In this document: one piece after another, positions 1 through 64,000 of the stretch
Position numbering within the stretch: the first letter of the stretch is position 1
How the letters are laid out: the number at the start of each line of letters is the position of its first letter
Origin: Gammaproteobacteria bacterium
Lineage (GTDB): Bacteria; Pseudomonadota; Gammaproteobacteria; Nevskiales; Nevskiaceae
NCBI GenBank assembly: GCA_026398875.1
Contig: JAPLSB010000017.1
Location: 310,001 to 374,000 of the forward strand
Length of the DNA stretch: 64,000 bases
Direction of reading: 5' to 3'
Notes under the pieces: generated by a model
Seen by the model: the letters and a program-made list of their open reading frames with translations, nothing else
What the model was told of the DNA's origin: nothing
Databases searched by the model: none
Made by a program: the position numbers and the translations under genes

Positions 1-630
1 GGCGCTGATCGCGGTAAAAATCAGCATCCATACCTCGTTACTCACTGACCGCTTCGGTGCAGAAAGCCGAAGCCGACAGTGAGGCAAGAAGGTCCCGCGA
101 AGGTGAGCAGAAAAAGCAGAAGTCAACGCGCCTAAAGCGATAATCGATAGCGAAGCCGACAAAAAACTGCCGTGCTTTATCGCTGTTGTTGCAGCGATCA
201 AAAGAAACGCAATTCCAGCTCCACTTATCCCTGAGAACGCGGGAACCATGGGACGATACCAAGGGGTATGGGCCTGCATGAACTGGCTAAGCTGCTGGAG
301 CTTGCCGCGAAACCATACTTCGTCGCTCGAGTGAACTTGGTATTCCCCACCGGTAGGCCGCAGAGTTAGCCAAATACCACGATCTATTCGATTGTCGTCC
401 GTCCACCCCCGGACGGAAATTGAAAGGCTCTCAACTTGCACCGGCAGAGCCTGTGCCCAAAGCTCTTCCAAAGAGTCAGCGCCATACTGAGCATCGCCAA
501 CGCTAAGGGTGAAATCACAGGACTTCGGCCTCGTCGGCACTCCCTGTACAGCCAATTTAGCAAGCGCCTCGATACTGTCCTTGTTTAGACGCAAAGGCGG
601 TACCTTCACGATAGTTCTAAATTCCGGCAT
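1..630 (-). CDS. Unrecognised membrane protein, 5' part only (runs off left edge)
   Basis: An uninterrupted reading frame starts at the ATG at 630 and stays open for 210 codons to the first base of the window, so the C-terminus is missing. An AGGAAA ribosome-binding sequence sits about 5 bases before the ATG, which supports this start. The first ~130 residues look soluble (starts MPEFRTIVKV). Two hydrophobic segments follow, roughly residues 128-152 (around GISGAGIAFLLIAATTA) and 157-176 (around ASLSIIALGALTSAF), then a basic stretch and the start of another hydrophobic segment. I do not recognise a family. Base composition is clearly less GC-rich than the rest of the window, suggesting transfer. 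It lies 28 bases downstream of the Rieske gene on the same strand and could share its transcript. No function is proposed. Confidence 0.7.
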   Translation of the reverse strand, partial: MPEFRTIVKVPPLRLNKDSIEALAKLAVQGVPTRPKSCDFTLSVGDAQYGADSLEELWAQALPVQVESLSISVRGWTDDNRIDRGIWLTLRPTGGEYQVHSSDEVWFRGKLQQLSQFMQAHTPWYRPMVPAFSGISGAGIAFLLIAATTAIKHGSFLSASLSIIALGALTSAFSAHLRGTFLPHCRLRLSAPKRSVSNEVWMLIFTAISA

Positions 631-658
631 CAGATTTTCCTGTGGGCCCCAGCGCCAA

Positions 659-1795
659 TCAAACCCGCGGCAAATCCGCCAACTTCACCACCCCACCCTG
701 CGCATACGCCGCCACCGGCACACTCTTCTCGATCAACAACTCCCGCAACGACTGGATCGCCGGAAAGATCTCCTGATTCCAGTCCTCGCCCTGCGCATCG
801 AATGCCGCCTGCTCGGCTTCGACGATCTCCGTGTCCTGCCCGAAGATGCCGTTGGTGAAGGCGACGATGAACGGCCAGATCACGTGGATCATCCCCGGAA
901 TCGGCGGCTTGCGGATCATCATCAGGCCGTAGGTCTGGTTCTTCCGCTGGGCTGCGTCGGTCGGCCAGTAGCAGTTCCACAGATCCAGCGCCGGTTCGTC
1001 CTTCGGGCTGCCAGCCGTCCAGAACTTCAGCGTCTGATACGGGTACTCGGTGCGGATGGTCATCATGTCGATCGAGCCGTCACTGACCTTGGCCGCACCC
1101 TTGCGATTGATCATGAAGCGCTCGCCGATCGGCTGCTTGCCGGCGGCGCGAGCAAACGTGTAATCGCACTCCACCCAGCCGTCGCCCTTGCGGACGTCGA
1201 GACAGGTGGCGCGGATCGAGCCCATCAGGCTGCGATGCAGGAACTGATGGTTCATGTCCATCAGGTTCTCGTGCATGAAGCTCCAGTGGCAGCCGATCGT
1301 GCGATCCAGCGTGCGGGTCTTGTACTCGCCCTTGGCAAAGGTCGAGACATCCGGGAACGCGGTGTAGCCAGGCGCGGCTTGATCGCCGGTGTAGACGAAC
1401 AGGAAGCCGTAGGCCTCGCGCACCGGATAGCTCTTGACGCCATTCGGCAACTGCTTGCCTTCGTCCAGATACGGCACGTTGACGCAAGCGCCGGTGCGGT
1501 CATAGGTCCAGCAGTGGTAGTGGCACTGCAGGCGTTCGCCACGGACCACACCCATGGTCAGCGGCACCTGGCGGTGGGCACAGCGGTCTTCGAGCGCGAA
1601 CACCTCGCCCTTTTCCGGACGGACCAGCGCGATCGGCTCGCCCGCGAAGCTGACTGCCAGCGACTTACCCGGCTTCAGCTGTTTCGAACGCGCCAGCGGA
1701 TACCAGAAGTTCGGATCGAGGCCGGATTTGCGCAGGTCGGCGGCTTCGAACTTCGGGGCGGGCGCGTGGCGGCGGAGGGCGGTGATCGAGGACAT
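659..1795 (-). CDS. Rieske non-heme iron aromatic ring-hydroxylating oxygenase, alpha subunit
   Basis: A predicted 378-residue oxygenase component that would insert oxygen into an aromatic or polycyclic substrate using electrons from a separate reductase. The Rieske [2Fe-2S] motif is plain: C-A-H then, 17 residues on, C-H-Y-H, about residues 78-100. The catalytic mononuclear iron site is represented by the segment MDMNHQFLH (conserved Asp and two His). I chose the ATG at 1795 rather than the upstream ATG at 1819 because GGAG lies 8 bases before it. No ferredoxin or reductase gene is adjacent, so its electron donor must be encoded elsewhere. Substrate cannot be inferred; KshA-like and vanillate demethylase-like enzymes share this layout. 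Family assignment is secure, specificity unknown. Confidence 0.9.
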   Translation of the reverse strand: MSSITALRRHAPAPKFEAADLRKSGLDPNFWYPLARSKQLKPGKSLAVSFAGEPIALVRPEKGEVFALEDRCAHRQVPLTMGVVRGERLQCHYHCWTYDRTGACVNVPYLDEGKQLPNGVKSYPVREAYGFLFVYTGDQAAPGYTAFPDVSTFAKGEYKTRTLDRTIGCHWSFMHENLMDMNHQFLHRSLMGSIRATCLDVRKGDGWVECDYTFARAAGKQPIGERFMINRKGAAKVSDGSIDMMTIRTEYPYQTLKFWTAGSPKDEPALDLWNCYWPTDAAQRKNQTYGLMMIRKPPIPGMIHVIWPFIVAFTNGIFGQDTEIVEAEQAAFDAQGEDWNQEIFPAIQSLRELLIEKSVPVAAYAQGGVVKLADLPRV

Positions 1796-1883
1796 GCGGA
1801 CAACTCCGGGATGAGTCAAAAATTCGGGTGGGAGCCTAGCACGGGGCTATTCGCGGGTCGGCGGCGGCCGCGGGGATCGAAAA

Positions 1884-2051
1884 GCAACCGTTCAACGCAA
1901 AGGCGCAAAGAAAAAAGAAAGGACGCAAAGACAAGATCCATTCAGGAACAACAGCCGAGCGGATTTTCCTTTTCATCAAACAGCTTTTCGCTGTTCTCTC
2001 TGTTTCCCTTTCTTTTCCCTTTGCGCCTTTGCGTTGAACTTTTGATGTTGC
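1884..2051. repeat. Long imperfect inverted repeat, copy 1 (ACGCAAAGGCGCAAAG family)
   Basis: The 276-base gap between uvrA and the Rieske gene is mostly a dispersed repeat. The left arm (1884-1920) contains ACGCAAAGGCGCAAAG followed by an A/G-rich run; the right arm (2005-2051) carries its reverse complement. Twenty-one bases are perfectly matched between 1890-1910 and 2019-2039. The outer ends GCAAC/GTTGC also pair. The same arms recur at 18884-19063, and a relative lies at 25283-25496. No coding capacity is evident. Confidence 0.85.
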
Positions 2052-2071
2052 TTCGCAGACGCCGTCCTGGA

Positions 2072-4933
2072 TCAGCCCTTCAGCAACGGCTTCAGGAAGC
2101 GCCCGGTATGCGAACGCTTGATCTTGGCGATGTCTTCCGGCGTGCCGGCACCGACGATCTCGCCGCCGCCGCTGCCGCCTTCCGGGCCCATGTCGATCAG
2201 CCAGTCGGCGCGCTTGATGACGTCAAGGTTGTGCTCGATCACGACGACCGTGTTGCCGGCATCACGCAAGCGGTCGAGCACCTTGAGCAGCTGGGCGACA
2301 TCGTGGAAATGCAGGCCGGTGGTCGGCTCGTCGAGGATGTACAGCGTGCGCCCGGTATCGCGCTTGCTCAGTTCCTTGGCCAGCTTCACGCGCTGCGCTT
2401 CACCGCCGGACAAGGTCGTGGCGTTCTGGCCGAGCTTCACGTAGCTCAGGCCGACATCCATCAGCGTTTCCAGCTTGCGCGCCAGTGCCGGCACCGGCTT
2501 GAACAGCGCCAGTGCGTCCTCGATGGTCAGCTCGAGCACGTCGTTGATGCTTTTGCCCTTGTAGCGGATCTCCAGGGTTTCGCGGTTATAGCGCTTGCCC
2601 TTGCAGGTGTCGCAGGTGACGTAGACATCCGGCAGGAAGTGCATCTCCACCTTGATGACGCCATCGCCCTCGCAGGTTTCGCAGCGGCCGCCCTTGACGT
2701 TGAAGCTGAAGCGGCCGGCCTCGTAGCCCCGCTCGCGCGCCTGCGGCACCTGGGCGAACAGTTCGCGGATCGGCGTGAACAAGCCGGTGTAGGTCGCCGG
2801 GTTCGAACGCGGCGTGCGGCCGATCGGTGACTGGTCGATGTCGATGACCTTGTCGAGATGCTCCAGGCCTTCGATGCCTTCACAAGCCGCGTGACGGGTG
2901 CCGGCGTTGTTCAGCGCGCGGGCGGCGTAGCCCAGCAGCGTGTCGTTGATCAAGGTCGACTTGCCGGAGCCGGATACGCCGGTGACGCAGGTCATCAAGC
3001 CAATCGGGATTTCCGCGGTGACCGACTTCAGGTTGTTGCCGCTGGCGCCCTTCAGCACGATCTGCTTTTTCGGATCACGCTTGTGACGGGTCTTCGGCAC
3101 CGGAATGCCGACCGCACCGGACAGGTACTGGCCGGTCAGCGACTTCGGGTTGGCCATCACCTGCGCCGGCGTGCCTTCGGCGACGATCTGGCCACCATGC
3201 ACGCCGGCACCGGGGCCGATGTCGACCACATAGTCGGACTGGCGGATCGCGTCCTCGTCGTGTTCGACGACGATCACCGTGTTGCCGATATCGCGCAGGT
3301 GCACCAGCGTTTTCAGCAGGCGTTCGTTGTCGCGCTGATGCAGGCCGATGCTCGGTTCGTCGAGCACATAGAGCACGCCGACCAGACCGGCGCCGATCTG
3401 CGAAGCCAGACGGATGCGCTGCGCTTCGCCGCCGGACAGCGTTTCCGCGGAGCGCGAAAGCGTCAGGTAATCGAGGCCGACATTGTTCAGGAAGCCGAGC
3501 CGCGAGCTGATTTCCTTGAGGATCTTGTCGGCAATCTCGCCCTTGTGGCCGGGCAGCTTGAGCTGCTGGAAGTGGATTTCGGCGTCCTTCACCGACTTCG
3601 CGACCACGTTCGGCAGGCTGGTGCCGGCCACGAACACATGGCGCGCCGAGCGGTTCAGGCGATCGCCACTGCATTCCGGGCAGGGCTTGTCGGACAGGTA
3701 CTTGGCCAGCTCCTCGCGCACCGCGACCGATTCGGTTTCCTTGTAACGGCGCTCCAGGTTCGGCAGCACGCCTTCGAACTTGTGGATGCGGGTGACGATC
3801 TTGCCGCGCTCGTCCGGGTACTCGAAAGCGATCTTGTCGTCGCCGCTGCCGTACAGCACTGCATTGCGCGCCTTTTCCGGCAGCTTCTGGAACGGCTTGT
3901 CGGTGTCGAACTTGTAGTGCTTGGCCAGTGATGACACCAGCGCCCAGTAGTACGGATTGCGGCGGTCCCAGCCGCGGATCGCGCCCTCGGCGAGGCTGGC
4001 GTCCGGATGGGTAACGACGCGATCGGCATCGAACACCTGCAGCTGGCCCAGGCCATCGCAAGTGGCGCAGGCGCCGCTCGGCGAATTGAACGAGAACAGC
4101 CGCGGTTCGAGATCTTCCAGCGAATAGCCGCAATGCGGGCAAGCCATGCGGGCGGAAAACGTGATGTCCCCGTTTCCACTCCCCTCTCCCCCCGGGAGAG
4201 GGGCCGGGGGTGAGGGGCTGTGCGGCGCGACCAGCGCCAGCCCATCGCTCAAACGAAGCGCGGTTTCAAACGACTCGGTGATCCGCTGCTGGATGTCCGG
4301 GCGCACCTTGAAGCGATCGACGACGATCTCGATGTCGTGCTTCAGCTTGCGGTTCAGCGTCGGGACTTCGTCCAGCTCGTAGACCTTGCCGTCGACGCGG
4401 GCGCGCACGAAGCCTTGGGCGCGCATCTGCTCGAACCATTCGGCGTGCTCGCCCTTGCGGCCGCGAACCACCGGCGCCAGCAGCATCCACGCCGATTCGG
4501 CCGGAAGCGCCAGCACGTGATCAACCATCTGCGCCACGCTCTGCGCTTCCAGCGCCACCGCCGGATGATCCGGGCAGTACGCGGTCCCGACGCGGGCATA
4601 AAGCAGGCGCAGGTAGTCGTAGATTTCGGTGACCGTGCCGACCGTCGAGCGCGGGTTGTGGCTGGTCGATTTCTGCTCGATCGAGATCGCTGGCGAAAGG
4701 CCTTCGATCGAATCGACATCGGGCTTCTGCATCATCGACAGGAACTGCCGCGCGTAGGCCGACAGGCTTTCGACGTATCTACGCTGGCCTTCCGCGTACA
4801 GCGTGTCGAACGCCAGGCTGGACTTGCCGGAACCGGACAGCCCGGTGATCACGATCAGCTTGTCGCGAGGCAGTTCCAGCGAAATATTCTTCAGATTGTG
4901 CGTGCGCGCACCGCGTATGCGGATCGAATCCAT
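2072..4933 (-). CDS. uvrA: UvrABC excinuclease subunit A
   Basis: The DNA damage-recognition ATPase of nucleotide excision repair, which loads UvrB at lesions. The 953-residue product has the expected tandem ABC layout: Walker [10 protein letters not shown] at about residues 31-39, a first signature [12 protein letters not shown] near 500, a second Walker [10 protein letters not shown] near 655, a CxxC zinc module ([15 protein letters not shown]) near 755-780, and a second signature [12 protein letters not shown] near 845. An earlier CPHC zinc finger is near 264. Length is slightly above the roughly 940 residues usual in enterics because about 15 residues (near 239-255, rich in Pro and Gly) derive from a palindromic DNA repeat. 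No LexA box (CTG-N10-CAG) is evident upstream. It is followed on the minus strand by the repeat and the Rieske gene. Confidence 0.98.
4179..4220. repeat. Palindromic repeat captured in frame inside uvrA
   Basis: A C/G-only palindrome, CCCCTCTCCC (4181-4190) and GGGAGAGGGG (4194-4203), followed by a GGGGG-TGAGGGG tail. This type of element is common between genes in GC-rich gammaproteobacteria. Here it lies within uvrA and is read as a Ser/Pro/Gly-rich insertion ([13 protein letters not shown]) just before the first zinc-finger region, where E. coli UvrA has an unrelated short linker. The reading frame is kept. Confidence 0.8.
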
Positions 4934-4961
4934 GGACGGGAGGGTTCAAAAGGGACCGGCA

Positions 4962-4967
4962 ACTATA
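4962..4967 (-). promoter_or_regulatory. Candidate uvrA promoter -10
   Basis: On the minus strand the sequence TATAGT lies about 30 bases before the uvrA ATG and resembles a sigma-70 -10 element. No good -35 or SOS operator was recognised, so this is a weak call. Confidence 0.35.
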
Positions 4968-5118
4968 TCGGGAATGACCGGCCCGCCTTGGCATGCCACG
5001 CCGACGCAGTGACGCGGCAGCCGTCAGCAGCTCGAATTCGGCACGCAGCGATGGCGAGCCCACAGCCTCGATGCAGCGCGGCTGCCGGCGCAAAGCCTGC
5101 GCAGCCGCGGCGGGATGG

Positions 5119-6255
5119 TCAGCGCGGCCGCTCGAGGAACGCCGCGATCGCCGCTGCACCGGCTGCAGCCGAACGACCGATGGCATCCGGTTCGGCATCG
5201 AAGGTGGCACGGAAGTAGTCGCGCTGGCGCTCGCGCCAGGCGGCGTGACCATTCACGGCATCGCGCAGCGCATGACCCAGGCCGTCAACACTGTCGATCA
5301 CTGGCCCCAGTTCCCAGAACAGGTAGTCCGGATTGCCCTGCCACTTCGCGCCGTGGCTGTTGATGAACAGGCACGGCCGTGGCCGGACCATGAACTCGGC
5401 AATCTGGCTCGACACGTCACCGAGATAGACATCCGCGCCCTGGGTGTAGGTCATGTCGATCGAGGCATCGCTGCCGGTGTCGATCCGCAGGTGCGGGATC
5501 GACCGGTACTTCGCAAGCTTCGAGAGCACCTCCGGCTGATGGCGATCGAACATCCGGATATGCGGCGCGAAGATCAGGTTCCAGTCGCGCGATTCGGCGA
5601 AGAAATCCAGCACCTTGAAGCCGTCGCGCGGCCACGACGACAGGCCGGCTTCGAAATGCGGGTTGTAGAGCACGGTCGGCCGATCATTGGCGAACAGCTT
5701 TTCACGACGCGCATCGAGCCGGGCCACGAGGTCGAACTTGGCGTAGGTCCCAGCGTGGTAACGACCTTCGCGCAAGGTGCCCTGTTCGCGCATCCGCGCC
5801 GCCTGCCGTTCCCCGGCCAGCAGCACGTAGTCGAACTCGATCAGGTCGTCGGCGTAGGTCACTGCGCGGCCCGGCGCACCGTGATTGGTCCAGATCATCC
5901 TGAGCTTCGGCAGCCACAGCTTGCGCAGGATCAGCGAGGTGCGTTCCGGCACCACCACGGCATCGGCTGCCGCGAACAGTCGCCGGTTGCGGATCAGGGT
6001 CAGCGATTTCTCGGGAATGCCGGAGCCGAGGCGCTGCTGCAGCCAGCTGATGAAAGCGTTCAAGCGAAAGCGCTCGACCGGCAGCCGGGCGTCCGGATAC
6101 AGCGCCACCAGCCGTCGCACGACGCGCTCCTGGGCATCGGACGAGCAGACCAGACGGATATCCCAGTCCGGCCGCTGCATCGCCAGTTCCGCGGCGATTG
6201 GCAGGCTGTGCGGAATCTGGTGGGTCTGGGCGATGTACGGAAAGACGACTTTCAT
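5119..6255 (-). CDS. CDP-glycerol glycerophosphotransferase-like enzyme (TagB/TagF family)
   Basis: A 378-residue protein resembling the GT-B fold enzymes that transfer glycerol-phosphate or similar groups onto surface polymers. Visible family landmarks are an N-terminal Rossmann-like start, the segment TNHGAPGRA, NPHFEAGLSSW, the phosphate-binding IFAPHIRMFD and the C-terminal motif ADVYLGDVSSQIAEF, which corresponds to the D-x-S-S motif of TagF/TagB. There is no membrane segment. It is a lone gene, not part of a visible polysaccharide cluster, and occupies the place where most of an MFS transporter gene would be expected between uvrA and ssb. Donor and acceptor are unknown. Start at 6255 is the first ATG; no strong ribosome site was noted. 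Confidence 0.8.
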   Translation of the reverse strand: MKVVFPYIAQTHQIPHSLPIAAELAMQRPDWDIRLVCSSDAQERVVRRLVALYPDARLPVERFRLNAFISWLQQRLGSGIPEKSLTLIRNRRLFAAADAVVVPERTSLILRKLWLPKLRMIWTNHGAPGRAVTYADDLIEFDYVLLAGERQAARMREQGTLREGRYHAGTYAKFDLVARLDARREKLFANDRPTVLYNPHFEAGLSSWPRDGFKVLDFFAESRDWNLIFAPHIRMFDRHQPEVLSKLAKYRSIPHLRIDTGSDASIDMTYTQGADVYLGDVSSQIAEFMVRPRPCLFINSHGAKWQGNPDYLFWELGPVIDSVDGLGHALRDAVNGHAAWRERQRDYFRATFDAEPDAIGRSAAAGAAAIAAFLERPR

Positions 6256-6310
6256 CGAGGCGGGCAGGCAATCCTCAGGTCCGCGACAGCAAGGCGGATC
6301 GGGAGGCAGT

Positions 6311-6674
6311 GGTGGGCCGGTATAGTAACTTCGCGCTCGCTGGCGCTGTCCCCGTGCGGGTGTCGCGCGCGGCTGCTGATCGCGCTGCAGCGTTCTTCAG
6401 GGTACTCAACGATCTGCAAAGCGCGCTGCCTTCGACGATCCCGCGGCGCGTGCCGCCGGAATGCAAGGGTGCAGCGCTGGGCGTGTATTCCAGCGCGCAG
6501 TTGCTCGGCGGATTTGCCGGCGGCTCGCTGGGCATCATCGCCGTAAGCGCGGCCGGCATTGCCGGTGCGTATTCGGTGGCTGCCGCGCTGTCGGCGATCT
6601 GGCTGATAATGGCGATCGGGCTGCGCACTGCCGAAGACGCCGGCGCCCGCCACACGCAACACCCTACGACTTGA
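6311..6674 (+). pseudogene. 3' remnant of an MFS transporter gene
   Basis: The plus frame ending at the TGA at 6672 reads like the last ~95 residues of a major facilitator transporter. From about 6380 it encodes FFRVLNDLQSALPS, then KGAALGVYSSAQLLGGFAGG, then two further hydrophobic segments (transmembrane helices 10-12 of the family). Nothing upstream in any plus frame supplies the missing ~300 residues: the space is filled by the glycerophosphotransferase gene on the opposite strand. There is no plausible start codon or ribosome site. In many gammaproteobacteria the order is uvrA-MFS-ssb, so this is best read as a relic of that transporter. Confidence 0.75.
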
Positions 6675-6695
6675 TCAAGCGGCACGGAGGCAATC

Positions 6696-7196
6696 ATGGC
6701 AACACGCGGCGTCAACAAGGTCATTCTGATCGGCAACATCGGGAAGGATCCCGAGGTCAAGTACTTCCCGAACGGCGATGCGTTCTGCAACCTGACGCTG
6801 GCCACGTCGGAAAGCTGGAACGACAAGTCCTCCGGTGAAAAGAAGGAAAAGACCGAGTGGCACAACGTCGTGTTCACGCGAAAGCTGGCGGAAATCGTCG
6901 GCCAGTACGTCAAGAAAGGCTCGAAGCTGTACGTCGAGGGCAGCTTGCGCACCCGCAAGTGGCAGGACAAGGAAGGCCAGGATCGCTACACCACCGAAAT
7001 CCTCGTCAACGACATGCAGATGCTCGACGGCAAGGGCGGCGGCGGCGGTGGTGGCGGCATGGGCGACGACGACGGCTACAGCCAGATGCCGCCAGCCCGC
7101 AGCAGCGGCCCGGCTTCGCGTCCACCGCAGCGTTCGGCACCGCAGCCGCAGGCAGCACCGGCGGCTGATTTCGAAGACGACGACATCCCGTTCTGA
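6696..7196 (+). CDS. ssb: Single-stranded DNA-binding protein
   Basis: A 166-residue SSB that coats single-stranded DNA in replication, recombination and repair. The OB-fold occupies about residues 1-110 (starts [20 protein letters not shown]). A Gly-rich, Gln/Pro-rich disordered linker follows, and the protein ends in the acidic tip DFEDDDIPF that docks partner proteins. CGGAGG lies about 8 bases before the ATG. It keeps its usual neighbourhood near uvrA. A strong intrinsic terminator follows immediately, so it is probably transcribed alone. Confidence 0.98.
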
Positions 7197-7213
7197 GCCT
7201 CGCCTCGCGTATT

Positions 7214-7243
7214 GAAAAGCCCCCGCGACAGCGGGGGTTTTTC
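7214..7243 (+). terminator. Intrinsic terminator of ssb
   Basis: A 7-bp GC stem, CCCCCGC (7220-7226) and GCGGGGG (7231-7237), with GACA loop and a following run of five T, 20 bases after the ssb stop codon. Confidence 0.93.
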
Positions 7244-7354
7244 GTTGCAGCAGCGGTATCGCGACCACGCCCCGACCGGCGCACGCAGACGGCCGGGAAC
7301 AGAGTGGCTGCAGGAATGTCGTACGATTTCGCTGCTCCCCGTGCCGCACCGGAC

Positions 7355-7645
7355 ATGACTTCACGCCGCCCCCGCCATCTTTGGCTGCTCGCGCTGACCC
7401 TCGTGGTCGGCCAGTGGCTGGCCGTGGTGCACGGGGTCCAGCACGAACTGAATGCCGGCGCGCAGCTGGTCGCCTGCGAAACCTGCGCCGTCGGCCATGC
7501 CACGGCCGGACCGCCGCTGGCCCGCTTGCTGCCCACGCTGCCGACGCCGTCGTTCGAGTGTCCGGCGGCCATCAGCCGCACAGCGCTGTCGCGCTCCAGC
7601 CTTCAGGTGCCGCCGCCGCGCGGCCCGCCATCACGCCTCGTCTGA
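7355..7645 (+). CDS. Small CxxC-containing membrane-anchored protein upstream of TonB receptor
   Basis: A predicted 96-residue protein starting MTSRRPRHLW, with a basic N-terminus and one hydrophobic segment (WLLALTLVVGQWLAVVHG) that could be a signal anchor or signal peptide. The remainder would be periplasmic and contains HGVQHE and CETCAVGH, possible metal ligands. I chose the ATG at 7355 because it gives a clean signal-like N-terminus. Starts at 7304 (GTG) and 7316 (ATG, preceded by AGGA) are possible. It resembles the small proteins often found in front of zinc-type TonB receptors (DUF2946-like) but similarity is loose. It probably forms an operon with the receptor 66 bases downstream and the MerC-like gene. 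Confidence 0.6.
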   Translation: MTSRRPRHLWLLALTLVVGQWLAVVHGVQHELNAGAQLVACETCAVGHATAGPPLARLLPTLPTPSFECPAAISRTALSRSSLQVPPPRGPPSRLV

Positions 7646-7711
7646 CGAACTGCTGATCCCTTGCGCGTGCGCCTGTCCGCTCACGCTCTTTCGTCTGTTT
7701 CGAGGAACCCC

Positions 7712-9832
7712 ATGAATCCTGTCATTCCGCGCGGCCGTTCCGGCCGTGCTGCCGTTGCTGCATCCGTCGTTCATCGCGCTTCGCGCCTGCTGCCGCTGAT
7801 CGCCGCCGCCGCGAGCTTTCCGATGCTGGCCAGCGCCGACGAACCCGCCGTCGAACTCGATACCGTCACGGTCCGCGCCAATCCGCTCGGCAAGACCTCC
7901 GATCAACTGGTGCAGCCGACGACCGTCGTCGATGGCGACGAGCTGAACCGCAAGCGCCGCGGCACGATCGGCGAAACGCTGGAGAACGAGCCCGGCATCT
8001 CGACCACCGATTTCGGTGCCGGCGCTGGACGGCCGGTGATCCGCGGCCAGGCCGGGCCAAGGGTCGAGGTGCTGGAGAACGGCATCAGCTCGCTCGATGT
8101 TTCCGATGTCAGCCCGGACCACGCGGTCGGCATCGATGTCAGCAACGCCCGCTCGATCGAAGTGCTCAGAGGCCCGGCGACGCTGATCTACGGCAGTCGC
8201 GCGCTCGGCGGCGTCGTCAACGTGCTCAACGGCCGCCTGCCGACCGCCGTCGACGAAGGCTTCCATGGCGTGCTCGAAGGCCAGTACGGCAGCAATGCCG
8301 ACGACCGCAACGGCGCGCTGGAACTCGATTACGGCATCGGCCATCACCAGATCCATGTCGACGCCGCCGGTCGCAAGGCCGGCGAGTACGACATCCCCGG
8401 CAATGCCCGTGTCGACGGTCAGGGCAGCCAGGGTGTTCTCGCCAACAGCCGTACGCAAACCAATTCGACTGGCTTCTCGTACGGCTACGTCCGTGGCGGC
8501 AGCTCGGTGAGCTTTGCGGTGTCGACCTTCGGTGCCGTCTACGGCCTGCCGCAGGAGGAAGAGGCGTTCATCAACCTCGACCAGACCCGCTACGACCTGC
8601 AGGGCATCCTCGACCAGCCGCTGCCGGGCATCGAATCGGTGAAGTTCCGCGGCGCGTTCAATGCCTACGACCACACCGAATTCGAAGCGCCGGAGGAGCC
8701 GGGTACGCTGTTCCGCAACAGCCAGAACCAGAGCCGCGTGGAGATCGTCCACAAGCCGGTGTTCGGCTTCCGCGGCGTGTTCGGCGTGCAGCACGATTTC
8801 CGCCGCTTCTCGGCGATCGGCGAGGAAGCCTTCGTGCCGTCGACGCGAACGACGCAAGTCGGCGTGTTCCTGATCGAGGAGTACGCATGGAGTCAGGGCA
8901 AGTTCGAAGCCGGCGTGCGCGTGAACCGTGACACCGTGAAGCCGAACTTCACTGAGGACGGCACGCTGCCGGGGCCGAATCGCGGCTATACGCCGGTCAG
9001 CTTCTCGCTCGGCACGATCCTCAACGTGTCGGCAAACGATCACGTGAAGTTCAACTTCAGCCGTGCCCAGCGCTCGGCGGCGGCGGAAGAGCTGTTCGCC
9101 TTCGGGCCGCATCTGGCGACCGGCACCTACGAGCGCGGTCTGGCCGACGCTTCGATCGAAACAGCGAACAACATCGAGATCGGCTTCGATCATCACGACG
9201 CGCGGCTGTCGGTGGAGGCGACGCTGTACCTGAACAGCATCCGCAACTACCTGTATCTGGACGAAGTCGACGCCGGCCTTGATGCCGATGGCAGCGGCGA
9301 CGCCAGCAGCGACGGCATTGCCGACCGCGTCGACGAGGAAGGCGCGTTCGATCCGGACGGCGACCTGCTGCTGGTCGACTACCGGCAGGCCAATGCCCGC
9401 TTCTACGGCGTCGAGGGACAGGCCAGCTACAAGCTGCTGAGCGGCCCGCTGAAGCTGTCGGTCCGCGCGTTCGGCGATCAGGTGGTGGGCCAGCTGAACA
9501 GCGGCGGCGATCTGCCGCGGGTCACGCCGGCACGGGTCGGCTTCGGCTTTGATCCGGCGTTTGGTCCCTTCACGGCATCGCTCAGCTATACCCGGGTGCT
9601 CGCACAGAACGACATCGCGACGCTGGAAACCCGGACCGCCGGCTACAACCTGATGAACATCGAGGCGGCCTATCACTTCAAGCTCGCCGGGGCCGCTACT
9701 GCCGACAGCGAACTGTTCCTGCGCGCCCGCAATGTGCTCGACGACGATGCCCGGCGGCACACGTCCTTCGTCAAGGACTTCGCGCCGATTCCGGGCGCGT
9801 CGGTCTACGTCGGATTCCGGCTCGCGATCTGA
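7712..9832 (+). CDS. TonB-dependent outer-membrane receptor, ZnuD-like
   Basis: A 706-residue outer-membrane receptor. A signal peptide ends near SADEP, followed by a TonB box-like DTVTV, a plug domain (residues ~50-170, including ETLENEPGISTTDFG and RPVIRGQAGPRV) and a 22-strand barrel ending in an aromatic-poor but typical short C-terminal strand (VYVGFRLAI). The closing region RRHTSFVKDFAPIPGASV matches the pattern of ZnuD-type zinc receptors. GAGGAA lies just upstream of the ATG at 7712. A Ca-like Asp-rich stretch (DADGSGDASSDG) sits in an extracellular loop near residue 530. Neighbouring CxxC and MerC-type genes support a metal substrate, zinc being most likely; I could not find a clear Zur operator. 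Confidence 0.85.
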   Translation: MNPVIPRGRSGRAAVAASVVHRASRLLPLIAAAASFPMLASADEPAVELDTVTVRANPLGKTSDQLVQPTTVVDGDELNRKRRGTIGETLENEPGISTTDFGAGAGRPVIRGQAGPRVEVLENGISSLDVSDVSPDHAVGIDVSNARSIEVLRGPATLIYGSRALGGVVNVLNGRLPTAVDEGFHGVLEGQYGSNADDRNGALELDYGIGHHQIHVDAAGRKAGEYDIPGNARVDGQGSQGVLANSRTQTNSTGFSYGYVRGGSSVSFAVSTFGAVYGLPQEEEAFINLDQTRYDLQGILDQPLPGIESVKFRGAFNAYDHTEFEAPEEPGTLFRNSQNQSRVEIVHKPVFGFRGVFGVQHDFRRFSAIGEEAFVPSTRTTQVGVFLIEEYAWSQGKFEAGVRVNRDTVKPNFTEDGTLPGPNRGYTPVSFSLGTILNVSANDHVKFNFSRAQRSAAAEELFAFGPHLATGTYERGLADASIETANNIEIGFDHHDARLSVEATLYLNSIRNYLYLDEVDAGLDADGSGDASSDGIADRVDEEGAFDPDGDLLLVDYRQANARFYGVEGQASYKLLSGPLKLSVRAFGDQVVGQLNSGGDLPRVTPARVGFGFDPAFGPFTASLSYTRVLAQNDIATLETRTAGYNLMNIEAAYHFKLAGAATADSELFLRARNVLDDDARRHTSFVKDFAPIPGASVYVGFRLAI

Positions 9833-9852
9833 GTCTGCAGGCCTAGCTGCAG

Positions 9853-9882
9853 CCCGCACCGGCTCGGGTCAGCCGGTGCGGG
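9853..9882 (+). terminator. Strong hairpin between the TonB receptor and MerC-like genes
   Basis: A perfect 12-bp stem, CCCGCACCGGCT (9853-9864) and AGCCGGTGCGGG (9871-9882), with a 6-base loop. No T run follows, so it may be an mRNA-stabilising or attenuating hairpin rather than a full terminator. Confidence 0.6.
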
Positions 9883-9904
9883 TCAATGCTAATCTTCCGG
9901 CCCG

Positions 9905-10348
9905 ATGAAGCTGCCCCCCGATCTTTCCCCGGCTGCCGATGAGACTCCGATCCGGGGTCTCGACGGCCTTGCCATGGTGTTTTCCGCGCTGTGCCTCGTG
10001 CATTGCCTGGCGCTGCCGGTGCTGGTTGCCGCGCTGCCGCTGGCCGCGTCGAGCCTGGTCACCGACGAGCGTTTCCACCAGTGGCTGCTGCTTGGCGCCG
10101 TGCCGACCAGTCTGATCGCGCTGGGCTGGGGCTGGCGTCGGCATCGCAGCAGCGTGGTCGCATTGCTGGGGCTTTTGGGCATGGTGCTGATGGTGTTCGC
10201 CGCTTTCGGCATCCAGTTCGGCCTGCTCGATGCGCAGGGCGAACGGCTGCTGACCATCGCCGGTGCAGTGCTGCTGGCCATTGCCCACCTTCGCAACTAC
10301 CAGCTTCGCCATCACGGCCACGACCACTCGCGGCCGCATCTGCACTGA
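9905..10348 (+). CDS. MerC-domain integral membrane protein
   Basis: A 147-residue inner-membrane protein with four hydrophobic helices. The first helix contains CLVHCLALP, the Cys pair characteristic of the MerC family, and the C-terminal tail is His-rich (HHGHDHSRPHLH). MerC proteins were first known from mercury operons, but chromosomal homologues beside TonB receptors appear in zinc-starvation regulons. No other mer gene is present. The gene is 72 bases after the receptor, with a strong hairpin between them. Most likely it handles the metal delivered by the receptor; this is inference from neighbours and motifs. Confidence 0.8.
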   Translation: MKLPPDLSPAADETPIRGLDGLAMVFSALCLVHCLALPVLVAALPLAASSLVTDERFHQWLLLGAVPTSLIALGWGWRRHRSSVVALLGLLGMVLMVFAAFGIQFGLLDAQGERLLTIAGAVLLAIAHLRNYQLRHHGHDHSRPHLH

Positions 10349-10382
10349 CTCCCGCCTTCACCTGCCTGCCGGACCACGACTC

Positions 10383-11357
10383 ATGAAAGCGATCATCTGC
10401 ACCGAACTCGGCGGCCCGGAAAAGCTGGTCTTCGGTGACGTCACGCTGCCACCGCCGGCACCGAACGAGGTGCGGATCAAGGTCGCTGCTGCCGGTGTCA
10501 ATTTTCCGGACACGCTGCAGATCCAGGGCAAGTACCAGTTCAAGGCGACACCACCGTTCACGCCGGGCGCTGAAGTGTCCGGGGTGATCACGGCGGTCGG
10601 CAGCAAGGTCGCGACACTCGCGGTCGGTGATCGCGTCGCGACGCTGATCCCGATTGGCGGCTATGCCGAGGAAGTCAACGCCCAGGCCGAAGGCGTGCTG
10701 AAGCTGCCGGACGACTTCGATCTGATCGAAGCCGCTGGTTTCACGTTGGTTTACGGCACCACCATCCACGCGCTGAAGCAGCGTGGCCAGCTCAAGGCCG
10801 GCGAGACGCTGCTGGTGCTCGGTGCGGCTGGTGGCGTCGGCCTGTCGGCGATCCAGATCGGCAAGCTGATGGGCGCCCGCGTGATCGCTGCAGCATCAAG
10901 CGCGGACAAGCTCGAACTGTGCCGCGCGCAGGGTGCCGATGAGGTCATCGACTACTCCAAAGAGAGCCTGAAGGAAGCGGTCAAGAAGCTGACCAAGGGC
11001 CAGGGTGCGGACGTGATCTACGATCCGGTCGGTGGCGATCTGGCGCAGGACTGCTTTTCGGCGATCAACTGGAACGGCCGCTATCTGGTGGTCGGCTTTG
11101 CTGCCGGCACCATTCCGGAAATCGCGCTGAACCGCCTGCTGCTCAAAGGTGCTGCGGCGATCGGCGTGTTCTGGGGTGCATTCATCGTGCGCGAAGCCGC
11201 GCTCAACGCCGAAAACTTCGCCCAGCTGTTCGCCTGGCATGGCGAAGGCCGGCTCAAGCCGTTCATTTCCAAAACCTATCCGCTGGCCGATGCCGCGCAG
11301 GCGATGCTCGACATGCAGGCCCGCAAGGTCACCGGCAAAGCGGTGCTGATCCCCTGA
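10383..11357 (+). CDS. NADPH:quinone oxidoreductase family protein (medium-chain dehydrogenase)
   Basis: A 324-residue zinc-free medium-chain reductase. The N-terminal GroES-like domain begins MKAIICTELGGPEKLVF, and the nucleotide-binding Rossmann motif is LVLGAAGGVGLSAIQIGK near residue 145, followed by AAASSADKLELCRAQGADEVIDY. The zinc ligands of alcohol dehydrogenases are absent, as in quinone oxidoreductases. The long upstream extension of the frame is rejected because it overlaps the MerC-like gene and lacks homology. It lies 34 bases after the MerC-like gene on the same strand, so it could be cotranscribed, but its substrate is not predictable. Confidence 0.9.
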   Translation: MKAIICTELGGPEKLVFGDVTLPPPAPNEVRIKVAAAGVNFPDTLQIQGKYQFKATPPFTPGAEVSGVITAVGSKVATLAVGDRVATLIPIGGYAEEVNAQAEGVLKLPDDFDLIEAAGFTLVYGTTIHALKQRGQLKAGETLLVLGAAGGVGLSAIQIGKLMGARVIAAASSADKLELCRAQGADEVIDYSKESLKEAVKKLTKGQGADVIYDPVGGDLAQDCFSAINWNGRYLVVGFAAGTIPEIALNRLLLKGAAAIGVFWGAFIVREAALNAENFAQLFAWHGEGRLKPFISKTYPLADAAQAMLDMQARKVTGKAVLIP

Positions 11358-11367
11358 CCGGGCCGGC

Positions 11368-12762
11368 TCAGCGCCAGGCCAGTCGATCGCGCAGCCGCAC
11401 CACTTCACCGACGATCACCAGGCTCGCACCCTTGACTCCGGCGGCAGCCACTTCGCCAGGCAGCGCGGCGAGCGTCGACGCAATCACCCGCTGCGTGATC
11501 TGGGTGCCTTCCTCGATCAATGCGGCCGGCCAGTCCGGCGGCAGTCCATGCTCGATGAGCTTGGCGCTGAGCATCGGCAGCGAACCCAGCCCCATGTAGA
11601 TCGCCACGGTCTGGCCCGGCCGGGCCAATGCATCCCAAGGCAAGGTCAGCTGGCCATCGGCCCGCGGGTGGCCGGTGACGAAAATGCAGGCCTGGGCATA
11701 GTCGCGATGGGTCAGCGGAATGCCGGCATAGGTCGAGCAGCCGCTGGCGGCGGTGATGCCGGGCACCACCTGGAACGGCACACCAGCCTGAGCGAGACGC
11801 TCGATTTCCTCGCCACCGCGCCCGAACACGAATGGATCGCCGCCCTTCAGCCGCAGCACGCGCTTGCCTTGCCGGGCCAGCCGCACCAGTTCCTCGTTGA
11901 TCTCGTCCTGCGGCACGGTGTGCTGGTTGCGACGCTTGCCGACGAAGATCCGTTCGGCGTCACGGCGCACCAGATCGAGAATGCCGCTGCCGATCAGCCG
12001 GTCGTACAGCACGACATCGGCCTGCTGCATCAGGCGCAGCGCGCGGAACGTCAGCAGATCCGGATCGCCCGGCCCGGCGCCGACCAGATAGACCTCGCCG
12101 AGCGGGCGCTGATCGGCCAGCAGGCTGTCGAGCACGGCGTCGGCAGCCGCTTCGTCGCCGCGAAGCACCGCTTCGGCACCGGCGCTGTCGAGAAAGCGTT
12201 CCCAGAGCGCACGCCGCGCCGGCGTGTCTAGCTCCGCCTTGACCTTGTCGCGCCGGCTCTGCGTGAACGCCGCAAGCTCGCCGTAACGCTGCGGCAGTTC
12301 GGCTTCCAGCCGCTCGCGCAGGCGCCGCGCCAGCACCGGCGCGGCGCCGCCGGTGGAGATCGCGATCGTCAGCGGCGGCCGCTCGATGATCGCCGGCGTG
12401 ATGAAGGTGCTCGGCTCGGGGTCATCGACGACGTTGACCGGAATGTTCCGGGTGAGCGCGTCAGCCGCAACCTGCCGGTTCAGCGCTCGATCGTCGGTGG
12501 CGGCGATCACCAGCCGCGCGCCGTCGAGCTGTGCCGCTGCAAACGCGGTGTCCCGATGAACGACGAGGCCATCGCGGCACAGGCCGTCGAGTTCCGGATT
12601 CAGTTCCCGGGCAACCACCTCGATCCGTGGCCCGGCGCGCAGCAGCAAGCGGATCTTGCGCGCTGCGATCTCGCCGCCACCGACGACGACGACCCGGGCG
12701 TCATCGAGACGCAGCGTGATCGGGAAGTAACGCGGAACGGCAGCGGTCGGATGGTCTGACAT
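11368..12762 (-). CDS. cysG: Siroheme synthase (trifunctional CysG)
   Basis: A 464-residue protein that methylates uroporphyrinogen III, oxidises precorrin-2 and inserts iron to make siroheme, the cofactor of the sulfite reductase encoded nearby. Residues ~1-200 are the NAD-dependent dehydrogenase/ferrochelatase module ([14 protein letters not shown]). Residues ~210-455 are the SAM uroporphyrinogen methyltransferase module ([15 protein letters not shown], then [15 protein letters not shown] and [11 protein letters not shown]-like region). The start at 12762 is preferred over 12789 because a GATAAT -10-like box overlaps the upstream ATG. It is divergent from cysB. Confidence 0.96.
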
Positions 12763-12872
12763 GGGCAACGACAAAACGGGACGCGCCATTATCGGCGCTG
12801 TTGCTGCAGGACACGGCCGCCGGTCTGTCGATCCGCACGCGCGTAGCTCCGCGATTGCCCAACGGGGAAATT

Positions 12873-13911
<1,039 letters not shown>

Positions 13912-13927
13912 TCCGCGATGATCGGAA

Positions 13928-13945
13928 CGGGCGCCGATGCGCCCG
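13928..13945 (+). terminator. Hairpin after cysB
   Basis: A 7-bp stem CGGGCGC/GCGCCCG with CGAT loop, 17 bases past the cysB stop, followed by GAAAGTTATT rather than a T run. It may terminate or attenuate transcription from cysB into cysI. Confidence 0.45.
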
Positions 13946-13948
13946 AAA

Positions 13949-13966
13949 GTTATTAGGATATTCCCC
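13949..13966 (+). promoter_or_regulatory. AT-rich candidate operator/promoter of cysI
   Basis: The sequence GTTATTAGGATATTCCCC stands out in the GC-rich cysB-cysI gap. It shares the TATTCCC element with the cysB upstream region. A CysB-type site or the core promoter is likely; exact boundaries are not determinable. Confidence 0.4.
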
Positions 13967-14025
13967 AACCCGCGCCTTACAGTGCGCACCCGCCACGCCC
14001 CGGCGGGCTTGCGAGCAGCACGTCC

Positions 14026-15696
14026 ATGTATCAATACGACGAATACGACCAGAAGCTGGTCGATGAGCGCGTCGCGCAGTTCCGCGACCAGACCCGCCGC
14101 TACCTCGCCGGCGAACTGCCGGATGACGAGTACCGGATGCTCCGGCTCCGCAACGGCCTGTACGTGCAGCGCTTCGCGCCGATGCTGCGGGTGGCCATTC
14201 CGTACGGCCTGCTGGCCTCGAAGCAGGTGCGGATGCTGGGCCACATCGCCCGCACCTACGACAAGGGCTACGGCCACCTGACGACGCGCCAGAACATCCA
14301 GTTCAACTGGCCGACCTTGGAATCGGTGCCGGACATCCTTGCCGATCTGGCCACCGTGCAGATGCACGCGATCCAGACCAGCGGCAACTGCATTCGCAAT
14401 TTCACGTCCGATCATCTGGCCGGTGTTGCCGCCGATGAACTGGTCGACCCGCGCCCGTACTGCGAGATCGCTCGCCAGTGGGCGACCTTGCACCCCGAAT
14501 TCAACTGGCTGCCGCGCAAGTTCAAGATCGCGATCAGTTCGTCGACGACCGACCGCGCCGCCACCCGCGTGCACGACATCGGCGTCCATATCGTCCGCAA
14601 CGAAGCGGGCGAACTCGGCTACACGATGTATGTCGGCGGCGGCCTTGGCCGTACCCCGATCATCGGCGTGAAGCTGCGCGACTTCCTGCCCGAAGCCGAC
14701 CTGCTGAGCTATTGCGAAGCGGTGCTGCGCGTCTACAACCGCCTCGGCCGTCGCGACAACATCTACAAGGCGCGGATCAAGATCCTGGTCAAGGAAACCG
14801 GCCCGGCGAAGTTCGCCGAACTGGTCGAAGCCGAATGGGCGCAGATCAAGGATTCGTACCTGAAGCTGACGCAGGCCGACCTCGACCGCGTCAAGCGCCA
14901 CTTCTCGCAGCCAACGTATGACGCGACTGCGGCCAACGACACGACCTACGCCGCCCGAATCGCCGCCAACCCGGCCTTCGCTGCGTGGACCCGCCGCAAT
15001 CTGAAGGCGCACCGCGTGCCCGGGTACTCGGCCGTGTTCGCGTCGCTGAAAGCCAAGGGTGTTGCGCCGGGCGACATCGACGCCGCCCAGCTCGATGCCG
15101 TGGCCGATCTCGCCGACCGCTACTCGTTCGGCGAAGTGCGCGTGACCCACACCCAGAATCTGGTTTTTGCCGACGTGCAGCAGAAGGATCTCTATCCGCT
15201 GTGGCAGGCGCTGGCCGGTATTGGTCTGGCGACGCCGAACATCGGCCTGCTGACGGACGTGATCTGCTGCCCGGGACTGGATTTCTGCAGCTTGAGCAAC
15301 GCCAGCTCGATTGCCGTCGCCGAAGAAATCTTCGAACGCTTCGAAAGCCTCGATGACCAGCACGACATCGGCGAAATGAAGCTGAACATGTCCGGCTGCA
15401 TGAATGGCTGCGGCCATCACAGCGTCGGCCACATCGGCATTCTCGGCGTCGATAAAAAGGGCGAGGAGTGGTACCAGATCACCCTTGGCGGATCGTCCAG
15501 CAACGACGCCAGCCTCGGCGATCGCACCGGCCCGAGCGTGTCGCGCGCCGATATCGCCGACGCCGTGCAGAACCTGATCGAAACCTATCTGGCCGAGCGC
15601 CACAGCGAAGACGAGTCGTTCCTCGCCTGCTATCGCCGCGTCGGCATGGCGCCGTTCAAGACTCGGCTTTACGCATCGGTCGAGGCCGAAGCATGA
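14026..15696 (+). CDS. cysI: Assimilatory sulfite (nitrite/sulfite) reductase hemoprotein
   Basis: A 556-residue siroheme-[4Fe-4S] enzyme that reduces sulfite to sulfide. Duplicated ferredoxin-like/siroheme half-domains are visible. Substrate-pocket basic residues occur in GHLTTRQNIQFNW and SGNCIRNFTSDH. The cluster cysteines are in CCPGLDFCSLSNAS and MSGCMNGCGHH. No flavoprotein CysJ gene is adjacent. Instead a DUF934 gene overlaps the stop codon, a pairing seen in pseudomonads and relatives where the reductase may take electrons from ferredoxin. Sulfite rather than nitrite is favoured by the cysG/cysB context. Confidence 0.93.
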   Translation: MYQYDEYDQKLVDERVAQFRDQTRRYLAGELPDDEYRMLRLRNGLYVQRFAPMLRVAIPYGLLASKQVRMLGHIARTYDKGYGHLTTRQNIQFNWPTLESVPDILADLATVQMHAIQTSGNCIRNFTSDHLAGVAADELVDPRPYCEIARQWATLHPEFNWLPRKFKIAISSSTTDRAATRVHDIGVHIVRNEAGELGYTMYVGGGLGRTPIIGVKLRDFLPEADLLSYCEAVLRVYNRLGRRDNIYKARIKILVKETGPAKFAELVEAEWAQIKDSYLKLTQADLDRVKRHFSQPTYDATAANDTTYAARIAANPAFAAWTRRNLKAHRVPGYSAVFASLKAKGVAPGDIDAAQLDAVADLADRYSFGEVRVTHTQNLVFADVQQKDLYPLWQALAGIGLATPNIGLLTDVICCPGLDFCSLSNASSIAVAEEIFERFESLDDQHDIGEMKLNMSGCMNGCGHHSVGHIGILGVDKKGEEWYQITLGGSSSNDASLGDRTGPSVSRADIADAVQNLIETYLAERHSEDESFLACYRRVGMAPFKTRLYASVEAEA

Positions 15697-16190
15697 GCAC
15701 GACCCTGCTGCGCAACCTGAAAGTCGAAGCCGACGACTACACGCTGCTGGCCGACGATGCGGCGCTGCCGGCAGCCGGCAAGGTGATCGTCAGCCATGCG
15801 CGCTGGCATGCCGAGCGCGACGCGCTGCTGGCCTCGAACCTTGTCGTCGGCATCAAGATTCCGAACACCGTCGACATCGCCACGGTGCTGCCGGAAATCG
15901 CCGAGCGGCCGCTGATCGCGCTCGATTTTCCGGCCTTCCCGGATGGCCGCGCCTACTCGCAGGCGCGGCTGCTGGCTGAACGCTTCGCCTACAAGGGCGA
16001 ACTGCGCGCGACCGGCAAGGCGGTGGTCCGCGACCAGATCGGCTTCATGGTCCGCTGCGGCTTCACCAGCTTCGAACTGCGTGACGGCCAGGACCCGGCT
16101 GCCTGCCTGGCGGCCGTGCACGAGTTCAGCGTGCCGTACCAGCAAGCTGCCGATCACGTGCAGCCGGTCTTCCTGCGCCGGCGGGCGTAA
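15693..16190 (+). CDS. DUF934 family protein, partner of CysI
   Basis: A 165-residue protein with the DUF934 pattern (DDAALPAAGKVIVSHARW, FPAFPDGRAYSQARLLAER, GFTSFELRDGQD). Its ATG overlaps the cysI stop by four bases, implying translational coupling. The family is nearly always beside this type of sulfite reductase and is thought to assist it, but no biochemical role is firmly known to me. There are no membrane segments or metal motifs. Confidence 0.93.
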   Translation: MSTTLLRNLKVEADDYTLLADDAALPAAGKVIVSHARWHAERDALLASNLVVGIKIPNTVDIATVLPEIAERPLIALDFPAFPDGRAYSQARLLAERFAYKGELRATGKAVVRDQIGFMVRCGFTSFELRDGQDPAACLAAVHEFSVPYQQAADHVQPVFLRRRA

Positions 16191-16241
16191 TCGGCTGACA
16201 ACAGCACAAGCCACGGCCGCCATGCCGCCGATGGCAGGTCG

Positions 16242-16247
16242 TACAAT
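16242..16247 (+). promoter_or_regulatory. Candidate moaA promoter -10 (leaderless transcript)
   Basis: TACAAT ends 5 bases before the moaA ATG, so transcription would begin at or next to the start codon. No ribosome-binding sequence is visible before the ATG, which fits a leaderless mRNA. No convincing -35 was found. Confidence 0.4.
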
Positions 16248-16252
16248 GGCGA

Positions 16253-17266
16253 ATGACCTTGCTGCCCCGCCCGACTGCCTCGCCGCCTGCGCCGATCGCT
16301 GACCGCTTCGGCCGCATCAAGCGCAAGCTGCGGATATCGTTGACGGATCGCTGCAATTTCCGGTGCCCGTACTGCATGCCGGAAAGCCCGGAATTCATGG
16401 ATCGGGCCGATCGCCTGAGCCGCGCCGAGCTGTCGCGCATCCTGATGCTGTTCGTTGCCGAACTCGGCGTGAATCGGCTGCGGCTGACCGGTGGCGAGCC
16501 GCTGCTGCGCCGGGATCTCGAAGGCATCATCAGTGACGCTCAGGCACTGCGGCCGTTCGGGCTGGAACGGATCAGCCTGACCAGCAACGCCGCACTGCTG
16601 GAAAAGCGCGCCGGCGCGCTGAAAGCGGCTGGTGTCGACGATCTGAACATCAGCCTCGATGCGATGGACCCGGCGATCTTCGGCACGCTGTCCGGCGGCC
16701 GCAGCATCAAGCCGGTGCTGGCCGGCATCGAGGCGGCGCGCGACGCCGGCATTCCGGTCAAGCTGAACGCGGTGATCATCCGCGGCATCAACGAAGGCGA
16801 GATCCTGCCACTGGCGCGTTACGCCGCTGCTGCTCGCCTGCCGCTGCGCTATATCGAATTCATGCCGCTCGACGGGCGCGGCGAATGGACCCGTGATCGC
16901 GTCGTGCCGCAGGCCGACATCCTCGAACACTTGCGCGCCGAATTCGCCGTCACGGCGCTGCCACGCTCGAACGATCCGGCCGCGTATTACGAACTCGATG
17001 ACGGCAATGAAGTTGGCATCATTGCCACCGTCTCCAATCCGTTCTGCGCCAGCTGCGATCGCCTGCGGATCACCGCCGACGGCTCTCTGTATCCCTGCCT
17101 GTTCTCGAAACACGGCATCAGCCTGCGCGATCCGATGCGCGCCGGCGCCGATGACGCCGCCCTGGCCCAGCTGATCCGCACGACCGTCTGGAACAAGGAC
17201 GCCGGCTATGCCGCCAATCCGGGTTATTCGGATCGGCCGATCGCGATGAACTCGCTTGGAGGCTGA
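16253..17266 (+). CDS. moaA: GTP 3',8-cyclase, molybdenum cofactor step 1
   Basis: A 337-residue radical-SAM enzyme converting GTP to 3',8-cyclo-GTP. The SAM cluster motif is CNFRCPYC (near residue 40) and the C-terminal GTP-binding cluster uses CASC and the later YPC. TGGEPLLR is the conserved SAM-binding loop, and the protein ends in the family's C-terminal Gly-Gly (MNSLGG), which takes part in catalysis. It is first of moaA-moaD-moaE-moaC, all closely spaced. The first ~15 residues are Pro-rich and poorly conserved. Confidence 0.97.
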   Translation: MTLLPRPTASPPAPIADRFGRIKRKLRISLTDRCNFRCPYCMPESPEFMDRADRLSRAELSRILMLFVAELGVNRLRLTGGEPLLRRDLEGIISDAQALRPFGLERISLTSNAALLEKRAGALKAAGVDDLNISLDAMDPAIFGTLSGGRSIKPVLAGIEAARDAGIPVKLNAVIIRGINEGEILPLARYAAAARLPLRYIEFMPLDGRGEWTRDRVVPQADILEHLRAEFAVTALPRSNDPAAYYELDDGNEVGIIATVSNPFCASCDRLRITADGSLYPCLFSKHGISLRDPMRAGADDAALAQLIRTTVWNKDAGYAANPGYSDRPIAMNSLGG

Positions 17267-17269
17267 GGC

Positions 17270-17515
17270 ATGCGCGTGACGGTGGAGTGCTACGGCGCGA
17301 GCAGCCGCTGGTGCGGATCGGATGCGATCACGCTCGATCTGCCCGATGGCGCGACCGGCAACGCGGCACTCGATGCCCTCGCCGACCGCTATCCGGATTT
17401 CGCTGCGCGCCGCGACTGTGTCGCGATCGCCAGCGGCGATGCCATCACCTCGCCGACCGCGCCGTTGTTCGATGGCGATGTGATCGCGCTGATCCCGCCC
17501 GTTTCCGCCGGCTGA
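17270..17515 (+). CDS. moaD: Molybdopterin synthase small subunit (sulfur carrier)
   Basis: An 81-residue ubiquitin-fold sulfur carrier that donates sulfur to precursor Z as a C-terminal thiocarboxylate within molybdopterin synthase. GGAGG lies 7 bases before the ATG, three bases after the moaA stop. The C-terminus reads ALIPPVSAG followed by TGA. The family normally ends in Gly-Gly, so the penultimate Gly is replaced by Ala here; the terminal Gly needed for the thiocarboxylate is kept. Confidence 0.92.
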   Translation: MRVTVECYGASSRWCGSDAITLDLPDGATGNAALDALADRYPDFAARRDCVAIASGDAITSPTAPLFDGDVIALIPPVSAG

Positions 17516-17519
17516 TCCG

Positions 17520-17969
17520 ATGACCGATCTTCGCTCCCTGCCCCGCTTGCGCGACGGCGCGCTGAACCTCGGCGACTGGCTGACCGAGCCGCAGCCTGCC
17601 ACTGCGGGTGCACTGAACGTATTCGCCGGCACCGTCCGCAACACCCACGAAGGCAATGCGGTCAGCGGCATGACCTATCACGCCCACCGCGGGCTGGCCG
17701 AAGCGCGGCTGCGCGAAATCGAAGCGGCGGCGGAAGCCCGCTTCAAGGTCAGCGCACGGGTTGCCCATGCCGTCGGGAAACTGGAAATCGGCGAGATCAG
17801 CGTGATCGTCGTGATCCGTGGCGGCCATCGCGCCGAAGGTTTCGAGGCCTGTCGCTGGACGATCGACACGATCAAGCAGGCCGTGCCGATCTGGAAGGAA
17901 GAACACTACGTCGACGGGAACGCGCGCTTTCTCGAAGGCGTGCCGATCCAGCCGGTCGAATCACCCTAG
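17520..17969 (+). CDS. moaE: Molybdopterin synthase catalytic subunit
   Basis: A 149-residue catalytic subunit that pairs with MoaD to convert cyclic pyranopterin monophosphate to molybdopterin. The conserved RNTHEGN, the dimer and active-site region and the lysine-containing segment IKQAVPIWKEEHY are present. It starts 5 bases after the moaD stop. There is no obvious strong ribosome site, suggesting coupling to moaD translation. Confidence 0.96.
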   Translation: MTDLRSLPRLRDGALNLGDWLTEPQPATAGALNVFAGTVRNTHEGNAVSGMTYHAHRGLAEARLREIEAAAEARFKVSARVAHAVGKLEIGEISVIVVIRGGHRAEGFEACRWTIDTIKQAVPIWKEEHYVDGNARFLEGVPIQPVESP

Positions 17970-17985
17970 ACCCCTCGCAAAACCG

Positions 17986-18417
17986 ATGAGAGACGTCAGT
18001 CCGAAGGAAGTGACCCTGCGCGTCGCCGTGGCTCAGGCCGTGGTCGATGTGCCCGCCGCGGTGCTGATTCGCCTGCGCGAAAAGACGCTGGACAAGGGCG
18101 ATGCGCTGGAAATCTCCCGCGCCGCCGGAATTCTTGCCGCCAAGCGCACCTGGGAACTGCTGCCACTGTGCCACCCGATTCCGGTCGAGCGGCTGGATCT
18201 GAGCTACGAATTCACGGCGACCAGCGTCACCGTGCTGGTCGAGGTCGCCACCCATGCCCGCACCGGCATCGAGATGGAAGCGCTGACCGCTGCGAGCATC
18301 GCCAGCCTTTGCCTGTACGACATGCTGAAGCCGCACGCCGGCACCGATCTGAAGATCCGCGACGTGCTGCTGCTGAAGAAGACCGGCGGCAAGTCCGGCG
18401 ATTTCCTGCGCGCCTGA
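17986..18417 (+). CDS. moaC: Cyclic pyranopterin monophosphate synthase
   Basis: A 143-residue enzyme that converts 3',8-cyclo-GTP to cyclic pyranopterin monophosphate. Family residues are clear: AAKRTWELLPLCHPIP, GIEMEALTAASIASL, YDMLKPH and the closing KKTGGKSGDF. The protein begins at MRDVSPKEVT and lacks the ~14-residue N-terminal LTH-type segment of most homologues. No in-frame alternative start upstream restores it. It lies 16 bases after moaE. Confidence 0.95.
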   Translation: MRDVSPKEVTLRVAVAQAVVDVPAAVLIRLREKTLDKGDALEISRAAGILAAKRTWELLPLCHPIPVERLDLSYEFTATSVTVLVEVATHARTGIEMEALTAASIASLCLYDMLKPHAGTDLKIRDVLLLKKTGGKSGDFLRA

Positions 18418-18446
18418 CGCGCGCGTTCCACCTGAGGAGCAAGACC

Positions 18447-18857
18447 ATGTCCGTCGACGCCACCCGCAAGCTGCTCGCTGACTACTACGGCGCCTTCAAC
18501 CGCCGCGACTGGCCGACCTTCCTCGGTCTGCTGACCGACGACGTGATCCACGACGTCAACCAGGGCGGCCGCGAGATCGGCAAGGCCGCGTTCGGCGCGT
18601 TCATGGACAAGATGAACCGCTCGTACTCGGAAGAGATCGTCGACATCTCGGTCAACGTCAACGTCGATGGCTCGCGCGCGGCAGTCGAATTCCTGGTGCT
18701 CGGCAAGTACCTGAAGACTGACGAAGGCCTGCCGGAAGCCAACGGCCAGACCTATCGCCTGCCGGCCGGTGCCTTCTTCGATATCCGTGATGGCAAGGTC
18801 GCAAGGGTGACCAACTACTACAACCTGAACGACTGGCTAAAGCAGGTCGGGGCGTAG
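18447..18857 (+). CDS. NTF2-like / ketosteroid isomerase-related protein
   Basis: A 136-residue single-domain cone-fold protein of the SnoaL/NTF2 superfamily, close to the proteobacterial ketosteroid isomerase-related family. It starts MSVDATRKLLADYYGAFNRRDW with GAGGAG 7 bases before the ATG. Acidic and aromatic pocket residues (DDVIHDVNQGG, NYYNLNDW) suggest an enzyme or ligand carrier, but the ligand is unknown. It sits 29 bases after moaC and is separated from the GNAT gene by a dispersed repeat. Confidence 0.85.
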   Translation: MSVDATRKLLADYYGAFNRRDWPTFLGLLTDDVIHDVNQGGREIGKAAFGAFMDKMNRSYSEEIVDISVNVNVDGSRAAVEFLVLGKYLKTDEGLPEANGQTYRLPAGAFFDIRDGKVARVTNYYNLNDWLKQVGA

Positions 18858-18883
18858 CGATAGCGATTGACGTCGTTGTGCGA

Positions 18884-19063
18884 CAACAGCAACGGTTAAA
18901 CGCAAAGGCGCAAAGGGAAAAGAAAGGACGCAAAGAAAGCCTGCAAGCGGTTTCCGGTCGTATTGGCCTTGGGTGAACGTTATTGCTTGTCTCGATTTTC
19001 CTTTCTTAGCTGTTCTCCTCTTGGCCGTTCTTTGCGCCTTTGCGTTGAACTTTTGCTGTTGCT
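18884..19063. repeat. Long imperfect inverted repeat, copy 2 (ACGCAAAGGCGCAAAG family)
   Basis: This fills the gap between the NTF2-like and GNAT genes. The left arm carries ACGCAAAGGCGCAAAG (18900-18915) then GGGAAAAGAAAGGACGCAAAG. The right arm carries the reverse complement (19030-19045), and outer CAACAGCAAC/GTTGCTTT-like ends also pair. It is very similar to copy 1 at 1884-2051, including the A/G-rich inner flank, while the central ~100 bases differ. Confidence 0.85.
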
Positions 19064-19091
19064 TTCCCGGCAAGCACGAGCGATCAGACTG

Positions 19092-19685
19092 ATGCACGAA
19101 CTCCGAATCGAACAACTGCACGGTGCCGAGATCGCGAGCCAGCTCGATGCCCTCGCCGACGTCCGCATCGCCGTGTTCCGCGCCTTTCCGTACCTGTACG
19201 AAGGCTCGCGCGACTACGAACGGCACTATCTGCAGACTTACATCGACTGCCCGCGCAGCCTTGCGATCCTGGTCTGGGACGGTGATCGCTGCGTCGGCGC
19301 ATCGACGGTGCTGCCGCTCGCCGATGCCGGAGCCGAAGCGCAAGCGCCGTTCATCGCTGGCGGCCACGATATTCGCGAGATCGACTACTTCGGTGAATCG
19401 GTGCTGCTGCCCGAATATCGCGGCTTCGGCGTTGGCGTGAAGTTCTTCGAGCTGCGCGAAGCCCATGCGGCAGCGCTGGGCCTGAAGGTCTGCGCGTTCT
19501 GCGCGGTGCAACGGCCGGACGATCATTCGCTGAAGCCGGCCGGCTACGTGCCGAACGATCGCTTCTGGGGCAAGCGCGGCTACATCAAGGCGCCGGAGAT
19601 CGTCACCACGTTCTCGTGGCCGGACATCGGTGAGACCGAATCCACGGCCAAGCCGATGACCTTCTGGCTGCGGCGCCTGCCATGA
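19092..19685 (+). CDS. GNAT-family N-acetyltransferase
   Basis: A 197-residue acyltransferase-fold protein. The acetyl-CoA-binding stretch is ESVLLPEYRGFGVGVKFFELREAHAAALG (motif A, R-G-x-G-x-G/V form), preceded by a beta-rich substrate region. The ATG at 19092 is chosen because upstream sequence belongs to the repeat. Its stop overlaps the start of the nitrilase-family gene by four bases, so the two are translationally coupled and probably act together. Substrate unknown. Confidence 0.85.
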   Translation: MHELRIEQLHGAEIASQLDALADVRIAVFRAFPYLYEGSRDYERHYLQTYIDCPRSLAILVWDGDRCVGASTVLPLADAGAEAQAPFIAGGHDIREIDYFGESVLLPEYRGFGVGVKFFELREAHAAALGLKVCAFCAVQRPDDHSLKPAGYVPNDRFWGKRGYIKAPEIVTTFSWPDIGETESTAKPMTFWLRRLP

Positions 19686-20563
19686 GCAGCCGCGCGTTCA
19701 CGGTGGCGGCTGCGCAGTTTCCGGTGTTCTCGCCGGAGCGCTGGGCGGACGTGGAAACCGTCGTGACCCAGTGGGTCAACGAAGCGGTCGCACATGGCGC
19801 GAAGCTGCTGGTGTTCCCTGAATACGGCGCGATGTCGCTGGCCCATCTCGACGCCGCCACGCGGTCCGACCTGCACGGCCAGATCGGCGCGATGCAGGCG
19901 CATCGCGACGGCTGGCGCGACCTGCATGCGCGTCTGGCGCGGACGCACGGCGTGCTGATCGTGGCCGGTAGCTTCCCCTGGCAGCTTGACGACGGCCGCA
20001 CCGTCAATCGCGCGTTCCTGTGCTTTCCGGATGGCCGCATCGAGTTCCAGGACAAGTGCGTGATGACGCGCTTCGAGCGCGAGCAATGGCAGATCAGCGC
20101 CCATGCGCCGCTCAAGGTGTTCGACACCGCGCTCGGCAAGCTCGCGATCACCATCTGCTACGACTCCGAATTCCCGCTGCTGGCTCGCGCCGCCTGCGAA
20201 GCCGGCGCCGAAATCCTGCTGGTGCCGAGCTGCACCGACACGCTGGCCGGCTACTACCGGGTCAAGGTCGGCGCGCAGGCGCGGGCGCTGGAAAACCAGT
20301 GCTTCGTCGTCCAGTCGCCAATCGTCGGCGAGGCGGCGTGGTCGCCGGCGGTCGACGTCAACATCGGCGCGGCGGGCGTCTATGGCCCGCCGGATCGCGG
20401 CTTTCCGGACGACGGCGTGATCGCCATCGGCCCGCTGAACGAAGCGCGCTGGCTGTATGCCGAGATCGATCCTGCCAAGGTCACCGAGGTTCGCGAGAAC
20501 GGCGCGGTGCGCCCGTTCCGGCACTGGCCGGAGTCGAACGCCTGGCCGATCGAGCTGCGCTGA
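19682..20563 (+). CDS. Carbon-nitrogen hydrolase (nitrilase superfamily amidase)
   Basis: A 293-residue hydrolase with the Glu-Lys-Cys catalytic triad: Glu in FPEYGAMSL (~residue 44), Lys in FQDKCVMTRFE (~124) and Cys in ITICYDSEFP (~158). Such enzymes cleave amide or nitrile bonds. ATGA overlap with the upstream GNAT gene suggests the two act on the same metabolite, for instance acylation and deacylation or transfer; this is inference. No signal peptide. Confidence 0.92.
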   Translation: MSSRAFTVAAAQFPVFSPERWADVETVVTQWVNEAVAHGAKLLVFPEYGAMSLAHLDAATRSDLHGQIGAMQAHRDGWRDLHARLARTHGVLIVAGSFPWQLDDGRTVNRAFLCFPDGRIEFQDKCVMTRFEREQWQISAHAPLKVFDTALGKLAITICYDSEFPLLARAACEAGAEILLVPSCTDTLAGYYRVKVGAQARALENQCFVVQSPIVGEAAWSPAVDVNIGAAGVYGPPDRGFPDDGVIAIGPLNEARWLYAEIDPAKVTEVRENGAVRPFRHWPESNAWPIELR

Positions 20564-20601
20564 AGCCGCGCGGTTCGCCTCCCCACTTCGCTTCACGAAC
20601 C

Positions 20602-22029
20602 ATGACCGCGCCGATCGACAAGCAGCTGCTGACCCTCCAGCGCATGGAAATGTCGCTGGTTCGCGCCGTGCTGATCAAGCAGATGTTCCTGGTGCCGAAG
20701 GAGTACCAGCAGCTGCGCTACCTGCTGAGTTTCGCGCGGCTGCACGTGTTCGCGCCGGGCGGCATCGACGGTGCGCCGCGCCGCGCCGATGTCGTCGTCG
20801 CACAGGACCTGGTCGCGCCACTGCGCGAGCGGGTGCTGAAGGCGCTGTACAAGCCGCTGCGCCGCGAGGCGATCACCGAAAAGCGGCTTGGTGGTGCCAT
20901 CAACGCGTTGCGCGAGCTGTATCCGTCGCTGGTGACCGCGCGCCGGCAACTTCTGCGCCGGCATCAGAACGACTTTTCCGAAGCCGAACTCGATGCCGAG
21001 GTCGGCCACAAGGCGCTGGTCACGATCCTTGGCGGCGGCGGTGGCGCCGGCTATGTCTACATCGGTGCGGCCGCGCGTCTGCGGGCCGAGCAGAAGGCAT
21101 CGGACTACCTGGTCGGTGCGTCGATCGGCGCGCTGATCGGCGCCTTCCTGAGCCGTTCGCGCGAGCTGGACATCGACGCCATCCTCGCCTGGGCCAAGGC
21201 GCTCAAGACACGCCACATCTTCGCGCCGCCGCATGTCGGCGCCACGCACACGCTGCCCGGCCTGATGCGCCTGCATCTCGAAGGCATGGCGCGGCACATG
21301 CAGCATCCGGACGGCACGCCGCTGCGCCTGAAGGATCTGGAGATTCCCTATGAGGCAGTGATTGCCGGCGTCCGCCGCTCGGTCTACGACCACATGCCGG
21401 CGACCTTGCGCGAGCTGGTCGGTGCACGCGTCCGGCATCGCTCGTTGGGGCGGCTGGTCGCCGAGCGCATGCTGCTGGTCGGCACCTTCTTCAACCCGAA
21501 GGTGGTCAAGGCGATCGTGCTCGGCCGCGAGCCCGCCACCCGCGAGCTGCGCGTGGTCGACGCCGTGGGCCTGTCGGCGGCGATTCCGGCGGTGCTGCAG
21601 TACGAGCCGAAAGCCCGCGATGCGACCAGCGACGCAGTACTGGCCGAACTGCGCCGCCAGTACGACGTGGCGCTGTTCGCCGATGGCGGTGTCGCCGCCA
21701 ACGTGCCGGCCCGAGTCGCCTGGGAAGGCGTCAAGGCTGGGCGGATCGGCACCCGCAACGCGTTCTACCTGGCGCTCGACTGCTTCCATCCGCAGTTCGA
21801 TCCGCGCCATCTGTGGTTGTGGCCGGTGACGCAGGCGATCCAGCTGCAGCTGCCGAGCCAGCGGCCGTACTTCGATTGGCTGGTGCGCTTCGAGCCGACC
21901 TTGTCGCCGGTCAACCTGCTGCCATCGGATGCCGACTTCGACCGCGCGTTCCGCTGGGGCTGGGATCAGGCCGACAAGATGATGCCGTTCCTGCTCAAGG
22001 CGCTGGAGCCGATTCGCTGGGTGCCGTGA
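20602..22029 (+). CDS. Patatin-like phospholipase
   Basis: A 475-residue lipid acyl hydrolase. The patatin core begins near residue 145 with the oxyanion loop GGGGGAGY. The nucleophile elbow GASIG is near residue 175 and the catalytic Asp in FADGGVAANVP near 370 completes the Ser-Asp dyad. The N-terminal ~140 residues are helical and typical of larger bacterial patatins. No signal peptide, so probably cytosolic or membrane-peripheral. It is 38 bases after the nitrilase gene and may be the last gene of that operon. Substrate unproven. Confidence 0.9.
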   Translation: MTAPIDKQLLTLQRMEMSLVRAVLIKQMFLVPKEYQQLRYLLSFARLHVFAPGGIDGAPRRADVVVAQDLVAPLRERVLKALYKPLRREAITEKRLGGAINALRELYPSLVTARRQLLRRHQNDFSEAELDAEVGHKALVTILGGGGGAGYVYIGAAARLRAEQKASDYLVGASIGALIGAFLSRSRELDIDAILAWAKALKTRHIFAPPHVGATHTLPGLMRLHLEGMARHMQHPDGTPLRLKDLEIPYEAVIAGVRRSVYDHMPATLRELVGARVRHRSLGRLVAERMLLVGTFFNPKVVKAIVLGREPATRELRVVDAVGLSAAIPAVLQYEPKARDATSDAVLAELRRQYDVALFADGGVAANVPARVAWEGVKAGRIGTRNAFYLALDCFHPQFDPRHLWLWPVTQAIQLQLPSQRPYFDWLVRFEPTLSPVNLLPSDADFDRAFRWGWDQADKMMPFLLKALEPIRWVP

Positions 22030-22038
22030 GCGGCGCGC

Positions 22039-24235
<2,197 letters not shown>

Positions 24236-24619
24236 TCAGCCGAGTTGGCGCGCCAGCCAGAAGCCGAGCGCGCAGGCCGCAAGGCTCAAGCCCAGGTTTG
24301 CAGCGACGTTGGCGAAGGCCGCTGCCGCATTGCCGTCCCGCCACAGCAGCAGGGTTTCGATCGAGAACGCCGAGAACGTCGTGAAGCCACCGAGAATGCC
24401 GGTGGTCAGGCCCAGCCGCAGCGTGTCCGACAGCGTACCGGGCCGGCTGATGGCGAACGCCGTGATCAGCCCCATCGCGAAACCGCCGACGACGTTGACC
24501 GCGAGCGTGCCCCACGGAAAGCCGGGGGCGGCACTGCGCAACATCGTCGAAAGCCAGTAGCGGGCCACCGAACCAAACGCGCCGCCGGCAGCCACGGCCA
24601 GCACGACAGCGCCATTCAT
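24236..24619 (-). CDS. crcB: Fluoride channel (Fluc/CrcB)
   Basis: A 127-residue small membrane protein with four helices that forms dual-topology fluoride channels. Signatures are GGAFGSVARYW near the N-terminus, NVVGGFAMG, and the pore motif GGFTTFSAFSIET. Its ATG overlaps the vapC stop by four bases, so it is translationally coupled to a toxin-antitoxin pair. No fluoride riboswitch precedes it; the upstream sequence is vapC coding. Normally crcB follows rarA directly. Confidence 0.96.
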   Translation of the reverse strand: MNGAVVLAVAAGGAFGSVARYWLSTMLRSAAPGFPWGTLAVNVVGGFAMGLITAFAISRPGTLSDTLRLGLTTGILGGFTTFSAFSIETLLLWRDGNAAAAFANVAANLGLSLAACALGFWLARQLG

Positions 24620-25020
24620 GCCGCGTGCGCCCGCATGACCTTGAGGCCGAGCCCGCGCTCCATGACATCGAAATCGCGATCCCGATGAAGCAGCGTGAAG
24701 CCGTGCTCGATGCAGAACGTGCCGATCAACAGATCAATGGTTTTTCGCACCGTGACACCCTGGGCACGCAGCTTCCGGTCGTTCTCGGCACTCCGCCGGG
24801 CGATCTCGAAGCCGGCCATCTCGTGGCTTGGCAGCGCGGCCATCAAGCCGGCCACGCGGCGGAACTCGCGGTCATCGCGTATGCCCTGCAGCACTTCGGT
24901 CAGGATCAGGTCGCCGGTGGCGACAGTGTCGCGGTCGAGCAGGCGATCAAGCAGATCGACCTGTGGCCCGTCGATACCGTTCAGGAAGTCGATCCAGACC
25001 GAGCTGTCGGCGACGATCAC
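24616..25020 (-). CDS. vapC: VapC-type PIN-domain ribonuclease toxin
   Basis: A 134-residue PIN-domain endoribonuclease. Acidic metal-binding residues are in MIVADSSVWIDF (Asp5), TEVLQGI (Glu ~42), TIDLLIGTFCIEHG (Asp ~95) and the late HRDRDFD. Length is typical for VapC. ATGA overlap with vapB upstream and with crcB downstream gives a three-gene coupled unit. The target is unknown; VapCs usually cleave tRNA or rRNA loops. Confidence 0.93.
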   Translation of the reverse strand: MIVADSSVWIDFLNGIDGPQVDLLDRLLDRDTVATGDLILTEVLQGIRDDREFRRVAGLMAALPSHEMAGFEIARRSAENDRKLRAQGVTVRKTIDLLIGTFCIEHGFTLLHRDRDFDVMERGLGLKVMRAHAA

Positions 25021-25226
25021 CGCGACGGCTCATGGACCGAAAGACGGCTGACGTCGAGATTGCCGTCCCACACCACCTTGCCGCGCAAGCTGCGCAATTC
25101 CTGCTGACGCTGCATGCGAACGAGCAAGCGCAAGCCATCCTCGACCGCCTGCTTCTTGGTGCGCGCGCCGGTGGCAGCCATTGCTTCGGCCATCAAGTCG
25201 TCGTCGATGTCGATATTGGTTCGCAT
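25017..25226 (-). CDS. vapB: VapB-type antitoxin (type II toxin-antitoxin)
   Basis: A 69-residue antitoxin with an N-terminal ribbon-helix-helix DNA-binding segment (MRTNIDIDDDLMAEAMAATG, TKKQAVEDGLRLLV) and a C-terminal toxin-binding tail (LRGKVVWDGNLDVSRL), the DUF2191 pattern. AAGGTGG lies just before the ATG at 25226, which is preferred over an upstream in-frame start inside the repeat. It overlaps vapC by four bases and likely represses its own promoter. Confidence 0.93.
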   Translation of the reverse strand: MRTNIDIDDDLMAEAMAATGARTKKQAVEDGLRLLVRMQRQQELRSLRGKVVWDGNLDVSRLSVHEPSR

Positions 25227-25282
25227 GGCGCCACCTTTTGTGCATGAATTTCGAGAAGCATACACATTCGCGAGGGCAAGGC

Positions 25283-25496
25283 CAAAGCGATTCGCACGCG
25301 GAGAACGCAAAGAACGCGGAGAACGGCAAAAGCGAGAAAAGCCTTTGGCAAACGGCGAAAAGCCAGGGCTGAAAAGCTATTGAAAGCGGTTCCTTCGTGT
25401 CCTTGCTTTTGCCTTCCTTCGTGCCTTTGTGCTCCGGAGCTTCTGACGTTCTGGTTTCGCTTTTCTCTGCGTACTCCGCGTTCTCTGCGTGAGCCT
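25283..25496. repeat. Diverged inverted repeat, copy 3 (ACGCGGAGAACGCAAAG-type arms)
   Basis: The 285-base gap between rarA and vapB is mainly an imperfect inverted repeat. The left arm has CACGCGGAGAACGCAAAGAA then CGCGGAGAACGG. The right arm has the related CTGCGTACTCCGCGTTCTCT then GCGTGAGCC. The core resembles copies 1 and 2 but with GCGGAG or GCAGAG in place of GCAAAG. No small gene is recognised in it. The vapB promoter must lie at its left end. Confidence 0.75.
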
Positions 25497-25511
25497 GGCC
25501 GTTGACGACCT

Positions 25512-26858
25512 TCAGCGGGACGGCTTCCCGCGCGCCACGGCCCGCAATTGCGCCAGCTGCTCGCCGATCTTGATTTCCAGGCCTCGGGGCTTCGGGCTGT
25601 AGAACTCGGTACCAAGCAGCGCATCGGGCAGGAACTGCTGGCCGGCGGCGACACCGTCTTCCTCGTCGTGGTCGTAGCGATAACCGTCGCCATAGCCGAG
25701 ACCCTTCATCAACTTGGTCGGCGCATTGCGGATGTGCATCGGCACGTCCAGCGAGCCGTGCTTCTCGACTGCCGCTCGAACGTTCTTGTAGCCGCGGTAG
25801 ATCGCATTGCTTTTCGGCGCCACCGACAGGAACACCACCGCCTGCGCCAGCGCCAGTTCCCCTTCCGGGCTGCCGAGCCGTTCGTAGCTGTCCCAGGCAT
25901 CCAGGCACATGCGCTGCGCACGCGGGTCGGCAAGGCCGATGTCCTCGACACTCATCCGCAGCAGACGCCGCGCGAGATAGCCGGGATCGACACCGCCATC
26001 CAGCATTCGCGCGAACCAGTACAGCGCCGCGTCCGGATCGCTGCCGCGCACGGACTTGTGAAGCGCGCTGATCTGGTCGTAGAAGTTTTCGCCCTGCTTG
26101 TCGAATCGGCGCAATCCCTTGCCGATCAACTGGTCAAGCAGCGCATCGTCCTGCCGGCCGGCCGCGCGGCTCAGCTCGAAGGCGGTTTCCAGCAGGATCA
26201 GCGCCCGGCGCGCATCGCCGTCGGCGGTATCGGCAATCCGCGACAGCCACCGCTCGGGCAGCGCGTCGGCTGCAGCGCCCATGCCGCGCTCGGGGTCGGT
26301 CAGCGCGCGCTGCAGCAGATCGGTGATCGCGGCGGCATCGAGCGAGCGCAGCACGAACACGCGCAGCCGGCTCAGCAGCGCGCCGTTGAGCTCGAAGCTC
26401 GGGTTCTCGGTGGTTGCGCCAATCAGCGTGACGGTGCCGTCCTCGACGTACGGCAGCAGCGCGTCCTGCTGGCTCTTGTTGAAGCGGTGGATCTCGTCGA
26501 TGAAGAGGATCGTGCGGCGCGAGCCACCGCCCGCTTGCAGCACCGCGCGCTGCGGCGCCTTGGCGTTGCGCGCCATCTGCGCGTTGACCATCGCTTCGCG
26601 GATGTCCTTGACCCCGGCCATCACCGCAGAGAGCGTCAGGAATTGGGCGTCCGAGTGGTTGGCGATCAGCCGCGCCAGCGTGGTCTTGCCGACGCCGGGT
26701 GGCCCCCAGAACACGATCGACGGAATGCGCCCGGATTCCATCGCCACCCGCAGTGGCGAGCCGGGCCCCAGCACATGCTGCTGACCGACGACCTCATCGA
26801 GCGTCCGCGGCCGCATCCGTTCGGCCAGCGGCGCATCGGGGTTCACCGGTTGCGACAC
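25512..26858 (-). CDS. rarA: Replication-associated recombination protein A (AAA+ ATPase)
   Basis: A 448-residue clamp-loader-like ATPase (MgsA/RarA) acting at stalled replication forks. Walker A is GPPGVGKTT (~residue 52), Walker B region FIDEIHRFNKSQQD, sensor 1 IGATTENPSFELN, and a C-terminal tetramerisation domain ends near the stop. It is 10 bases downstream of lolA, keeping the ftsK-lolA-rarA-serS order of gammaproteobacteria. Confidence 0.97.
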   Translation of the reverse strand: MSQPVNPDAPLAERMRPRTLDEVVGQQHVLGPGSPLRVAMESGRIPSIVFWGPPGVGKTTLARLIANHSDAQFLTLSAVMAGVKDIREAMVNAQMARNAKAPQRAVLQAGGGSRRTILFIDEIHRFNKSQQDALLPYVEDGTVTLIGATTENPSFELNGALLSRLRVFVLRSLDAAAITDLLQRALTDPERGMGAAADALPERWLSRIADTADGDARRALILLETAFELSRAAGRQDDALLDQLIGKGLRRFDKQGENFYDQISALHKSVRGSDPDAALYWFARMLDGGVDPGYLARRLLRMSVEDIGLADPRAQRMCLDAWDSYERLGSPEGELALAQAVVFLSVAPKSNAIYRGYKNVRAAVEKHGSLDVPMHIRNAPTKLMKGLGYGDGYRYDHDEEDGVAAGQQFLPDALLGTEFYSPKPRGLEIKIGEQLAQLRAVARGKPSR

Positions 26859-26867
26859 ACCGGGCCG

Positions 26868-27554
26868 TCAGGGGCGCGAGGCCGCGCCACCGGCACTCGG
26901 TGCGCTGTCGCCATCAACGACCTCGGTGCCCTTCGGCGGCGTGAACTGGAACTGCGCCGCATCGATCGGCTTGTTGGTCGCCACGGTGCTGAACTTCACT
27001 TCCGAGGAACCGCCAATCGGGTCCTGGAAGCGCATGCGCAGCGGTGCGCCGGCCTTGTCGATGGACAGCTCGATCGACTTGAAATCGCTGTCCTTCGCTT
27101 TCGGCAGCAGGCGCACCACGCGGGCATCGCCATCGCTGCCACCGTCCTGCACGACAAACGCATCGGTCAGCCCACCGCGCTGCGACAGCAGCGCTGCCGG
27201 CGTGCCGGCCAGCGCCGACTTCGCGTTACGCACCGTAGCTTGGTTCAAATCGGGATCGAAGGCCCAGAGCTTGGTGCCGTCGCAGATCGACAGCTGCTCG
27301 TACGGCTTTTCGTAGGCCCAGCGGAAGCGGCCGATGTCGGACTTCGCACCGGCGGCTGGCCGCGACAGCAGGAAGCGGCCGCTGGAACGCGCGGTGACCG
27401 TACCGCGTTCGTCGGTCTGGGTCTGATCGAAGCGGGCATCGAAGGTTTGCACGCCATCGACGAAGCGCTTCAGGGTGTCCTGCGCGGAATCGGCTTGCAC
27501 CACCGGCATGACGCAGAGCGGGATCGACAACAGCAGCTTCGACAATCGGGACAT
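26868..27554 (-). CDS. lolA: Outer-membrane lipoprotein carrier protein
   Basis: A 228-residue periplasmic chaperone that shuttles lipoproteins from LolCDE to LolB. The signal peptide runs from MSRLSKLLLSIPL to about QADSAQ. The mature part carries the LolA pattern (TFDARFDQTQTDERG, SGRFLLSRP, FRWAYEKPYEQL, YDPDLNQ-like FDPDLNQATV). The ATG at 27554 is chosen because it creates the signal peptide. A terminator precedes it, so lolA-rarA has its own promoter. Confidence 0.95.
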   Translation of the reverse strand: MSRLSKLLLSIPLCVMPVVQADSAQDTLKRFVDGVQTFDARFDQTQTDERGTVTARSSGRFLLSRPAAGAKSDIGRFRWAYEKPYEQLSICDGTKLWAFDPDLNQATVRNAKSALAGTPAALLSQRGGLTDAFVVQDGGSDGDARVVRLLPKAKDSDFKSIELSIDKAGAPLRMRFQDPIGGSSEVKFSTVATNKPIDAAQFQFTPPKGTEVVDGDSAPSAGGAASRP

Positions 27555-27657
27555 GGTGTCGGCAACCGGAGCGCCGTTGCGGCGCGAAGTGCACAAATTA
27601 TCGCTTGGATACTGAAGCGCCGCTGAGCACCGAATCGCCGCGCCAGGGGCGACAACG

Positions 27658-27685
27658 GAAAAAGGCCCGCGAACGGGCCTTTTTC
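27658..27685 (-). terminator. Bidirectional intrinsic terminator
   Basis: A 12-bp stem, GAAAAAGGCCCG (27658-27669) and CGGGCCTTTTTC (27674-27685), with CGAA loop. On the minus strand it ends in a T run 27 bases past the lipoprotein stop and insulates lolA. Confidence 0.92.
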
Positions 27686-27711
27686 GAAACTGCGTGATCG
27701 CGAGCTGCCCG

Positions 27712-28317
27712 TTACTTGGCTTCGAGCACCTTCTTCAGGTTGTCGAGACCGGCGGTGTAGACGCCTTCGATCGTGGTGGTCGCCGTGGCGTCGTCCTTGC
27801 CGGCAGCCGGCGTGGCGCTGGTATCGGCACGCTTGAACGTGCTGGACCAGGTGACGATCGCCTTGTCGGCACCGTCAGCAGCGACCTTGAACGTCGAGCT
27901 GTAGCCGGTGACCGGCAGCACGCCCTCGACGATTTCGTAGGTGAAGGTCTTGCCGGCCTCATCGAACGCGGTCAGCTTTTCCTTGATCGTTGCCGGCGTG
28001 TCACCCGCCAGCGTCAGCAGGCGAACCGCGCCGACGGTGTTGTTGCTGCCTTCGACGATCTCGGTCTTGGCAACAGCCGGATGCCAGCCATTCAGGTTGT
28101 TGAAGTCCTTGGCCTTGGCCCAGACCGCATCGGCCGGCGCGTTGATGGATGCCGAATTGCTGACCGACAGCTGCACCGCTTCGGCCACCGCAGGCGCGGC
28201 TGCGGGCGCTGGCGCCACTTCGGCAGGGGCGGCCGCTTCCGGCGCGGGCGCTGGCTTGCAGCCGGCGGCAATGAGGGAAACCAGCGTGACGGCAGCGGCG
28301 GCGTGAATCGACTTCAT
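27712..28317 (-). CDS. SRPBCC/START-like domain lipoprotein
   Basis: A 201-residue predicted lipoprotein. The lipobox is LIAAGC at residues 15-20, followed by an Ala/Pro-rich linker (to ~residue 47) and a START-like SRPBCC domain (SASINAPADAVWAKAKDFNN, HPAV, GVYTAGLDNLKKVLEA). The fold binds hydrophobic ligands. AGAGGA lies ~9 bases before the ATG. It is inserted between ftsK and lolA, which are adjacent in many relatives, and has its own terminator. Ligand unknown; localisation to the periplasm or outer membrane is inferred. Confidence 0.85.
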   Translation of the reverse strand: MKSIHAAAAVTLVSLIAAGCKPAPAPEAAAPAEVAPAPAAAPAVAEAVQLSVSNSASINAPADAVWAKAKDFNNLNGWHPAVAKTEIVEGSNNTVGAVRLLTLAGDTPATIKEKLTAFDEAGKTFTYEIVEGVLPVTGYSSTFKVAADGADKAIVTWSSTFKRADTSATPAAGKDDATATTTIEGVYTAGLDNLKKVLEAK

Positions 28318-28476
28318 GGTGTGCGTCCTCTCGAGACTTGTGGCTGTTCGGTGAATGAAAAAACCTTCCGTCGCGAGGCTCGGCGGTACCGAAAGTGCGA
28401 CGCGACGTAATCTGACATAGCGCCCGAGGGGCTGGTAGCAGGGACAAACGCGCGACTGCGGCGCGCGCCGCCTGCC

Positions 28477-31161
28477 TCAGTCGCGGCCGCCCGGGGCCAG
28501 GATTTCGCGGTTGCCGCCGGGGCCGCTCGGGCCGACGATACCGGCCGATTCCATCTGCTCGACCATGCGTGCCGCGCGGTTGTAGCCGATCGACAGCCGC
28601 CGCTGCACCCAGCTGACGCTGGCCTTGCGCGTTTCCAGCACCACCTGCACGGCCTTGTCGTACAGCGGATCGGATTCGGCGTCGCTGGCAGAAGGATCCG
28701 GCGCGGCGCGCTCTTCGGGTTCGCCGGCCGTGATGTCCGGAATGTAGTTCGGCTCGCCAACCTGCTTGAGGTAGGCCACGACCTTGTGAACTTCATGGTC
28801 GTCGACGAAGGCGCCGTGCAGGCGCTGGATGCGGCTGGCGCCGATCGGCCGATAGAGCATGTCGCCGTGGCCAAGCAGCGTTTCGGCGCCCATCTCGTCG
28901 AGGATGGTGCGTGAATCGATGCGGCTGGCGACCTGGAACGCGACCCGACTCGGGATATTCGCCTTGATCAGGCCGGTGATCACGTCGACGCTCGGCCGCT
29001 GGGTCGCGACGATCAGATGGATACCGGCAGCGCGTGCCTTCTGAGCGATGCGGGCGATCAGTTCTTCGACCTTCTTGCCGACCACCATCATCATGTCGGC
29101 CAGCTCGTCGATGACGATCACGATGTGCGGCATCGGCTCCAGCGCCGGCCCCAGCACCGGGCCGTCAAGCTCGGCATCGGCGAACAGATCCGGCAACGTC
29201 GACAGCGGATCGGAAATCGGCTCGCCGGCGTCGATCGCGTCCTGCACCTTCTTGTTCATGCCGGCGAGATTGCGCACGCCGAGCGCCGACATCAGCCGGT
29301 AGCGCCGCTCCATCTCGTTGACGCACCAGCGCAAGGCGTTGGCGGCGTCCTTCATGTCGGTGACCACCGGCGTCAGCAGATGCGGAATGCCTTCGTAGAC
29401 CGACAGTTCCAGCATCTTCGGATCGATCAGGATCAGGCGCAGCTGATCCGCCGTCGCCTTGAACAGCATCGACAGGATCATCGCGTTGATCGCCACCGAC
29501 TTGCCGGAGCCGGTGGTACCGGCGACCAACAGATGCGGCATCTTGGCCATGTCGACGGCGACCGGGTGACCGGCGATGTCCTTGCCCATGCCCATGGTCA
29601 GCGGCGACACGGCGCTGGTGTAGGCGCTCGACGCAAGGATTTCCGACAGGCTGACCATCTCGCGCTTCTGGTTCGGAATCTCCAGGCCGATGACGCTCTT
29701 GCCTTCGATGACCTCGACGACGCGGACCGAGGCGACCGACATCACGCGCGCCAGATCGCGCGACAAATTGGTGATCTGCGAACCCTTCACGCCGGACGCT
29801 GGCTGAAGCTCGAAACGGGTGATCACCGGCCCGGGCATCGCGTCAACGACCGTACCCTTGACGCCGAAGCTGGCCAGATGACGCTCAAGCTCGCGCGACA
29901 GGCGATCGATGTCTTCGGCGCTGTAGCGGCGCCCGCCCGGCTTCGGCGGATCTAGCAGGTACAGCGGTGGCAGCGGCTCGCCATTGAACACCGGCGGCGG
30001 CACTGCATCCGGCTTGACCGGCTTCTTCGGCTTGACCATTACCAGCGTCGTGTCGGCCACTGGAACCGGTACCTCGACCTTCGGCGTCACCGCTGCCGGC
30101 TGCGGCATCGACAGCCACGGCGGGGACGATGCGTCGTCGTCGGTCTCGATAGCCGCTACATCAGCGGTAGCGGCCGGCGGCGGCAGCGGGTGACCAAAGT
30201 CAGCTGCAAAGCGCGAGTGGCTGGCGGCGGCATCGTCGTCGCTAGCCATGGCGTCGGACGCGCTATCGAGGTCGTCATCGGAATCATCGTCAACGGCGTG
30301 CCCGGTCCCGATCGCGCCGGATGCAGGATCGGGGTCGTGCAGCGACGGCTGGTGGTCCGGCGGCAATTCCAGCGGCAGATCGAGCGCCGGCGTGGTGCGC
30401 AGCAGTTCCGCTTTCGGCTTGCGGCGACGGGCTTCCCGTGGCGCTTCGGCAAGCGACGAGTCGAGATCGGCCGCAGGCAGTTCGTCGGCCAGGTCGCGGC
30501 GGCGAAGACGCGCGATCAGCGCCAAGGTCCGAGCGCCGATCGCGTCGAGCACGGTCAGCCACGAAAAGATCATCGCCAGCGGCAGGGCGACGACGAACAG
30601 GGTCAGCAGCAGCAGCGTCGCACCGAGCGGATTGAGCACGCTGGTCAGGCCGTTGCCGAGCAGGCTGCCGGCAATGCCGCCGCCGCCCTGCGGCATGGCG
30701 GCGCTGACGCCGCCGTACAGCGCCGCAAGCCCAGCCAGGCTGAGTGCCGAAACGAACCACGCGGTGGCACGCACCGCCAGCGGCAGATGCAGTGGCGCAT
30801 CGAAACCACGATAGGCGCGCGAGCCCAGCCACAGCACCGCGAACGGCGACAGATACGCCACGAAGCCCACGCAGCTCAGCAGCCCATTGGCGATCCACGC
30901 ACCGGCAGTGCCGACGAGGTTGCGCGTGGCACCCCCGGTACCGGAAGACGAGAGCCCCGGATCGTCAGCGCTGAAGCTGAGCAGTGCCGCGAGCAGGAAC
31001 ACGGCGATGCCGACGCTGGCCAGCAGTGCGGCCTCGTTCGGCAAGCGTTCGATCCAGGTGGCGTCGGCGGCCGGGGCACCCGCAGCGCCCTTGCGCGGAA
31101 GCGGCTGCGCGGCTTGCTTCTTGCTACCGAAGAAGCTGAAGAATCGAGCGATAGGGGGCAC
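28477..31161 (-). CDS. ftsK: DNA translocase FtsK
   Basis: An 894-residue septal DNA pump that clears chromosome termini and activates XerCD. Four or five transmembrane helices occupy residues ~40-215. A variable acidic/Pro-rich linker runs to ~400. The alpha/beta motor has Walker [13 protein letters not shown] near 555, Walker [15 protein letters not shown] near 675 and [11 protein letters not shown]. The C-terminal gamma winged helix ([24 protein letters not shown]) that reads KOPS sites is present. The linker is much shorter than in E. coli, as in many non-enteric species. It is divergent from the hypothetical gene at 31318. Confidence 0.97.
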
Positions 31162-31317
31162 GGCGGAAAGGCGTCGGGGGTGACCAAAGTATACCAGCCG
31201 GTCCCCTGCCGCCCGGGTGCCGACGAGAGGGTGCGAATCGCCGCGGCAGCGCCCTTGAAAATGCTTCAGGAAGCGGCACTCTAGCGATAGTCCAATTACT
31301 TATCGAGAGGCTGGGTC

Positions 31318-31650
31318 ATGACGATGGAAGTGCGTCATTTCGTTCTCGCCCCTGACGGTGCGATCCGCGAGTTTTCGCCGGAAGAAGCCGCTCTGATCGC
31401 GGCCGGTTCCAACCGCTTGCCGGAGTTTGCCGAGCGCCGCGTTCGCTACCTGCAGGTTTCGTGGGACGACGAAGCCGCGGCAGAGATGAAGATCCAGACT
31501 GCGGGTGCCGCGATCAAGTTCGATTCGGACGGCCGACTGGCCGAAGCCGCACCGCCATCGGACGAAGAAAAGATCTCGCGCTTCGAACACGACACTTGCG
31601 TCCAGTGGGCACTGCGCGGCGCGGAAGTCGCAGCACTGACGTTTCACTGA
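31318..31650 (+). CDS. Conserved hypothetical protein
   Basis: A 110-residue soluble acidic protein starting MTMEVRHFVLAPDGAIREF, with no signal peptide, membrane helix or cysteine cluster. GAGAGG lies about 8 bases before the ATG. Its codon use matches neighbours. It is divergent from ftsK and 40 bases before the COG3146 gene, perhaps in the same operon as aat and bpt. I do not recognise the family. Confidence 0.75.
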   Translation: MTMEVRHFVLAPDGAIREFSPEEAALIAAGSNRLPEFAERRVRYLQVSWDDEAAAEMKIQTAGAAIKFDSDGRLAEAAPPSDEEKISRFEHDTCVQWALRGAEVAALTFH

Positions 31651-31690
31651 CCGGCGTCCGTTCCCGCTGTCGCTGCCCGTCCGTCGCGCC

Positions 31691-32836
31691 GTGCGCGTCC
31701 GGCACGTTGAAAGTGCTTCCGCGATCCCGGCTGCGCAATGGGACGCCTTGTTCCCGCCGGGTTACCCGTTCACGCGTCATGCCTTTCTGACGGCGCTGGA
31801 AAGCCATGGCTGCGTCGGCCCTGAACTCGGCTGGACGCCGTGCCATGCAGTGCTCGCCGATGACAGCGGAATCGCCGCGATCGCGCCGCTTTACCTGAAG
31901 GCACACTCTTACGGCGAGTTCGTGTTCGATTTCGCCTGGGCGGATGCCAGCCGGCGCATCGGCCACCCGTACTACCCGAAGCTGGTCAATGCGATCCCGT
32001 TCACGCCATGCACAGGGCCGAGGATCGGCGCATGTGACGCGTCTGCGCGCGTCGCGATGGCTCAGCAGTTGCCGGCGCTGGCCGCAGCGGCAGGTTTGTC
32101 CGGTGCGCATGCCTTGTTCGTCGATGACACCGACTTCGCCGCCTGTGTCACGGCCGGCATGGTCGAGCGCAACGACGTGCAGTTCCACTGGTACAACGCC
32201 GGCTATGCCGACTTCACGGCGTTTCTCGCCACCTTCAGCAGCGACAAGCGCAAGAAGATCCTGCGCGAGCGGCGCCGCATCGCCGAAGCCGGGATCCGCT
32301 TCGAACACCGGGCTGGCCACGAACTGGACGAAGCGGCCTGGCGGCAGGTCTATCGCCTGTATGCCAACACCTATGCCGAACGCGGCCAACGCCCCTATCT
32401 GACGCGCGAATTCTTTCTCGACTACGGGCGGCAGCGTGATACCGCCGTTAGACTCGTGCTGGCATTCGAGGGGGCGGATATGGTGGCAGTCGCGATCCTG
32501 TTGCGCGGTGGCGACACCCTTTACGGGCGTCACTGGGGTGCGGCCGACCGCTACAACGGGCTGCATTTCGAAACCTGCTATTACCAGGGGATCGAATACT
32601 GCATTCGCGAGGGCCTGAACCACTTCGATGCCGGCGCCCAAGGCGAGCACAAGCTGGCGCGTGGCTTCACGCCGCAAATCACGCGCTCTGCACACTGGCT
32701 TGCCGAGCCACGGCTGTTCGACGCGGTAACCGATCACCTGGAACGCGAGCGCGCCTATGTCGGCGAGCGCGAGGCCTTGCTCGATGCGCACTCGCCGTAC
32801 AAGCGCGTCACCGACGCGACATCGCCCGAGGTCTGA
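31691..32836 (+). CDS. COG3146 family GNAT/FemAB-like acyltransferase
   Basis: A 381-residue protein of the COG3146 family, annotated variously as peptidoglycan-related or GNAT acyltransferase. Typical segments are PPGYPFTRHAFLTALE, FDFAWADA, PYYPKLVNAIPFTPCTGPR, SDKRKKILRERR and a C-terminal EHKLARGFTP. It uses a GTG start at 31691. The fold suggests aminoacyl or acyl transfer like FemAB and Aat, and it is only three bases from aat, so a link to aminoacyl-tRNA-dependent transfer is conceivable but unproven. Confidence 0.85.
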   Translation: MRVRHVESASAIPAAQWDALFPPGYPFTRHAFLTALESHGCVGPELGWTPCHAVLADDSGIAAIAPLYLKAHSYGEFVFDFAWADASRRIGHPYYPKLVNAIPFTPCTGPRIGACDASARVAMAQQLPALAAAAGLSGAHALFVDDTDFAACVTAGMVERNDVQFHWYNAGYADFTAFLATFSSDKRKKILRERRRIAEAGIRFEHRAGHELDEAAWRQVYRLYANTYAERGQRPYLTREFFLDYGRQRDTAVRLVLAFEGADMVAVAILLRGGDTLYGRHWGAADRYNGLHFETCYYQGIEYCIREGLNHFDAGAQGEHKLARGFTPQITRSAHWLAEPRLFDAVTDHLERERAYVGEREALLDAHSPYKRVTDATSPEV

Positions 32837-32839
32837 CGC

Positions 32840-33595
32840 GTGGACAACCCGGTCCGCCTGCACTGGCTTGATCCCCGCGATCCCCACCAGCCGTTTCCGG
32901 CACCGAATCGCGCGATGCGCGATCCGAATGGCCTGCTGGCGATCGGCGGTGATCTGTCGGTGGCCCGGCTGATACGCGCCTACGCTGGCGGCATCTTCCC
33001 TTGGTACAACCCGAACGAACCGATTCTCTGGTGGTGTCCGGACCCTCGCGCCGTGCTCGAGCCCGATGGCTTCCATGTCTCGCATTCGCTGGAAAAGCGC
33101 ATCCGCAAGCGCGATTACGCCGTCAGCCTCGATCGCGCGTTCTCCGATGTGCTCGAAGCCTGCACGGGCAGCCGTCGTGGCAGCCAGGGCACCTGGCTCG
33201 GGCCGGACATGAAGCGCGCCTATCGCGAATTGTTTGACGCCGGCCACGCCCATTCGGCCGAGGTCTGGCGTGATGGCCGGCTGGTCGGCGGGCTGTACGG
33301 CGTGGCGCTGGGCCGCACGTTCTTCGGAGAGTCGATGTTCTCGACCGAAACCGACAGCTCGAAGCTGGCGTTGTACTGGCTGTGCCAGCAGCTCAAGGCC
33401 TGGTCCTTCGAACTGATCGACTGCCAGATTGCCTCGCAGCATCTGCGAACGCTGGGTGCCGCCGAGATCCCGCGCGATCGCTTCCTGTCCCGGCTGCGGG
33501 CGTCGACCCAGCATCCGTCACGAACCGGCATCTGGAAGTACGAGATCGAAGTGCCGGACGATCCACGCCACCGCCTTGGCGTGAGCGACCCGTGA
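32840..33595 (+). CDS. aat: Leucyl/phenylalanyl-tRNA-protein transferase
   Basis: A 251-residue enzyme that adds Leu or Phe from charged tRNA to proteins with N-terminal Lys or Arg, creating N-degrons for ClpS/ClpA. Signatures are GLLAIGGDLSVARLIRAYAGGIFPW, WWCPDPRAVL and GGLYGVALGRTFFGESMFS. It uses a GTG start at 32840. It is flanked by bpt, infA, clpA and clpS, the rest of the pathway. Confidence 0.97.
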   Translation: MDNPVRLHWLDPRDPHQPFPAPNRAMRDPNGLLAIGGDLSVARLIRAYAGGIFPWYNPNEPILWWCPDPRAVLEPDGFHVSHSLEKRIRKRDYAVSLDRAFSDVLEACTGSRRGSQGTWLGPDMKRAYRELFDAGHAHSAEVWRDGRLVGGLYGVALGRTFFGESMFSTETDSSKLALYWLCQQLKAWSFELIDCQIASQHLRTLGAAEIPRDRFLSRLRASTQHPSRTGIWKYEIEVPDDPRHRLGVSDP

Positions 33596-33632
33596 CGCGC
33601 GTCCTTGCCCTGATCTTGCATGGTGTCGCGCG

Positions 33633-34340
33633 ATGACCATGCAAAGCCTTCGACTGCTGATGGGCAGCGCGCATGCCTGTGGCTACCTGCAGGATCGCCA
33701 TGCGCGCAGCGCCTTTGTCGACCCGGCGTTCCCGCTCGAGCCGAGCCTTTACGGCGCCCTGCTCGATCAGGGCTTTCGCCGCAGCGGCGATTACGCCTAC
33801 CGGCCGATGTGCCTGAACTGCCGCGCCTGCCAGTCGGCGCGCATCGTCAGCCATGCGTTCACGCCCGATCGCGCACAGAAGCGCTGCTGGAAGCGCAATG
33901 CCGACCTGCAGCTGTCGATCGGCGGGCGGCTGACCGATGAACACTACGCGCTGTACCGCCGCTACCTCGCCGCGCGCCACCACAACGGCGGGATGGACCC
34001 GGACGACGTTGATGCCTTCCGCGAATTCCTGGCCTGCGGCTGGGGTGCTACCGAGTTCTGGGAGTTTCGCGCCGAACGGCAACTGCTTGCCGTCGCCGTC
34101 GTCGACCGCGTTCCCAGCGGGCTGTCGGCGGTTTACACGTTCTTCGACCCGGAGCTGACGAACCGGGGCCTCGGCACGTTCGCGATCCTGAGCCAGATCG
34201 AACGCGCCAAGGCCGAACGTCTGCCGCACGTCTATCTCGGCTACTGGGTGCAGGGCAGCGCCAAGATGGATTACAAGCGCCGCTTCCAGCCGCTGGAAGT
34301 GCTGCGTGGCGGGCAGTGGCAGGCGCTGGAAATCGAATAA
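33633..34340 (+). CDS. bpt: Aspartate/glutamate leucyltransferase
   Basis: A 235-residue enzyme of the arginyltransferase family (Bpt) that transfers Leu to proteins with N-terminal Asp or Glu. The N-terminal Cys-rich motif CLNCRACQSARI and the C-terminal YLGYWVQGSAKMDYK are characteristic. It lies 37 bases after aat on the same strand. With Aat and ClpS it widens the set of N-degrons. Confidence 0.95.
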   Translation: MTMQSLRLLMGSAHACGYLQDRHARSAFVDPAFPLEPSLYGALLDQGFRRSGDYAYRPMCLNCRACQSARIVSHAFTPDRAQKRCWKRNADLQLSIGGRLTDEHYALYRRYLAARHHNGGMDPDDVDAFREFLACGWGATEFWEFRAERQLLAVAVVDRVPSGLSAVYTFFDPELTNRGLGTFAILSQIERAKAERLPHVYLGYWVQGSAKMDYKRRFQPLEVLRGGQWQALEIE

Positions 34341-34373
34341 AAACCTTGCATTGCTAGTCCGGACTCGTTCCCG

Positions 34374-34379
34374 GATAAT
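34374..34379 (+). promoter_or_regulatory. Candidate infA promoter -10
   Basis: GATAAT in the 75-base gap between bpt and infA, about 37 bases before the infA ATG. TTGCAT at 34347-34352 is too far for a standard -35. Confidence 0.4.
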
Positions 34380-34415
34380 GCCGCGTCCTTTCAAACCCCC
34401 TGGTTGCAGCCCTAG

Positions 34416-34634
34416 ATGGCAAAAGAAGATCACATCGAGATGCCCGGCATCGTGGCCGAAACACTTCCAAACACGACGTTCCGCGTCAAACTCGAAAACG
34501 GTCACATCGTCACGGCCCATATTTCCGGGCGCATGCGCAAGAACTACATCCGCATCCTGACCGGCGACAAGGTCACCGTTCAGCTGACGCCGTATGACCT
34601 GACCAAGGGTCGCATCACTTTCCGCGACAAGTGA
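34416..34634 (+). CDS. infA: Translation initiation factor IF-1
   Basis: A 72-residue S1/OB-fold protein that blocks the ribosomal A site during initiation. The sequence is canonical ([20 protein letters not shown] through [12 protein letters not shown]), full length with no insertions. Placement next to aat and clpA is the standard gammaproteobacterial arrangement. Confidence 0.99.
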
Positions 34635-34637
34635 CGA

Positions 34638-34682
34638 CACGGCTTCGCCGTGCCGTCATCCCGACGAAAGTCGGGATCCAGT
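34638..34682. repeat. Double-hairpin dispersed repeat after infA
   Basis: Two hairpins follow the infA stop: CACGGC/GCCGTG (34638-34652), then ATCCCGAC/GTCGGGAT around a GAAA tetraloop (34658-34677), flanked by GTC and CCAG. The second belongs to the widespread proteobacterial type read as TCATCCCG-ACGAAAGT-CGGGATCC. It may stabilise the infA 3' end. Confidence 0.65.
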
Positions 34683-34742
34683 CTGGGTTCATCGACTGAG
34701 CGTTTTGGCCAAATTCCTGTCACATCGGGAATCACAGCCAAG

Positions 34743-34768
34743 AAAAAGCCCGCTTTCGCGGGCTTTTT
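34743..34768 (+). terminator. Bidirectional terminator between infA and clpA
   Basis: Stem AAAAAGCCCGC (34743-34753) and GCGGGCTTTTT (34758-34768) with TTTC loop. It serves the convergent infA (plus) and clpA (minus) transcripts. Confidence 0.93.
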
Positions 34769-34786
34769 CGTTTCAGCTCAGCCGGA

Positions 34787-37075
34787 TCATGCCGCCTCGA
34801 CAGCCGGCGCGGCCTTCTCCTTCGCTTCGATGTCGAAGCCGATCTTGCCGTCGTCGGTGACATTGACCGTGACCCGGCCACCGTGCGCCAGCTTGCCGAA
34901 CAGCAGTTCCTCGGCCAGCGGACGCTTGATGCTTTCCTGGATCACGCGAGCCATCGGACGAGCGCCCATCTTCACGTCGTAGCCGTGCTCGCAGAGCCAG
35001 TCGCGGGCTTCCTGCTCGACTTCCATCACGACATGCTTGGCCGCCAGCTGCTCCTCGAGCTGCATCAGGAACTTGTCGACCACGCGAGTGATCTCGCTCT
35101 TGCCAAGCGGCGCGAACGGAATGATTGCGTCGAGGCGATTGCGGAACTCCGGCGAGAAGCCGCGACGAATCACTTCCAGCGCATCGGTCGAGTGATTCTG
35201 CTCGGTGAAGCCGATGCCGCGCCGTGACGATTCCTCGGCACCGGCGTTGGTGGTCATGATCAGGATCACGTTGCGGAAGTCGGCCGCGCGGCCGTTGTTG
35301 TCGGTCAGCGTGCCGTGGTCCATGACCTGCAGCAGCAGGTTGAAGACGTCAGGGTGCGCCTTCTCGATTTCATCGAGCAGCACCACCGAATGCGGATGCT
35401 TGATCACCGCTTCGGTCAGCAGGCCGCCCTGATCGAAACCAACATAGCCCGGAGGCGCACCGATCAGCCGCGACACGGTGTGCCGCTCCATGTACTCGGA
35501 CATGTCGAAGCGGATCAGCTCGATACCGAGCTGGCTGGCCAGCTGACGAGTGACCTCGGTCTTGCCGACACCGGTCGGGCCGGCGAGCAGGAAGTTGCCG
35601 ATCGGCTTGTCCGGGTTGCCGAGACCGGAGCGCGACAGCTTGATGCACGAGGCCAGCGTTTCGACGGCATTGTCCTGACCGAAGATCACCAGCTTCAGAT
35701 CGCGTTCCAGCGTGGCCAGACGATCCTTGTCGTTGCTCGACACCGACTTCGGCGGGATGCGGGCGATCTTGGCGACGGTTTCCTCGATGTCGCGCACCTG
35801 CACGGTCTTGCGACGCTTGGCCTCGGGCAGCAGACGCAAGCGGGCAGCGGCTTCGTCGATGACGTCGATCGCCTTGTCGGGCAGGTGACGGTCGGTGATG
35901 TGCTTCGCCGCCAATTCCACTGCGCTCTTGATCGCGCCGCTGGTGAAGTGCACCTGGTGGTGCTCTTCGAAGCGGGCACGCAGGCCTTCGAGAATCTGGA
36001 TCGTTTCCGGCACCGACGGCTCCGGAACATCGACCTTCTGGAAGCGGCGCGACAGCGCCCGGTCCTTCTCGAAGATGCCGCGGTATTCCTGGTACGTCGT
36101 CGAGCCGATGCAGCGCAGCTCACCGTTGGCCAGCATCGGCTTCAGCAGGTTCGATGCATCCATCACGCCGCCGGAAGCCGCGCCGGCGCCGATGATCATG
36201 TGGATCTCGTCGATGAACAGGATCGCGCCCGGCGTCCGGGCCAGCTCCTGGATCACGCTCTTGAAGCGCTTCTCGAAATCGCCGCGGTACTTGGTGCCGG
36301 CGATCAGCGAACCGAGGTCGAGGCTGAACACCACGCCATCCTTCAGCAGTTCAGGCACGCGGTTTTCGGTGATCAGCCAGGCCAGACCTTCGGCGATCGC
36401 GGTCTTGCCGACGCCCGCTTCGCCGACCAGCAGCGGATTGTTCTTGCGCCGGCGGCAGAGCGTCTGCATCACCCGCTCCATCTCGTGCGCGCGGCCGATC
36501 AGCGGATCGATCTGACCCTTCATGGCCCGCTGGTTCAGGTTGACGGCGAACTGCTCGAGCGCGGACTTGCCCGAACCCTTGCCGGATTCGTCCTTGTCCT
36601 CGGATTCGTTTTGCTGCTCCTGCGGCGCAGCCGGCTGGTTGTTCTTGGCGATGCCGTGGCTGATGTAGTTGACGACATCGAGCCGGGTCACGCCCTGCTC
36701 GTTGAGCAGGAACACCGCGTGGGTGTCCTTCTCGGCAAACAGCGCCACCAGCACGTTCAGCGTCGAGACGCGCTTCTTGCCCGAGGCCTGCACGTGATAG
36801 ATGGCCCGCTGCAGCACCCGCTGGAACGACAGCGTCGGCTGCACTTCCTGGCTGCCGCCGGCGTCCTTGTTCGAGTGGATGTTCTGCGCGATGTACTCGC
36901 GCAACCCGCCTTCGAGTTTGTCGAGATCGCCACCGCTGGCGGTCAGGACTTCGCTGACGTTGGAGTCGGACAGCAGAGCCAGCAGCAGGTGTTCGACGGT
37001 CAACAACTCATGGCCGTCACTGCGGGCTGCGAGGAACGCTGCATCAAGGGCTTTCTGCAATTCATCGCTGAGCAT
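34787..37075 (-). CDS. clpA: ATP-dependent Clp protease ATP-binding subunit ClpA
   Basis: A 762-residue AAA+ unfoldase that feeds substrates to ClpP. The N-domain (residues 1-145) docks ClpS. AAA module 1 has Walker A GEAGVGKT near 215 and module 2 GPTGVGKTE near 495. The ClpP-binding loop reads IGF in RRGIGFTEQNH. I chose the ATG at 37075 (MLSDELQKAL, matching other ClpA) because AGGAA sits 8 bases upstream; the ATG at 37081 is directly against that site. It lies 424 bases from clpS, much farther than usual. Confidence 0.97.
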   Translation of the reverse strand: MLSDELQKALDAAFLAARSDGHELLTVEHLLLALLSDSNVSEVLTASGGDLDKLEGGLREYIAQNIHSNKDAGGSQEVQPTLSFQRVLQRAIYHVQASGKKRVSTLNVLVALFAEKDTHAVFLLNEQGVTRLDVVNYISHGIAKNNQPAAPQEQQNESEDKDESGKGSGKSALEQFAVNLNQRAMKGQIDPLIGRAHEMERVMQTLCRRRKNNPLLVGEAGVGKTAIAEGLAWLITENRVPELLKDGVVFSLDLGSLIAGTKYRGDFEKRFKSVIQELARTPGAILFIDEIHMIIGAGAASGGVMDASNLLKPMLANGELRCIGSTTYQEYRGIFEKDRALSRRFQKVDVPEPSVPETIQILEGLRARFEEHHQVHFTSGAIKSAVELAAKHITDRHLPDKAIDVIDEAAARLRLLPEAKRRKTVQVRDIEETVAKIARIPPKSVSSNDKDRLATLERDLKLVIFGQDNAVETLASCIKLSRSGLGNPDKPIGNFLLAGPTGVGKTEVTRQLASQLGIELIRFDMSEYMERHTVSRLIGAPPGYVGFDQGGLLTEAVIKHPHSVVLLDEIEKAHPDVFNLLLQVMDHGTLTDNNGRAADFRNVILIMTTNAGAEESSRRGIGFTEQNHSTDALEVIRRGFSPEFRNRLDAIIPFAPLGKSEITRVVDKFLMQLEEQLAAKHVVMEVEQEARDWLCEHGYDVKMGARPMARVIQESIKRPLAEELLFGKLAHGGRVTVNVTDDGKIGFDIEAKEKAAPAVEAA

Positions 37076-37499
37076 GGTCATTTCCTGAAAGGGTCTGAAC
37101 GGTACTCTGGGGTCGGACTCGAGGCTTTACCAGACCATCATGCATCGTCTTTGCACGAATTTGGGACACGCAAAAGCCGCACCACTGTAGGCCGCAGCCG
37201 TCGCTTCAAAGCGGATCAGTCCGGAGTGGCGGAGACAGGCGCACGGCCAGCCGTCAAACGGTAGTGCCCGGTGCCTTCGACCGCTGCGCGCCGGCATCGG
37301 GATCGGCCTGAAAACACGCGGATGAGGCGAATTGACCACAGCGCGATGGCGGCCGCAGAACCCCGCGCCGGAAATCCGTCGCGAGTCTGATGCGCAGACT
37401 TTGGATCGATGTACGCCCAGCGTTCACGCTTCAACAGCGTGGATCGTTCAGGCGGATGCGGAAGCCTTCGTCGCCGACTGCAGTCGGCGCCGGTGGCGC
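37076..37499. other. 424-base gene-free gap between clpS and clpA
   Basis: No frame on either strand resembles a protein and no tRNA-like structure was seen. The only distinct structure is the perfect palindrome at 37472-37489. The clpA promoter is presumably in the right-hand part of the minus-strand leader, but no convincing -10/-35 pair was found. Confidence 0.6.
37472..37489. promoter_or_regulatory. 18-base perfect palindrome downstream of clpS
   Basis: CGCCGACTG (37472-37480) directly abuts its reverse complement CAGTCGGCG (37481-37489), 11 bases past the clpS stop. As RNA it could form a tight hairpin but lacks a T run. It may be a weak terminator or a protein-binding site. Confidence 0.5.
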
Positions 37500-37829
37500 T
37501 CAGACCTTTTCCATCACCGTCAGCAGCGGGTGGTGATTCTTGCGGGCGAAGCTGTTGACTTGCGCCACCTTGGTCTCGGCGATCTCGGCCGGGAAGATGC
37601 CGGCGGTACCGCGTCCGGCCTGATGCACCTGCAGCATGATCTGCACGGCCTGCTCACGCGAGTGATGGAAGAACGTCTGCAGGACCTGCACCACGAACTC
37701 CATCGGCGTGAAGTCGTCGTTGATCATCACCACCTTGTACAGCGGTGGTTGTTTCAGTTCCGGCTTCGCCTCATCGACGACGAGGCCGGTGCCGGAATCT
37801 TGATCGGGACGTGAAGTTGGGTCAGCCAT
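37500..37829 (-). CDS. clpS: ClpS adaptor (N-recognin)
   Basis: A 109-residue adaptor that delivers N-degron substrates to ClpAP. After a disordered N-terminus (to ~residue 30) come the binding residues: LYKVVMINDDFTPMEFVVQVL supplies the Asn-Asp pair and IMLQVHQAGRG the conserved His, followed by PAEIAETKV. ATG at 37829 is used; one at 37838 is possible. Companion genes clpA, aat and bpt are all within 5 kb. Confidence 0.96.
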   Translation of the reverse strand: MADPTSRPDQDSGTGLVVDEAKPELKQPPLYKVVMINDDFTPMEFVVQVLQTFFHHSREQAVQIMLQVHQAGRGTAGIFPAEIAETKVAQVNSFARKNHHPLLTVMEKV

Positions 37830-37993
37830 GCGCAGCATAGTAACGAATTGCCGCCCTGCCCCGAAGGACGGGCCGCCCATCGCGGCATCTTGCAGCGACC
37901 GGCGCTGCGATCACGGCCGCCATTCTGCGGTGCGCAGGACTGCTGCCGCCTGCTTGCTCCCGCCCGCAACAAAGCCCCGTTATCATGCCGCCG

Positions 37994-38914
37994 ATGGCCA
38001 CATTCCCCTCGTCGCGACTCAAATCCTTGCCGGCATCCGTGCCGGCGCTGACGGCGCGTTATGGACGACGCCTGCCCGACGCGGCCTGTCTGGTGCTGGT
38101 CGTGGTCATTGCCAAACTGGCCGCCAGCCTGCTGTGGGCGCTGATCCCCGTTCCGGACGACAGCATCTGGCAGCCGCCACCGGCTACCGCACCGCAAAAC
38201 ACCGTCAAACGTGGCAGCGTCGATCTGTCGTCGATCAGCAACGCGCACCTGTTCGGCCAGTACACGGCGCCGGCCGCACCGGCGTTGGCGGACCTTGCCG
38301 CAGCGCCCGACACGCAGCTGAACCTGACGCTGCTCGGCATCCTTTCGAACGGTCGCGACGACAAGGACAGCCGTTCGCGTGCGCTGATCGCGGCGCAGGG
38401 TGGCGAGGAGAAGCCCTACGCGGTCGGCGACGATGTCTCGCGCGGCGTGCAGCTGACCGCCATCTTTCCGGACCGGGTGATCCTCAATCGCAACGGTCGG
38501 CTGGAAACGCTGCGCCTCGACAAGGAAAGCACGAGCGGCCTTGGCGACTCCCCGATCTCGCAGATGCCGTCGTCGCAGGATCAGGAAATCGATTCAGGGG
38601 CTGCCGAATCGCTGTCACAGATCCGCTCGCAGCTGCTCGAGGATCCGTCGAAGGTGGCCGACTACATCCGCGTGCAGCCGGTCAACAGCGGCGGCGGACT
38701 GACCGGCTACCGGATCTATCCCGGGCGTGATCGCAGCGTGTTCGCCGCCGCCGGCCTGCGTCCGGGCGACATCGTGACGGCGGTCAACGGTACTTCGCTG
38801 AACGACCCGGCGCGCTCGCTGCAATTGCTGAACGACTTGAGCCAGAGCAGCCAGATCAACCTGACGGTCGATCGCGGCGGCCAGCCGCAAAGCTTCAGCA
38901 TCAATCTCGAATAG
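37994..38914 (+). CDS. gspC: Type II secretion inner-membrane protein GspC
   Basis: A 306-residue bitopic protein linking the outer-membrane secretin with the inner-membrane platform. A transmembrane helix (ACLVLVVVIAKLAASLLWAL) is at residues ~30-50. The homology region binding GspD follows (~70-170), and a C-terminal PDZ domain (SVFAAAGLRPGDIVTAVNGT) ends the protein. A TATCAT box at 37981-37986 overlaps the alternative ATG at 37985, so the ATG at 37994 could begin a leaderless message; either start is possible. First gene of gspC-D-E-F. Confidence 0.92.
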   Translation: MATFPSSRLKSLPASVPALTARYGRRLPDAACLVLVVVIAKLAASLLWALIPVPDDSIWQPPPATAPQNTVKRGSVDLSSISNAHLFGQYTAPAAPALADLAAAPDTQLNLTLLGILSNGRDDKDSRSRALIAAQGGEEKPYAVGDDVSRGVQLTAIFPDRVILNRNGRLETLRLDKESTSGLGDSPISQMPSSQDQEIDSGAAESLSQIRSQLLEDPSKVADYIRVQPVNSGGGLTGYRIYPGRDRSVFAAAGLRPGDIVTAVNGTSLNDPARSLQLLNDLSQSSQINLTVDRGGQPQSFSINLE

Positions 38915-38975
38915 CTGTTCCCGAACCCATGGCGCGCCTTGCGGCAGCCGAACCCGAAGCCCGCTCGACATCGAC

Positions 38976-41096
38976 ATGAACTCACGCAAGACCCTGAAGC
39001 GCGCCGTGCTGGCGGCTGCCATTGCAGCCACGGTCGCTGCGGCCGGCACTTCGCTGCTGGCCCAGGCGGCCCGCAGTCGCGGCGCCGAAGTGACGCTGAA
39101 CCTGAAGGACGCGGAAATCTCGACGCTGATCGCCACCGTCAGCGAAGTCACCGGCAAGAACTTCATCGTCGACCCGCGAGTCCGCGGCAAGGTCACCGTG
39201 GTGTCGTCAAGCCCGATGGATTCCGCGGGCGTCTACGAAACCTTCCTCGCGGTGCTGCAGGTGCAGGGCTTTGCCGCGATCCCGGCCGGTGATGCGATCA
39301 AGATCGTCCCGGAAACCAATGCTCGTACCGACGGCGGTGGCCTGATTTCCAATGGCCGCGGCGTGCCGCTCGATGAAATCGTCACCCACGTCTACTCGGT
39401 GCAGAACGTTTCGGCCTCGCAGCTGGTGGCCATCCTGCGACCGCTGATCTCGCAGAGCGGCCACTTCGCCGCCTATGCCGGCAACAATTCGCTGATCATT
39501 TCCGACCGTGCGGCCAACGTCACCCGCATCGAGCGCCTGATCGCCCAGATCGACCAGAGCGGCGATCGCGAGATCGACGTGATCAAGCTCGAGAACGCCT
39601 CTGCAGGCGATGTCGTACGCATCCTGACCACGCTGGCCCAGGCGGCCAAGCAGGCTGATCCGACTGCCCAGGCCGGTTCGGTCATCGCCGACGAACGCAG
39701 CAACAGCGTGCTGATCAGCGGCGAAAAGAGCGAGCGCGGCCGCATGGCCGACATCGTTCGCCGCCTTGACCTGCCCGGCCCGAGCGGCGGCGACACGCAG
39801 GTGTTCTATCTGAACTACGCCAGCGCCGAAAACCTCGCGCCGATCCTTGAAGGCTACGCGCAGGCAGCAGCGTCGGCGGCACGTGCACCGGCCGGCGGCG
39901 GCGCTGCAGGCGGCGCGCCGGCCGCCGCGCCGGCCTCGTCCGGCGGCGGCAACGGCACGACCCGGGTCATTGCCGACAAGGACACCAACTCGCTGGTGGT
40001 GACCGCGGCACCGAAGGAAATGCTGGCGATCCGCAATGTCATCAACCAGCTCGACATTCGTCGTCGCCAGGTGCTGGTCGAAGCGATCATTGCCGAAGTC
40101 AGCCAGACCAAGGCCAGCGAGCTCGGCCTCGACTATGCCGCCTACAACCCGAAGGTCGGCGCGATCACCGGCATCCTCAACCAGTCGACGCAGGGCGCGC
40201 TGTCAGCGCTGGCCAGTGCCGGCGCCAGTGCGGCGACGACAGCAGCGACCGGCGGTACCAGCACCATCCTGTCGGCAGCGGCTTCGCTGATCGGCTCCGG
40301 GGCCACGGCCGGCGGCGGCGGCTTCACCAAGGGCGGCTCGTTCTTCGGCGTGCTGCTGCGGGCGCTGGCTTCCGATGGCGACACCAACATCCTGTCGACG
40401 CCGCAGCTGACCACGCTCGACAACGAGGAAGCCAAGCTCAGCGTCGGCCAGGAAGTGCCGTTCCTGACCGGCAGCTTCTCGAACACCGGCGGCGGCGCCA
40501 CCAATGGCGCGGTCAACCCGTTCCAGACCATCGAACGCAAGGAAGTTGGCCTGAAGCTCGGCATCACCCCGACGATCAACGAGAACAACGGCCTGAAGCT
40601 GAAGATCGATCTGGAAAGCTCGGGCATCGCCAGCGGCGGCGCCGGCACCGCGAGCCTGATCACCAACAAGCGCACAGTGACCAATTCGGTGTCGGTGGAA
40701 GGTGACCAGATCCTGTTCATCGGCGGCCTGATCGACAACCAGCTGACCGACTCGCAAAGCCGCATCCCGCTGCTGTCGAGCATTCCGGTGCTCGGCAACC
40801 TGTTCAAGTCGCGCTCGGTCCGCAAGGCCAAGACCAACCTGATGATCTTCATCCATCCGGTGATCCTCGACGATCGCACCGAGGCCGACTACTACACCCG
40901 CAAGCGCTACGACGGCGTGCGCAGCGCCGAGGTTCGTGCCGCACAGGGCGCCGTGCCGCTGATCGGTGGCGCCCGTCCGGTGCTGCCGGAATACAACAGC
41001 TACGAGCCGTACGCGAAGCCGGACGTGCCGCAGGAATCCGTCCCGGCGCAGGCGCCGGCGGCAGCAGAAGCGCCGGTCGCTGCGCCGGCCCCGTAA
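38976..41096 (+). CDS. gspD: Type II secretion secretin GspD
   Basis: A 706-residue outer-membrane secretin. The signal peptide covers residues ~1-30. N0-N3 periplasmic domains follow (VTLNLKDAEISTLIATVSEV, then repeated N-domains such as NSLIISDRAANVTRIERLIAQID). A Gly/Ala/Ser-rich segment lies in N3 (~305-335). The C-terminal secretin core includes GQEVPFLTGSF, VGLKLGITPTINENN and the closing LLSSIPVLGNLFKS. A Pro/Ala-rich tail ends the protein, with no obvious S-domain pilotin motif. 61 bases after gspC. Confidence 0.96.
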   Translation: MNSRKTLKRAVLAAAIAATVAAAGTSLLAQAARSRGAEVTLNLKDAEISTLIATVSEVTGKNFIVDPRVRGKVTVVSSSPMDSAGVYETFLAVLQVQGFAAIPAGDAIKIVPETNARTDGGGLISNGRGVPLDEIVTHVYSVQNVSASQLVAILRPLISQSGHFAAYAGNNSLIISDRAANVTRIERLIAQIDQSGDREIDVIKLENASAGDVVRILTTLAQAAKQADPTAQAGSVIADERSNSVLISGEKSERGRMADIVRRLDLPGPSGGDTQVFYLNYASAENLAPILEGYAQAAASAARAPAGGGAAGGAPAAAPASSGGGNGTTRVIADKDTNSLVVTAAPKEMLAIRNVINQLDIRRRQVLVEAIIAEVSQTKASELGLDYAAYNPKVGAITGILNQSTQGALSALASAGASAATTAATGGTSTILSAAASLIGSGATAGGGGFTKGGSFFGVLLRALASDGDTNILSTPQLTTLDNEEAKLSVGQEVPFLTGSFSNTGGGATNGAVNPFQTIERKEVGLKLGITPTINENNGLKLKIDLESSGIASGGAGTASLITNKRTVTNSVSVEGDQILFIGGLIDNQLTDSQSRIPLLSSIPVLGNLFKSRSVRKAKTNLMIFIHPVILDDRTEADYYTRKRYDGVRSAEVRAAQGAVPLIGGARPVLPEYNSYEPYAKPDVPQESVPAQAPAAAEAPVAAPAP

Positions 41097-41115
41097 GCAC
41101 CACGTCGACGAGCCC

Positions 41116-42612
41116 ATGGACGCTGCCAGCAATGCCCTGCGCCGCCCGCCGTTCGCCTTCGCGAAGCGGCATGGCCTGATCGTGTCGAGCGACCTCGGCG
41201 ACACCGTCGAACTGGTCTGCCGCCCCGGCATCAGCCTTGATGCCGTGCAGGAAGCACGGCGCTTCGTGCGCCGTCCGGTCAAGCTGAAGGCGGTCAGCCT
41301 CGACGAGTTCGACGCGCTGCTGCAGCGCACCTACGAAGGCCAGACCGGCGCCAGCGCGGCACTTGCCGATGGTCTGGAGGAAGACAAGGCCGACCTCGAT
41401 TCGCTGAGTGCCGCACTCGCCGAAGCGCAGGACCTGCTGGAAAGCGACGACGACGCGCCGATCATCAAGTTCATCAACGGGCTGCTCGTCGAGGCGATCA
41501 AGGACAACGCGTCCGACATCCACATCGAGACCTTCGAGACGCGCGTGACGGTGCGTTTCCGCATCGACGGCGTGCTGCGCGAAATCCTCAATCCGCCGCG
41601 CTCGCTGGCGCCGAAGATCATCTCGCGCGTCAAGATCATGGCCAAGCTCGACATCGCCGAAAAGCGCCTGCCGCAGGACGGCCGCATCAGCCGCGCCTTC
41701 GGTGGCCGCAAGGTCGATGTCCGTGTCTCGACGATCCCCACCGGCGCCAATGCCGAGCGGGTGGTGATGCGTATTCTCGACAAGCAGGCCGAGCGTCTGG
41801 ATCTGGAGCAGCTCGGGCTGGGCCCGGTGCAGACCGCGACCTTGAAGCGGATCATCAACCGGCCGTACGGCATCATGCTGGTCACCGGCCCGACCGGCTC
41901 GGGCAAGACCACCACGCTGTACTCGGCGCTGTCGACCCTGAACGATCGCAGCCGCAACATCATGACGGTCGAGGACCCGATCGAGTACTACATCGACGGT
42001 GTCGGCCAGACCCAGGTGAACCTGCGCGTCGAGATGACCTTCGCGAAGGGCCTGCGCGCGATCCTGCGTCAGGACCCGGACGTGGTGATGGTCGGCGAAA
42101 TCCGTGATCTCGATACCGCGCAGATCGCCGTGCAGGCGTCCCAGACCGGCCATCTGGTGATGTCGACCCTGCACACCAATACCGCTGTCGGCGCCGTCAC
42201 TCGCCTGCGCGACATGGGTGTCGAGCCCTATCAGCTGTCATCGTCGCTGGTCGGCCTGATGGCGCAGCGCCTGGTGCGCACGCTGTGCAAGCACTGCAAG
42301 ACGCCGTATCAGCCGAAGCAGACCGAACTGGAGCAGCTCGGTGTGCCGGGCCGCAGCGATCTGGTGCTGTACAAGCCGGTCGGCTGCCCGCTGTGCCGAC
42401 ACACCGGCTATGCCGGCCGCAGCGGCATTCACGAGATCATCGAGGTCGATCGCCGTCTCGAAACGCTGATCCACGACAACGCCTCCGAGCAGATCCTCGA
42501 AGCTGCTGCCCGCGAGCGCACGCCAGGCATCCTGCAGTCCGGCCGCAACAAGGTGATCGCCGGCGAGACCACGCTCAGCGAAGTGCTGCGTGTCACCATC
42601 GAGGAAGGTTGA
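41116..42612 (+). CDS. gspE: Type II secretion ATPase GspE
   Basis: A 498-residue cytoplasmic secretion ATPase. Walker A is GPTGSGKTTTLYSAL near 258, Asp box MTVEDPIEYYI, Walker B LRQDPDVVMVGEIRD and His box QTGHLVMSTLHTN. A CxxC-C-xx-C zinc module (LCKHCKTPY, CPLCRHTGYAGR) near 395-435 is present. ATG at 41116 is used. It follows gspD by 19 bases. Confidence 0.96.
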   Translation: MDAASNALRRPPFAFAKRHGLIVSSDLGDTVELVCRPGISLDAVQEARRFVRRPVKLKAVSLDEFDALLQRTYEGQTGASAALADGLEEDKADLDSLSAALAEAQDLLESDDDAPIIKFINGLLVEAIKDNASDIHIETFETRVTVRFRIDGVLREILNPPRSLAPKIISRVKIMAKLDIAEKRLPQDGRISRAFGGRKVDVRVSTIPTGANAERVVMRILDKQAERLDLEQLGLGPVQTATLKRIINRPYGIMLVTGPTGSGKTTTLYSALSTLNDRSRNIMTVEDPIEYYIDGVGQTQVNLRVEMTFAKGLRAILRQDPDVVMVGEIRDLDTAQIAVQASQTGHLVMSTLHTNTAVGAVTRLRDMGVEPYQLSSSLVGLMAQRLVRTLCKHCKTPYQPKQTELEQLGVPGRSDLVLYKPVGCPLCRHTGYAGRSGIHEIIEVDRRLETLIHDNASEQILEAAARERTPGILQSGRNKVIAGETTLSEVLRVTIEEG

Positions 42613-42742
42613 AGCGCTGCGCGCTTTCGGAAGGGCCCTGAATGGCACTTCCGAGCAGCGAATCAACGAGCGGCAGCCCCACGGCCGCTGCCCGAATCAA
42701 ATTGTCAGCTCGTAGCTAGCATCAACCCGATACCCGCCTGCC

Positions 42743-43969
42743 ATGTCCGCCTACGAATACAGCGCCCTCGATGCCCGCGGCAAGCAGGTCAAGGGGCTGA
42801 TCGAAGGCGATACCCAGCGTCAGGTGCGGCAGTCGCTGCGCGAGCGCGGGCTGACGCCGCTGGAAATCCGCGAAGTCGCCGAAAAGGCCGTCCGCGCATC
42901 GAACGCCGGCGGTTTCTCGATGAACCGGGGCGGCAGCTTCAATTCCACCGAGCTGTCGCTGTTCACCCGTCAGCTGGCGACCTTGATCCGTTCCGGCCTG
43001 CCGCTCGACGAGGCGCTGGCGGCCGTATCGCAGCAGAGCGAGTCGAAGCGCGTGCAGCGGGTGACGCTCGGCGTGCGCTCGCGGGTCACCGAAGGCAACA
43101 GCCTGGCCAAGGCGCTGGGCGACTTTCCCGGCGCGTTCCCGCCGCTGTTCCGCGCCACCATCGAAGCCGGCGAATCGGCCGGCAAGCTCGATTCGGTGCT
43201 GGAACGCCTCGCCGACTACGCAGAGCGTTCGCAGGCGATTCGCAGCAAGGTGATGCTGGCCACGTTCTACCCGGCGATCCTGACCTTCGTCGCCATCGGC
43301 GTGATCGCGCTGCTGATGTCGTACGTGGTGCCGAAAGTGGTCGGCGTGTTCGATTCGATTGGCGCCGATCTGCCGCCGCTGACCAAGGGCCTGATCGCCA
43401 CCAGCGACTTCCTGCAGGCCTGGGGCCTGACCCTGCTGATCGCGTTGGTGCTTGGCTTCCTCGCGTTCAAGCAGGCGCTGAAAGGCGACGCCTTCCGCCG
43501 CAAGTACCACCTCTGGGTGCTGCGTCTGCCGCTGATCGGTAGGCTCGCGCGCGGCGCCAATACCGGCCGCTTCATGCGCACTCTGGGCATTCTGTTCGGC
43601 TCTGGCGTGCCGATTCTCGATGCCATGCGCATCGGCTCGCAGGTGGTCGAGAACCTGCCGATGAAGGAAGCGATCGACGCCGCCGCCAAGCGCGTCCGCG
43701 AAGGCGCGAGCCTGAACAAGTCGCTGGCCGAAAGCCGGCTGTTTCCGCCGATCACGATGCACCTGATCGGTTCGGGTGAAGCCTCCGGGAAGCTCGATGA
43801 AATGCTCGACCGGGCAGCCGAGAATCAGGAGCGCGAGCTGGAAACGCTGATTGCCGCGCTGATGAGCCTGTTCGAACCGATCCTGATCCTGACCATGGGC
43901 TCGGTGGTGCTGCTGATCGTGCTGGCCATCCTGCTGCCGATCTTCAACCTGAATCAGCTGGTGCAGTAG
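42743..43969 (+). CDS. gspF: Type II secretion inner-membrane platform protein GspF
   Basis: A 408-residue polytopic protein that couples the ATPase to pseudopilus assembly. Two GspF domains are seen (LFTRQLATLIRSGLPLDEAL near 72, and GRFMRTLGILFGSGVPILDAM near 280) with three membrane helices. A 130-base gap with possible small hairpins separates it from gspE. No gspG-N genes follow; the next gene converges from the other strand, so the pseudopilins are elsewhere. Confidence 0.96.
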   Translation: MSAYEYSALDARGKQVKGLIEGDTQRQVRQSLRERGLTPLEIREVAEKAVRASNAGGFSMNRGGSFNSTELSLFTRQLATLIRSGLPLDEALAAVSQQSESKRVQRVTLGVRSRVTEGNSLAKALGDFPGAFPPLFRATIEAGESAGKLDSVLERLADYAERSQAIRSKVMLATFYPAILTFVAIGVIALLMSYVVPKVVGVFDSIGADLPPLTKGLIATSDFLQAWGLTLLIALVLGFLAFKQALKGDAFRRKYHLWVLRLPLIGRLARGANTGRFMRTLGILFGSGVPILDAMRIGSQVVENLPMKEAIDAAAKRVREGASLNKSLAESRLFPPITMHLIGSGEASGKLDEMLDRAAENQERELETLIAALMSLFEPILILTMGSVVLLIVLAILLPIFNLNQLVQ

Positions 43970-43978
43970 TCGCGCCGC

Positions 43979-45247
43979 TCAGTTGCGGACGTGCGCCGAT
44001 GACGGTGTCGGCGCCACTGCAGCTTCGAGCGTCGCCGACAGCACCTGAGGCCCGATGTCCGGCGTAATCCGCCGATACAGCCACCAAAGCACGTAGCCGC
44101 CACCGGTCATGGCAGCGGCAGCCGATGCCAGCAGGATCGGCGAGGCATCGACCACCGGCGCGACCATGCCGGACACCGCAGCCGACACGCCGAGGCTGAT
44201 CGTCGCCTGTACCGATGCGGCGGCGCCACGCACGGCCGGAAAGCGATCGAGCATCAGCAAGGTCAGGGTTGGAAAGGCCAAGGTCACGCCCATGCCGATG
44301 ATGCCGACCGGCAGCACGAACCACGGCACCGCCGGCTGCAGCCAGAGACTGCTGGCGAGATTCAGTGCCGTGCCGATGCCCATCAGGCCGAAGCCGACGC
44401 TGACGGTGCGCAGCGGACTCATCTTCCCGGCCATCCGCGCCGAAGTCGCCGAGCCCATCATCATCCCGGCGATGACCGGAACGAACAGCCAGGCGAACTG
44501 GGTCTCCGACAGCTTCAGCAGGTTCAGCACCACCGATGGTGCCGAGGCGATGTAGGTGAACAGCGCCGCGAAGTTCAGCGACGCCGCGAAGCCCAGCAGC
44601 AGGAACCGGTGATCGCCGACGACGCCGCGATAGGTCCGCAGCAGCGGCCGCACTTCGAAGCGCGTGCGCCGCTCGCGCGGATGGGTTTCCGGCAGTGCCG
44701 CAAGCGATGCGGCGACCAGCAGCAGCGTGAAACCGCCGAGCAGCCAGAAGATCGCCCGCCAGCCGGCCAGCCCCAGCACGAAACCGCCGATGATCGGCGC
44801 GACGGCCGGCGCGAAGCCGAAGATGAAGCTGACTTGCGACATCAGCCGCTGGGCATCGGCGCCGTCGTAGCGATCGCGAATCATCGCGCGGCCGACGATC
44901 ATGCCGGCCCCGGCAGCAATGCCCTGCAGCGCCCGGAACACCAGCAAGGTCCGGTACGAGTCGGCCAGCGCGCAGCCGGCACAGGCGGCGGCGAACAGCA
45001 GCATCGACCACAGGATCACGCCGCGCCGTCCGTAGGCATCCGACAGCGGACCGTGCAGCAGCGACATCGCTGCGAATGCCAGCAGGTAGACGCTCAGACT
45101 CTGCTGCATCGCCACGCTGGTCACCGAGAACTCGGCTTCCATGATCCGGAACGCGGGGAAGAAGGCGTCGATCGAAAACGGACCGAGCATCGCCATGCCG
45201 GCCAGCAGCGGCGCCAGAAGCTTCGGGTTGGCGCGGTAGCGGTTCAT
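43979..45247 (-). CDS. Bcr/CflA family multidrug efflux MFS transporter
   Basis: A 422-residue, 12-helix major facilitator protein. The family features are the start PLLAGMAMLGPFSIDAFFPAF, the helix 2-3 loop GPLSDAYGRRGVILW, and motif C-like GAGMIVGRAMIRDRYDG of drug/proton antiporters. It starts 10 bases after plsX on the same strand, replacing fabH, which normally follows. Substrate unknown. It converges on gspF with only 9 bases between stops. Confidence 0.93.
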   Translation of the reverse strand: MNRYRANPKLLAPLLAGMAMLGPFSIDAFFPAFRIMEAEFSVTSVAMQQSLSVYLLAFAAMSLLHGPLSDAYGRRGVILWSMLLFAAACAGCALADSYRTLLVFRALQGIAAGAGMIVGRAMIRDRYDGADAQRLMSQVSFIFGFAPAVAPIIGGFVLGLAGWRAIFWLLGGFTLLLVAASLAALPETHPRERRTRFEVRPLLRTYRGVVGDHRFLLLGFAASLNFAALFTYIASAPSVVLNLLKLSETQFAWLFVPVIAGMMMGSATSARMAGKMSPLRTVSVGFGLMGIGTALNLASSLWLQPAVPWFVLPVGIIGMGVTLAFPTLTLLMLDRFPAVRGAAASVQATISLGVSAAVSGMVAPVVDASPILLASAAAAMTGGGYVLWWLYRRITPDIGPQVLSATLEAAVAPTPSSAHVRN

Positions 45248-45257
45248 CGCCGACAGC

Positions 45258-46301
45258 CTAGACGGCTGCGGACGTCGAGGTCGGCTGCGCGCTCAGCGAT
45301 TCCGCCAGCAGATTGGAAATGCGATCCGGCACCTTGTTCTCGACCGCCCGCATCGCCACTTCGATCGCGTTGGCGAAGGCCAGCGCATCGGCGCCGCCGT
45401 GGCTCTTGATCACGGTGCCGGTCAGGCCAACCAGGCTGGCACCGTTGTAGCGCCGTGGATCCATCCGCCGCGCCAGCTGGCGCAGCACCGAACGCGCCAC
45501 CAGCGCGATCGCCTTGGTCAGCCAGTCGCGCGTGAACTCCTCGCGCATGAAGTGGGTGACCAGCTTGGCCACGCCCTCGCCCGCCTTCAGTGCGACGTTG
45601 CCGACAAAGCCGTCGCAGACCACGACATCGACCGGATGCAGGAAGATGCCATCGCCTTCGATAAAGCCACCGTAGTTCAGCTTCGATGCGGCGATCAGCG
45701 TCGCAGCCTGCTTGATCGTCTCGTTGCCCTTGATCTCTTCCTCGCCGATGTTCAGCAAGGCGACCTTGGGCCGCTCTACGCCATGCAGCGCCGTGACCAG
45801 CGCCGACCCCATCACTGCGAACTGGAACAGCTGTTCGGCCGAGCACGAGGCATTCGCTCCGAGATCGAGCACATGCGTCGCTCCGGTCACCGTCGGCATC
45901 GGCGAAATGATCGCCGGCCGGTCGATGCCGGGCAGGGTCTTCAGAACGAACTTCGCAATTGCCATCAGCGCGCCAGTATTGCCGGCGGACACAGCCGCAT
46001 TCGCCTCGCCGGACTTGACGAGGTTGATGGCGACCCGCATCGACGAATCCTTCTTGCCGCGCAGCGCTTTCGACGGCAATTCATCCATGGCGACGACCTG
46101 CGTCGCGTGACGAATGCTGATCCGGGGATCTTTGCCGCGCTTGTGCTGCGCCAGCTCACGCGCAAGCTGATCCTCGTCACCGACGAGGATCAGCCTCAGG
46201 TTGGGATGATCATCGAGCGCCTGCAGGGCAGCTTCCACGACAACGCGGTGACCGTGGTCACCGCTCATCGCGTCAAGTGCCAGCAGGACGGGCGCGGTCA
46301 T
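45258..46301 (-). CDS. plsX: Phosphate acyltransferase PlsX
   Basis: A 347-residue enzyme that makes acyl-phosphate from acyl-ACP for phospholipid synthesis. The start LALDAMSGDHGHRVVVEAAL and internal VSAGNTGALMAIAKF, LDLGANASCSAEQL and VVCDGFVGNVALKAGEG are characteristic. It keeps the yceD-rpmF-plsX order but lacks the downstream fabHDG-acpP genes. Confidence 0.97.
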   Translation of the reverse strand: MTAPVLLALDAMSGDHGHRVVVEAALQALDDHPNLRLILVGDEDQLARELAQHKRGKDPRISIRHATQVVAMDELPSKALRGKKDSSMRVAINLVKSGEANAAVSAGNTGALMAIAKFVLKTLPGIDRPAIISPMPTVTGATHVLDLGANASCSAEQLFQFAVMGSALVTALHGVERPKVALLNIGEEEIKGNETIKQAATLIAASKLNYGGFIEGDGIFLHPVDVVVCDGFVGNVALKAGEGVAKLVTHFMREEFTRDWLTKAIALVARSVLRQLARRMDPRRYNGASLVGLTGTVIKSHGGADALAFANAIEVAMRAVENKVPDRISNLLAESLSAQPTSTSAAV

Positions 46302-46361
46302 GACTGCGCCATGGCAGCGGGCGGAAGCGGAAAGGTCCGTTCAGCGCGCTGCCGTCGAAGC

Positions 46362-46559
46362 TCAGGCTTCGTCAGCGACTTCTGCAGTCTTCATCTCGAT
46401 CACGCGCTTGCCGCGGTAGAAACCGTCGGCAGTGACGTGATGACGCAGGTGCGTTTCGCCCGACGTCGAGTCGACCGACAACGTCGGTGCGCTCAGCGCG
46501 TCATGAGCACGGCGCATGCCGCGGCGGGAACGGGATTTCTTCGATTTTGCGACAGCCAT
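46362..46559 (-). CDS. rpmF: 50S ribosomal protein L32
   Basis: A 65-residue ribosomal protein beginning [20 protein letters not shown], the canonical L32 N-terminus. It lacks the zinc Cys pairs of the C+ form (the equivalent region has no CxxC). GGAG is ~8 bases before the ATG at 46559. It lies between yceD and plsX as expected. Confidence 0.97.
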
Positions 46560-46662
46560 GGGGAACTCCGGTGGGCTCAGGGTACGCCCAGGGGCGCGAA
46601 TTCTATCCTGATTGCCTGGGAAAAGGCAGGAAAATTCTGCATCGATGTTGAAGCCGGCGATC

Positions 46663-47106
46663 TCAGCCCGGTTCGCAGTCCTCGCGCTCGCAGCGCGGCG
46701 CATACGGCAGTGCCAGCAGCACTTCTTCCTCGACCACCGCATGAAAGAGCACCTGATCGTCCTCGATCAGCAGCGGCTCGGAATCCTTCAGCACCCGGCT
46801 CTCCTCTTCTTCATTGAAGACAAGGCGCAGATCGATCGCCGTATCCAGCGGCCACTGGAACGGGCGCAGGCAGCGCTGACAGGTCACCGAAAGTGCCCCG
46901 CGCACCCGACCTTCAAGCTTCGGCACTCGGGTCTTGTCGCGGCGCAGCTGCAATTCCACCTGCAGATCGCCGGCCGGGTCGACCGTCACCGCCCGCAGCC
47001 GCTCGAGCCGCGTGATCGGCAGCGCGCCCTGGTAGCTGGCCTCGCGCGTCAGCGCACTGGAGACCTTGGCATGCAGCGGCAGCAATCGGCGGACAGGTTC
47101 GTTCAT
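46663..47106 (-). CDS. yceD: YceD family (DUF177) 23S rRNA accumulation protein
   Basis: A 147-residue protein of the YceD family, required in E. coli and plants for 23S rRNA accumulation. The conserved pair CQRCLRPF near residue 78 and the acidic C-terminal part ([15 protein letters not shown]) are visible. It is first of yceD-rpmF-plsX, divergent from sohB across 200 bases. Confidence 0.92.
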
Positions 47107-47306
47107 GGCGCGACTTTACCAGCGGCCGCCTCGTGAACAGCGTCCGGATGGCGGGCCTGCGCGTCCATTCATTGAATCCGCGATCATCGCCCCCACACCT
47201 CGCAGGCGCGGCAAAGACGTCTGGCCCTTGCGCAGCCTGCCCGATCACCGCCCGCCTGACGCCGTGCAACTGATCGTTTACATATCGAGAAGCGTCCGGA
47301 AACGCC

Positions 47307-48386
47307 ATGCAAGACCTGCTGCTGCAGTACGGCCTGTTCCTCGCCAAGACCCTGACCTGGATCGTCGCGATCGTTGCTGTCGTTGCACTGATCGCCAACG
47401 TCGTCCGCGAAAGTCGCGGCCAGGTCGGCGAGCGGCTGGAAGTGAAGCACCTCAACGAGCGTTACAAGGACATGGCCGAGGTGTTGAATCTCGACCTGCT
47501 CGATGAAGCCGATCACAAGGCGCTCGAAAAGCAGCGCAAGGCCGAGGCAAAAGCCGAGAAAAAGGCCGCCAAGCGCGGCGAAGCGCCGCCACCGAAACCC
47601 CGACTGTTCGTGCTCGATTTCGAAGGCGACATCGAAGCTTCGCAGGTCGGCGCGCTGCGCGAGGAAGTCAGCGCGCTGCTGCAGGTGGCCAAGCCGGACG
47701 ACGCAGTGCTGGTGCGCCTCGACAGCGGTGGCGGCATCGTTCATTCATATGGACTGGCCGCATCCCAGTTGAAGCGCATCCGCGATCGCGGCTTCCGCCT
47801 GATCGTGTCGATCGACAAGGTCGCCGCCAGCGGCGGTTACATGATGGCCTGTGTGGCCGACGAGATCGTCGCCGCGCCCTTCGCCGTGGTCGGTTCGATC
47901 GGCGTCGTTGCGCAGATGCCGAACTTCCATCGGCTGCTCGACAAGAACGCCATCGATGTCGAACTGCATACCGCCGGCGAGTACAAGCGCACCTTGACGA
48001 TGTTCGGCGAGAACACCGACGCCGCACGCGCCAAGTTCAAGCAGGAACTCGACGAGATCCACACGCTGTTCAAGTCGTTCGTGTCCGATAACCGCAAGCA
48101 GCTGGCCATCGACCGGGTCGCGACCGGCGAGCACTGGTACGGCACGCAGGCGCTGGAACTGGGCCTGGTCGACCGTCTGCAGACCAGCGACGACCTGCTG
48201 CTCGACGCGGTCAAGGAACGCGAGGTGTACGAAATCCACTTCCGGGTCAAGCGCGGACTGCGCGAGCAGCTGATCGGCTCGCTGACCCGGCTGGCCGGCG
48301 CCGGCCTGCGCGGCGTCTGGCGTCCGGCGGCCCGGATGCAGGCGCTTCCGGGCATCGAATCGTCGCGCTTGAATCCGCCGCAATAG
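47307..48386 (+). CDS. sohB: Inner-membrane peptidase SohB
   Basis: A 359-residue signal-peptide-peptidase-family protease (S49). One N-terminal transmembrane helix (WIVAIVAVVALIANVV) is at residues ~18-33, then an Ala/Lys-rich charged linker. The catalytic Ser is in VAASGGYMMACVADEI (~residue 177) and Lys in GEYKRTLTMFGEN (~229). It is a single-domain, full-length SohB. Confidence 0.95.
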   Translation: MQDLLLQYGLFLAKTLTWIVAIVAVVALIANVVRESRGQVGERLEVKHLNERYKDMAEVLNLDLLDEADHKALEKQRKAEAKAEKKAAKRGEAPPPKPRLFVLDFEGDIEASQVGALREEVSALLQVAKPDDAVLVRLDSGGGIVHSYGLAASQLKRIRDRGFRLIVSIDKVAASGGYMMACVADEIVAAPFAVVGSIGVVAQMPNFHRLLDKNAIDVELHTAGEYKRTLTMFGENTDAARAKFKQELDEIHTLFKSFVSDNRKQLAIDRVATGEHWYGTQALELGLVDRLQTSDDLLLDAVKEREVYEIHFRVKRGLREQLIGSLTRLAGAGLRGVWRPAARMQALPGIESSRLNPPQ

Positions 48387-48488
48387 CCGGAAAATTCCGT
48401 CAACGACAACTGAACCTTGCCGCTCGCGCCACGGTCACACCGCCACGTTCTTCCCCGAACGATCAACAGAACAGAACCCAGGACAGTC

Positions 48489-49955
48489 ATGATGAACCTA
48501 CGTGCTTTCATGAAAACCGCGGCGATCGCCAGCGCCGCCGGCGTGCTGGCCACGGTCGCGACCTTGAGTCTGTCGACCACGGCCCCGGCGCCACTGCATG
48601 CCGATGTGCCAACCAGCCTGCTCGCCGCACCGACCGCGACTGGCCAGCTGCCGTCGCTGGCGCCGATGCTGAAGGGCGTGCTGCCGGCGGTCGTCAACAT
48701 CGCGGTGGTCGGCAAGGCTCAGCCGCAGCAGCAGAATCCGCTGCTCAACGATCCGTTCTTCCGCCGCTTCTTCGATGTTCCGGAAGGCCAGCAGCAACAG
48801 CAGCCGCAGCAGCGCGAAGCGCCGCAGGGTATCGGCTCCGGCGTGATCGTCGACGCGGCCAAGGGCTACGTGATCACCAACAATCACGTGGTCGCCGACG
48901 CCGAAGTGATCAAGGTCCGCTTGAGCGATGACCGCGAACTCGATGCCAAGCTGGTCGGCACCGATCCGGACACCGATCTGGCCGTGCTCAAGATCGAGCC
49001 GAAGAACCTGACTGCACTGGTGATTTCGGACTCCGACAAGCTCGAAGTCGGCGATTTCGTCGTCGCCATCGGCTCGCCGTTCGGCCTGCGCCAGACGGTG
49101 ACCTCGGGCATCGTCTCCGGCCTCGGCCGCCAGGGACTCGGCGAAGGCTACGAAGACTTCATCCAGACCGATGCTTCGATCAACCCGGGCAATTCCGGCG
49201 GCGCGCTGATCAACCTGCGCGGCGAACTGATCGGCATCAACAGCCAGATCCTGTCGCGCTCGGGCGGCAACATCGGCATCGGTTTCGCGATCCCGACCAA
49301 TCTGGTCAAGAGCGTGATGGCCCAGCTGGTCGAGAACGGCAGCGTGGTGCGCGGCCGCATCGGCATTCAGGGCGGTCAGGAACTGACGCCGGAACTGGCC
49401 AAGGCCTTCAACGTGCCGGGCGGCAAGGGTGCCTTGATCGGCAAGGTGGTGCCGGATTCGCCGGCGGCCAAGGGTGGCCTGCAGGACGGCGACATCGTGA
49501 TCGAAGCCAACGGCAAGGCGATCAAGGACTTCGGCCAGCTGCGCTACATGGTTGGCCTGCTGCGGGTCGGCGACAAGGTCAACATGAAGATCCTGCGCGA
49601 CGGCAAGCAGAAGGATGTGACGGTCACCGTCGGCAAGAACACCGACAACGAGCGCACCGCTGCTGCCGACACCCTGCACCCGGCGCTGAAGGGCGCGACC
49701 TTCGGCCCGCTGGCCGGTCCTGCAGCCGAAGCGGCCAAGACGGCCGGCGTCAAGGGCGTGATGATCACGCAGGTTGATCCGCGCTCGGTCGCTGCCAAGA
49801 ACGGCCTGCGTCCGAACGACATCGTGCTCAGCGTCAACCGTCGCCCGGTGGCCACGGTGGCCGACTTCGAGCGCCTCGCCGCGCAGAAGGATGGTCAGCT
49901 GCTGCTGCAGGTACTGCGCGGCCAGGGCGCGTTCTTCGTGATCCTGGAGCCGTGA
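48489..49955 (+). CDS. Periplasmic serine protease, DegP/DegQ (HtrA) type
   Basis: A 488-residue HtrA protease for periplasmic quality control. The signal peptide covers residues ~1-37. The trypsin-like domain has His in TNNHVVADAE, Asp in DPDTDLAVLK and Ser in NPGNSGGAL. Two PDZ domains follow (RIGIQGGQELT and GVMITQVDPRS). A Gln-rich loop (QQQQQPQQ) near residue 100 matches the LA loop. AGGA lies 7 bases before the ATG at 48489. No sigma-E or anti-sigma genes (mucAB/rseA) adjoin it, so DegP versus DegQ is undecided. Confidence 0.94.
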   Translation: MMNLRAFMKTAAIASAAGVLATVATLSLSTTAPAPLHADVPTSLLAAPTATGQLPSLAPMLKGVLPAVVNIAVVGKAQPQQQNPLLNDPFFRRFFDVPEGQQQQQPQQREAPQGIGSGVIVDAAKGYVITNNHVVADAEVIKVRLSDDRELDAKLVGTDPDTDLAVLKIEPKNLTALVISDSDKLEVGDFVVAIGSPFGLRQTVTSGIVSGLGRQGLGEGYEDFIQTDASINPGNSGGALINLRGELIGINSQILSRSGGNIGIGFAIPTNLVKSVMAQLVENGSVVRGRIGIQGGQELTPELAKAFNVPGGKGALIGKVVPDSPAAKGGLQDGDIVIEANGKAIKDFGQLRYMVGLLRVGDKVNMKILRDGKQKDVTVTVGKNTDNERTAAADTLHPALKGATFGPLAGPAAEAAKTAGVKGVMITQVDPRSVAAKNGLRPNDIVLSVNRRPVATVADFERLAAQKDGQLLLQVLRGQGAFFVILEP

Positions 49956-49994
49956 TCGCCAGCCGGTCCTGAAGCACTGCGGTTTGCGGTCATG

Positions 49995-50030
49995 ACGCGG
50001 GCCTGTCGAAAGACAGGCCCGCGTTATACT
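49995..50030 (+). terminator. Terminator after the degP/degQ-type gene, overlapping a promoter-like box
   Basis: A 13-bp stem, ACGCGGGCCTGTC (49995-50007) and GACAGGCCCGCGT (50012-50024), with GAAA loop, then TATACTTTT. The TATACT at 50025-50030 doubles as a likely -10 for the zapB-like/zapA operon. Confidence 0.88.
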
Positions 50031-50056
50031 TTTGGCAGCCCCATCACGCCACGCCC

Positions 50057-50251
50057 ATGCTCGAGAGCGAAGTCGCCCAGTTGGATGAACGCGTGCAGCG
50101 ACTGATCGCGGCATTTCGTCACGAACGGCTCGAGAAGAAGCGGGCGATCCAGGAACGGGATCGCCTGCTGGCGCTGAATGCCGAACTGAAGCGGCGCATC
50201 GAAGCTGTGGTCGAGCGCATCCGGCTGCTGGAAACCGACCCGAACGTCTGA
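50057..50251 (+). CDS. TIGR02449 family small coiled-coil protein (ZapB-like)
   Basis: A 64-residue, almost entirely coiled-coil protein (MLESEVAQLDERVQRLIAAF, then a second heptad run). The family (TIGR02449) sits beside zapA in gammaproteobacteria and resembles ZapB in size and form, suggesting a division role. It is 16 bases before zapA. Confidence 0.88.
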   Translation: MLESEVAQLDERVQRLIAAFRHERLEKKRAIQERDRLLALNAELKRRIEAVVERIRLLETDPNV

Positions 50252-50267
50252 GTCCCGAGCAAGCACG

Positions 50268-50591
50268 ATGAGCAACGATACCGAGCAGCCGGAAACGATG
50301 ACCGTGACGGTGCGCATCATGTCGCGCGAGTACACCGTGACCTGCCCGCCCGACGAGCACGAAGGTCTGGTTGCATCGGCCGATTATCTGAACGAGCGGA
50401 TGACGGCGATCCGCCGCCGCGGGAAGGCGCTGGGGGCGGAACGGATCGCGGTGATGACGGCGCTGAATCTGGCGCGCGAACTGCTGGCACTGAAGGGCGA
50501 TCCGGCGCTGGCTCGCCCGGATCAGGCAGTCGTCGACAAGCTTCAGCAGATGTCGTTCGACATCGACCAAACGCTGGATTCACCCGACTGA
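50268..50591 (+). CDS. zapA: Cell division protein ZapA
   Basis: A 107-residue FtsZ-ring stabiliser. The N-terminal beta-hairpin (TMTVTVRIMSREYTVTCPPDE) and the long C-terminal helix (GAERIAVMTALNLARELLAL) that tetramerises are typical. It is followed directly by 6S RNA and the cyclo-ligase gene, the standard order. Confidence 0.95.
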   Translation: MSNDTEQPETMTVTVRIMSREYTVTCPPDEHEGLVASADYLNERMTAIRRRGKALGAERIAVMTALNLARELLALKGDPALARPDQAVVDKLQQMSFDIDQTLDSPD

Positions 50592-50609
50592 AGGCAGCGT
50601 CGATGGGCC

Positions 50610-50636
50610 TTGAAACGAGGCCTTTCGTGCTAATGT
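50610..50636 (+). promoter_or_regulatory. Candidate ssrS (6S RNA) promoter
   Basis: TTGAAA (50610-50615) and an extended -10, TGC-TAATGT (50628-50636), with 15 bases between hexamers. The predicted start is near 50643, where the 6S RNA closing stem begins. Confidence 0.55.
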
Positions 50637-50642
50637 TTGTCG

Positions 50643-50827
50643 CGTGTCTCCTGCGGTGTTCGATGTTCGTCAGGAACCCTTGAGCCTAATTCACAGCAAC
50701 GGGAACCATAACGACGCAGGGTGTGCAGGCCCGCCCCGTAGCGGGAAGCCCAAATGCATTGTGCGGTGCCCACTTGAGACCTCCGTCTCAAGGTCGAAGA
50801 CGGATGACGGCACAGGCGGGAGACACC
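50643..50827 (+). ncRNA. ssrS: 6S RNA
   Basis: A ~185-nt RNA that mimics an open promoter and sequesters sigma-70 RNA polymerase. The ends pair: GTGTCTCC (50644-50651) with GGAGACAC (50819-50826). Internal stems include the CCCGTAGCGGG hairpin and TTGAGAC/GTCTCAA around 50774-50792. The central asymmetric bubble begins near GAGCCTAATTCACAG. It lies between zapA and the cyclo-ligase gene, its conserved place. Boundaries are estimated from the closing stem. Confidence 0.92.
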
Positions 50828-51421
50828 TTTCCAAATTCCATCGCAGCGCAGAAGTCGGCGCTGCGATCGCTGTTGCGCAAGCGCCGCAGCAGCATCCCGC
50901 GCAGTGATCGCCGCAAGGCTGCGCGCCGCGCCGCGCAAGTGCTTCTGAAGCGCCTGCCGCCGCGCTGCAGGATCGCCATCTACCTGTCGGTGCACTCGGA
51001 GCTTTCGACCGAACCGCTATGCGCGGCGCTGCTGCGTGCCGGGCATAAACTGTCGGTGCCGGTCACCCTGCGCGACTGGCAGATGCGCTTCCTGCCGTAC
51101 GACCGGAACACGGCGATCCGCGCCAACGGCCCGCTGCGACTGCCGGAGCCGGTGGCCCGCAGACCGATGCGCAGCGCGCGCCATTTCGATGTGATCCTGC
51201 TGCCGCTGCTCGGCTTCGATGCCAGCGGCGGCCGGCTTGGCAACGGCGGCGGCTACTACGATCGGGCGCTGGCCGGTGCGCGCACCGGCAGACAGCCGAA
51301 GCGCATCGGCTACGCTTACGCGCTGCAACAGGTCGAAGCGCTGCCGATGGACGCCTTCGACGTCCGCCTCGATGCCGTGGTCACCGAACGCGGCTGGCAG
51401 CGCTTCCCGAAACACTTTTGA
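50804..51421 (+). CDS. 5-formyltetrahydrofolate cyclo-ligase
   Basis: A 205-residue enzyme (YgfA/Fau type, MTHFS) converting 5-formyl-THF to 5,10-methenyl-THF with ATP. Conserved regions are AAQKSALRSLLRKRR, IYLSVHSELSTEPL, the substrate/ATP loop FDASGGRLGNGGGYYDRAL and GYAYALQQVEALPMDAFDVRLD. The only ATG with full N-terminus is at 50804, inside the 3' strand of 6S RNA, so the two genes overlap by ~24 bases; the true start could be a weaker codon downstream. Confidence 0.92.
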   Translation: MTAQAGDTFPNSIAAQKSALRSLLRKRRSSIPRSDRRKAARRAAQVLLKRLPPRCRIAIYLSVHSELSTEPLCAALLRAGHKLSVPVTLRDWQMRFLPYDRNTAIRANGPLRLPEPVARRPMRSARHFDVILLPLLGFDASGGRLGNGGGYYDRALAGARTGRQPKRIGYAYALQQVEALPMDAFDVRLDAVVTERGWQRFPKHF

Positions 51422-51440
51422 ACCGAACCCGCGTCCTGCA

Positions 51441-51902
51441 ATGAACTACTGGCTGATGAAGTCCGAACCGGACTGCTTCTCGATCGACGATCTCGCCACA
51501 CGCCCGAAAAAGACCGAAGCCTGGGACGGCGTGCGCAACTACCAGGCGCGCAATTTCATGCGCGACGGCATGAAGATCGGCGACGGCGTGTTCTTCTACC
51601 ACTCGAACTGCGAGGTCCCCGGCATCGTCGGCCTGGCGACGATCGCCTCGACCGCGTACCCGGACCCGACGCAGTTCATCAAGGACCACGATCACTACGA
51701 TCCGACCGCCAAGCCTGAAGAGCCGCGCTGGCTGCTGGTCGACGTCAAGTACCAGCGCAAGCTCAAGCGCACCATTTCGCTGGCGGAGCTGAAGGCGCAG
51801 GAGGCTGCCCTGCCCGGCTTCCAGCTGCTGATGAAGGGCAACCGGCTTTCGATCATCCCGGTGCGCAAGGAGCACTGGGACCACATACTCGCGCTCGAGT
51901 AA
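51441..51902 (+). CDS. EVE domain protein (PUA-like fold)
   Basis: A 153-residue single EVE domain, related to YTH and ASCH domains that bind modified bases in nucleic acid. The opening MNYWLMKSEPDCFSIDDL, WDGVRNYQARNFM, FFYHSNCEVPGIVGLA and GNRLSIIPV are typical. In many gammaproteobacteria it lies between the cyclo-ligase gene and rpiA-ilvA; rpiA is missing here. 19 bases after the cyclo-ligase gene. Confidence 0.93.
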   Translation: MNYWLMKSEPDCFSIDDLATRPKKTEAWDGVRNYQARNFMRDGMKIGDGVFFYHSNCEVPGIVGLATIASTAYPDPTQFIKDHDHYDPTAKPEEPRWLLVDVKYQRKLKRTISLAELKAQEAALPGFQLLMKGNRLSIIPVRKEHWDHILALE

Positions 51903-51989
51903 CGCGAGCCCAGCACCGGCCGTCATCGCCAGCCCGCCCGCAGCGCCCGTGACCCGCAGCCGCGGGTCGCCAAGCTTGGGGAATATGCG

Positions 51990-52517
51990 ATGCCGAATGC
52001 CGAACTGCTGTCCTTCCTGCTCGCCGCCGCCGCAAAACTGTCCGGCTATCCGGAGATTCCGGTCGCGCAATTGCCGCCGGTGCGGGCGGTGTCGGTCGAT
52101 ACCATTGCGCAGGCGATCTGCCCGGAGCAGCGATCCGGCTGCACCGGGATCGCCGCGACCTTCGAGACCGAGTCCTACGTGATCCTGATCCGCGACTCGC
52201 TGGATCTGGAAGACACCGCCGACAACTCGTTCCTGCTGCACGAGTTCGTTCACGTGCTGCAGTGGAAGGCGCACGGCGACGCGATCTTCAAGGACTGCCC
52301 GACCACGCTGAAGACCGAAGGCGAGGCCTATCGCGCGCAGAACGCATACCTGAAGCGGGAAGGCCAGTTCCTGCGCTTCGGCGAGATGCTGGCCTACACC
52401 CAGTGCGCCGATGACACCGGCACGCTGTTCCCGCGCGATGCGATGGCGACGCCCGATGCCGGAAAGCCGACTGGAAACCCGGCCGTCACGCCGGAGATGC
52501 TCGGCCCGCTGCCCTGA
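51990..52517 (+). CDS. Small HExxH protein (putative zinc metallopeptidase, DUF6647-like)
   Basis: A 175-residue protein with a metallopeptidase motif, LLHEFVHVLQWKA (HEFVH, near residue 83), and a downstream EGEAYRAQNAYL that could supply the third ligand Glu. CPEQRSGC and DCPTT could form disulfides, though no clear signal peptide is seen (the start PNAELLSFLLAAAAKLSG is mildly hydrophobic). GGGGAA lies ~9 bases before the ATG. It occupies the slot where rpiA is often found, convergent with ilvA. Substrate unknown. Confidence 0.75.
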   Translation: MPNAELLSFLLAAAAKLSGYPEIPVAQLPPVRAVSVDTIAQAICPEQRSGCTGIAATFETESYVILIRDSLDLEDTADNSFLLHEFVHVLQWKAHGDAIFKDCPTTLKTEGEAYRAQNAYLKREGQFLRFGEMLAYTQCADDTGTLFPRDAMATPDAGKPTGNPAVTPEMLGPLP

Positions 52518-52537
52518 CCGGACAGGCCAGGCCGGGA

Positions 52538-54196
52538 TCAGCCGCCGGCAATGAACAGCTTGTAGGCCGGATTCTCGCTTTCGTCGTGGTACTCGTAGCC
52601 GAGCGCGTCGAGCGCGCGCCGGCATTCGGCGCGTTCCTTCTTCGGCACCTGCAGGCCGCACAGCACGCGGCCATAAGCGGCGCCGTGATTGCGGTAGTGG
52701 AACAGCGAGATGTTCCAGCGAGCCCCGACGGCGCCCAGGAAATCGGCCAGCGCGCCCGGGCGTTCCGGGAACTCGAAGCGGAACAGGCGCTCGTCGGCAA
52801 GTCCTGGCGCGCGCCCGCCGACCATGTAGCGGACGTGGACCTTGGCCATCTCGTCGTCAGTCAGATCGGCCACCTGGTAGCCATCGGCGCGCAGCGCCTC
52901 GATCGCAGCGACGCGGGCCGCCTGATCGTCGAAATGCACGCCGGCAAACACGTGGGCCGCGCTGGCGCTGGCGTAGCGATAGTTGAACTCGGTGATCGGC
53001 CGTCGGCCGAGCTGTTTCAGGAAGCGCCTGAAGCTGCCCGGCTGCTCGGGAATGGTCACCGCCAGCAGCGTTTCGCGGCCATCGCCAAGCTCGGCACGCT
53101 CGGCGATATGGCGCAGCCGGTCGAAATTCAGATTGGCACCGCTGATCGTCGCGACCAAGGTCTTGCCGGTCTCGCCGGTCTGCGCGACCCACTTCTTGAT
53201 GCCGGCCACGGCCAGCGCGCCGGCCGGCTCGGGCAGCGAGCGGTTTTCGGCGAAGACATCGCGAATCGCGGCACAGATCTCATCGGCCGACACGCGCAGC
53301 CAGCCGTCGACGGTGTCCTTGCAGACCTTGAACGGCTCGGCTCCGGCCTGGCGCACCGCGACACCATCGGCAAACAGCCCGACCTGCGGCAGCTTCACGC
53401 GCCGCCCGGCTTCCAGCGCCTGTGCCATGCAGTCGGAATCGTCCGGCTCGACGCTGATCACCTTGACCCCCGGCCGCACCGCCTTGATCCACGCCGCGAT
53501 GCCAGCCAGCAGGCCGCCGCCGCCAGTGCAGACGAAGATCGCGTCACAGGCGCCATCGGGGCCGATCTGCTCGAGGATTTCCTTGGCCACCGTGCCCTGC
53601 CCGGCGATGACGTCGGCATCGTCGTACGGCGGGATCATCGTCAGTCCCTTGGTCTCGGCCAGTTCGGCGGCATGTGCCGCGGCATCGTCGAAGGCATCAC
53701 CAAACAGCACAATCTTGCCGCCGAGCGCGCGCACCGAATCGACCTTCACCGATGGTGTCGTGCGCGGCATGACGATCCAGGCCGGGATGCCGAGCCGCTT
53801 GCCAGCCAGTGCCACGCCCTGAGCATGGTTGCCGGCGCTGGCGCAGATCACGCCGCGAGCGCGCGCGGCATCCGGCAGCTGGACGATCTTGTTGTAGGCG
53901 CCTCGGAGCTTGAACGAGCGAACGCTCTGGGTGTCCTCGCGCTTCAGCAGCACCTTGTTTCCCAACCGGGCCGACAGCTTCGGCGCCAACTCCAGTGCCG
54001 ACACGATCGCCACGTCGTAGACCCGGGCGCGCTCGATGCGCGCCTGGTAGTCGGCAAGCAGGCGCTCGCGGTCGGAGCGGGACGCCTTGGCAGCGGCAGG
54101 GGCAGCGGAGTCGGTCACGGCAGTCGGCAGCTCTGGATCACGGGGCACGGCGAGTGCCGGATCACGGGCGGATCGGCATCGGGGGTCGCGTATCAT
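52538..54196 (-). CDS. ilvA: Threonine ammonia-lyase, biosynthetic long form
   Basis: A 552-residue PLP enzyme for the first step of isoleucine synthesis. The PLP lysine is in VRSFKLRGAYNK (~residue 100), with CASAGNHAQGVAL and the Gly-rich phosphate loop CTGGGGLLAG. Two ACT-like regulatory domains follow (from ~residue 370: LAVTIPEQPGSFRRFL and FRFEFPERPGALADFL), as needed for isoleucine inhibition. The ATG at 54196 has GGAAGG 8 bases upstream, but the first ~25 residues are not family-like; a GTG at 54118 is the main alternative. Confidence 0.95.
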   Translation of the reverse strand: MIRDPRCRSARDPALAVPRDPELPTAVTDSAAPAAAKASRSDRERLLADYQARIERARVYDVAIVSALELAPKLSARLGNKVLLKREDTQSVRSFKLRGAYNKIVQLPDAARARGVICASAGNHAQGVALAGKRLGIPAWIVMPRTTPSVKVDSVRALGGKIVLFGDAFDDAAAHAAELAETKGLTMIPPYDDADVIAGQGTVAKEILEQIGPDGACDAIFVCTGGGGLLAGIAAWIKAVRPGVKVISVEPDDSDCMAQALEAGRRVKLPQVGLFADGVAVRQAGAEPFKVCKDTVDGWLRVSADEICAAIRDVFAENRSLPEPAGALAVAGIKKWVAQTGETGKTLVATISGANLNFDRLRHIAERAELGDGRETLLAVTIPEQPGSFRRFLKQLGRRPITEFNYRYASASAAHVFAGVHFDDQAARVAAIEALRADGYQVADLTDDEMAKVHVRYMVGGRAPGLADERLFRFEFPERPGALADFLGAVGARWNISLFHYRNHGAAYGRVLCGLQVPKKERAECRRALDALGYEYHDESENPAYKLFIAGG

Positions 54197-54232
54197 ACCG
54201 TCCGCCTTCCCGCGCCCTGCCCTGCGAGCTTG

Positions 54233-55111
54233 ATGCCCGTGACGTCTTCCACTGCGCCAGCGCCTGCCGCCGCCCCAGCCTCCGCCGCCGACACGATCGC
54301 CTTCATCGGCGGCGGCAACATGGCCGCAAGCCTGATCGGCGGCCTCGTCGCGGCTGGCCATCCGGCCGCCCATATTCGCGTCTCCGAGCCGGACGGCGAA
54401 CGCGCCGCCGCGCTCGCCGCCCGCTTCGGTCTGGTCATTGCCGCCGACAACGTCGATGCGGCAACCGGCGCCGACATCGTCGTGCTGGCAACCAAGCCGC
54501 AGCAGGTGGCGTCTGCCATCCGCGGCCTGCAGCTGTCGGTCGACGCCACGCTGATCTCGATCTGCGCCGGTGTCCGCATCACCAGCCTGCGGGCCCTGAT
54601 CGGCAATGGCAGCTGGAGCGGCGCCATCGTCAGGGCGATGCCGAACACGCCGGCGCTGTTCGGCGCCGGCATCACCGGGTTGTTCGCATCCGAAGGCGCC
54701 CCGCCACGCGCGCGGATGCAGGCGGAAACCGTGCTTGCCGCCGCCGGACAGGTCTGCTGGGTGGAATCCGAAACCCTGATGGACGCCGTCACGGCAGTGT
54801 CCGGTAGCGGCCCGGCGTACTTCTTCCTGCTGACCGAAGCGATGGCCGAAGCCGGCGTCGCCCTTGGCCTTGCGCCAGCCGATGCCAAAGCGCTGGCGCT
54901 GCAGACCTTCATCGGCGCCGCGAAGATGGCCGAAGGCACCGGCACCGACGTGGCCACGTTGCGCGCCCAGGTCACCTCCAAGGGCGGCACCACGCAGGCG
55001 GCGCTGGAAAGCCTTGAAGCGGCCGGATTTCGCCGCATCCTTGGCGATGCGCTGCAGGCGGCGGACCGCCGTGGCGCGCAGCTCGGCGATGAACTCGCTG
55101 CCACGATCTGA
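54233..55111 (+). CDS. proC: Pyrroline-5-carboxylate reductase
   Basis: A 292-residue last enzyme of proline synthesis. The Rossmann motif is [17 protein letters not shown] near residue 24, after an Ala/Pro-rich extension. The C-terminal dimer region has [19 protein letters not shown] and [15 protein letters not shown]. It is divergent from ilvA across only 36 bases if both long starts are right. yggT follows in the same frame. Confidence 0.96.
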
Positions 55112-55129
55112 AGCACGGGGAACGACACC

Positions 55130-55678
55130 ATCATCAACGTCATCTACAGCCTGTTCACCACCCTGCTCGATCTGGTGATCTGCGCGTTCCTGCTGCGCGT
55201 GCTGCTGCAACTGGTCAAGGCCAATTTCTACAACCCGATCTCGCAGCTGATCTGGAAGGTCACGCAGCCGGTGACGATGCCGCTGGTGCGCTTCGTGCCG
55301 CGCATCCGCAACGTCGACAGCCCGGCCGTGCTGGTGCTGGCCGTGGTCGCGGTGCTCGATATCTGGATCGTCGCCAGTCTCTACGGTCAAAGCCTGGAGT
55401 TCACGCGGATCCTTGGCCTTGCGGCACTGAAGGTGATCAGCCTCGGCCTGCGCATCTTCACCTTGAGCCTGCTGGTGGTGACGATCCTGTCGTGGGTCGG
55501 CCCTGGCGTGTCGAACCCGGCTGCCAATGTGCTGTGGAGCCTGACCGAGCCGGTGCTCAAGCCGGTGCGCCGGGTGATCCCGCTGGTGGCGGGACTGGAT
55601 CTGTCGCCGATCCCGGTGATGATCCTGTTCCAGTCGCTCGACTCGTGGATGCGGGCATTGCTCGGTCTGTTCCACTGA
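55130..55678 (+). CDS. yggT: YggT family membrane protein with apparent ATC start
   Basis: A membrane protein of ~182 residues with two YggT repeats ([20 protein letters not shown] and [20 protein letters not shown]) and four helices; YggT proteins accompany proC/yggS and have suggested roles in osmotic tolerance or division. Family-like sequence begins before the first GTG (55175): [19 protein letters not shown]. No ATG, GTG or TTG exists between the proC stop and 55175, yet GGGGA lies ~8 bases before an ATC at 55130. An ATC start, or an ATG lost to mutation or base-call error, is likely. A GTG start would cut half of the first helix. Confidence 0.8.
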
Positions 55679-56826
55679 TGGCCGTGGCTGCCGATTCGGT
55701 CGGCGTCGTCACGCCGCGCAAGGTGGCGATCGCGACGCCGCTGCTGCTGGCCTGCGGCCGCGTGCTGCCGGGCTTCGAGCTGATGGTGGAGACCTACGGC
55801 GTGCTGAATGCGGCGCGCAGCAACGCGGTGCTGATCTGCCACGCGCTGTCTGGCGACCACCACGCCGCCGGCTACCACAGCGCCGATGACCGCAAGCCCG
55901 GCTGGTGGGATTCGGCGATCGGGCCCGGCAAGCCGATCGATACGACCAAGTTCTTCGTCGTCTGCCTGAACAACCTCGGCGGCTGCCGCGGCTCGACCGG
56001 CCCGACGACGATCAATCCGGAAACCGGCGCGCTGTGGGGCCCGGACTTCCCGATCGTCACGGTGCGCGACTGGGTGGCCTCGCAGGCGCTGCTGGCCGAC
56101 CACCTCGGCATCGACGCCTGGGCAGCGGTGATCGGCGGCAGCCTCGGCGGCATGCAGGTGATGCAGTGGACGATCGATTGTCCGAACCGCGTGCGCCACG
56201 CGCTGGTCATCGCCGCAGCCCCGAGAATCTCGGCGCAGAACATCGCCTTCAACGAGATTGCCCGGCAGGCGATCCTGTCCGACCCCGACTTCCACGGCGG
56301 CCGCTACATCGAAGCCGGCGCCAAGCCGGAGCGCGGCCTGAAGCTGGCGCGCATGCTCGGCCACATCACCTATCTGTCCGATACCGCGATGCGCGCCCGT
56401 TTCGGCCGCATGCTTCGCGACGGCGATGGCCAGTACAACTTCAACTACGACGTCGAGTTCGAAGTTGAAAGCTACCTGCGTCATCAGGGCAATTCGTTCG
56501 TCGACCGCTTTGACGGCAACACCTATCTGCTGATGACCAAGGCGCTGGACTACTTCGATCCGGCCCGCGAGTACGGCGACGATCTGGCCAGCGCGTTCCG
56601 CACCGCGACCGCCAAGTTCCTGGTGGTCAGCTTCTCGGTCGACTGGCGCTTCTCGCCGGCCCGCTCGCGCGAGATCGTCAATGCGCTGATCGCCGCCGGG
56701 CGCGATGTCAGTTACGCCCGCATCGATTCGCAGCTCGGCCATGACGACTTCCTGATGCCGATCCCGCAATACCACGCGGTGCTGCGCAACTACCTCGACC
56801 GCGTTGCAGCGGAGGCCGGCTCATGA
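55678..56826 (+). CDS. metX: Homoserine O-acyltransferase (MetX; probable O-succinyltransferase)
   Basis: A 382-residue alpha/beta-hydrolase-fold enzyme that activates homoserine for methionine synthesis. The nucleophile Ser is in [14 protein letters not shown] and the closing His in [31 protein letters not shown] lines the pocket. Overall it matches the pseudomonad MetX that uses succinyl-CoA, and pairing with metW is typical of that type, so O-succinyl is favoured. Its ATG overlaps the yggT stop by one base. Confidence 0.95.
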
Positions 56827-57428
56827 GCGTCAGCCTGCGTCCCGATCTGGCCTTGATCAGCAACTGGATCGCGCCCGGCTCGCGGATCCTCGATCTCGGC
56901 TGCGGCGATGGCGCGCTGCTGGCCCACCTCGCGAAGACCCGCCAGGTGCGCGGCTACGGACTGGAGATCGACGACGACAACGTCGCCGCCTGCATCGATG
57001 CCGGCATCAACGTGATCCAGGCCGACGTCGATGACGGCCTTGCCGAATTCGCCGATCGCTCGTTCGACTACGTGGTGATGACCCAGGCGCTGCAGGCGCT
57101 GGTGCGGCCGGATCAGGTGCTGGCGGAAATGCTGCGGGTGGGACGCGAAGTAATCGTCACCTTCCCGAACTTCGGCCACTGGCGCGTGCGTGTCGCCTTG
57201 CTCGGCGGTCACATGCCGCATACGCCGGCGCTGCCGGCGAACTGGTACGACACCGAGAACATCCACCTGTGCACGCTGGCCGATTTCGACGCGCTGTGCC
57301 GCGACGCGAACTGGCAGGTGCTGGAACGGGCGCTGCTCGACCGCAGCCATCGCACCGGTGCCAGCATTCGCGTGGCGCCGAACCTGTTCTGCGAAATCGC
57401 GCTGTACAAGCTGCGCCTGCCTGGCTGA
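56823..57428 (+). CDS. metW: Methionine biosynthesis protein MetW
   Basis: A 201-residue SAM-methyltransferase-fold protein ([17 protein letters not shown], then [19 protein letters not shown] and [16 protein letters not shown]). MetW is needed with MetX for homoserine acylation in many proteobacteria, apparently as a partner subunit. ATGA overlap with metX. Converges with the response regulator gene. Confidence 0.96.
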
Positions 57429-57444
57429 AGGGCTTACCGGCCCG

Positions 57445-58470
57445 TCAGCCGAACGCTGCCACCACACAGCGGTTGCGGCCGGCACGCTTGGCCGCGTACA
57501 TCGCTTCATCGGCCGCCCGGATCAGCTGCTCGCGGCTCTCGCCGTGCGGCGGGAACATCGCCAGCCCGATGCTGGCGCCGATTTCCAGCGTCACCGGCCC
57601 GTTGGCGGTGGCCACCACGTACGGCCGGCGCAGATCGCGACCGATCACCTCGCAGACGCGGAACCCGGCAGGTCCGCCGTCGTCGAGGCTTTCGAGGATC
57701 ACCGCGAATTCGTCGCCACCGAGCCGGGCCACGGTGTCCTCGGTGCGCAGCAGCGCGCGCAGGCGATCGGCGATCGCCTTCAGCAATTCATCGCCGACCG
57801 GATGGCCCCAGGTGTCGTTGACCGGCTTGAAGCCGTCGATGTCGATGTAGGCCAGACCGAACTTGCGCTGGTGCCGACGGCTGCGCTCGATGGCGCTGTC
57901 GAGACGGTCCATGAACAGCATGCGATTCGGCAGGTCGGTCAGCACATCATGGCTGGCGCGGTGCCAGGCCAGCTTTTCAGTCTCGCGGCGCAGCGCGATC
58001 TCCTGCTCCAGCGCCCGCATGTGTGCCGACAACTGCTCCAGCGCGCCCTGCAGTTCGGACTTGCGCCGGTACAGTTCGAGGAATACGCCAACCTTGGATT
58101 TCAGGATCGCTTCGTTGACCGGCTTGGCGATGTAATCGACCGCGCCGGAGCCGTAGCCGCGCAGCCGGTGCATGTCGTCGTAGGCGGCGCTGATGAAAAT
58201 GATCGGCGTGTCCTTGCTGCCGTCATCGTCGCCCAGCAGTTCGGCCACTTCGAAGCCGTCCATTTCCGGCATGTTCACGTCGAGCAGGATCAGCGCGAAG
58301 TGGTGATCGAGGCAGGCGGCCAGCGCCTGGTTGCCGGAATCGGCCTCGATCAGTTCAGCGCCGGAACGCGCCAGCAGTCGGCGCAGCGCCAGCCGGTTCG
58401 CGGCATGGTCGTCGACGATCAGGATCTTCGGCAGGCCGGTCGGCTCGGCTTGGCATTCGAGTTCGGTCAT
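57445..58470 (-). CDS. Response regulator-diguanylate cyclase (REC-GGDEF)
   Basis: A 341-residue protein with a receiver domain (residues ~14-130: ILIVDDHAAN, phosphoacceptor Asp in LILLDVNMPEMDG, Lys in DYIAKPV), a coiled-coil linker, and a GGDEF domain (~170-335) with LGGDEFAVI. The inhibitory I-site RTED sits five residues before GGDEF. It should make cyclic di-GMP when phosphorylated. ATGA overlap with cheB places it as the output of the upstream kinase/CheR/CheB unit. Confidence 0.94.
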   Translation of the reverse strand: MTELECQAEPTGLPKILIVDDHAANRLALRRLLARSGAELIEADSGNQALAACLDHHFALILLDVNMPEMDGFEVAELLGDDDGSKDTPIIFISAAYDDMHRLRGYGSGAVDYIAKPVNEAILKSKVGVFLELYRRKSELQGALEQLSAHMRALEQEIALRRETEKLAWHRASHDVLTDLPNRMLFMDRLDSAIERSRRHQRKFGLAYIDIDGFKPVNDTWGHPVGDELLKAIADRLRALLRTEDTVARLGGDEFAVILESLDDGGPAGFRVCEVIGRDLRRPYVVATANGPVTLEIGASIGLAMFPPHGESREQLIRAADEAMYAAKRAGRNRCVVAAFG

Positions 58471-59051
58471 CGGCAGCGTTCGTTGATCAGGGCGGCAAGG
58501 CGGATCAGACCGATAACGGCATCAGCCCCCGCATGCTTGAGCGCGGCCTGCGGCATCTGCGGCGCTTCCGCTTCGGCCGGATCCTGCACGACGGCGTAAC
58601 CGCGATGCCGGCGTACCGCCAGCAGACCGTCGGCACCGTCGTCATTGGCACCGGTCAGGATCGCCGCGAGCAGACCGGCGCCATGAACCTCGGCTGCCGA
58701 CTCGAACAGCACATCGACGGACGGCCGGACATGGCGGACGCGCGGATCGACCGACAGCATGAAACGACCATCGGCCTCCAGCAGCAGGTGATAGCCGGAC
58801 GGCGCAACGTGGACCCGGCCGGGCCGCGCCGGTTCGCGCTCGCCGGCCTCGACAACCGGCAGTGCCGAATGCCGCGCCAGCAGCTCGACGAACAGCGCGT
58901 CGTCGTCGTCCTGACTGCGGTGACAGACGACGATCACCGGCACCGCCAGATCCGGCCGCAGCGCGGCCAGCAGCGTCGACAAGGCGCGCAGACCGCCAGT
59001 CGAACAGCCAAGAACCACCGCCGTGCTCACCATGCTGGCCGGACCGGGCAT
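58467..59051 (-). CDS. CheB-type methylesterase without receiver domain
   Basis: A 194-residue CheB catalytic domain: Ser in LGCSTGGLRAL, His in VVCHRSQDDDDALF and Asp in TGANDDGADGL. The usual N-terminal receiver is absent, so activity cannot be controlled by phosphorylation within the protein. ATG at 59051 lies 10 bases after the cheR stop; ATG 59033 is an alternative. It removes methyl groups from glutamates in chemoreceptors; no receptor gene is nearby. Confidence 0.9.
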   Translation of the reverse strand: MPGPASMVSTAVVLGCSTGGLRALSTLLAALRPDLAVPVIVVCHRSQDDDDALFVELLARHSALPVVEAGEREPARPGRVHVAPSGYHLLLEADGRFMLSVDPRVRHVRPSVDVLFESAAEVHGAGLLAAILTGANDDGADGLLAVRRHRGYAVVQDPAEAEAPQMPQAALKHAGADAVIGLIRLAALINERCR

Positions 59052-59061
59052 GGCGCGCCGA

Positions 59062-59895
59062 TCACGCCGGCACTGCGCCGAGCCGGTAGATCCGGGCCCG
59101 CGCATCGAATTCGCAGAACTCGGCGGCGCTGGCCGCGAAGGCGATGCTTTCCTTGTTGCCCAGCACCAGATAGCCGCCGCGCACCAGGCTGTGGCGGAAC
59201 AGGCCGAGCACCCGGTCCTGAAGCTCGTTGGTGAAGTAGATCAGCACGTTACGGCACAGGATCAGGTGCGCTTCGCAGAACACGCCGTCGGCCACCAGAT
59301 TGTGATTGGCGAAGGTGATGTTGCGCTTGAGCCGCTCGTCGAGCTTCAGATGCTCGTACCGGGCGTGCCAGTAATCGCTGAGCGAAGCCGAGCCGCCGGC
59401 CGCCCGGTAGTTCTCCGACCAGGCCCGCGCCTCGGCGACCGGGAAGATGCCTTCCTGCGCCTGCGCCAGTGCCGCGTCGTTGAAATCGGTCGCGTAGATC
59501 TGGGTGCGCTCGTAGAGCCCGGCTTCCTCGAGCAGGATCGCCAGCGTGTAGACCTCCTCGCCGCGGGCGCAGCCGGCCTGCCAGATGTTGATGTGCGGAT
59601 ACGAGGCCAGCACCGGGAACACGTCGTCGGCCAGCGCCTTGAACACGAAAGGATTGCGGAACATCTCCGATACCGGCACCGACAGCCCGGCGATCACCGA
59701 CGGCAGCAGGCCGTCGTCGTGCAGCACGCGCGTGGTCAGCTCGCCGATCGTCTGGCACTGGCGCGCGATCGCCAGCCCCTGCACGCGGCGCTTCAGCGAG
59801 GCACGTGCATAGCCGCTGAAGTCATAGCCATGGCGCAGCTGCAGAGCGCGGATGAACAGCTCCAGCTCGACATCGTCGGGATCGGGGCGGGCCAT
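59062..59895 (-). CDS. CheR-type protein-glutamate methyltransferase
   Basis: A 277-residue methyltransferase. The N-terminal helical domain (LRHGYDFSGYARASLKRRVQ) precedes the SAM domain (INIWQAGCARGEEVYTLAIL near residue 105, later LILCRNVLIYFTNELQD). No C-terminal TPR or pentapeptide tether-binding insertion is seen. It lies between the hybrid kinase and cheB on the minus strand. Confidence 0.93.
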   Translation of the reverse strand: MARPDPDDVELELFIRALQLRHGYDFSGYARASLKRRVQGLAIARQCQTIGELTTRVLHDDGLLPSVIAGLSVPVSEMFRNPFVFKALADDVFPVLASYPHINIWQAGCARGEEVYTLAILLEEAGLYERTQIYATDFNDAALAQAQEGIFPVAEARAWSENYRAAGGSASLSDYWHARYEHLKLDERLKRNITFANHNLVADGVFCEAHLILCRNVLIYFTNELQDRVLGLFRHSLVRGGYLVLGNKESIAFAASAAEFCEFDARARIYRLGAVPA

Positions 59896-59966
59896 CAGGA
59901 CTGGCCCGCATCTTGAGCCAAGGTCGGCGTGTCATGGCGCGACGGTCGCCTTGTCCGGACAGCCCG

Positions 59967-60015
59967 GACTGGCCATCCATGGCCAGTCATTCGTTCTCGT
60001 AGCGAGCAATGCTCG

Positions 60016-60018
<3 letters not shown>
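59967..60018. promoter_or_regulatory. Two palindromes between the hybrid kinase and cheR
   Basis: GACTGGCCAT-CC-ATGGCCAGTC (59967-59988) has 10-base perfect arms, and TAGCGAGC-AAT-GCTCGCTA (60000-60018, read from the plus strand) overlaps the kinase stop codon. Neither has a T run; they could stabilise or process the operon mRNA or bind a regulator. Confidence 0.55.
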
Positions 60019-63674
<3,656 letters not shown>

Positions 63675-63678
<4 letters not shown>

Positions 63679-64000
63679 GCGCCGGCCTCGCTGCCGCCGG
63701 CGGCGGCCATCACGGCTTCGCGGGCGCGAATGTAGTCGGCCATCGGGATGTGCAGCAGATCGACCAGCCGGCGCAGCAGATGCTCTTCGTACTTGTCGAT
63801 GCGGCCATCGGCATAGGCCACTTCCCAGAGCATGGTGATCAGCGCGCGCTTGCCGTCGGCATCGAGACCGCTGTTCAGCGTGCCGACGAACTGGTGCAGC
63901 GACACCGAGCTGCGGGCCTTGTCGCGGGCCTCGACCAGCAGCGCATCGAGCGCGGTGGCATCGAGCGCGAAACGGGCCTGCAGCAGGCTGCGGACGCGCG
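63675..64000 (-). CDS. TerB-family protein, C-terminal part (runs off right edge)
   Basis: The frame is open from the right edge to the TGA at 63675 and gives at least 107 residues of helical TerB-like domain: VSLHQFVGTLNSGLDADG, LWEVAYADGRIDKYEEHLLR and LVDLLHIPMADYIRARE. The A-D-G-R-I-D-x-x-E loop is the TerB metal-binding pattern. The frame extends upstream of the GTG at 63905 without a stop, so that GTG is probably not the start. It is coupled to the hybrid kinase by a four-base overlap. Confidence 0.85.

Follow-up and report, generated by a model that had tools for sequence, protein, structure and literature searches.

The window, a stretch of 64,000 nucleotides from a genome of the genus Nevskia (Gammaproteobacteria, Nevskiales), carries the gene row lolA-rarA-vapB-vapC-crcB-serS on its minus strand. 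The lolA gene (positions 26868-27596; TIGR00547, E 1.8e-57) lies upstream of rarA, also called mgsA (25512-26858; MgsA_C, PF12002, E 7.7e-64), the ancestral upstream neighbour of crcB. Between rarA and crcB lie vapB (25017-25226), which encodes a VapB-type antitoxin of 69 amino acids (VapB_antitoxin, PF09957, E 1.5e-15), and vapC (24616-25020), which starts with GTG and encodes a PIN-domain toxin of 134 amino acids (PIN, PF01850, E 9.7e-12; NCBIfam TA_toxin_VapC, NF047959, E 5.4e-46). The crcB gene (24236-24619) encodes a Fluc fluoride channel of 127 amino acids, in which the CRCB domain (PF02537, E 5.6e-28) spans the full model (1-103 of 103); the product also exceeds the TIGR00494 cut-off (101.7 bits against 80.45) and aligns to solved Fluc channels (E 3.3e-17). 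It was the only crcB copy found in the window genome, a 4.15-Mb assembly of 24 contigs. Its downstream neighbour is serS (22895-24178; TIGR00414, E 7.3e-157). On the minus strand, 285 nt separate rarA from vapB and 57 nt separate crcB from serS, and the three genes in between are joined by 4-nt overlaps, GTGA at 25020-25017 (vapB/vapC) and ATGA at 24619-24616 (vapC/crcB). The original prediction had described ATGA at both joints, which is correct for vapC/crcB and has to be amended to GTGA for vapB/vapC, since vapC starts with GTG.

The cognate antitoxin gene lies directly 5' of vapC, as is required of a type II VapBC toxin-antitoxin (TA) module. Residues D5, E42 and D96 and the D114/D116 region of VapC align with VapC11 and VapC15, whose structures have been solved, and we take them to be the conserved acidic positions of PIN toxins. 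PADLOC gave no match for either VapB or VapC. Two PF09957 antitoxins were found in the window genome.

The rarA-vapB gap holds the palindrome TGTGTATG-N12-CATGCACA (25239-25266, minus strand), a putative VapBC operator that ends 12 nt before vapB; the hexamer TATGCT at 25262-25257, inside the palindrome, was picked out by eye as a possible -10. The gap also holds a dispersed repeat element (25280-25511) with inverted arms at 25295-25331 and 25455-25491, which, counting the query, matches 64 segments of its own genome. This element is made up of ACGCGGAGAACGC-like units with inverted arms and of CACGAAGG-like units, and a similar one was seen by eye in the same gap of a related genome (G016, locus L067). 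Between crcB and serS, a hairpin followed by a T-rich stretch (24205-24225, minus strand) is terminator-like or may be part of a serS promoter; a stretch resembling it was seen by eye before serS in nine of the nine genomes of the clade described below. Elsewhere in the window, a 6S RNA (RF00013, 88.6 bits) was detected at 50645-50826.

Occurrence and history of vapBC between rarA and crcB

The gene row was compared across 18 Nevskia genomes, the window genome (G000) among them. Seven of these (G000, G002, G005, G010, G014, G015 and G016) carry rarA-vapB-vapC-crcB-serS with both 4-nt overlaps; vapB/vapC is joined by GTGA in all seven, and vapC/crcB by ATGA in six and by GTGA in G015. The vapC genes of the carriers have a mean pairwise dS of about 0.5, and the recurrence of both overlaps in six other, diverged genomes is more than chance. 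In one carrier, G016, the first PIN aspartate of VapC is a histidine (D5H), with frame and overlaps kept, and this toxin is probably inactive. In G011 vapBC is absent and crcB overlaps rarA directly by ATGA, and in G008 vapC is absent and crcB is kept without an overlapping partner. G008 (L072) has, between rarA and crcB, a divergent VapB-like gene (53% identity; PF09957, E 2.7e-9), at which the operator-type palindrome is absent, and an 83-amino-acid ORF without a Pfam match where vapC would be. This vapBC was not found at crcB in the remaining nine genomes of the genus, including G007, in which neither crcB nor a close rarA was found. Absences in single genomes carry some risk, since fragmentation affects many of the genus genomes and those with names were assembled from metagenomes.

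Outside the genus, this vapBC was absent from 44 crcB loci of the order, and the VapC relatives found beyond the seven carriers in 85 genomes of the order were at most 59% identical. Family HMMs specific to this TA family were run on 120 crcB loci, 60 from the order (genus included) and the best-scoring 60 from the class, the latter covered to 1.6 kb upstream of crcB and loci L193, L196 and L243 being shortened by contig ends; they matched only the six other carriers and the VapB-like gene of G008. The presence of the module in seven of 18 genomes, and its absence from the nested G011 and from the 44 loci outside the genus, supports the proposal that vapBC was inserted between rarA and crcB, and relatives with rarA-crcB and no vapBC do exist (G011 and rarA-crcB loci outside the genus).

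Other TA pairs were noted in the genus. In G003 (L064) an unrelated pair, consisting of a PIN toxin and a MazE-type antitoxin, lies on the opposite strand in a 3.2-kb rarA-crcB gap; it is a second, independent TA at this junction. A second VapBC, with a VapC about 34% identical, was seen beside the same opposite-strand gene in G011 (L127), G000 (L129) and G005 (L130); L132 gave no match in this neighbour comparison.

The overlap at the start of crcB was also found where vapBC is absent. In 22 of the 44 order loci outside the genus, rarA lies upstream of crcB in the fetched stretch, and, counting candidate starts and not annotated ones, an in-frame ATG or GTG of crcB sits at exactly -4 relative to the stop of rarA in 13 of the 22 (15 if TTG is admitted), and an ATG at -1 in two. 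In the class sample, which is the best-scoring 60 rows and not a random draw (59 genomes; crcB was present in 121 of 151), the end of rarA lies no more than 1 kb upstream of crcB in 35 loci. A candidate ATG or GTG at -4 was present in 14 of these 35 and absent from 21, so the overlap is common, not universal; the upstream ORF was absent in L223, L234 and L243. These rarA/crcB overlaps in relatives indicate that vapBC very likely stepped into a 4-nt junction that existed before it entered and, on the gene orders compared, vapC has replaced rarA as the overlap partner of crcB. The idea that vapBC itself created the weld to crcB is contradicted by the same overlaps. Four-nucleotide overlaps are common in prokaryotes, and PMC6728339 reports strict translational coupling for 13 of 14 overlapping pairs tested in H. 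volcanii and E. coli.

In a DNA tree of lolA, rarA and serS with two Nevskia outgroups, the seven carriers, G008 and G011 formed one clade (100/100), and the same nine-genome clade was obtained in the rarA protein tree of 31 rows. G011 was sister to G000 in the DNA tree (100/99), and forcing the seven carriers into one clade was rejected (p-AU 2.75e-7). The vapC tree contained two carrier groups, matching the species groups. The simplest history compatible with these trees would be one insertion of vapBC in the ancestor of the nine-genome clade, followed by removal of vapBC in G011, loss of vapC in G008 and the aspartate change in G016. In G011, identity to the other eight genomes is 50-64% over the last 42 columns of rarA and 56-84% (65, 73 and 75% to G000) over the first 225 columns of crcB; just past these columns, crcB is 92-93% identical to that of G000. 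Carriers, too, differ from one another in the 5' part of crcB (71-79% between G000 and G016, 72-83% between G000 and G005), forcing G000 and G011 together in the divergent tract was not rejected (p-AU 0.197), and the crcB protein tree placed G011 outside the other eight with an SH-aLRT of only 88. Loss of vapBC from G011 by recombination with an allele of an empty-site donor is hinted at, and only hinted at, by this pattern.

Expression signals and the fluoride riboswitch

A scan of positions 24100-25600 for sigma70-like promoters, its coverage being limited to consensus-type sites, gave none (0.2 expected in shuffles), and none at vapB either. Three terminator-like sites were found in the region, against 1.6 expected, one of them just inside crcB and one after it. 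A promoter for crcB inside vapC was considered and rejected: no sigma70-like site was present, and synonymous change did not fall toward the 3' end of vapC (0.49 and 0.36 in the last two 15-codon windows, with the lowest value, 0.22, in the first window). By these computed measures, neither a promoter-like site nor a 3' synonymous drop marks a separate start just before crcB, which agrees with the original prediction. The vapB start pairs strongly with the anti-SD in every one of the seven carriers (-5.8 to -7.2 kcal/mol), and the pairing at crcB is weaker than in shuffles in six of the seven; G005 is the exception, with pairing before crcB slightly better than in shuffles (-6.1 against -5.4).

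Palindromes similar to that of the window precede vapB in each of the seven carriers, and the same holds for 21 of the 25 other homologous loci that were scored; by eye, the palindrome was also present in three further loci, L097, L098 and L099. The homologous loci that bear it range from other Nevskiales to rhizobia. TATGAT or a variant of it, often seen by eye in the left half of the palindrome, resembles a -10 hexamer. With up to two mismatches allowed, the window genome gave no further site, and a palindrome of the same form was absent at the second VapB of this genome (L031), which was outside the 25 loci scored. Because an operator-like palindrome is conserved before vapB, it is plausible that VapBC autorepresses a vapB-vapC-crcB unit. 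In other vapBC operons, VapB-VapC complexes bind inverted repeats in their own operator, as described in PMC3920265.

The fluoride riboswitch (RF01734) was found neither in the window nor elsewhere in its genome, and a weak copy below the gathering cut-off was ruled out for 24200-25600, where nothing appeared at E values up to 1. The original prediction had allowed a promoter or fluoride riboswitch before crcB only inside vapC; the lack of a detected riboswitch stands, and the restriction of the promoter to vapC does not, as a promoter at vapB or read-through from rarA could serve. In a search with stricter filters, RF01734 was likewise found in none of the nine clade genomes, in neither G007 nor G012 and in none of the 22 genomes outside the genus with rarA upstream of crcB; in the class, it was found once in 20 loci checked of the best-scoring 60. 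It does lie upstream of crcB in seven other Nevskia (G001, G003, G004, G006, G009, G013 and G017). The crcB genes of G001, G003, G004, G009 and G012 form a distant branch, and those of G006, G013 and G017 are nearer to the clade's own. Downstream of distant-type crcB in G009 (L070), G012 (L040) and G004 (L073), a DUF190 gene (PF02641 confirmed for the G009 copy) and a UspA-like gene were recognised by eye. The crcB branches and the aptamer-free rarA-crcB genomes do not support a direct swap of riboswitch for TA module as such; the nine-genome clade probably descends from a riboswitch-free rarA/crcB state.

Models for the control of crcB

The reading that we favour, with moderate confidence, is that one insertion at the rarA/crcB junction put vapC in the place of rarA and that the supply of crcB follows VapBC derepression, not fluoride. 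A type II VapBC module would have entered the lolA-rarA-crcB-serS row once, where the crcB start overlapped the rarA stop, and ribosomes terminating on vapC, now in the position of rarA, would restart on crcB. The genes vapB, vapC and crcB would form one mRNA from a promoter repressed by VapBC, possibly with read-through from lolA-rarA, and crcB, for which a clear ribosome-binding site is mostly lacking, would be translated by termination-reinitiation from vapC. The supply of the channel would then follow VapBC derepression, as when stress leads to breakdown of the antitoxin, and would not depend on the sensing of fluoride. The gene families, the overlaps, the insertion and its distribution, the purifying selection, the operator-like palindrome and the lack of a detected fluoride riboswitch are established from the sequence. 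Given the palindrome before vapB and the weak anti-SD pairing at crcB, expression of crcB probably requires transcription under VapBC control as well as ribosomes that have finished vapC. The vapB promoter would not be needed if enough transcripts from lolA-rarA read through into crcB. Against this reading stand also the persistence of crcB without a partner in G008, the retention of the arrangement with D5H in G016, the anti-SD pairing in G005, the 21 of 35 class loci that offer no ATG or GTG at -4 and the negative promoter scan at vapB.

A passive insertion is a possible, clearly less probable explanation. In that case a self-serving vapBC would have parked where it did no polar harm, crcB would be expressed mainly by read-through from lolA-rarA with no meaningful role for VapBC, and the 4-nt overlap would only preserve the coupling that rarA gave crcB. 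The overlap at the crcB start is indeed older than vapBC, only 55 nt separate rarA from vapB in G002, G010, G014 and G015, the coding strand of this gap shows no terminator-like site in the window, and crcB survives the loss of vapBC (G011) and of vapC (G008). However, a purely selfish module is expected to be less stable than the vapBC seen here. The mean dN/dS among the seven carriers is 0.069 for vapB and 0.102 for vapC, compared with 0.082 for rarA, 0.089 for serS, 0.146 for crcB and 0.176 for lolA; by this measure, vapB and vapC are under purifying selection with values like those of rarA and serS. These values, the agreement of the vapC-tree groups with the species groups and the retention of the palindrome in every carrier argue against a passive insertion, and vapBC at this junction is real and stably kept.

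A more far-reaching proposal is that VapBC autorepression and the hand-over of ribosomes from vapC to crcB now regulate the sole crcB found, where siblings have a riboswitch, so that channel dose would be tied to antitoxin breakdown as a general stress response, and that the module of G016, its toxin catalytically damaged, may have been retained for its regulatory function. This proposal is tentative and, in our judgement, rather unlikely. It was also suggested originally that the tie to crcB protects the toxin from loss, which would work through the polar loss of an important channel. The low dN/dS of vapB and vapC would agree with this; nevertheless it is contradicted, and very improbable, as among the nine clade genomes one lacks vapBC (G011), one lacks vapC (G008) and one lacks the first PIN aspartate (G016), with crcB kept and its frame intact throughout. 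Also very improbable is a joint arrival of vapBC and crcB as a cassette that displaced a resident crcB, for although the other Nevskia crcB genes are only 39-57% identical and lie in other branches, so that crcB replacement does occur in the genus, the crcB group of the clade includes G011, which lacks vapBC, and sits among rarA-linked crcB genes of other genera of the family, and crcB, rarA and serS were not found in the flanks of 37 loci with homologous VapC elsewhere (19 + 10 + 8; flanks of 1.5 to 5 kb where the contig allows). On these 37 loci, vapBC-crcB as a wider travelling unit was ruled out.

Relation to known systems

It has long been asked why chromosomes retain TA modules. The nine-genome clade offers a TA module under housekeeping-like purifying selection together with natural comparisons: G011, from which it was removed, G008, which lost the toxin, and G016, with a changed active site. 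With riboswitch-bearing siblings at hand, the locus lends itself to testing whether a TA operator governs a gene that is unrelated to it and physiologically relevant; if the preferred model is true, the channel may be set by the TA switch and not by fluoride.

The riboswitch-controlled crcB genes of the sibling Nevskia belong to the same channel family as the one described here, and rarA is upstream in the same fetched locus in six of those seven genomes. Unlike them, the nine-genome clade has no detected aptamer, and in the carriers vapBC fills the stretch before crcB. The rarA-crcB pair of relatives has the same rarA and serS neighbours and the same kind of overlap at the crcB start, but its upstream partner of crcB is rarA, whereas in the Nevskia carriers it is vapC. 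Autoregulated vapBC operons, as described in PMC3920265, likewise have vapB before vapC, inverted repeats at the promoter and a PIN toxin; the Nevskia locus differs in that a third, unrelated gene overlaps vapC. No literature linking vapBC to crcB was found in a search that reached a minority of subscription papers.

The nearest parallel in organisation is the six-gene ccdAB-ST operon of the Salmonella plasmid pSLT. According to PMC5065971, this type II TA is co-transcribed with downstream genes, its complexes influence those genes (RsdB falls when the TA promoter or the locus is deleted), and the effect of the locus is independent of the toxicity of the toxin. The ccdAB-ST system, as given there, is plasmid-borne, belongs to the CcdAB family, has one nucleotide between the toxin gene and the next and is followed by plasmid genes, whereas the Nevskia locus is chromosomal, belongs to the VapBC family, has a 4-nt overlap and is followed by a fluoride channel gene. 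The parts of the Nevskia locus are ordinary and a TA operon that extends into influenced downstream genes has already been published (ccdAB); it is the junction that is unusual. As far as gene anatomy goes, the Nevskia locus fits a ccdAB-ST-like TA operon with a downstream cargo gene.
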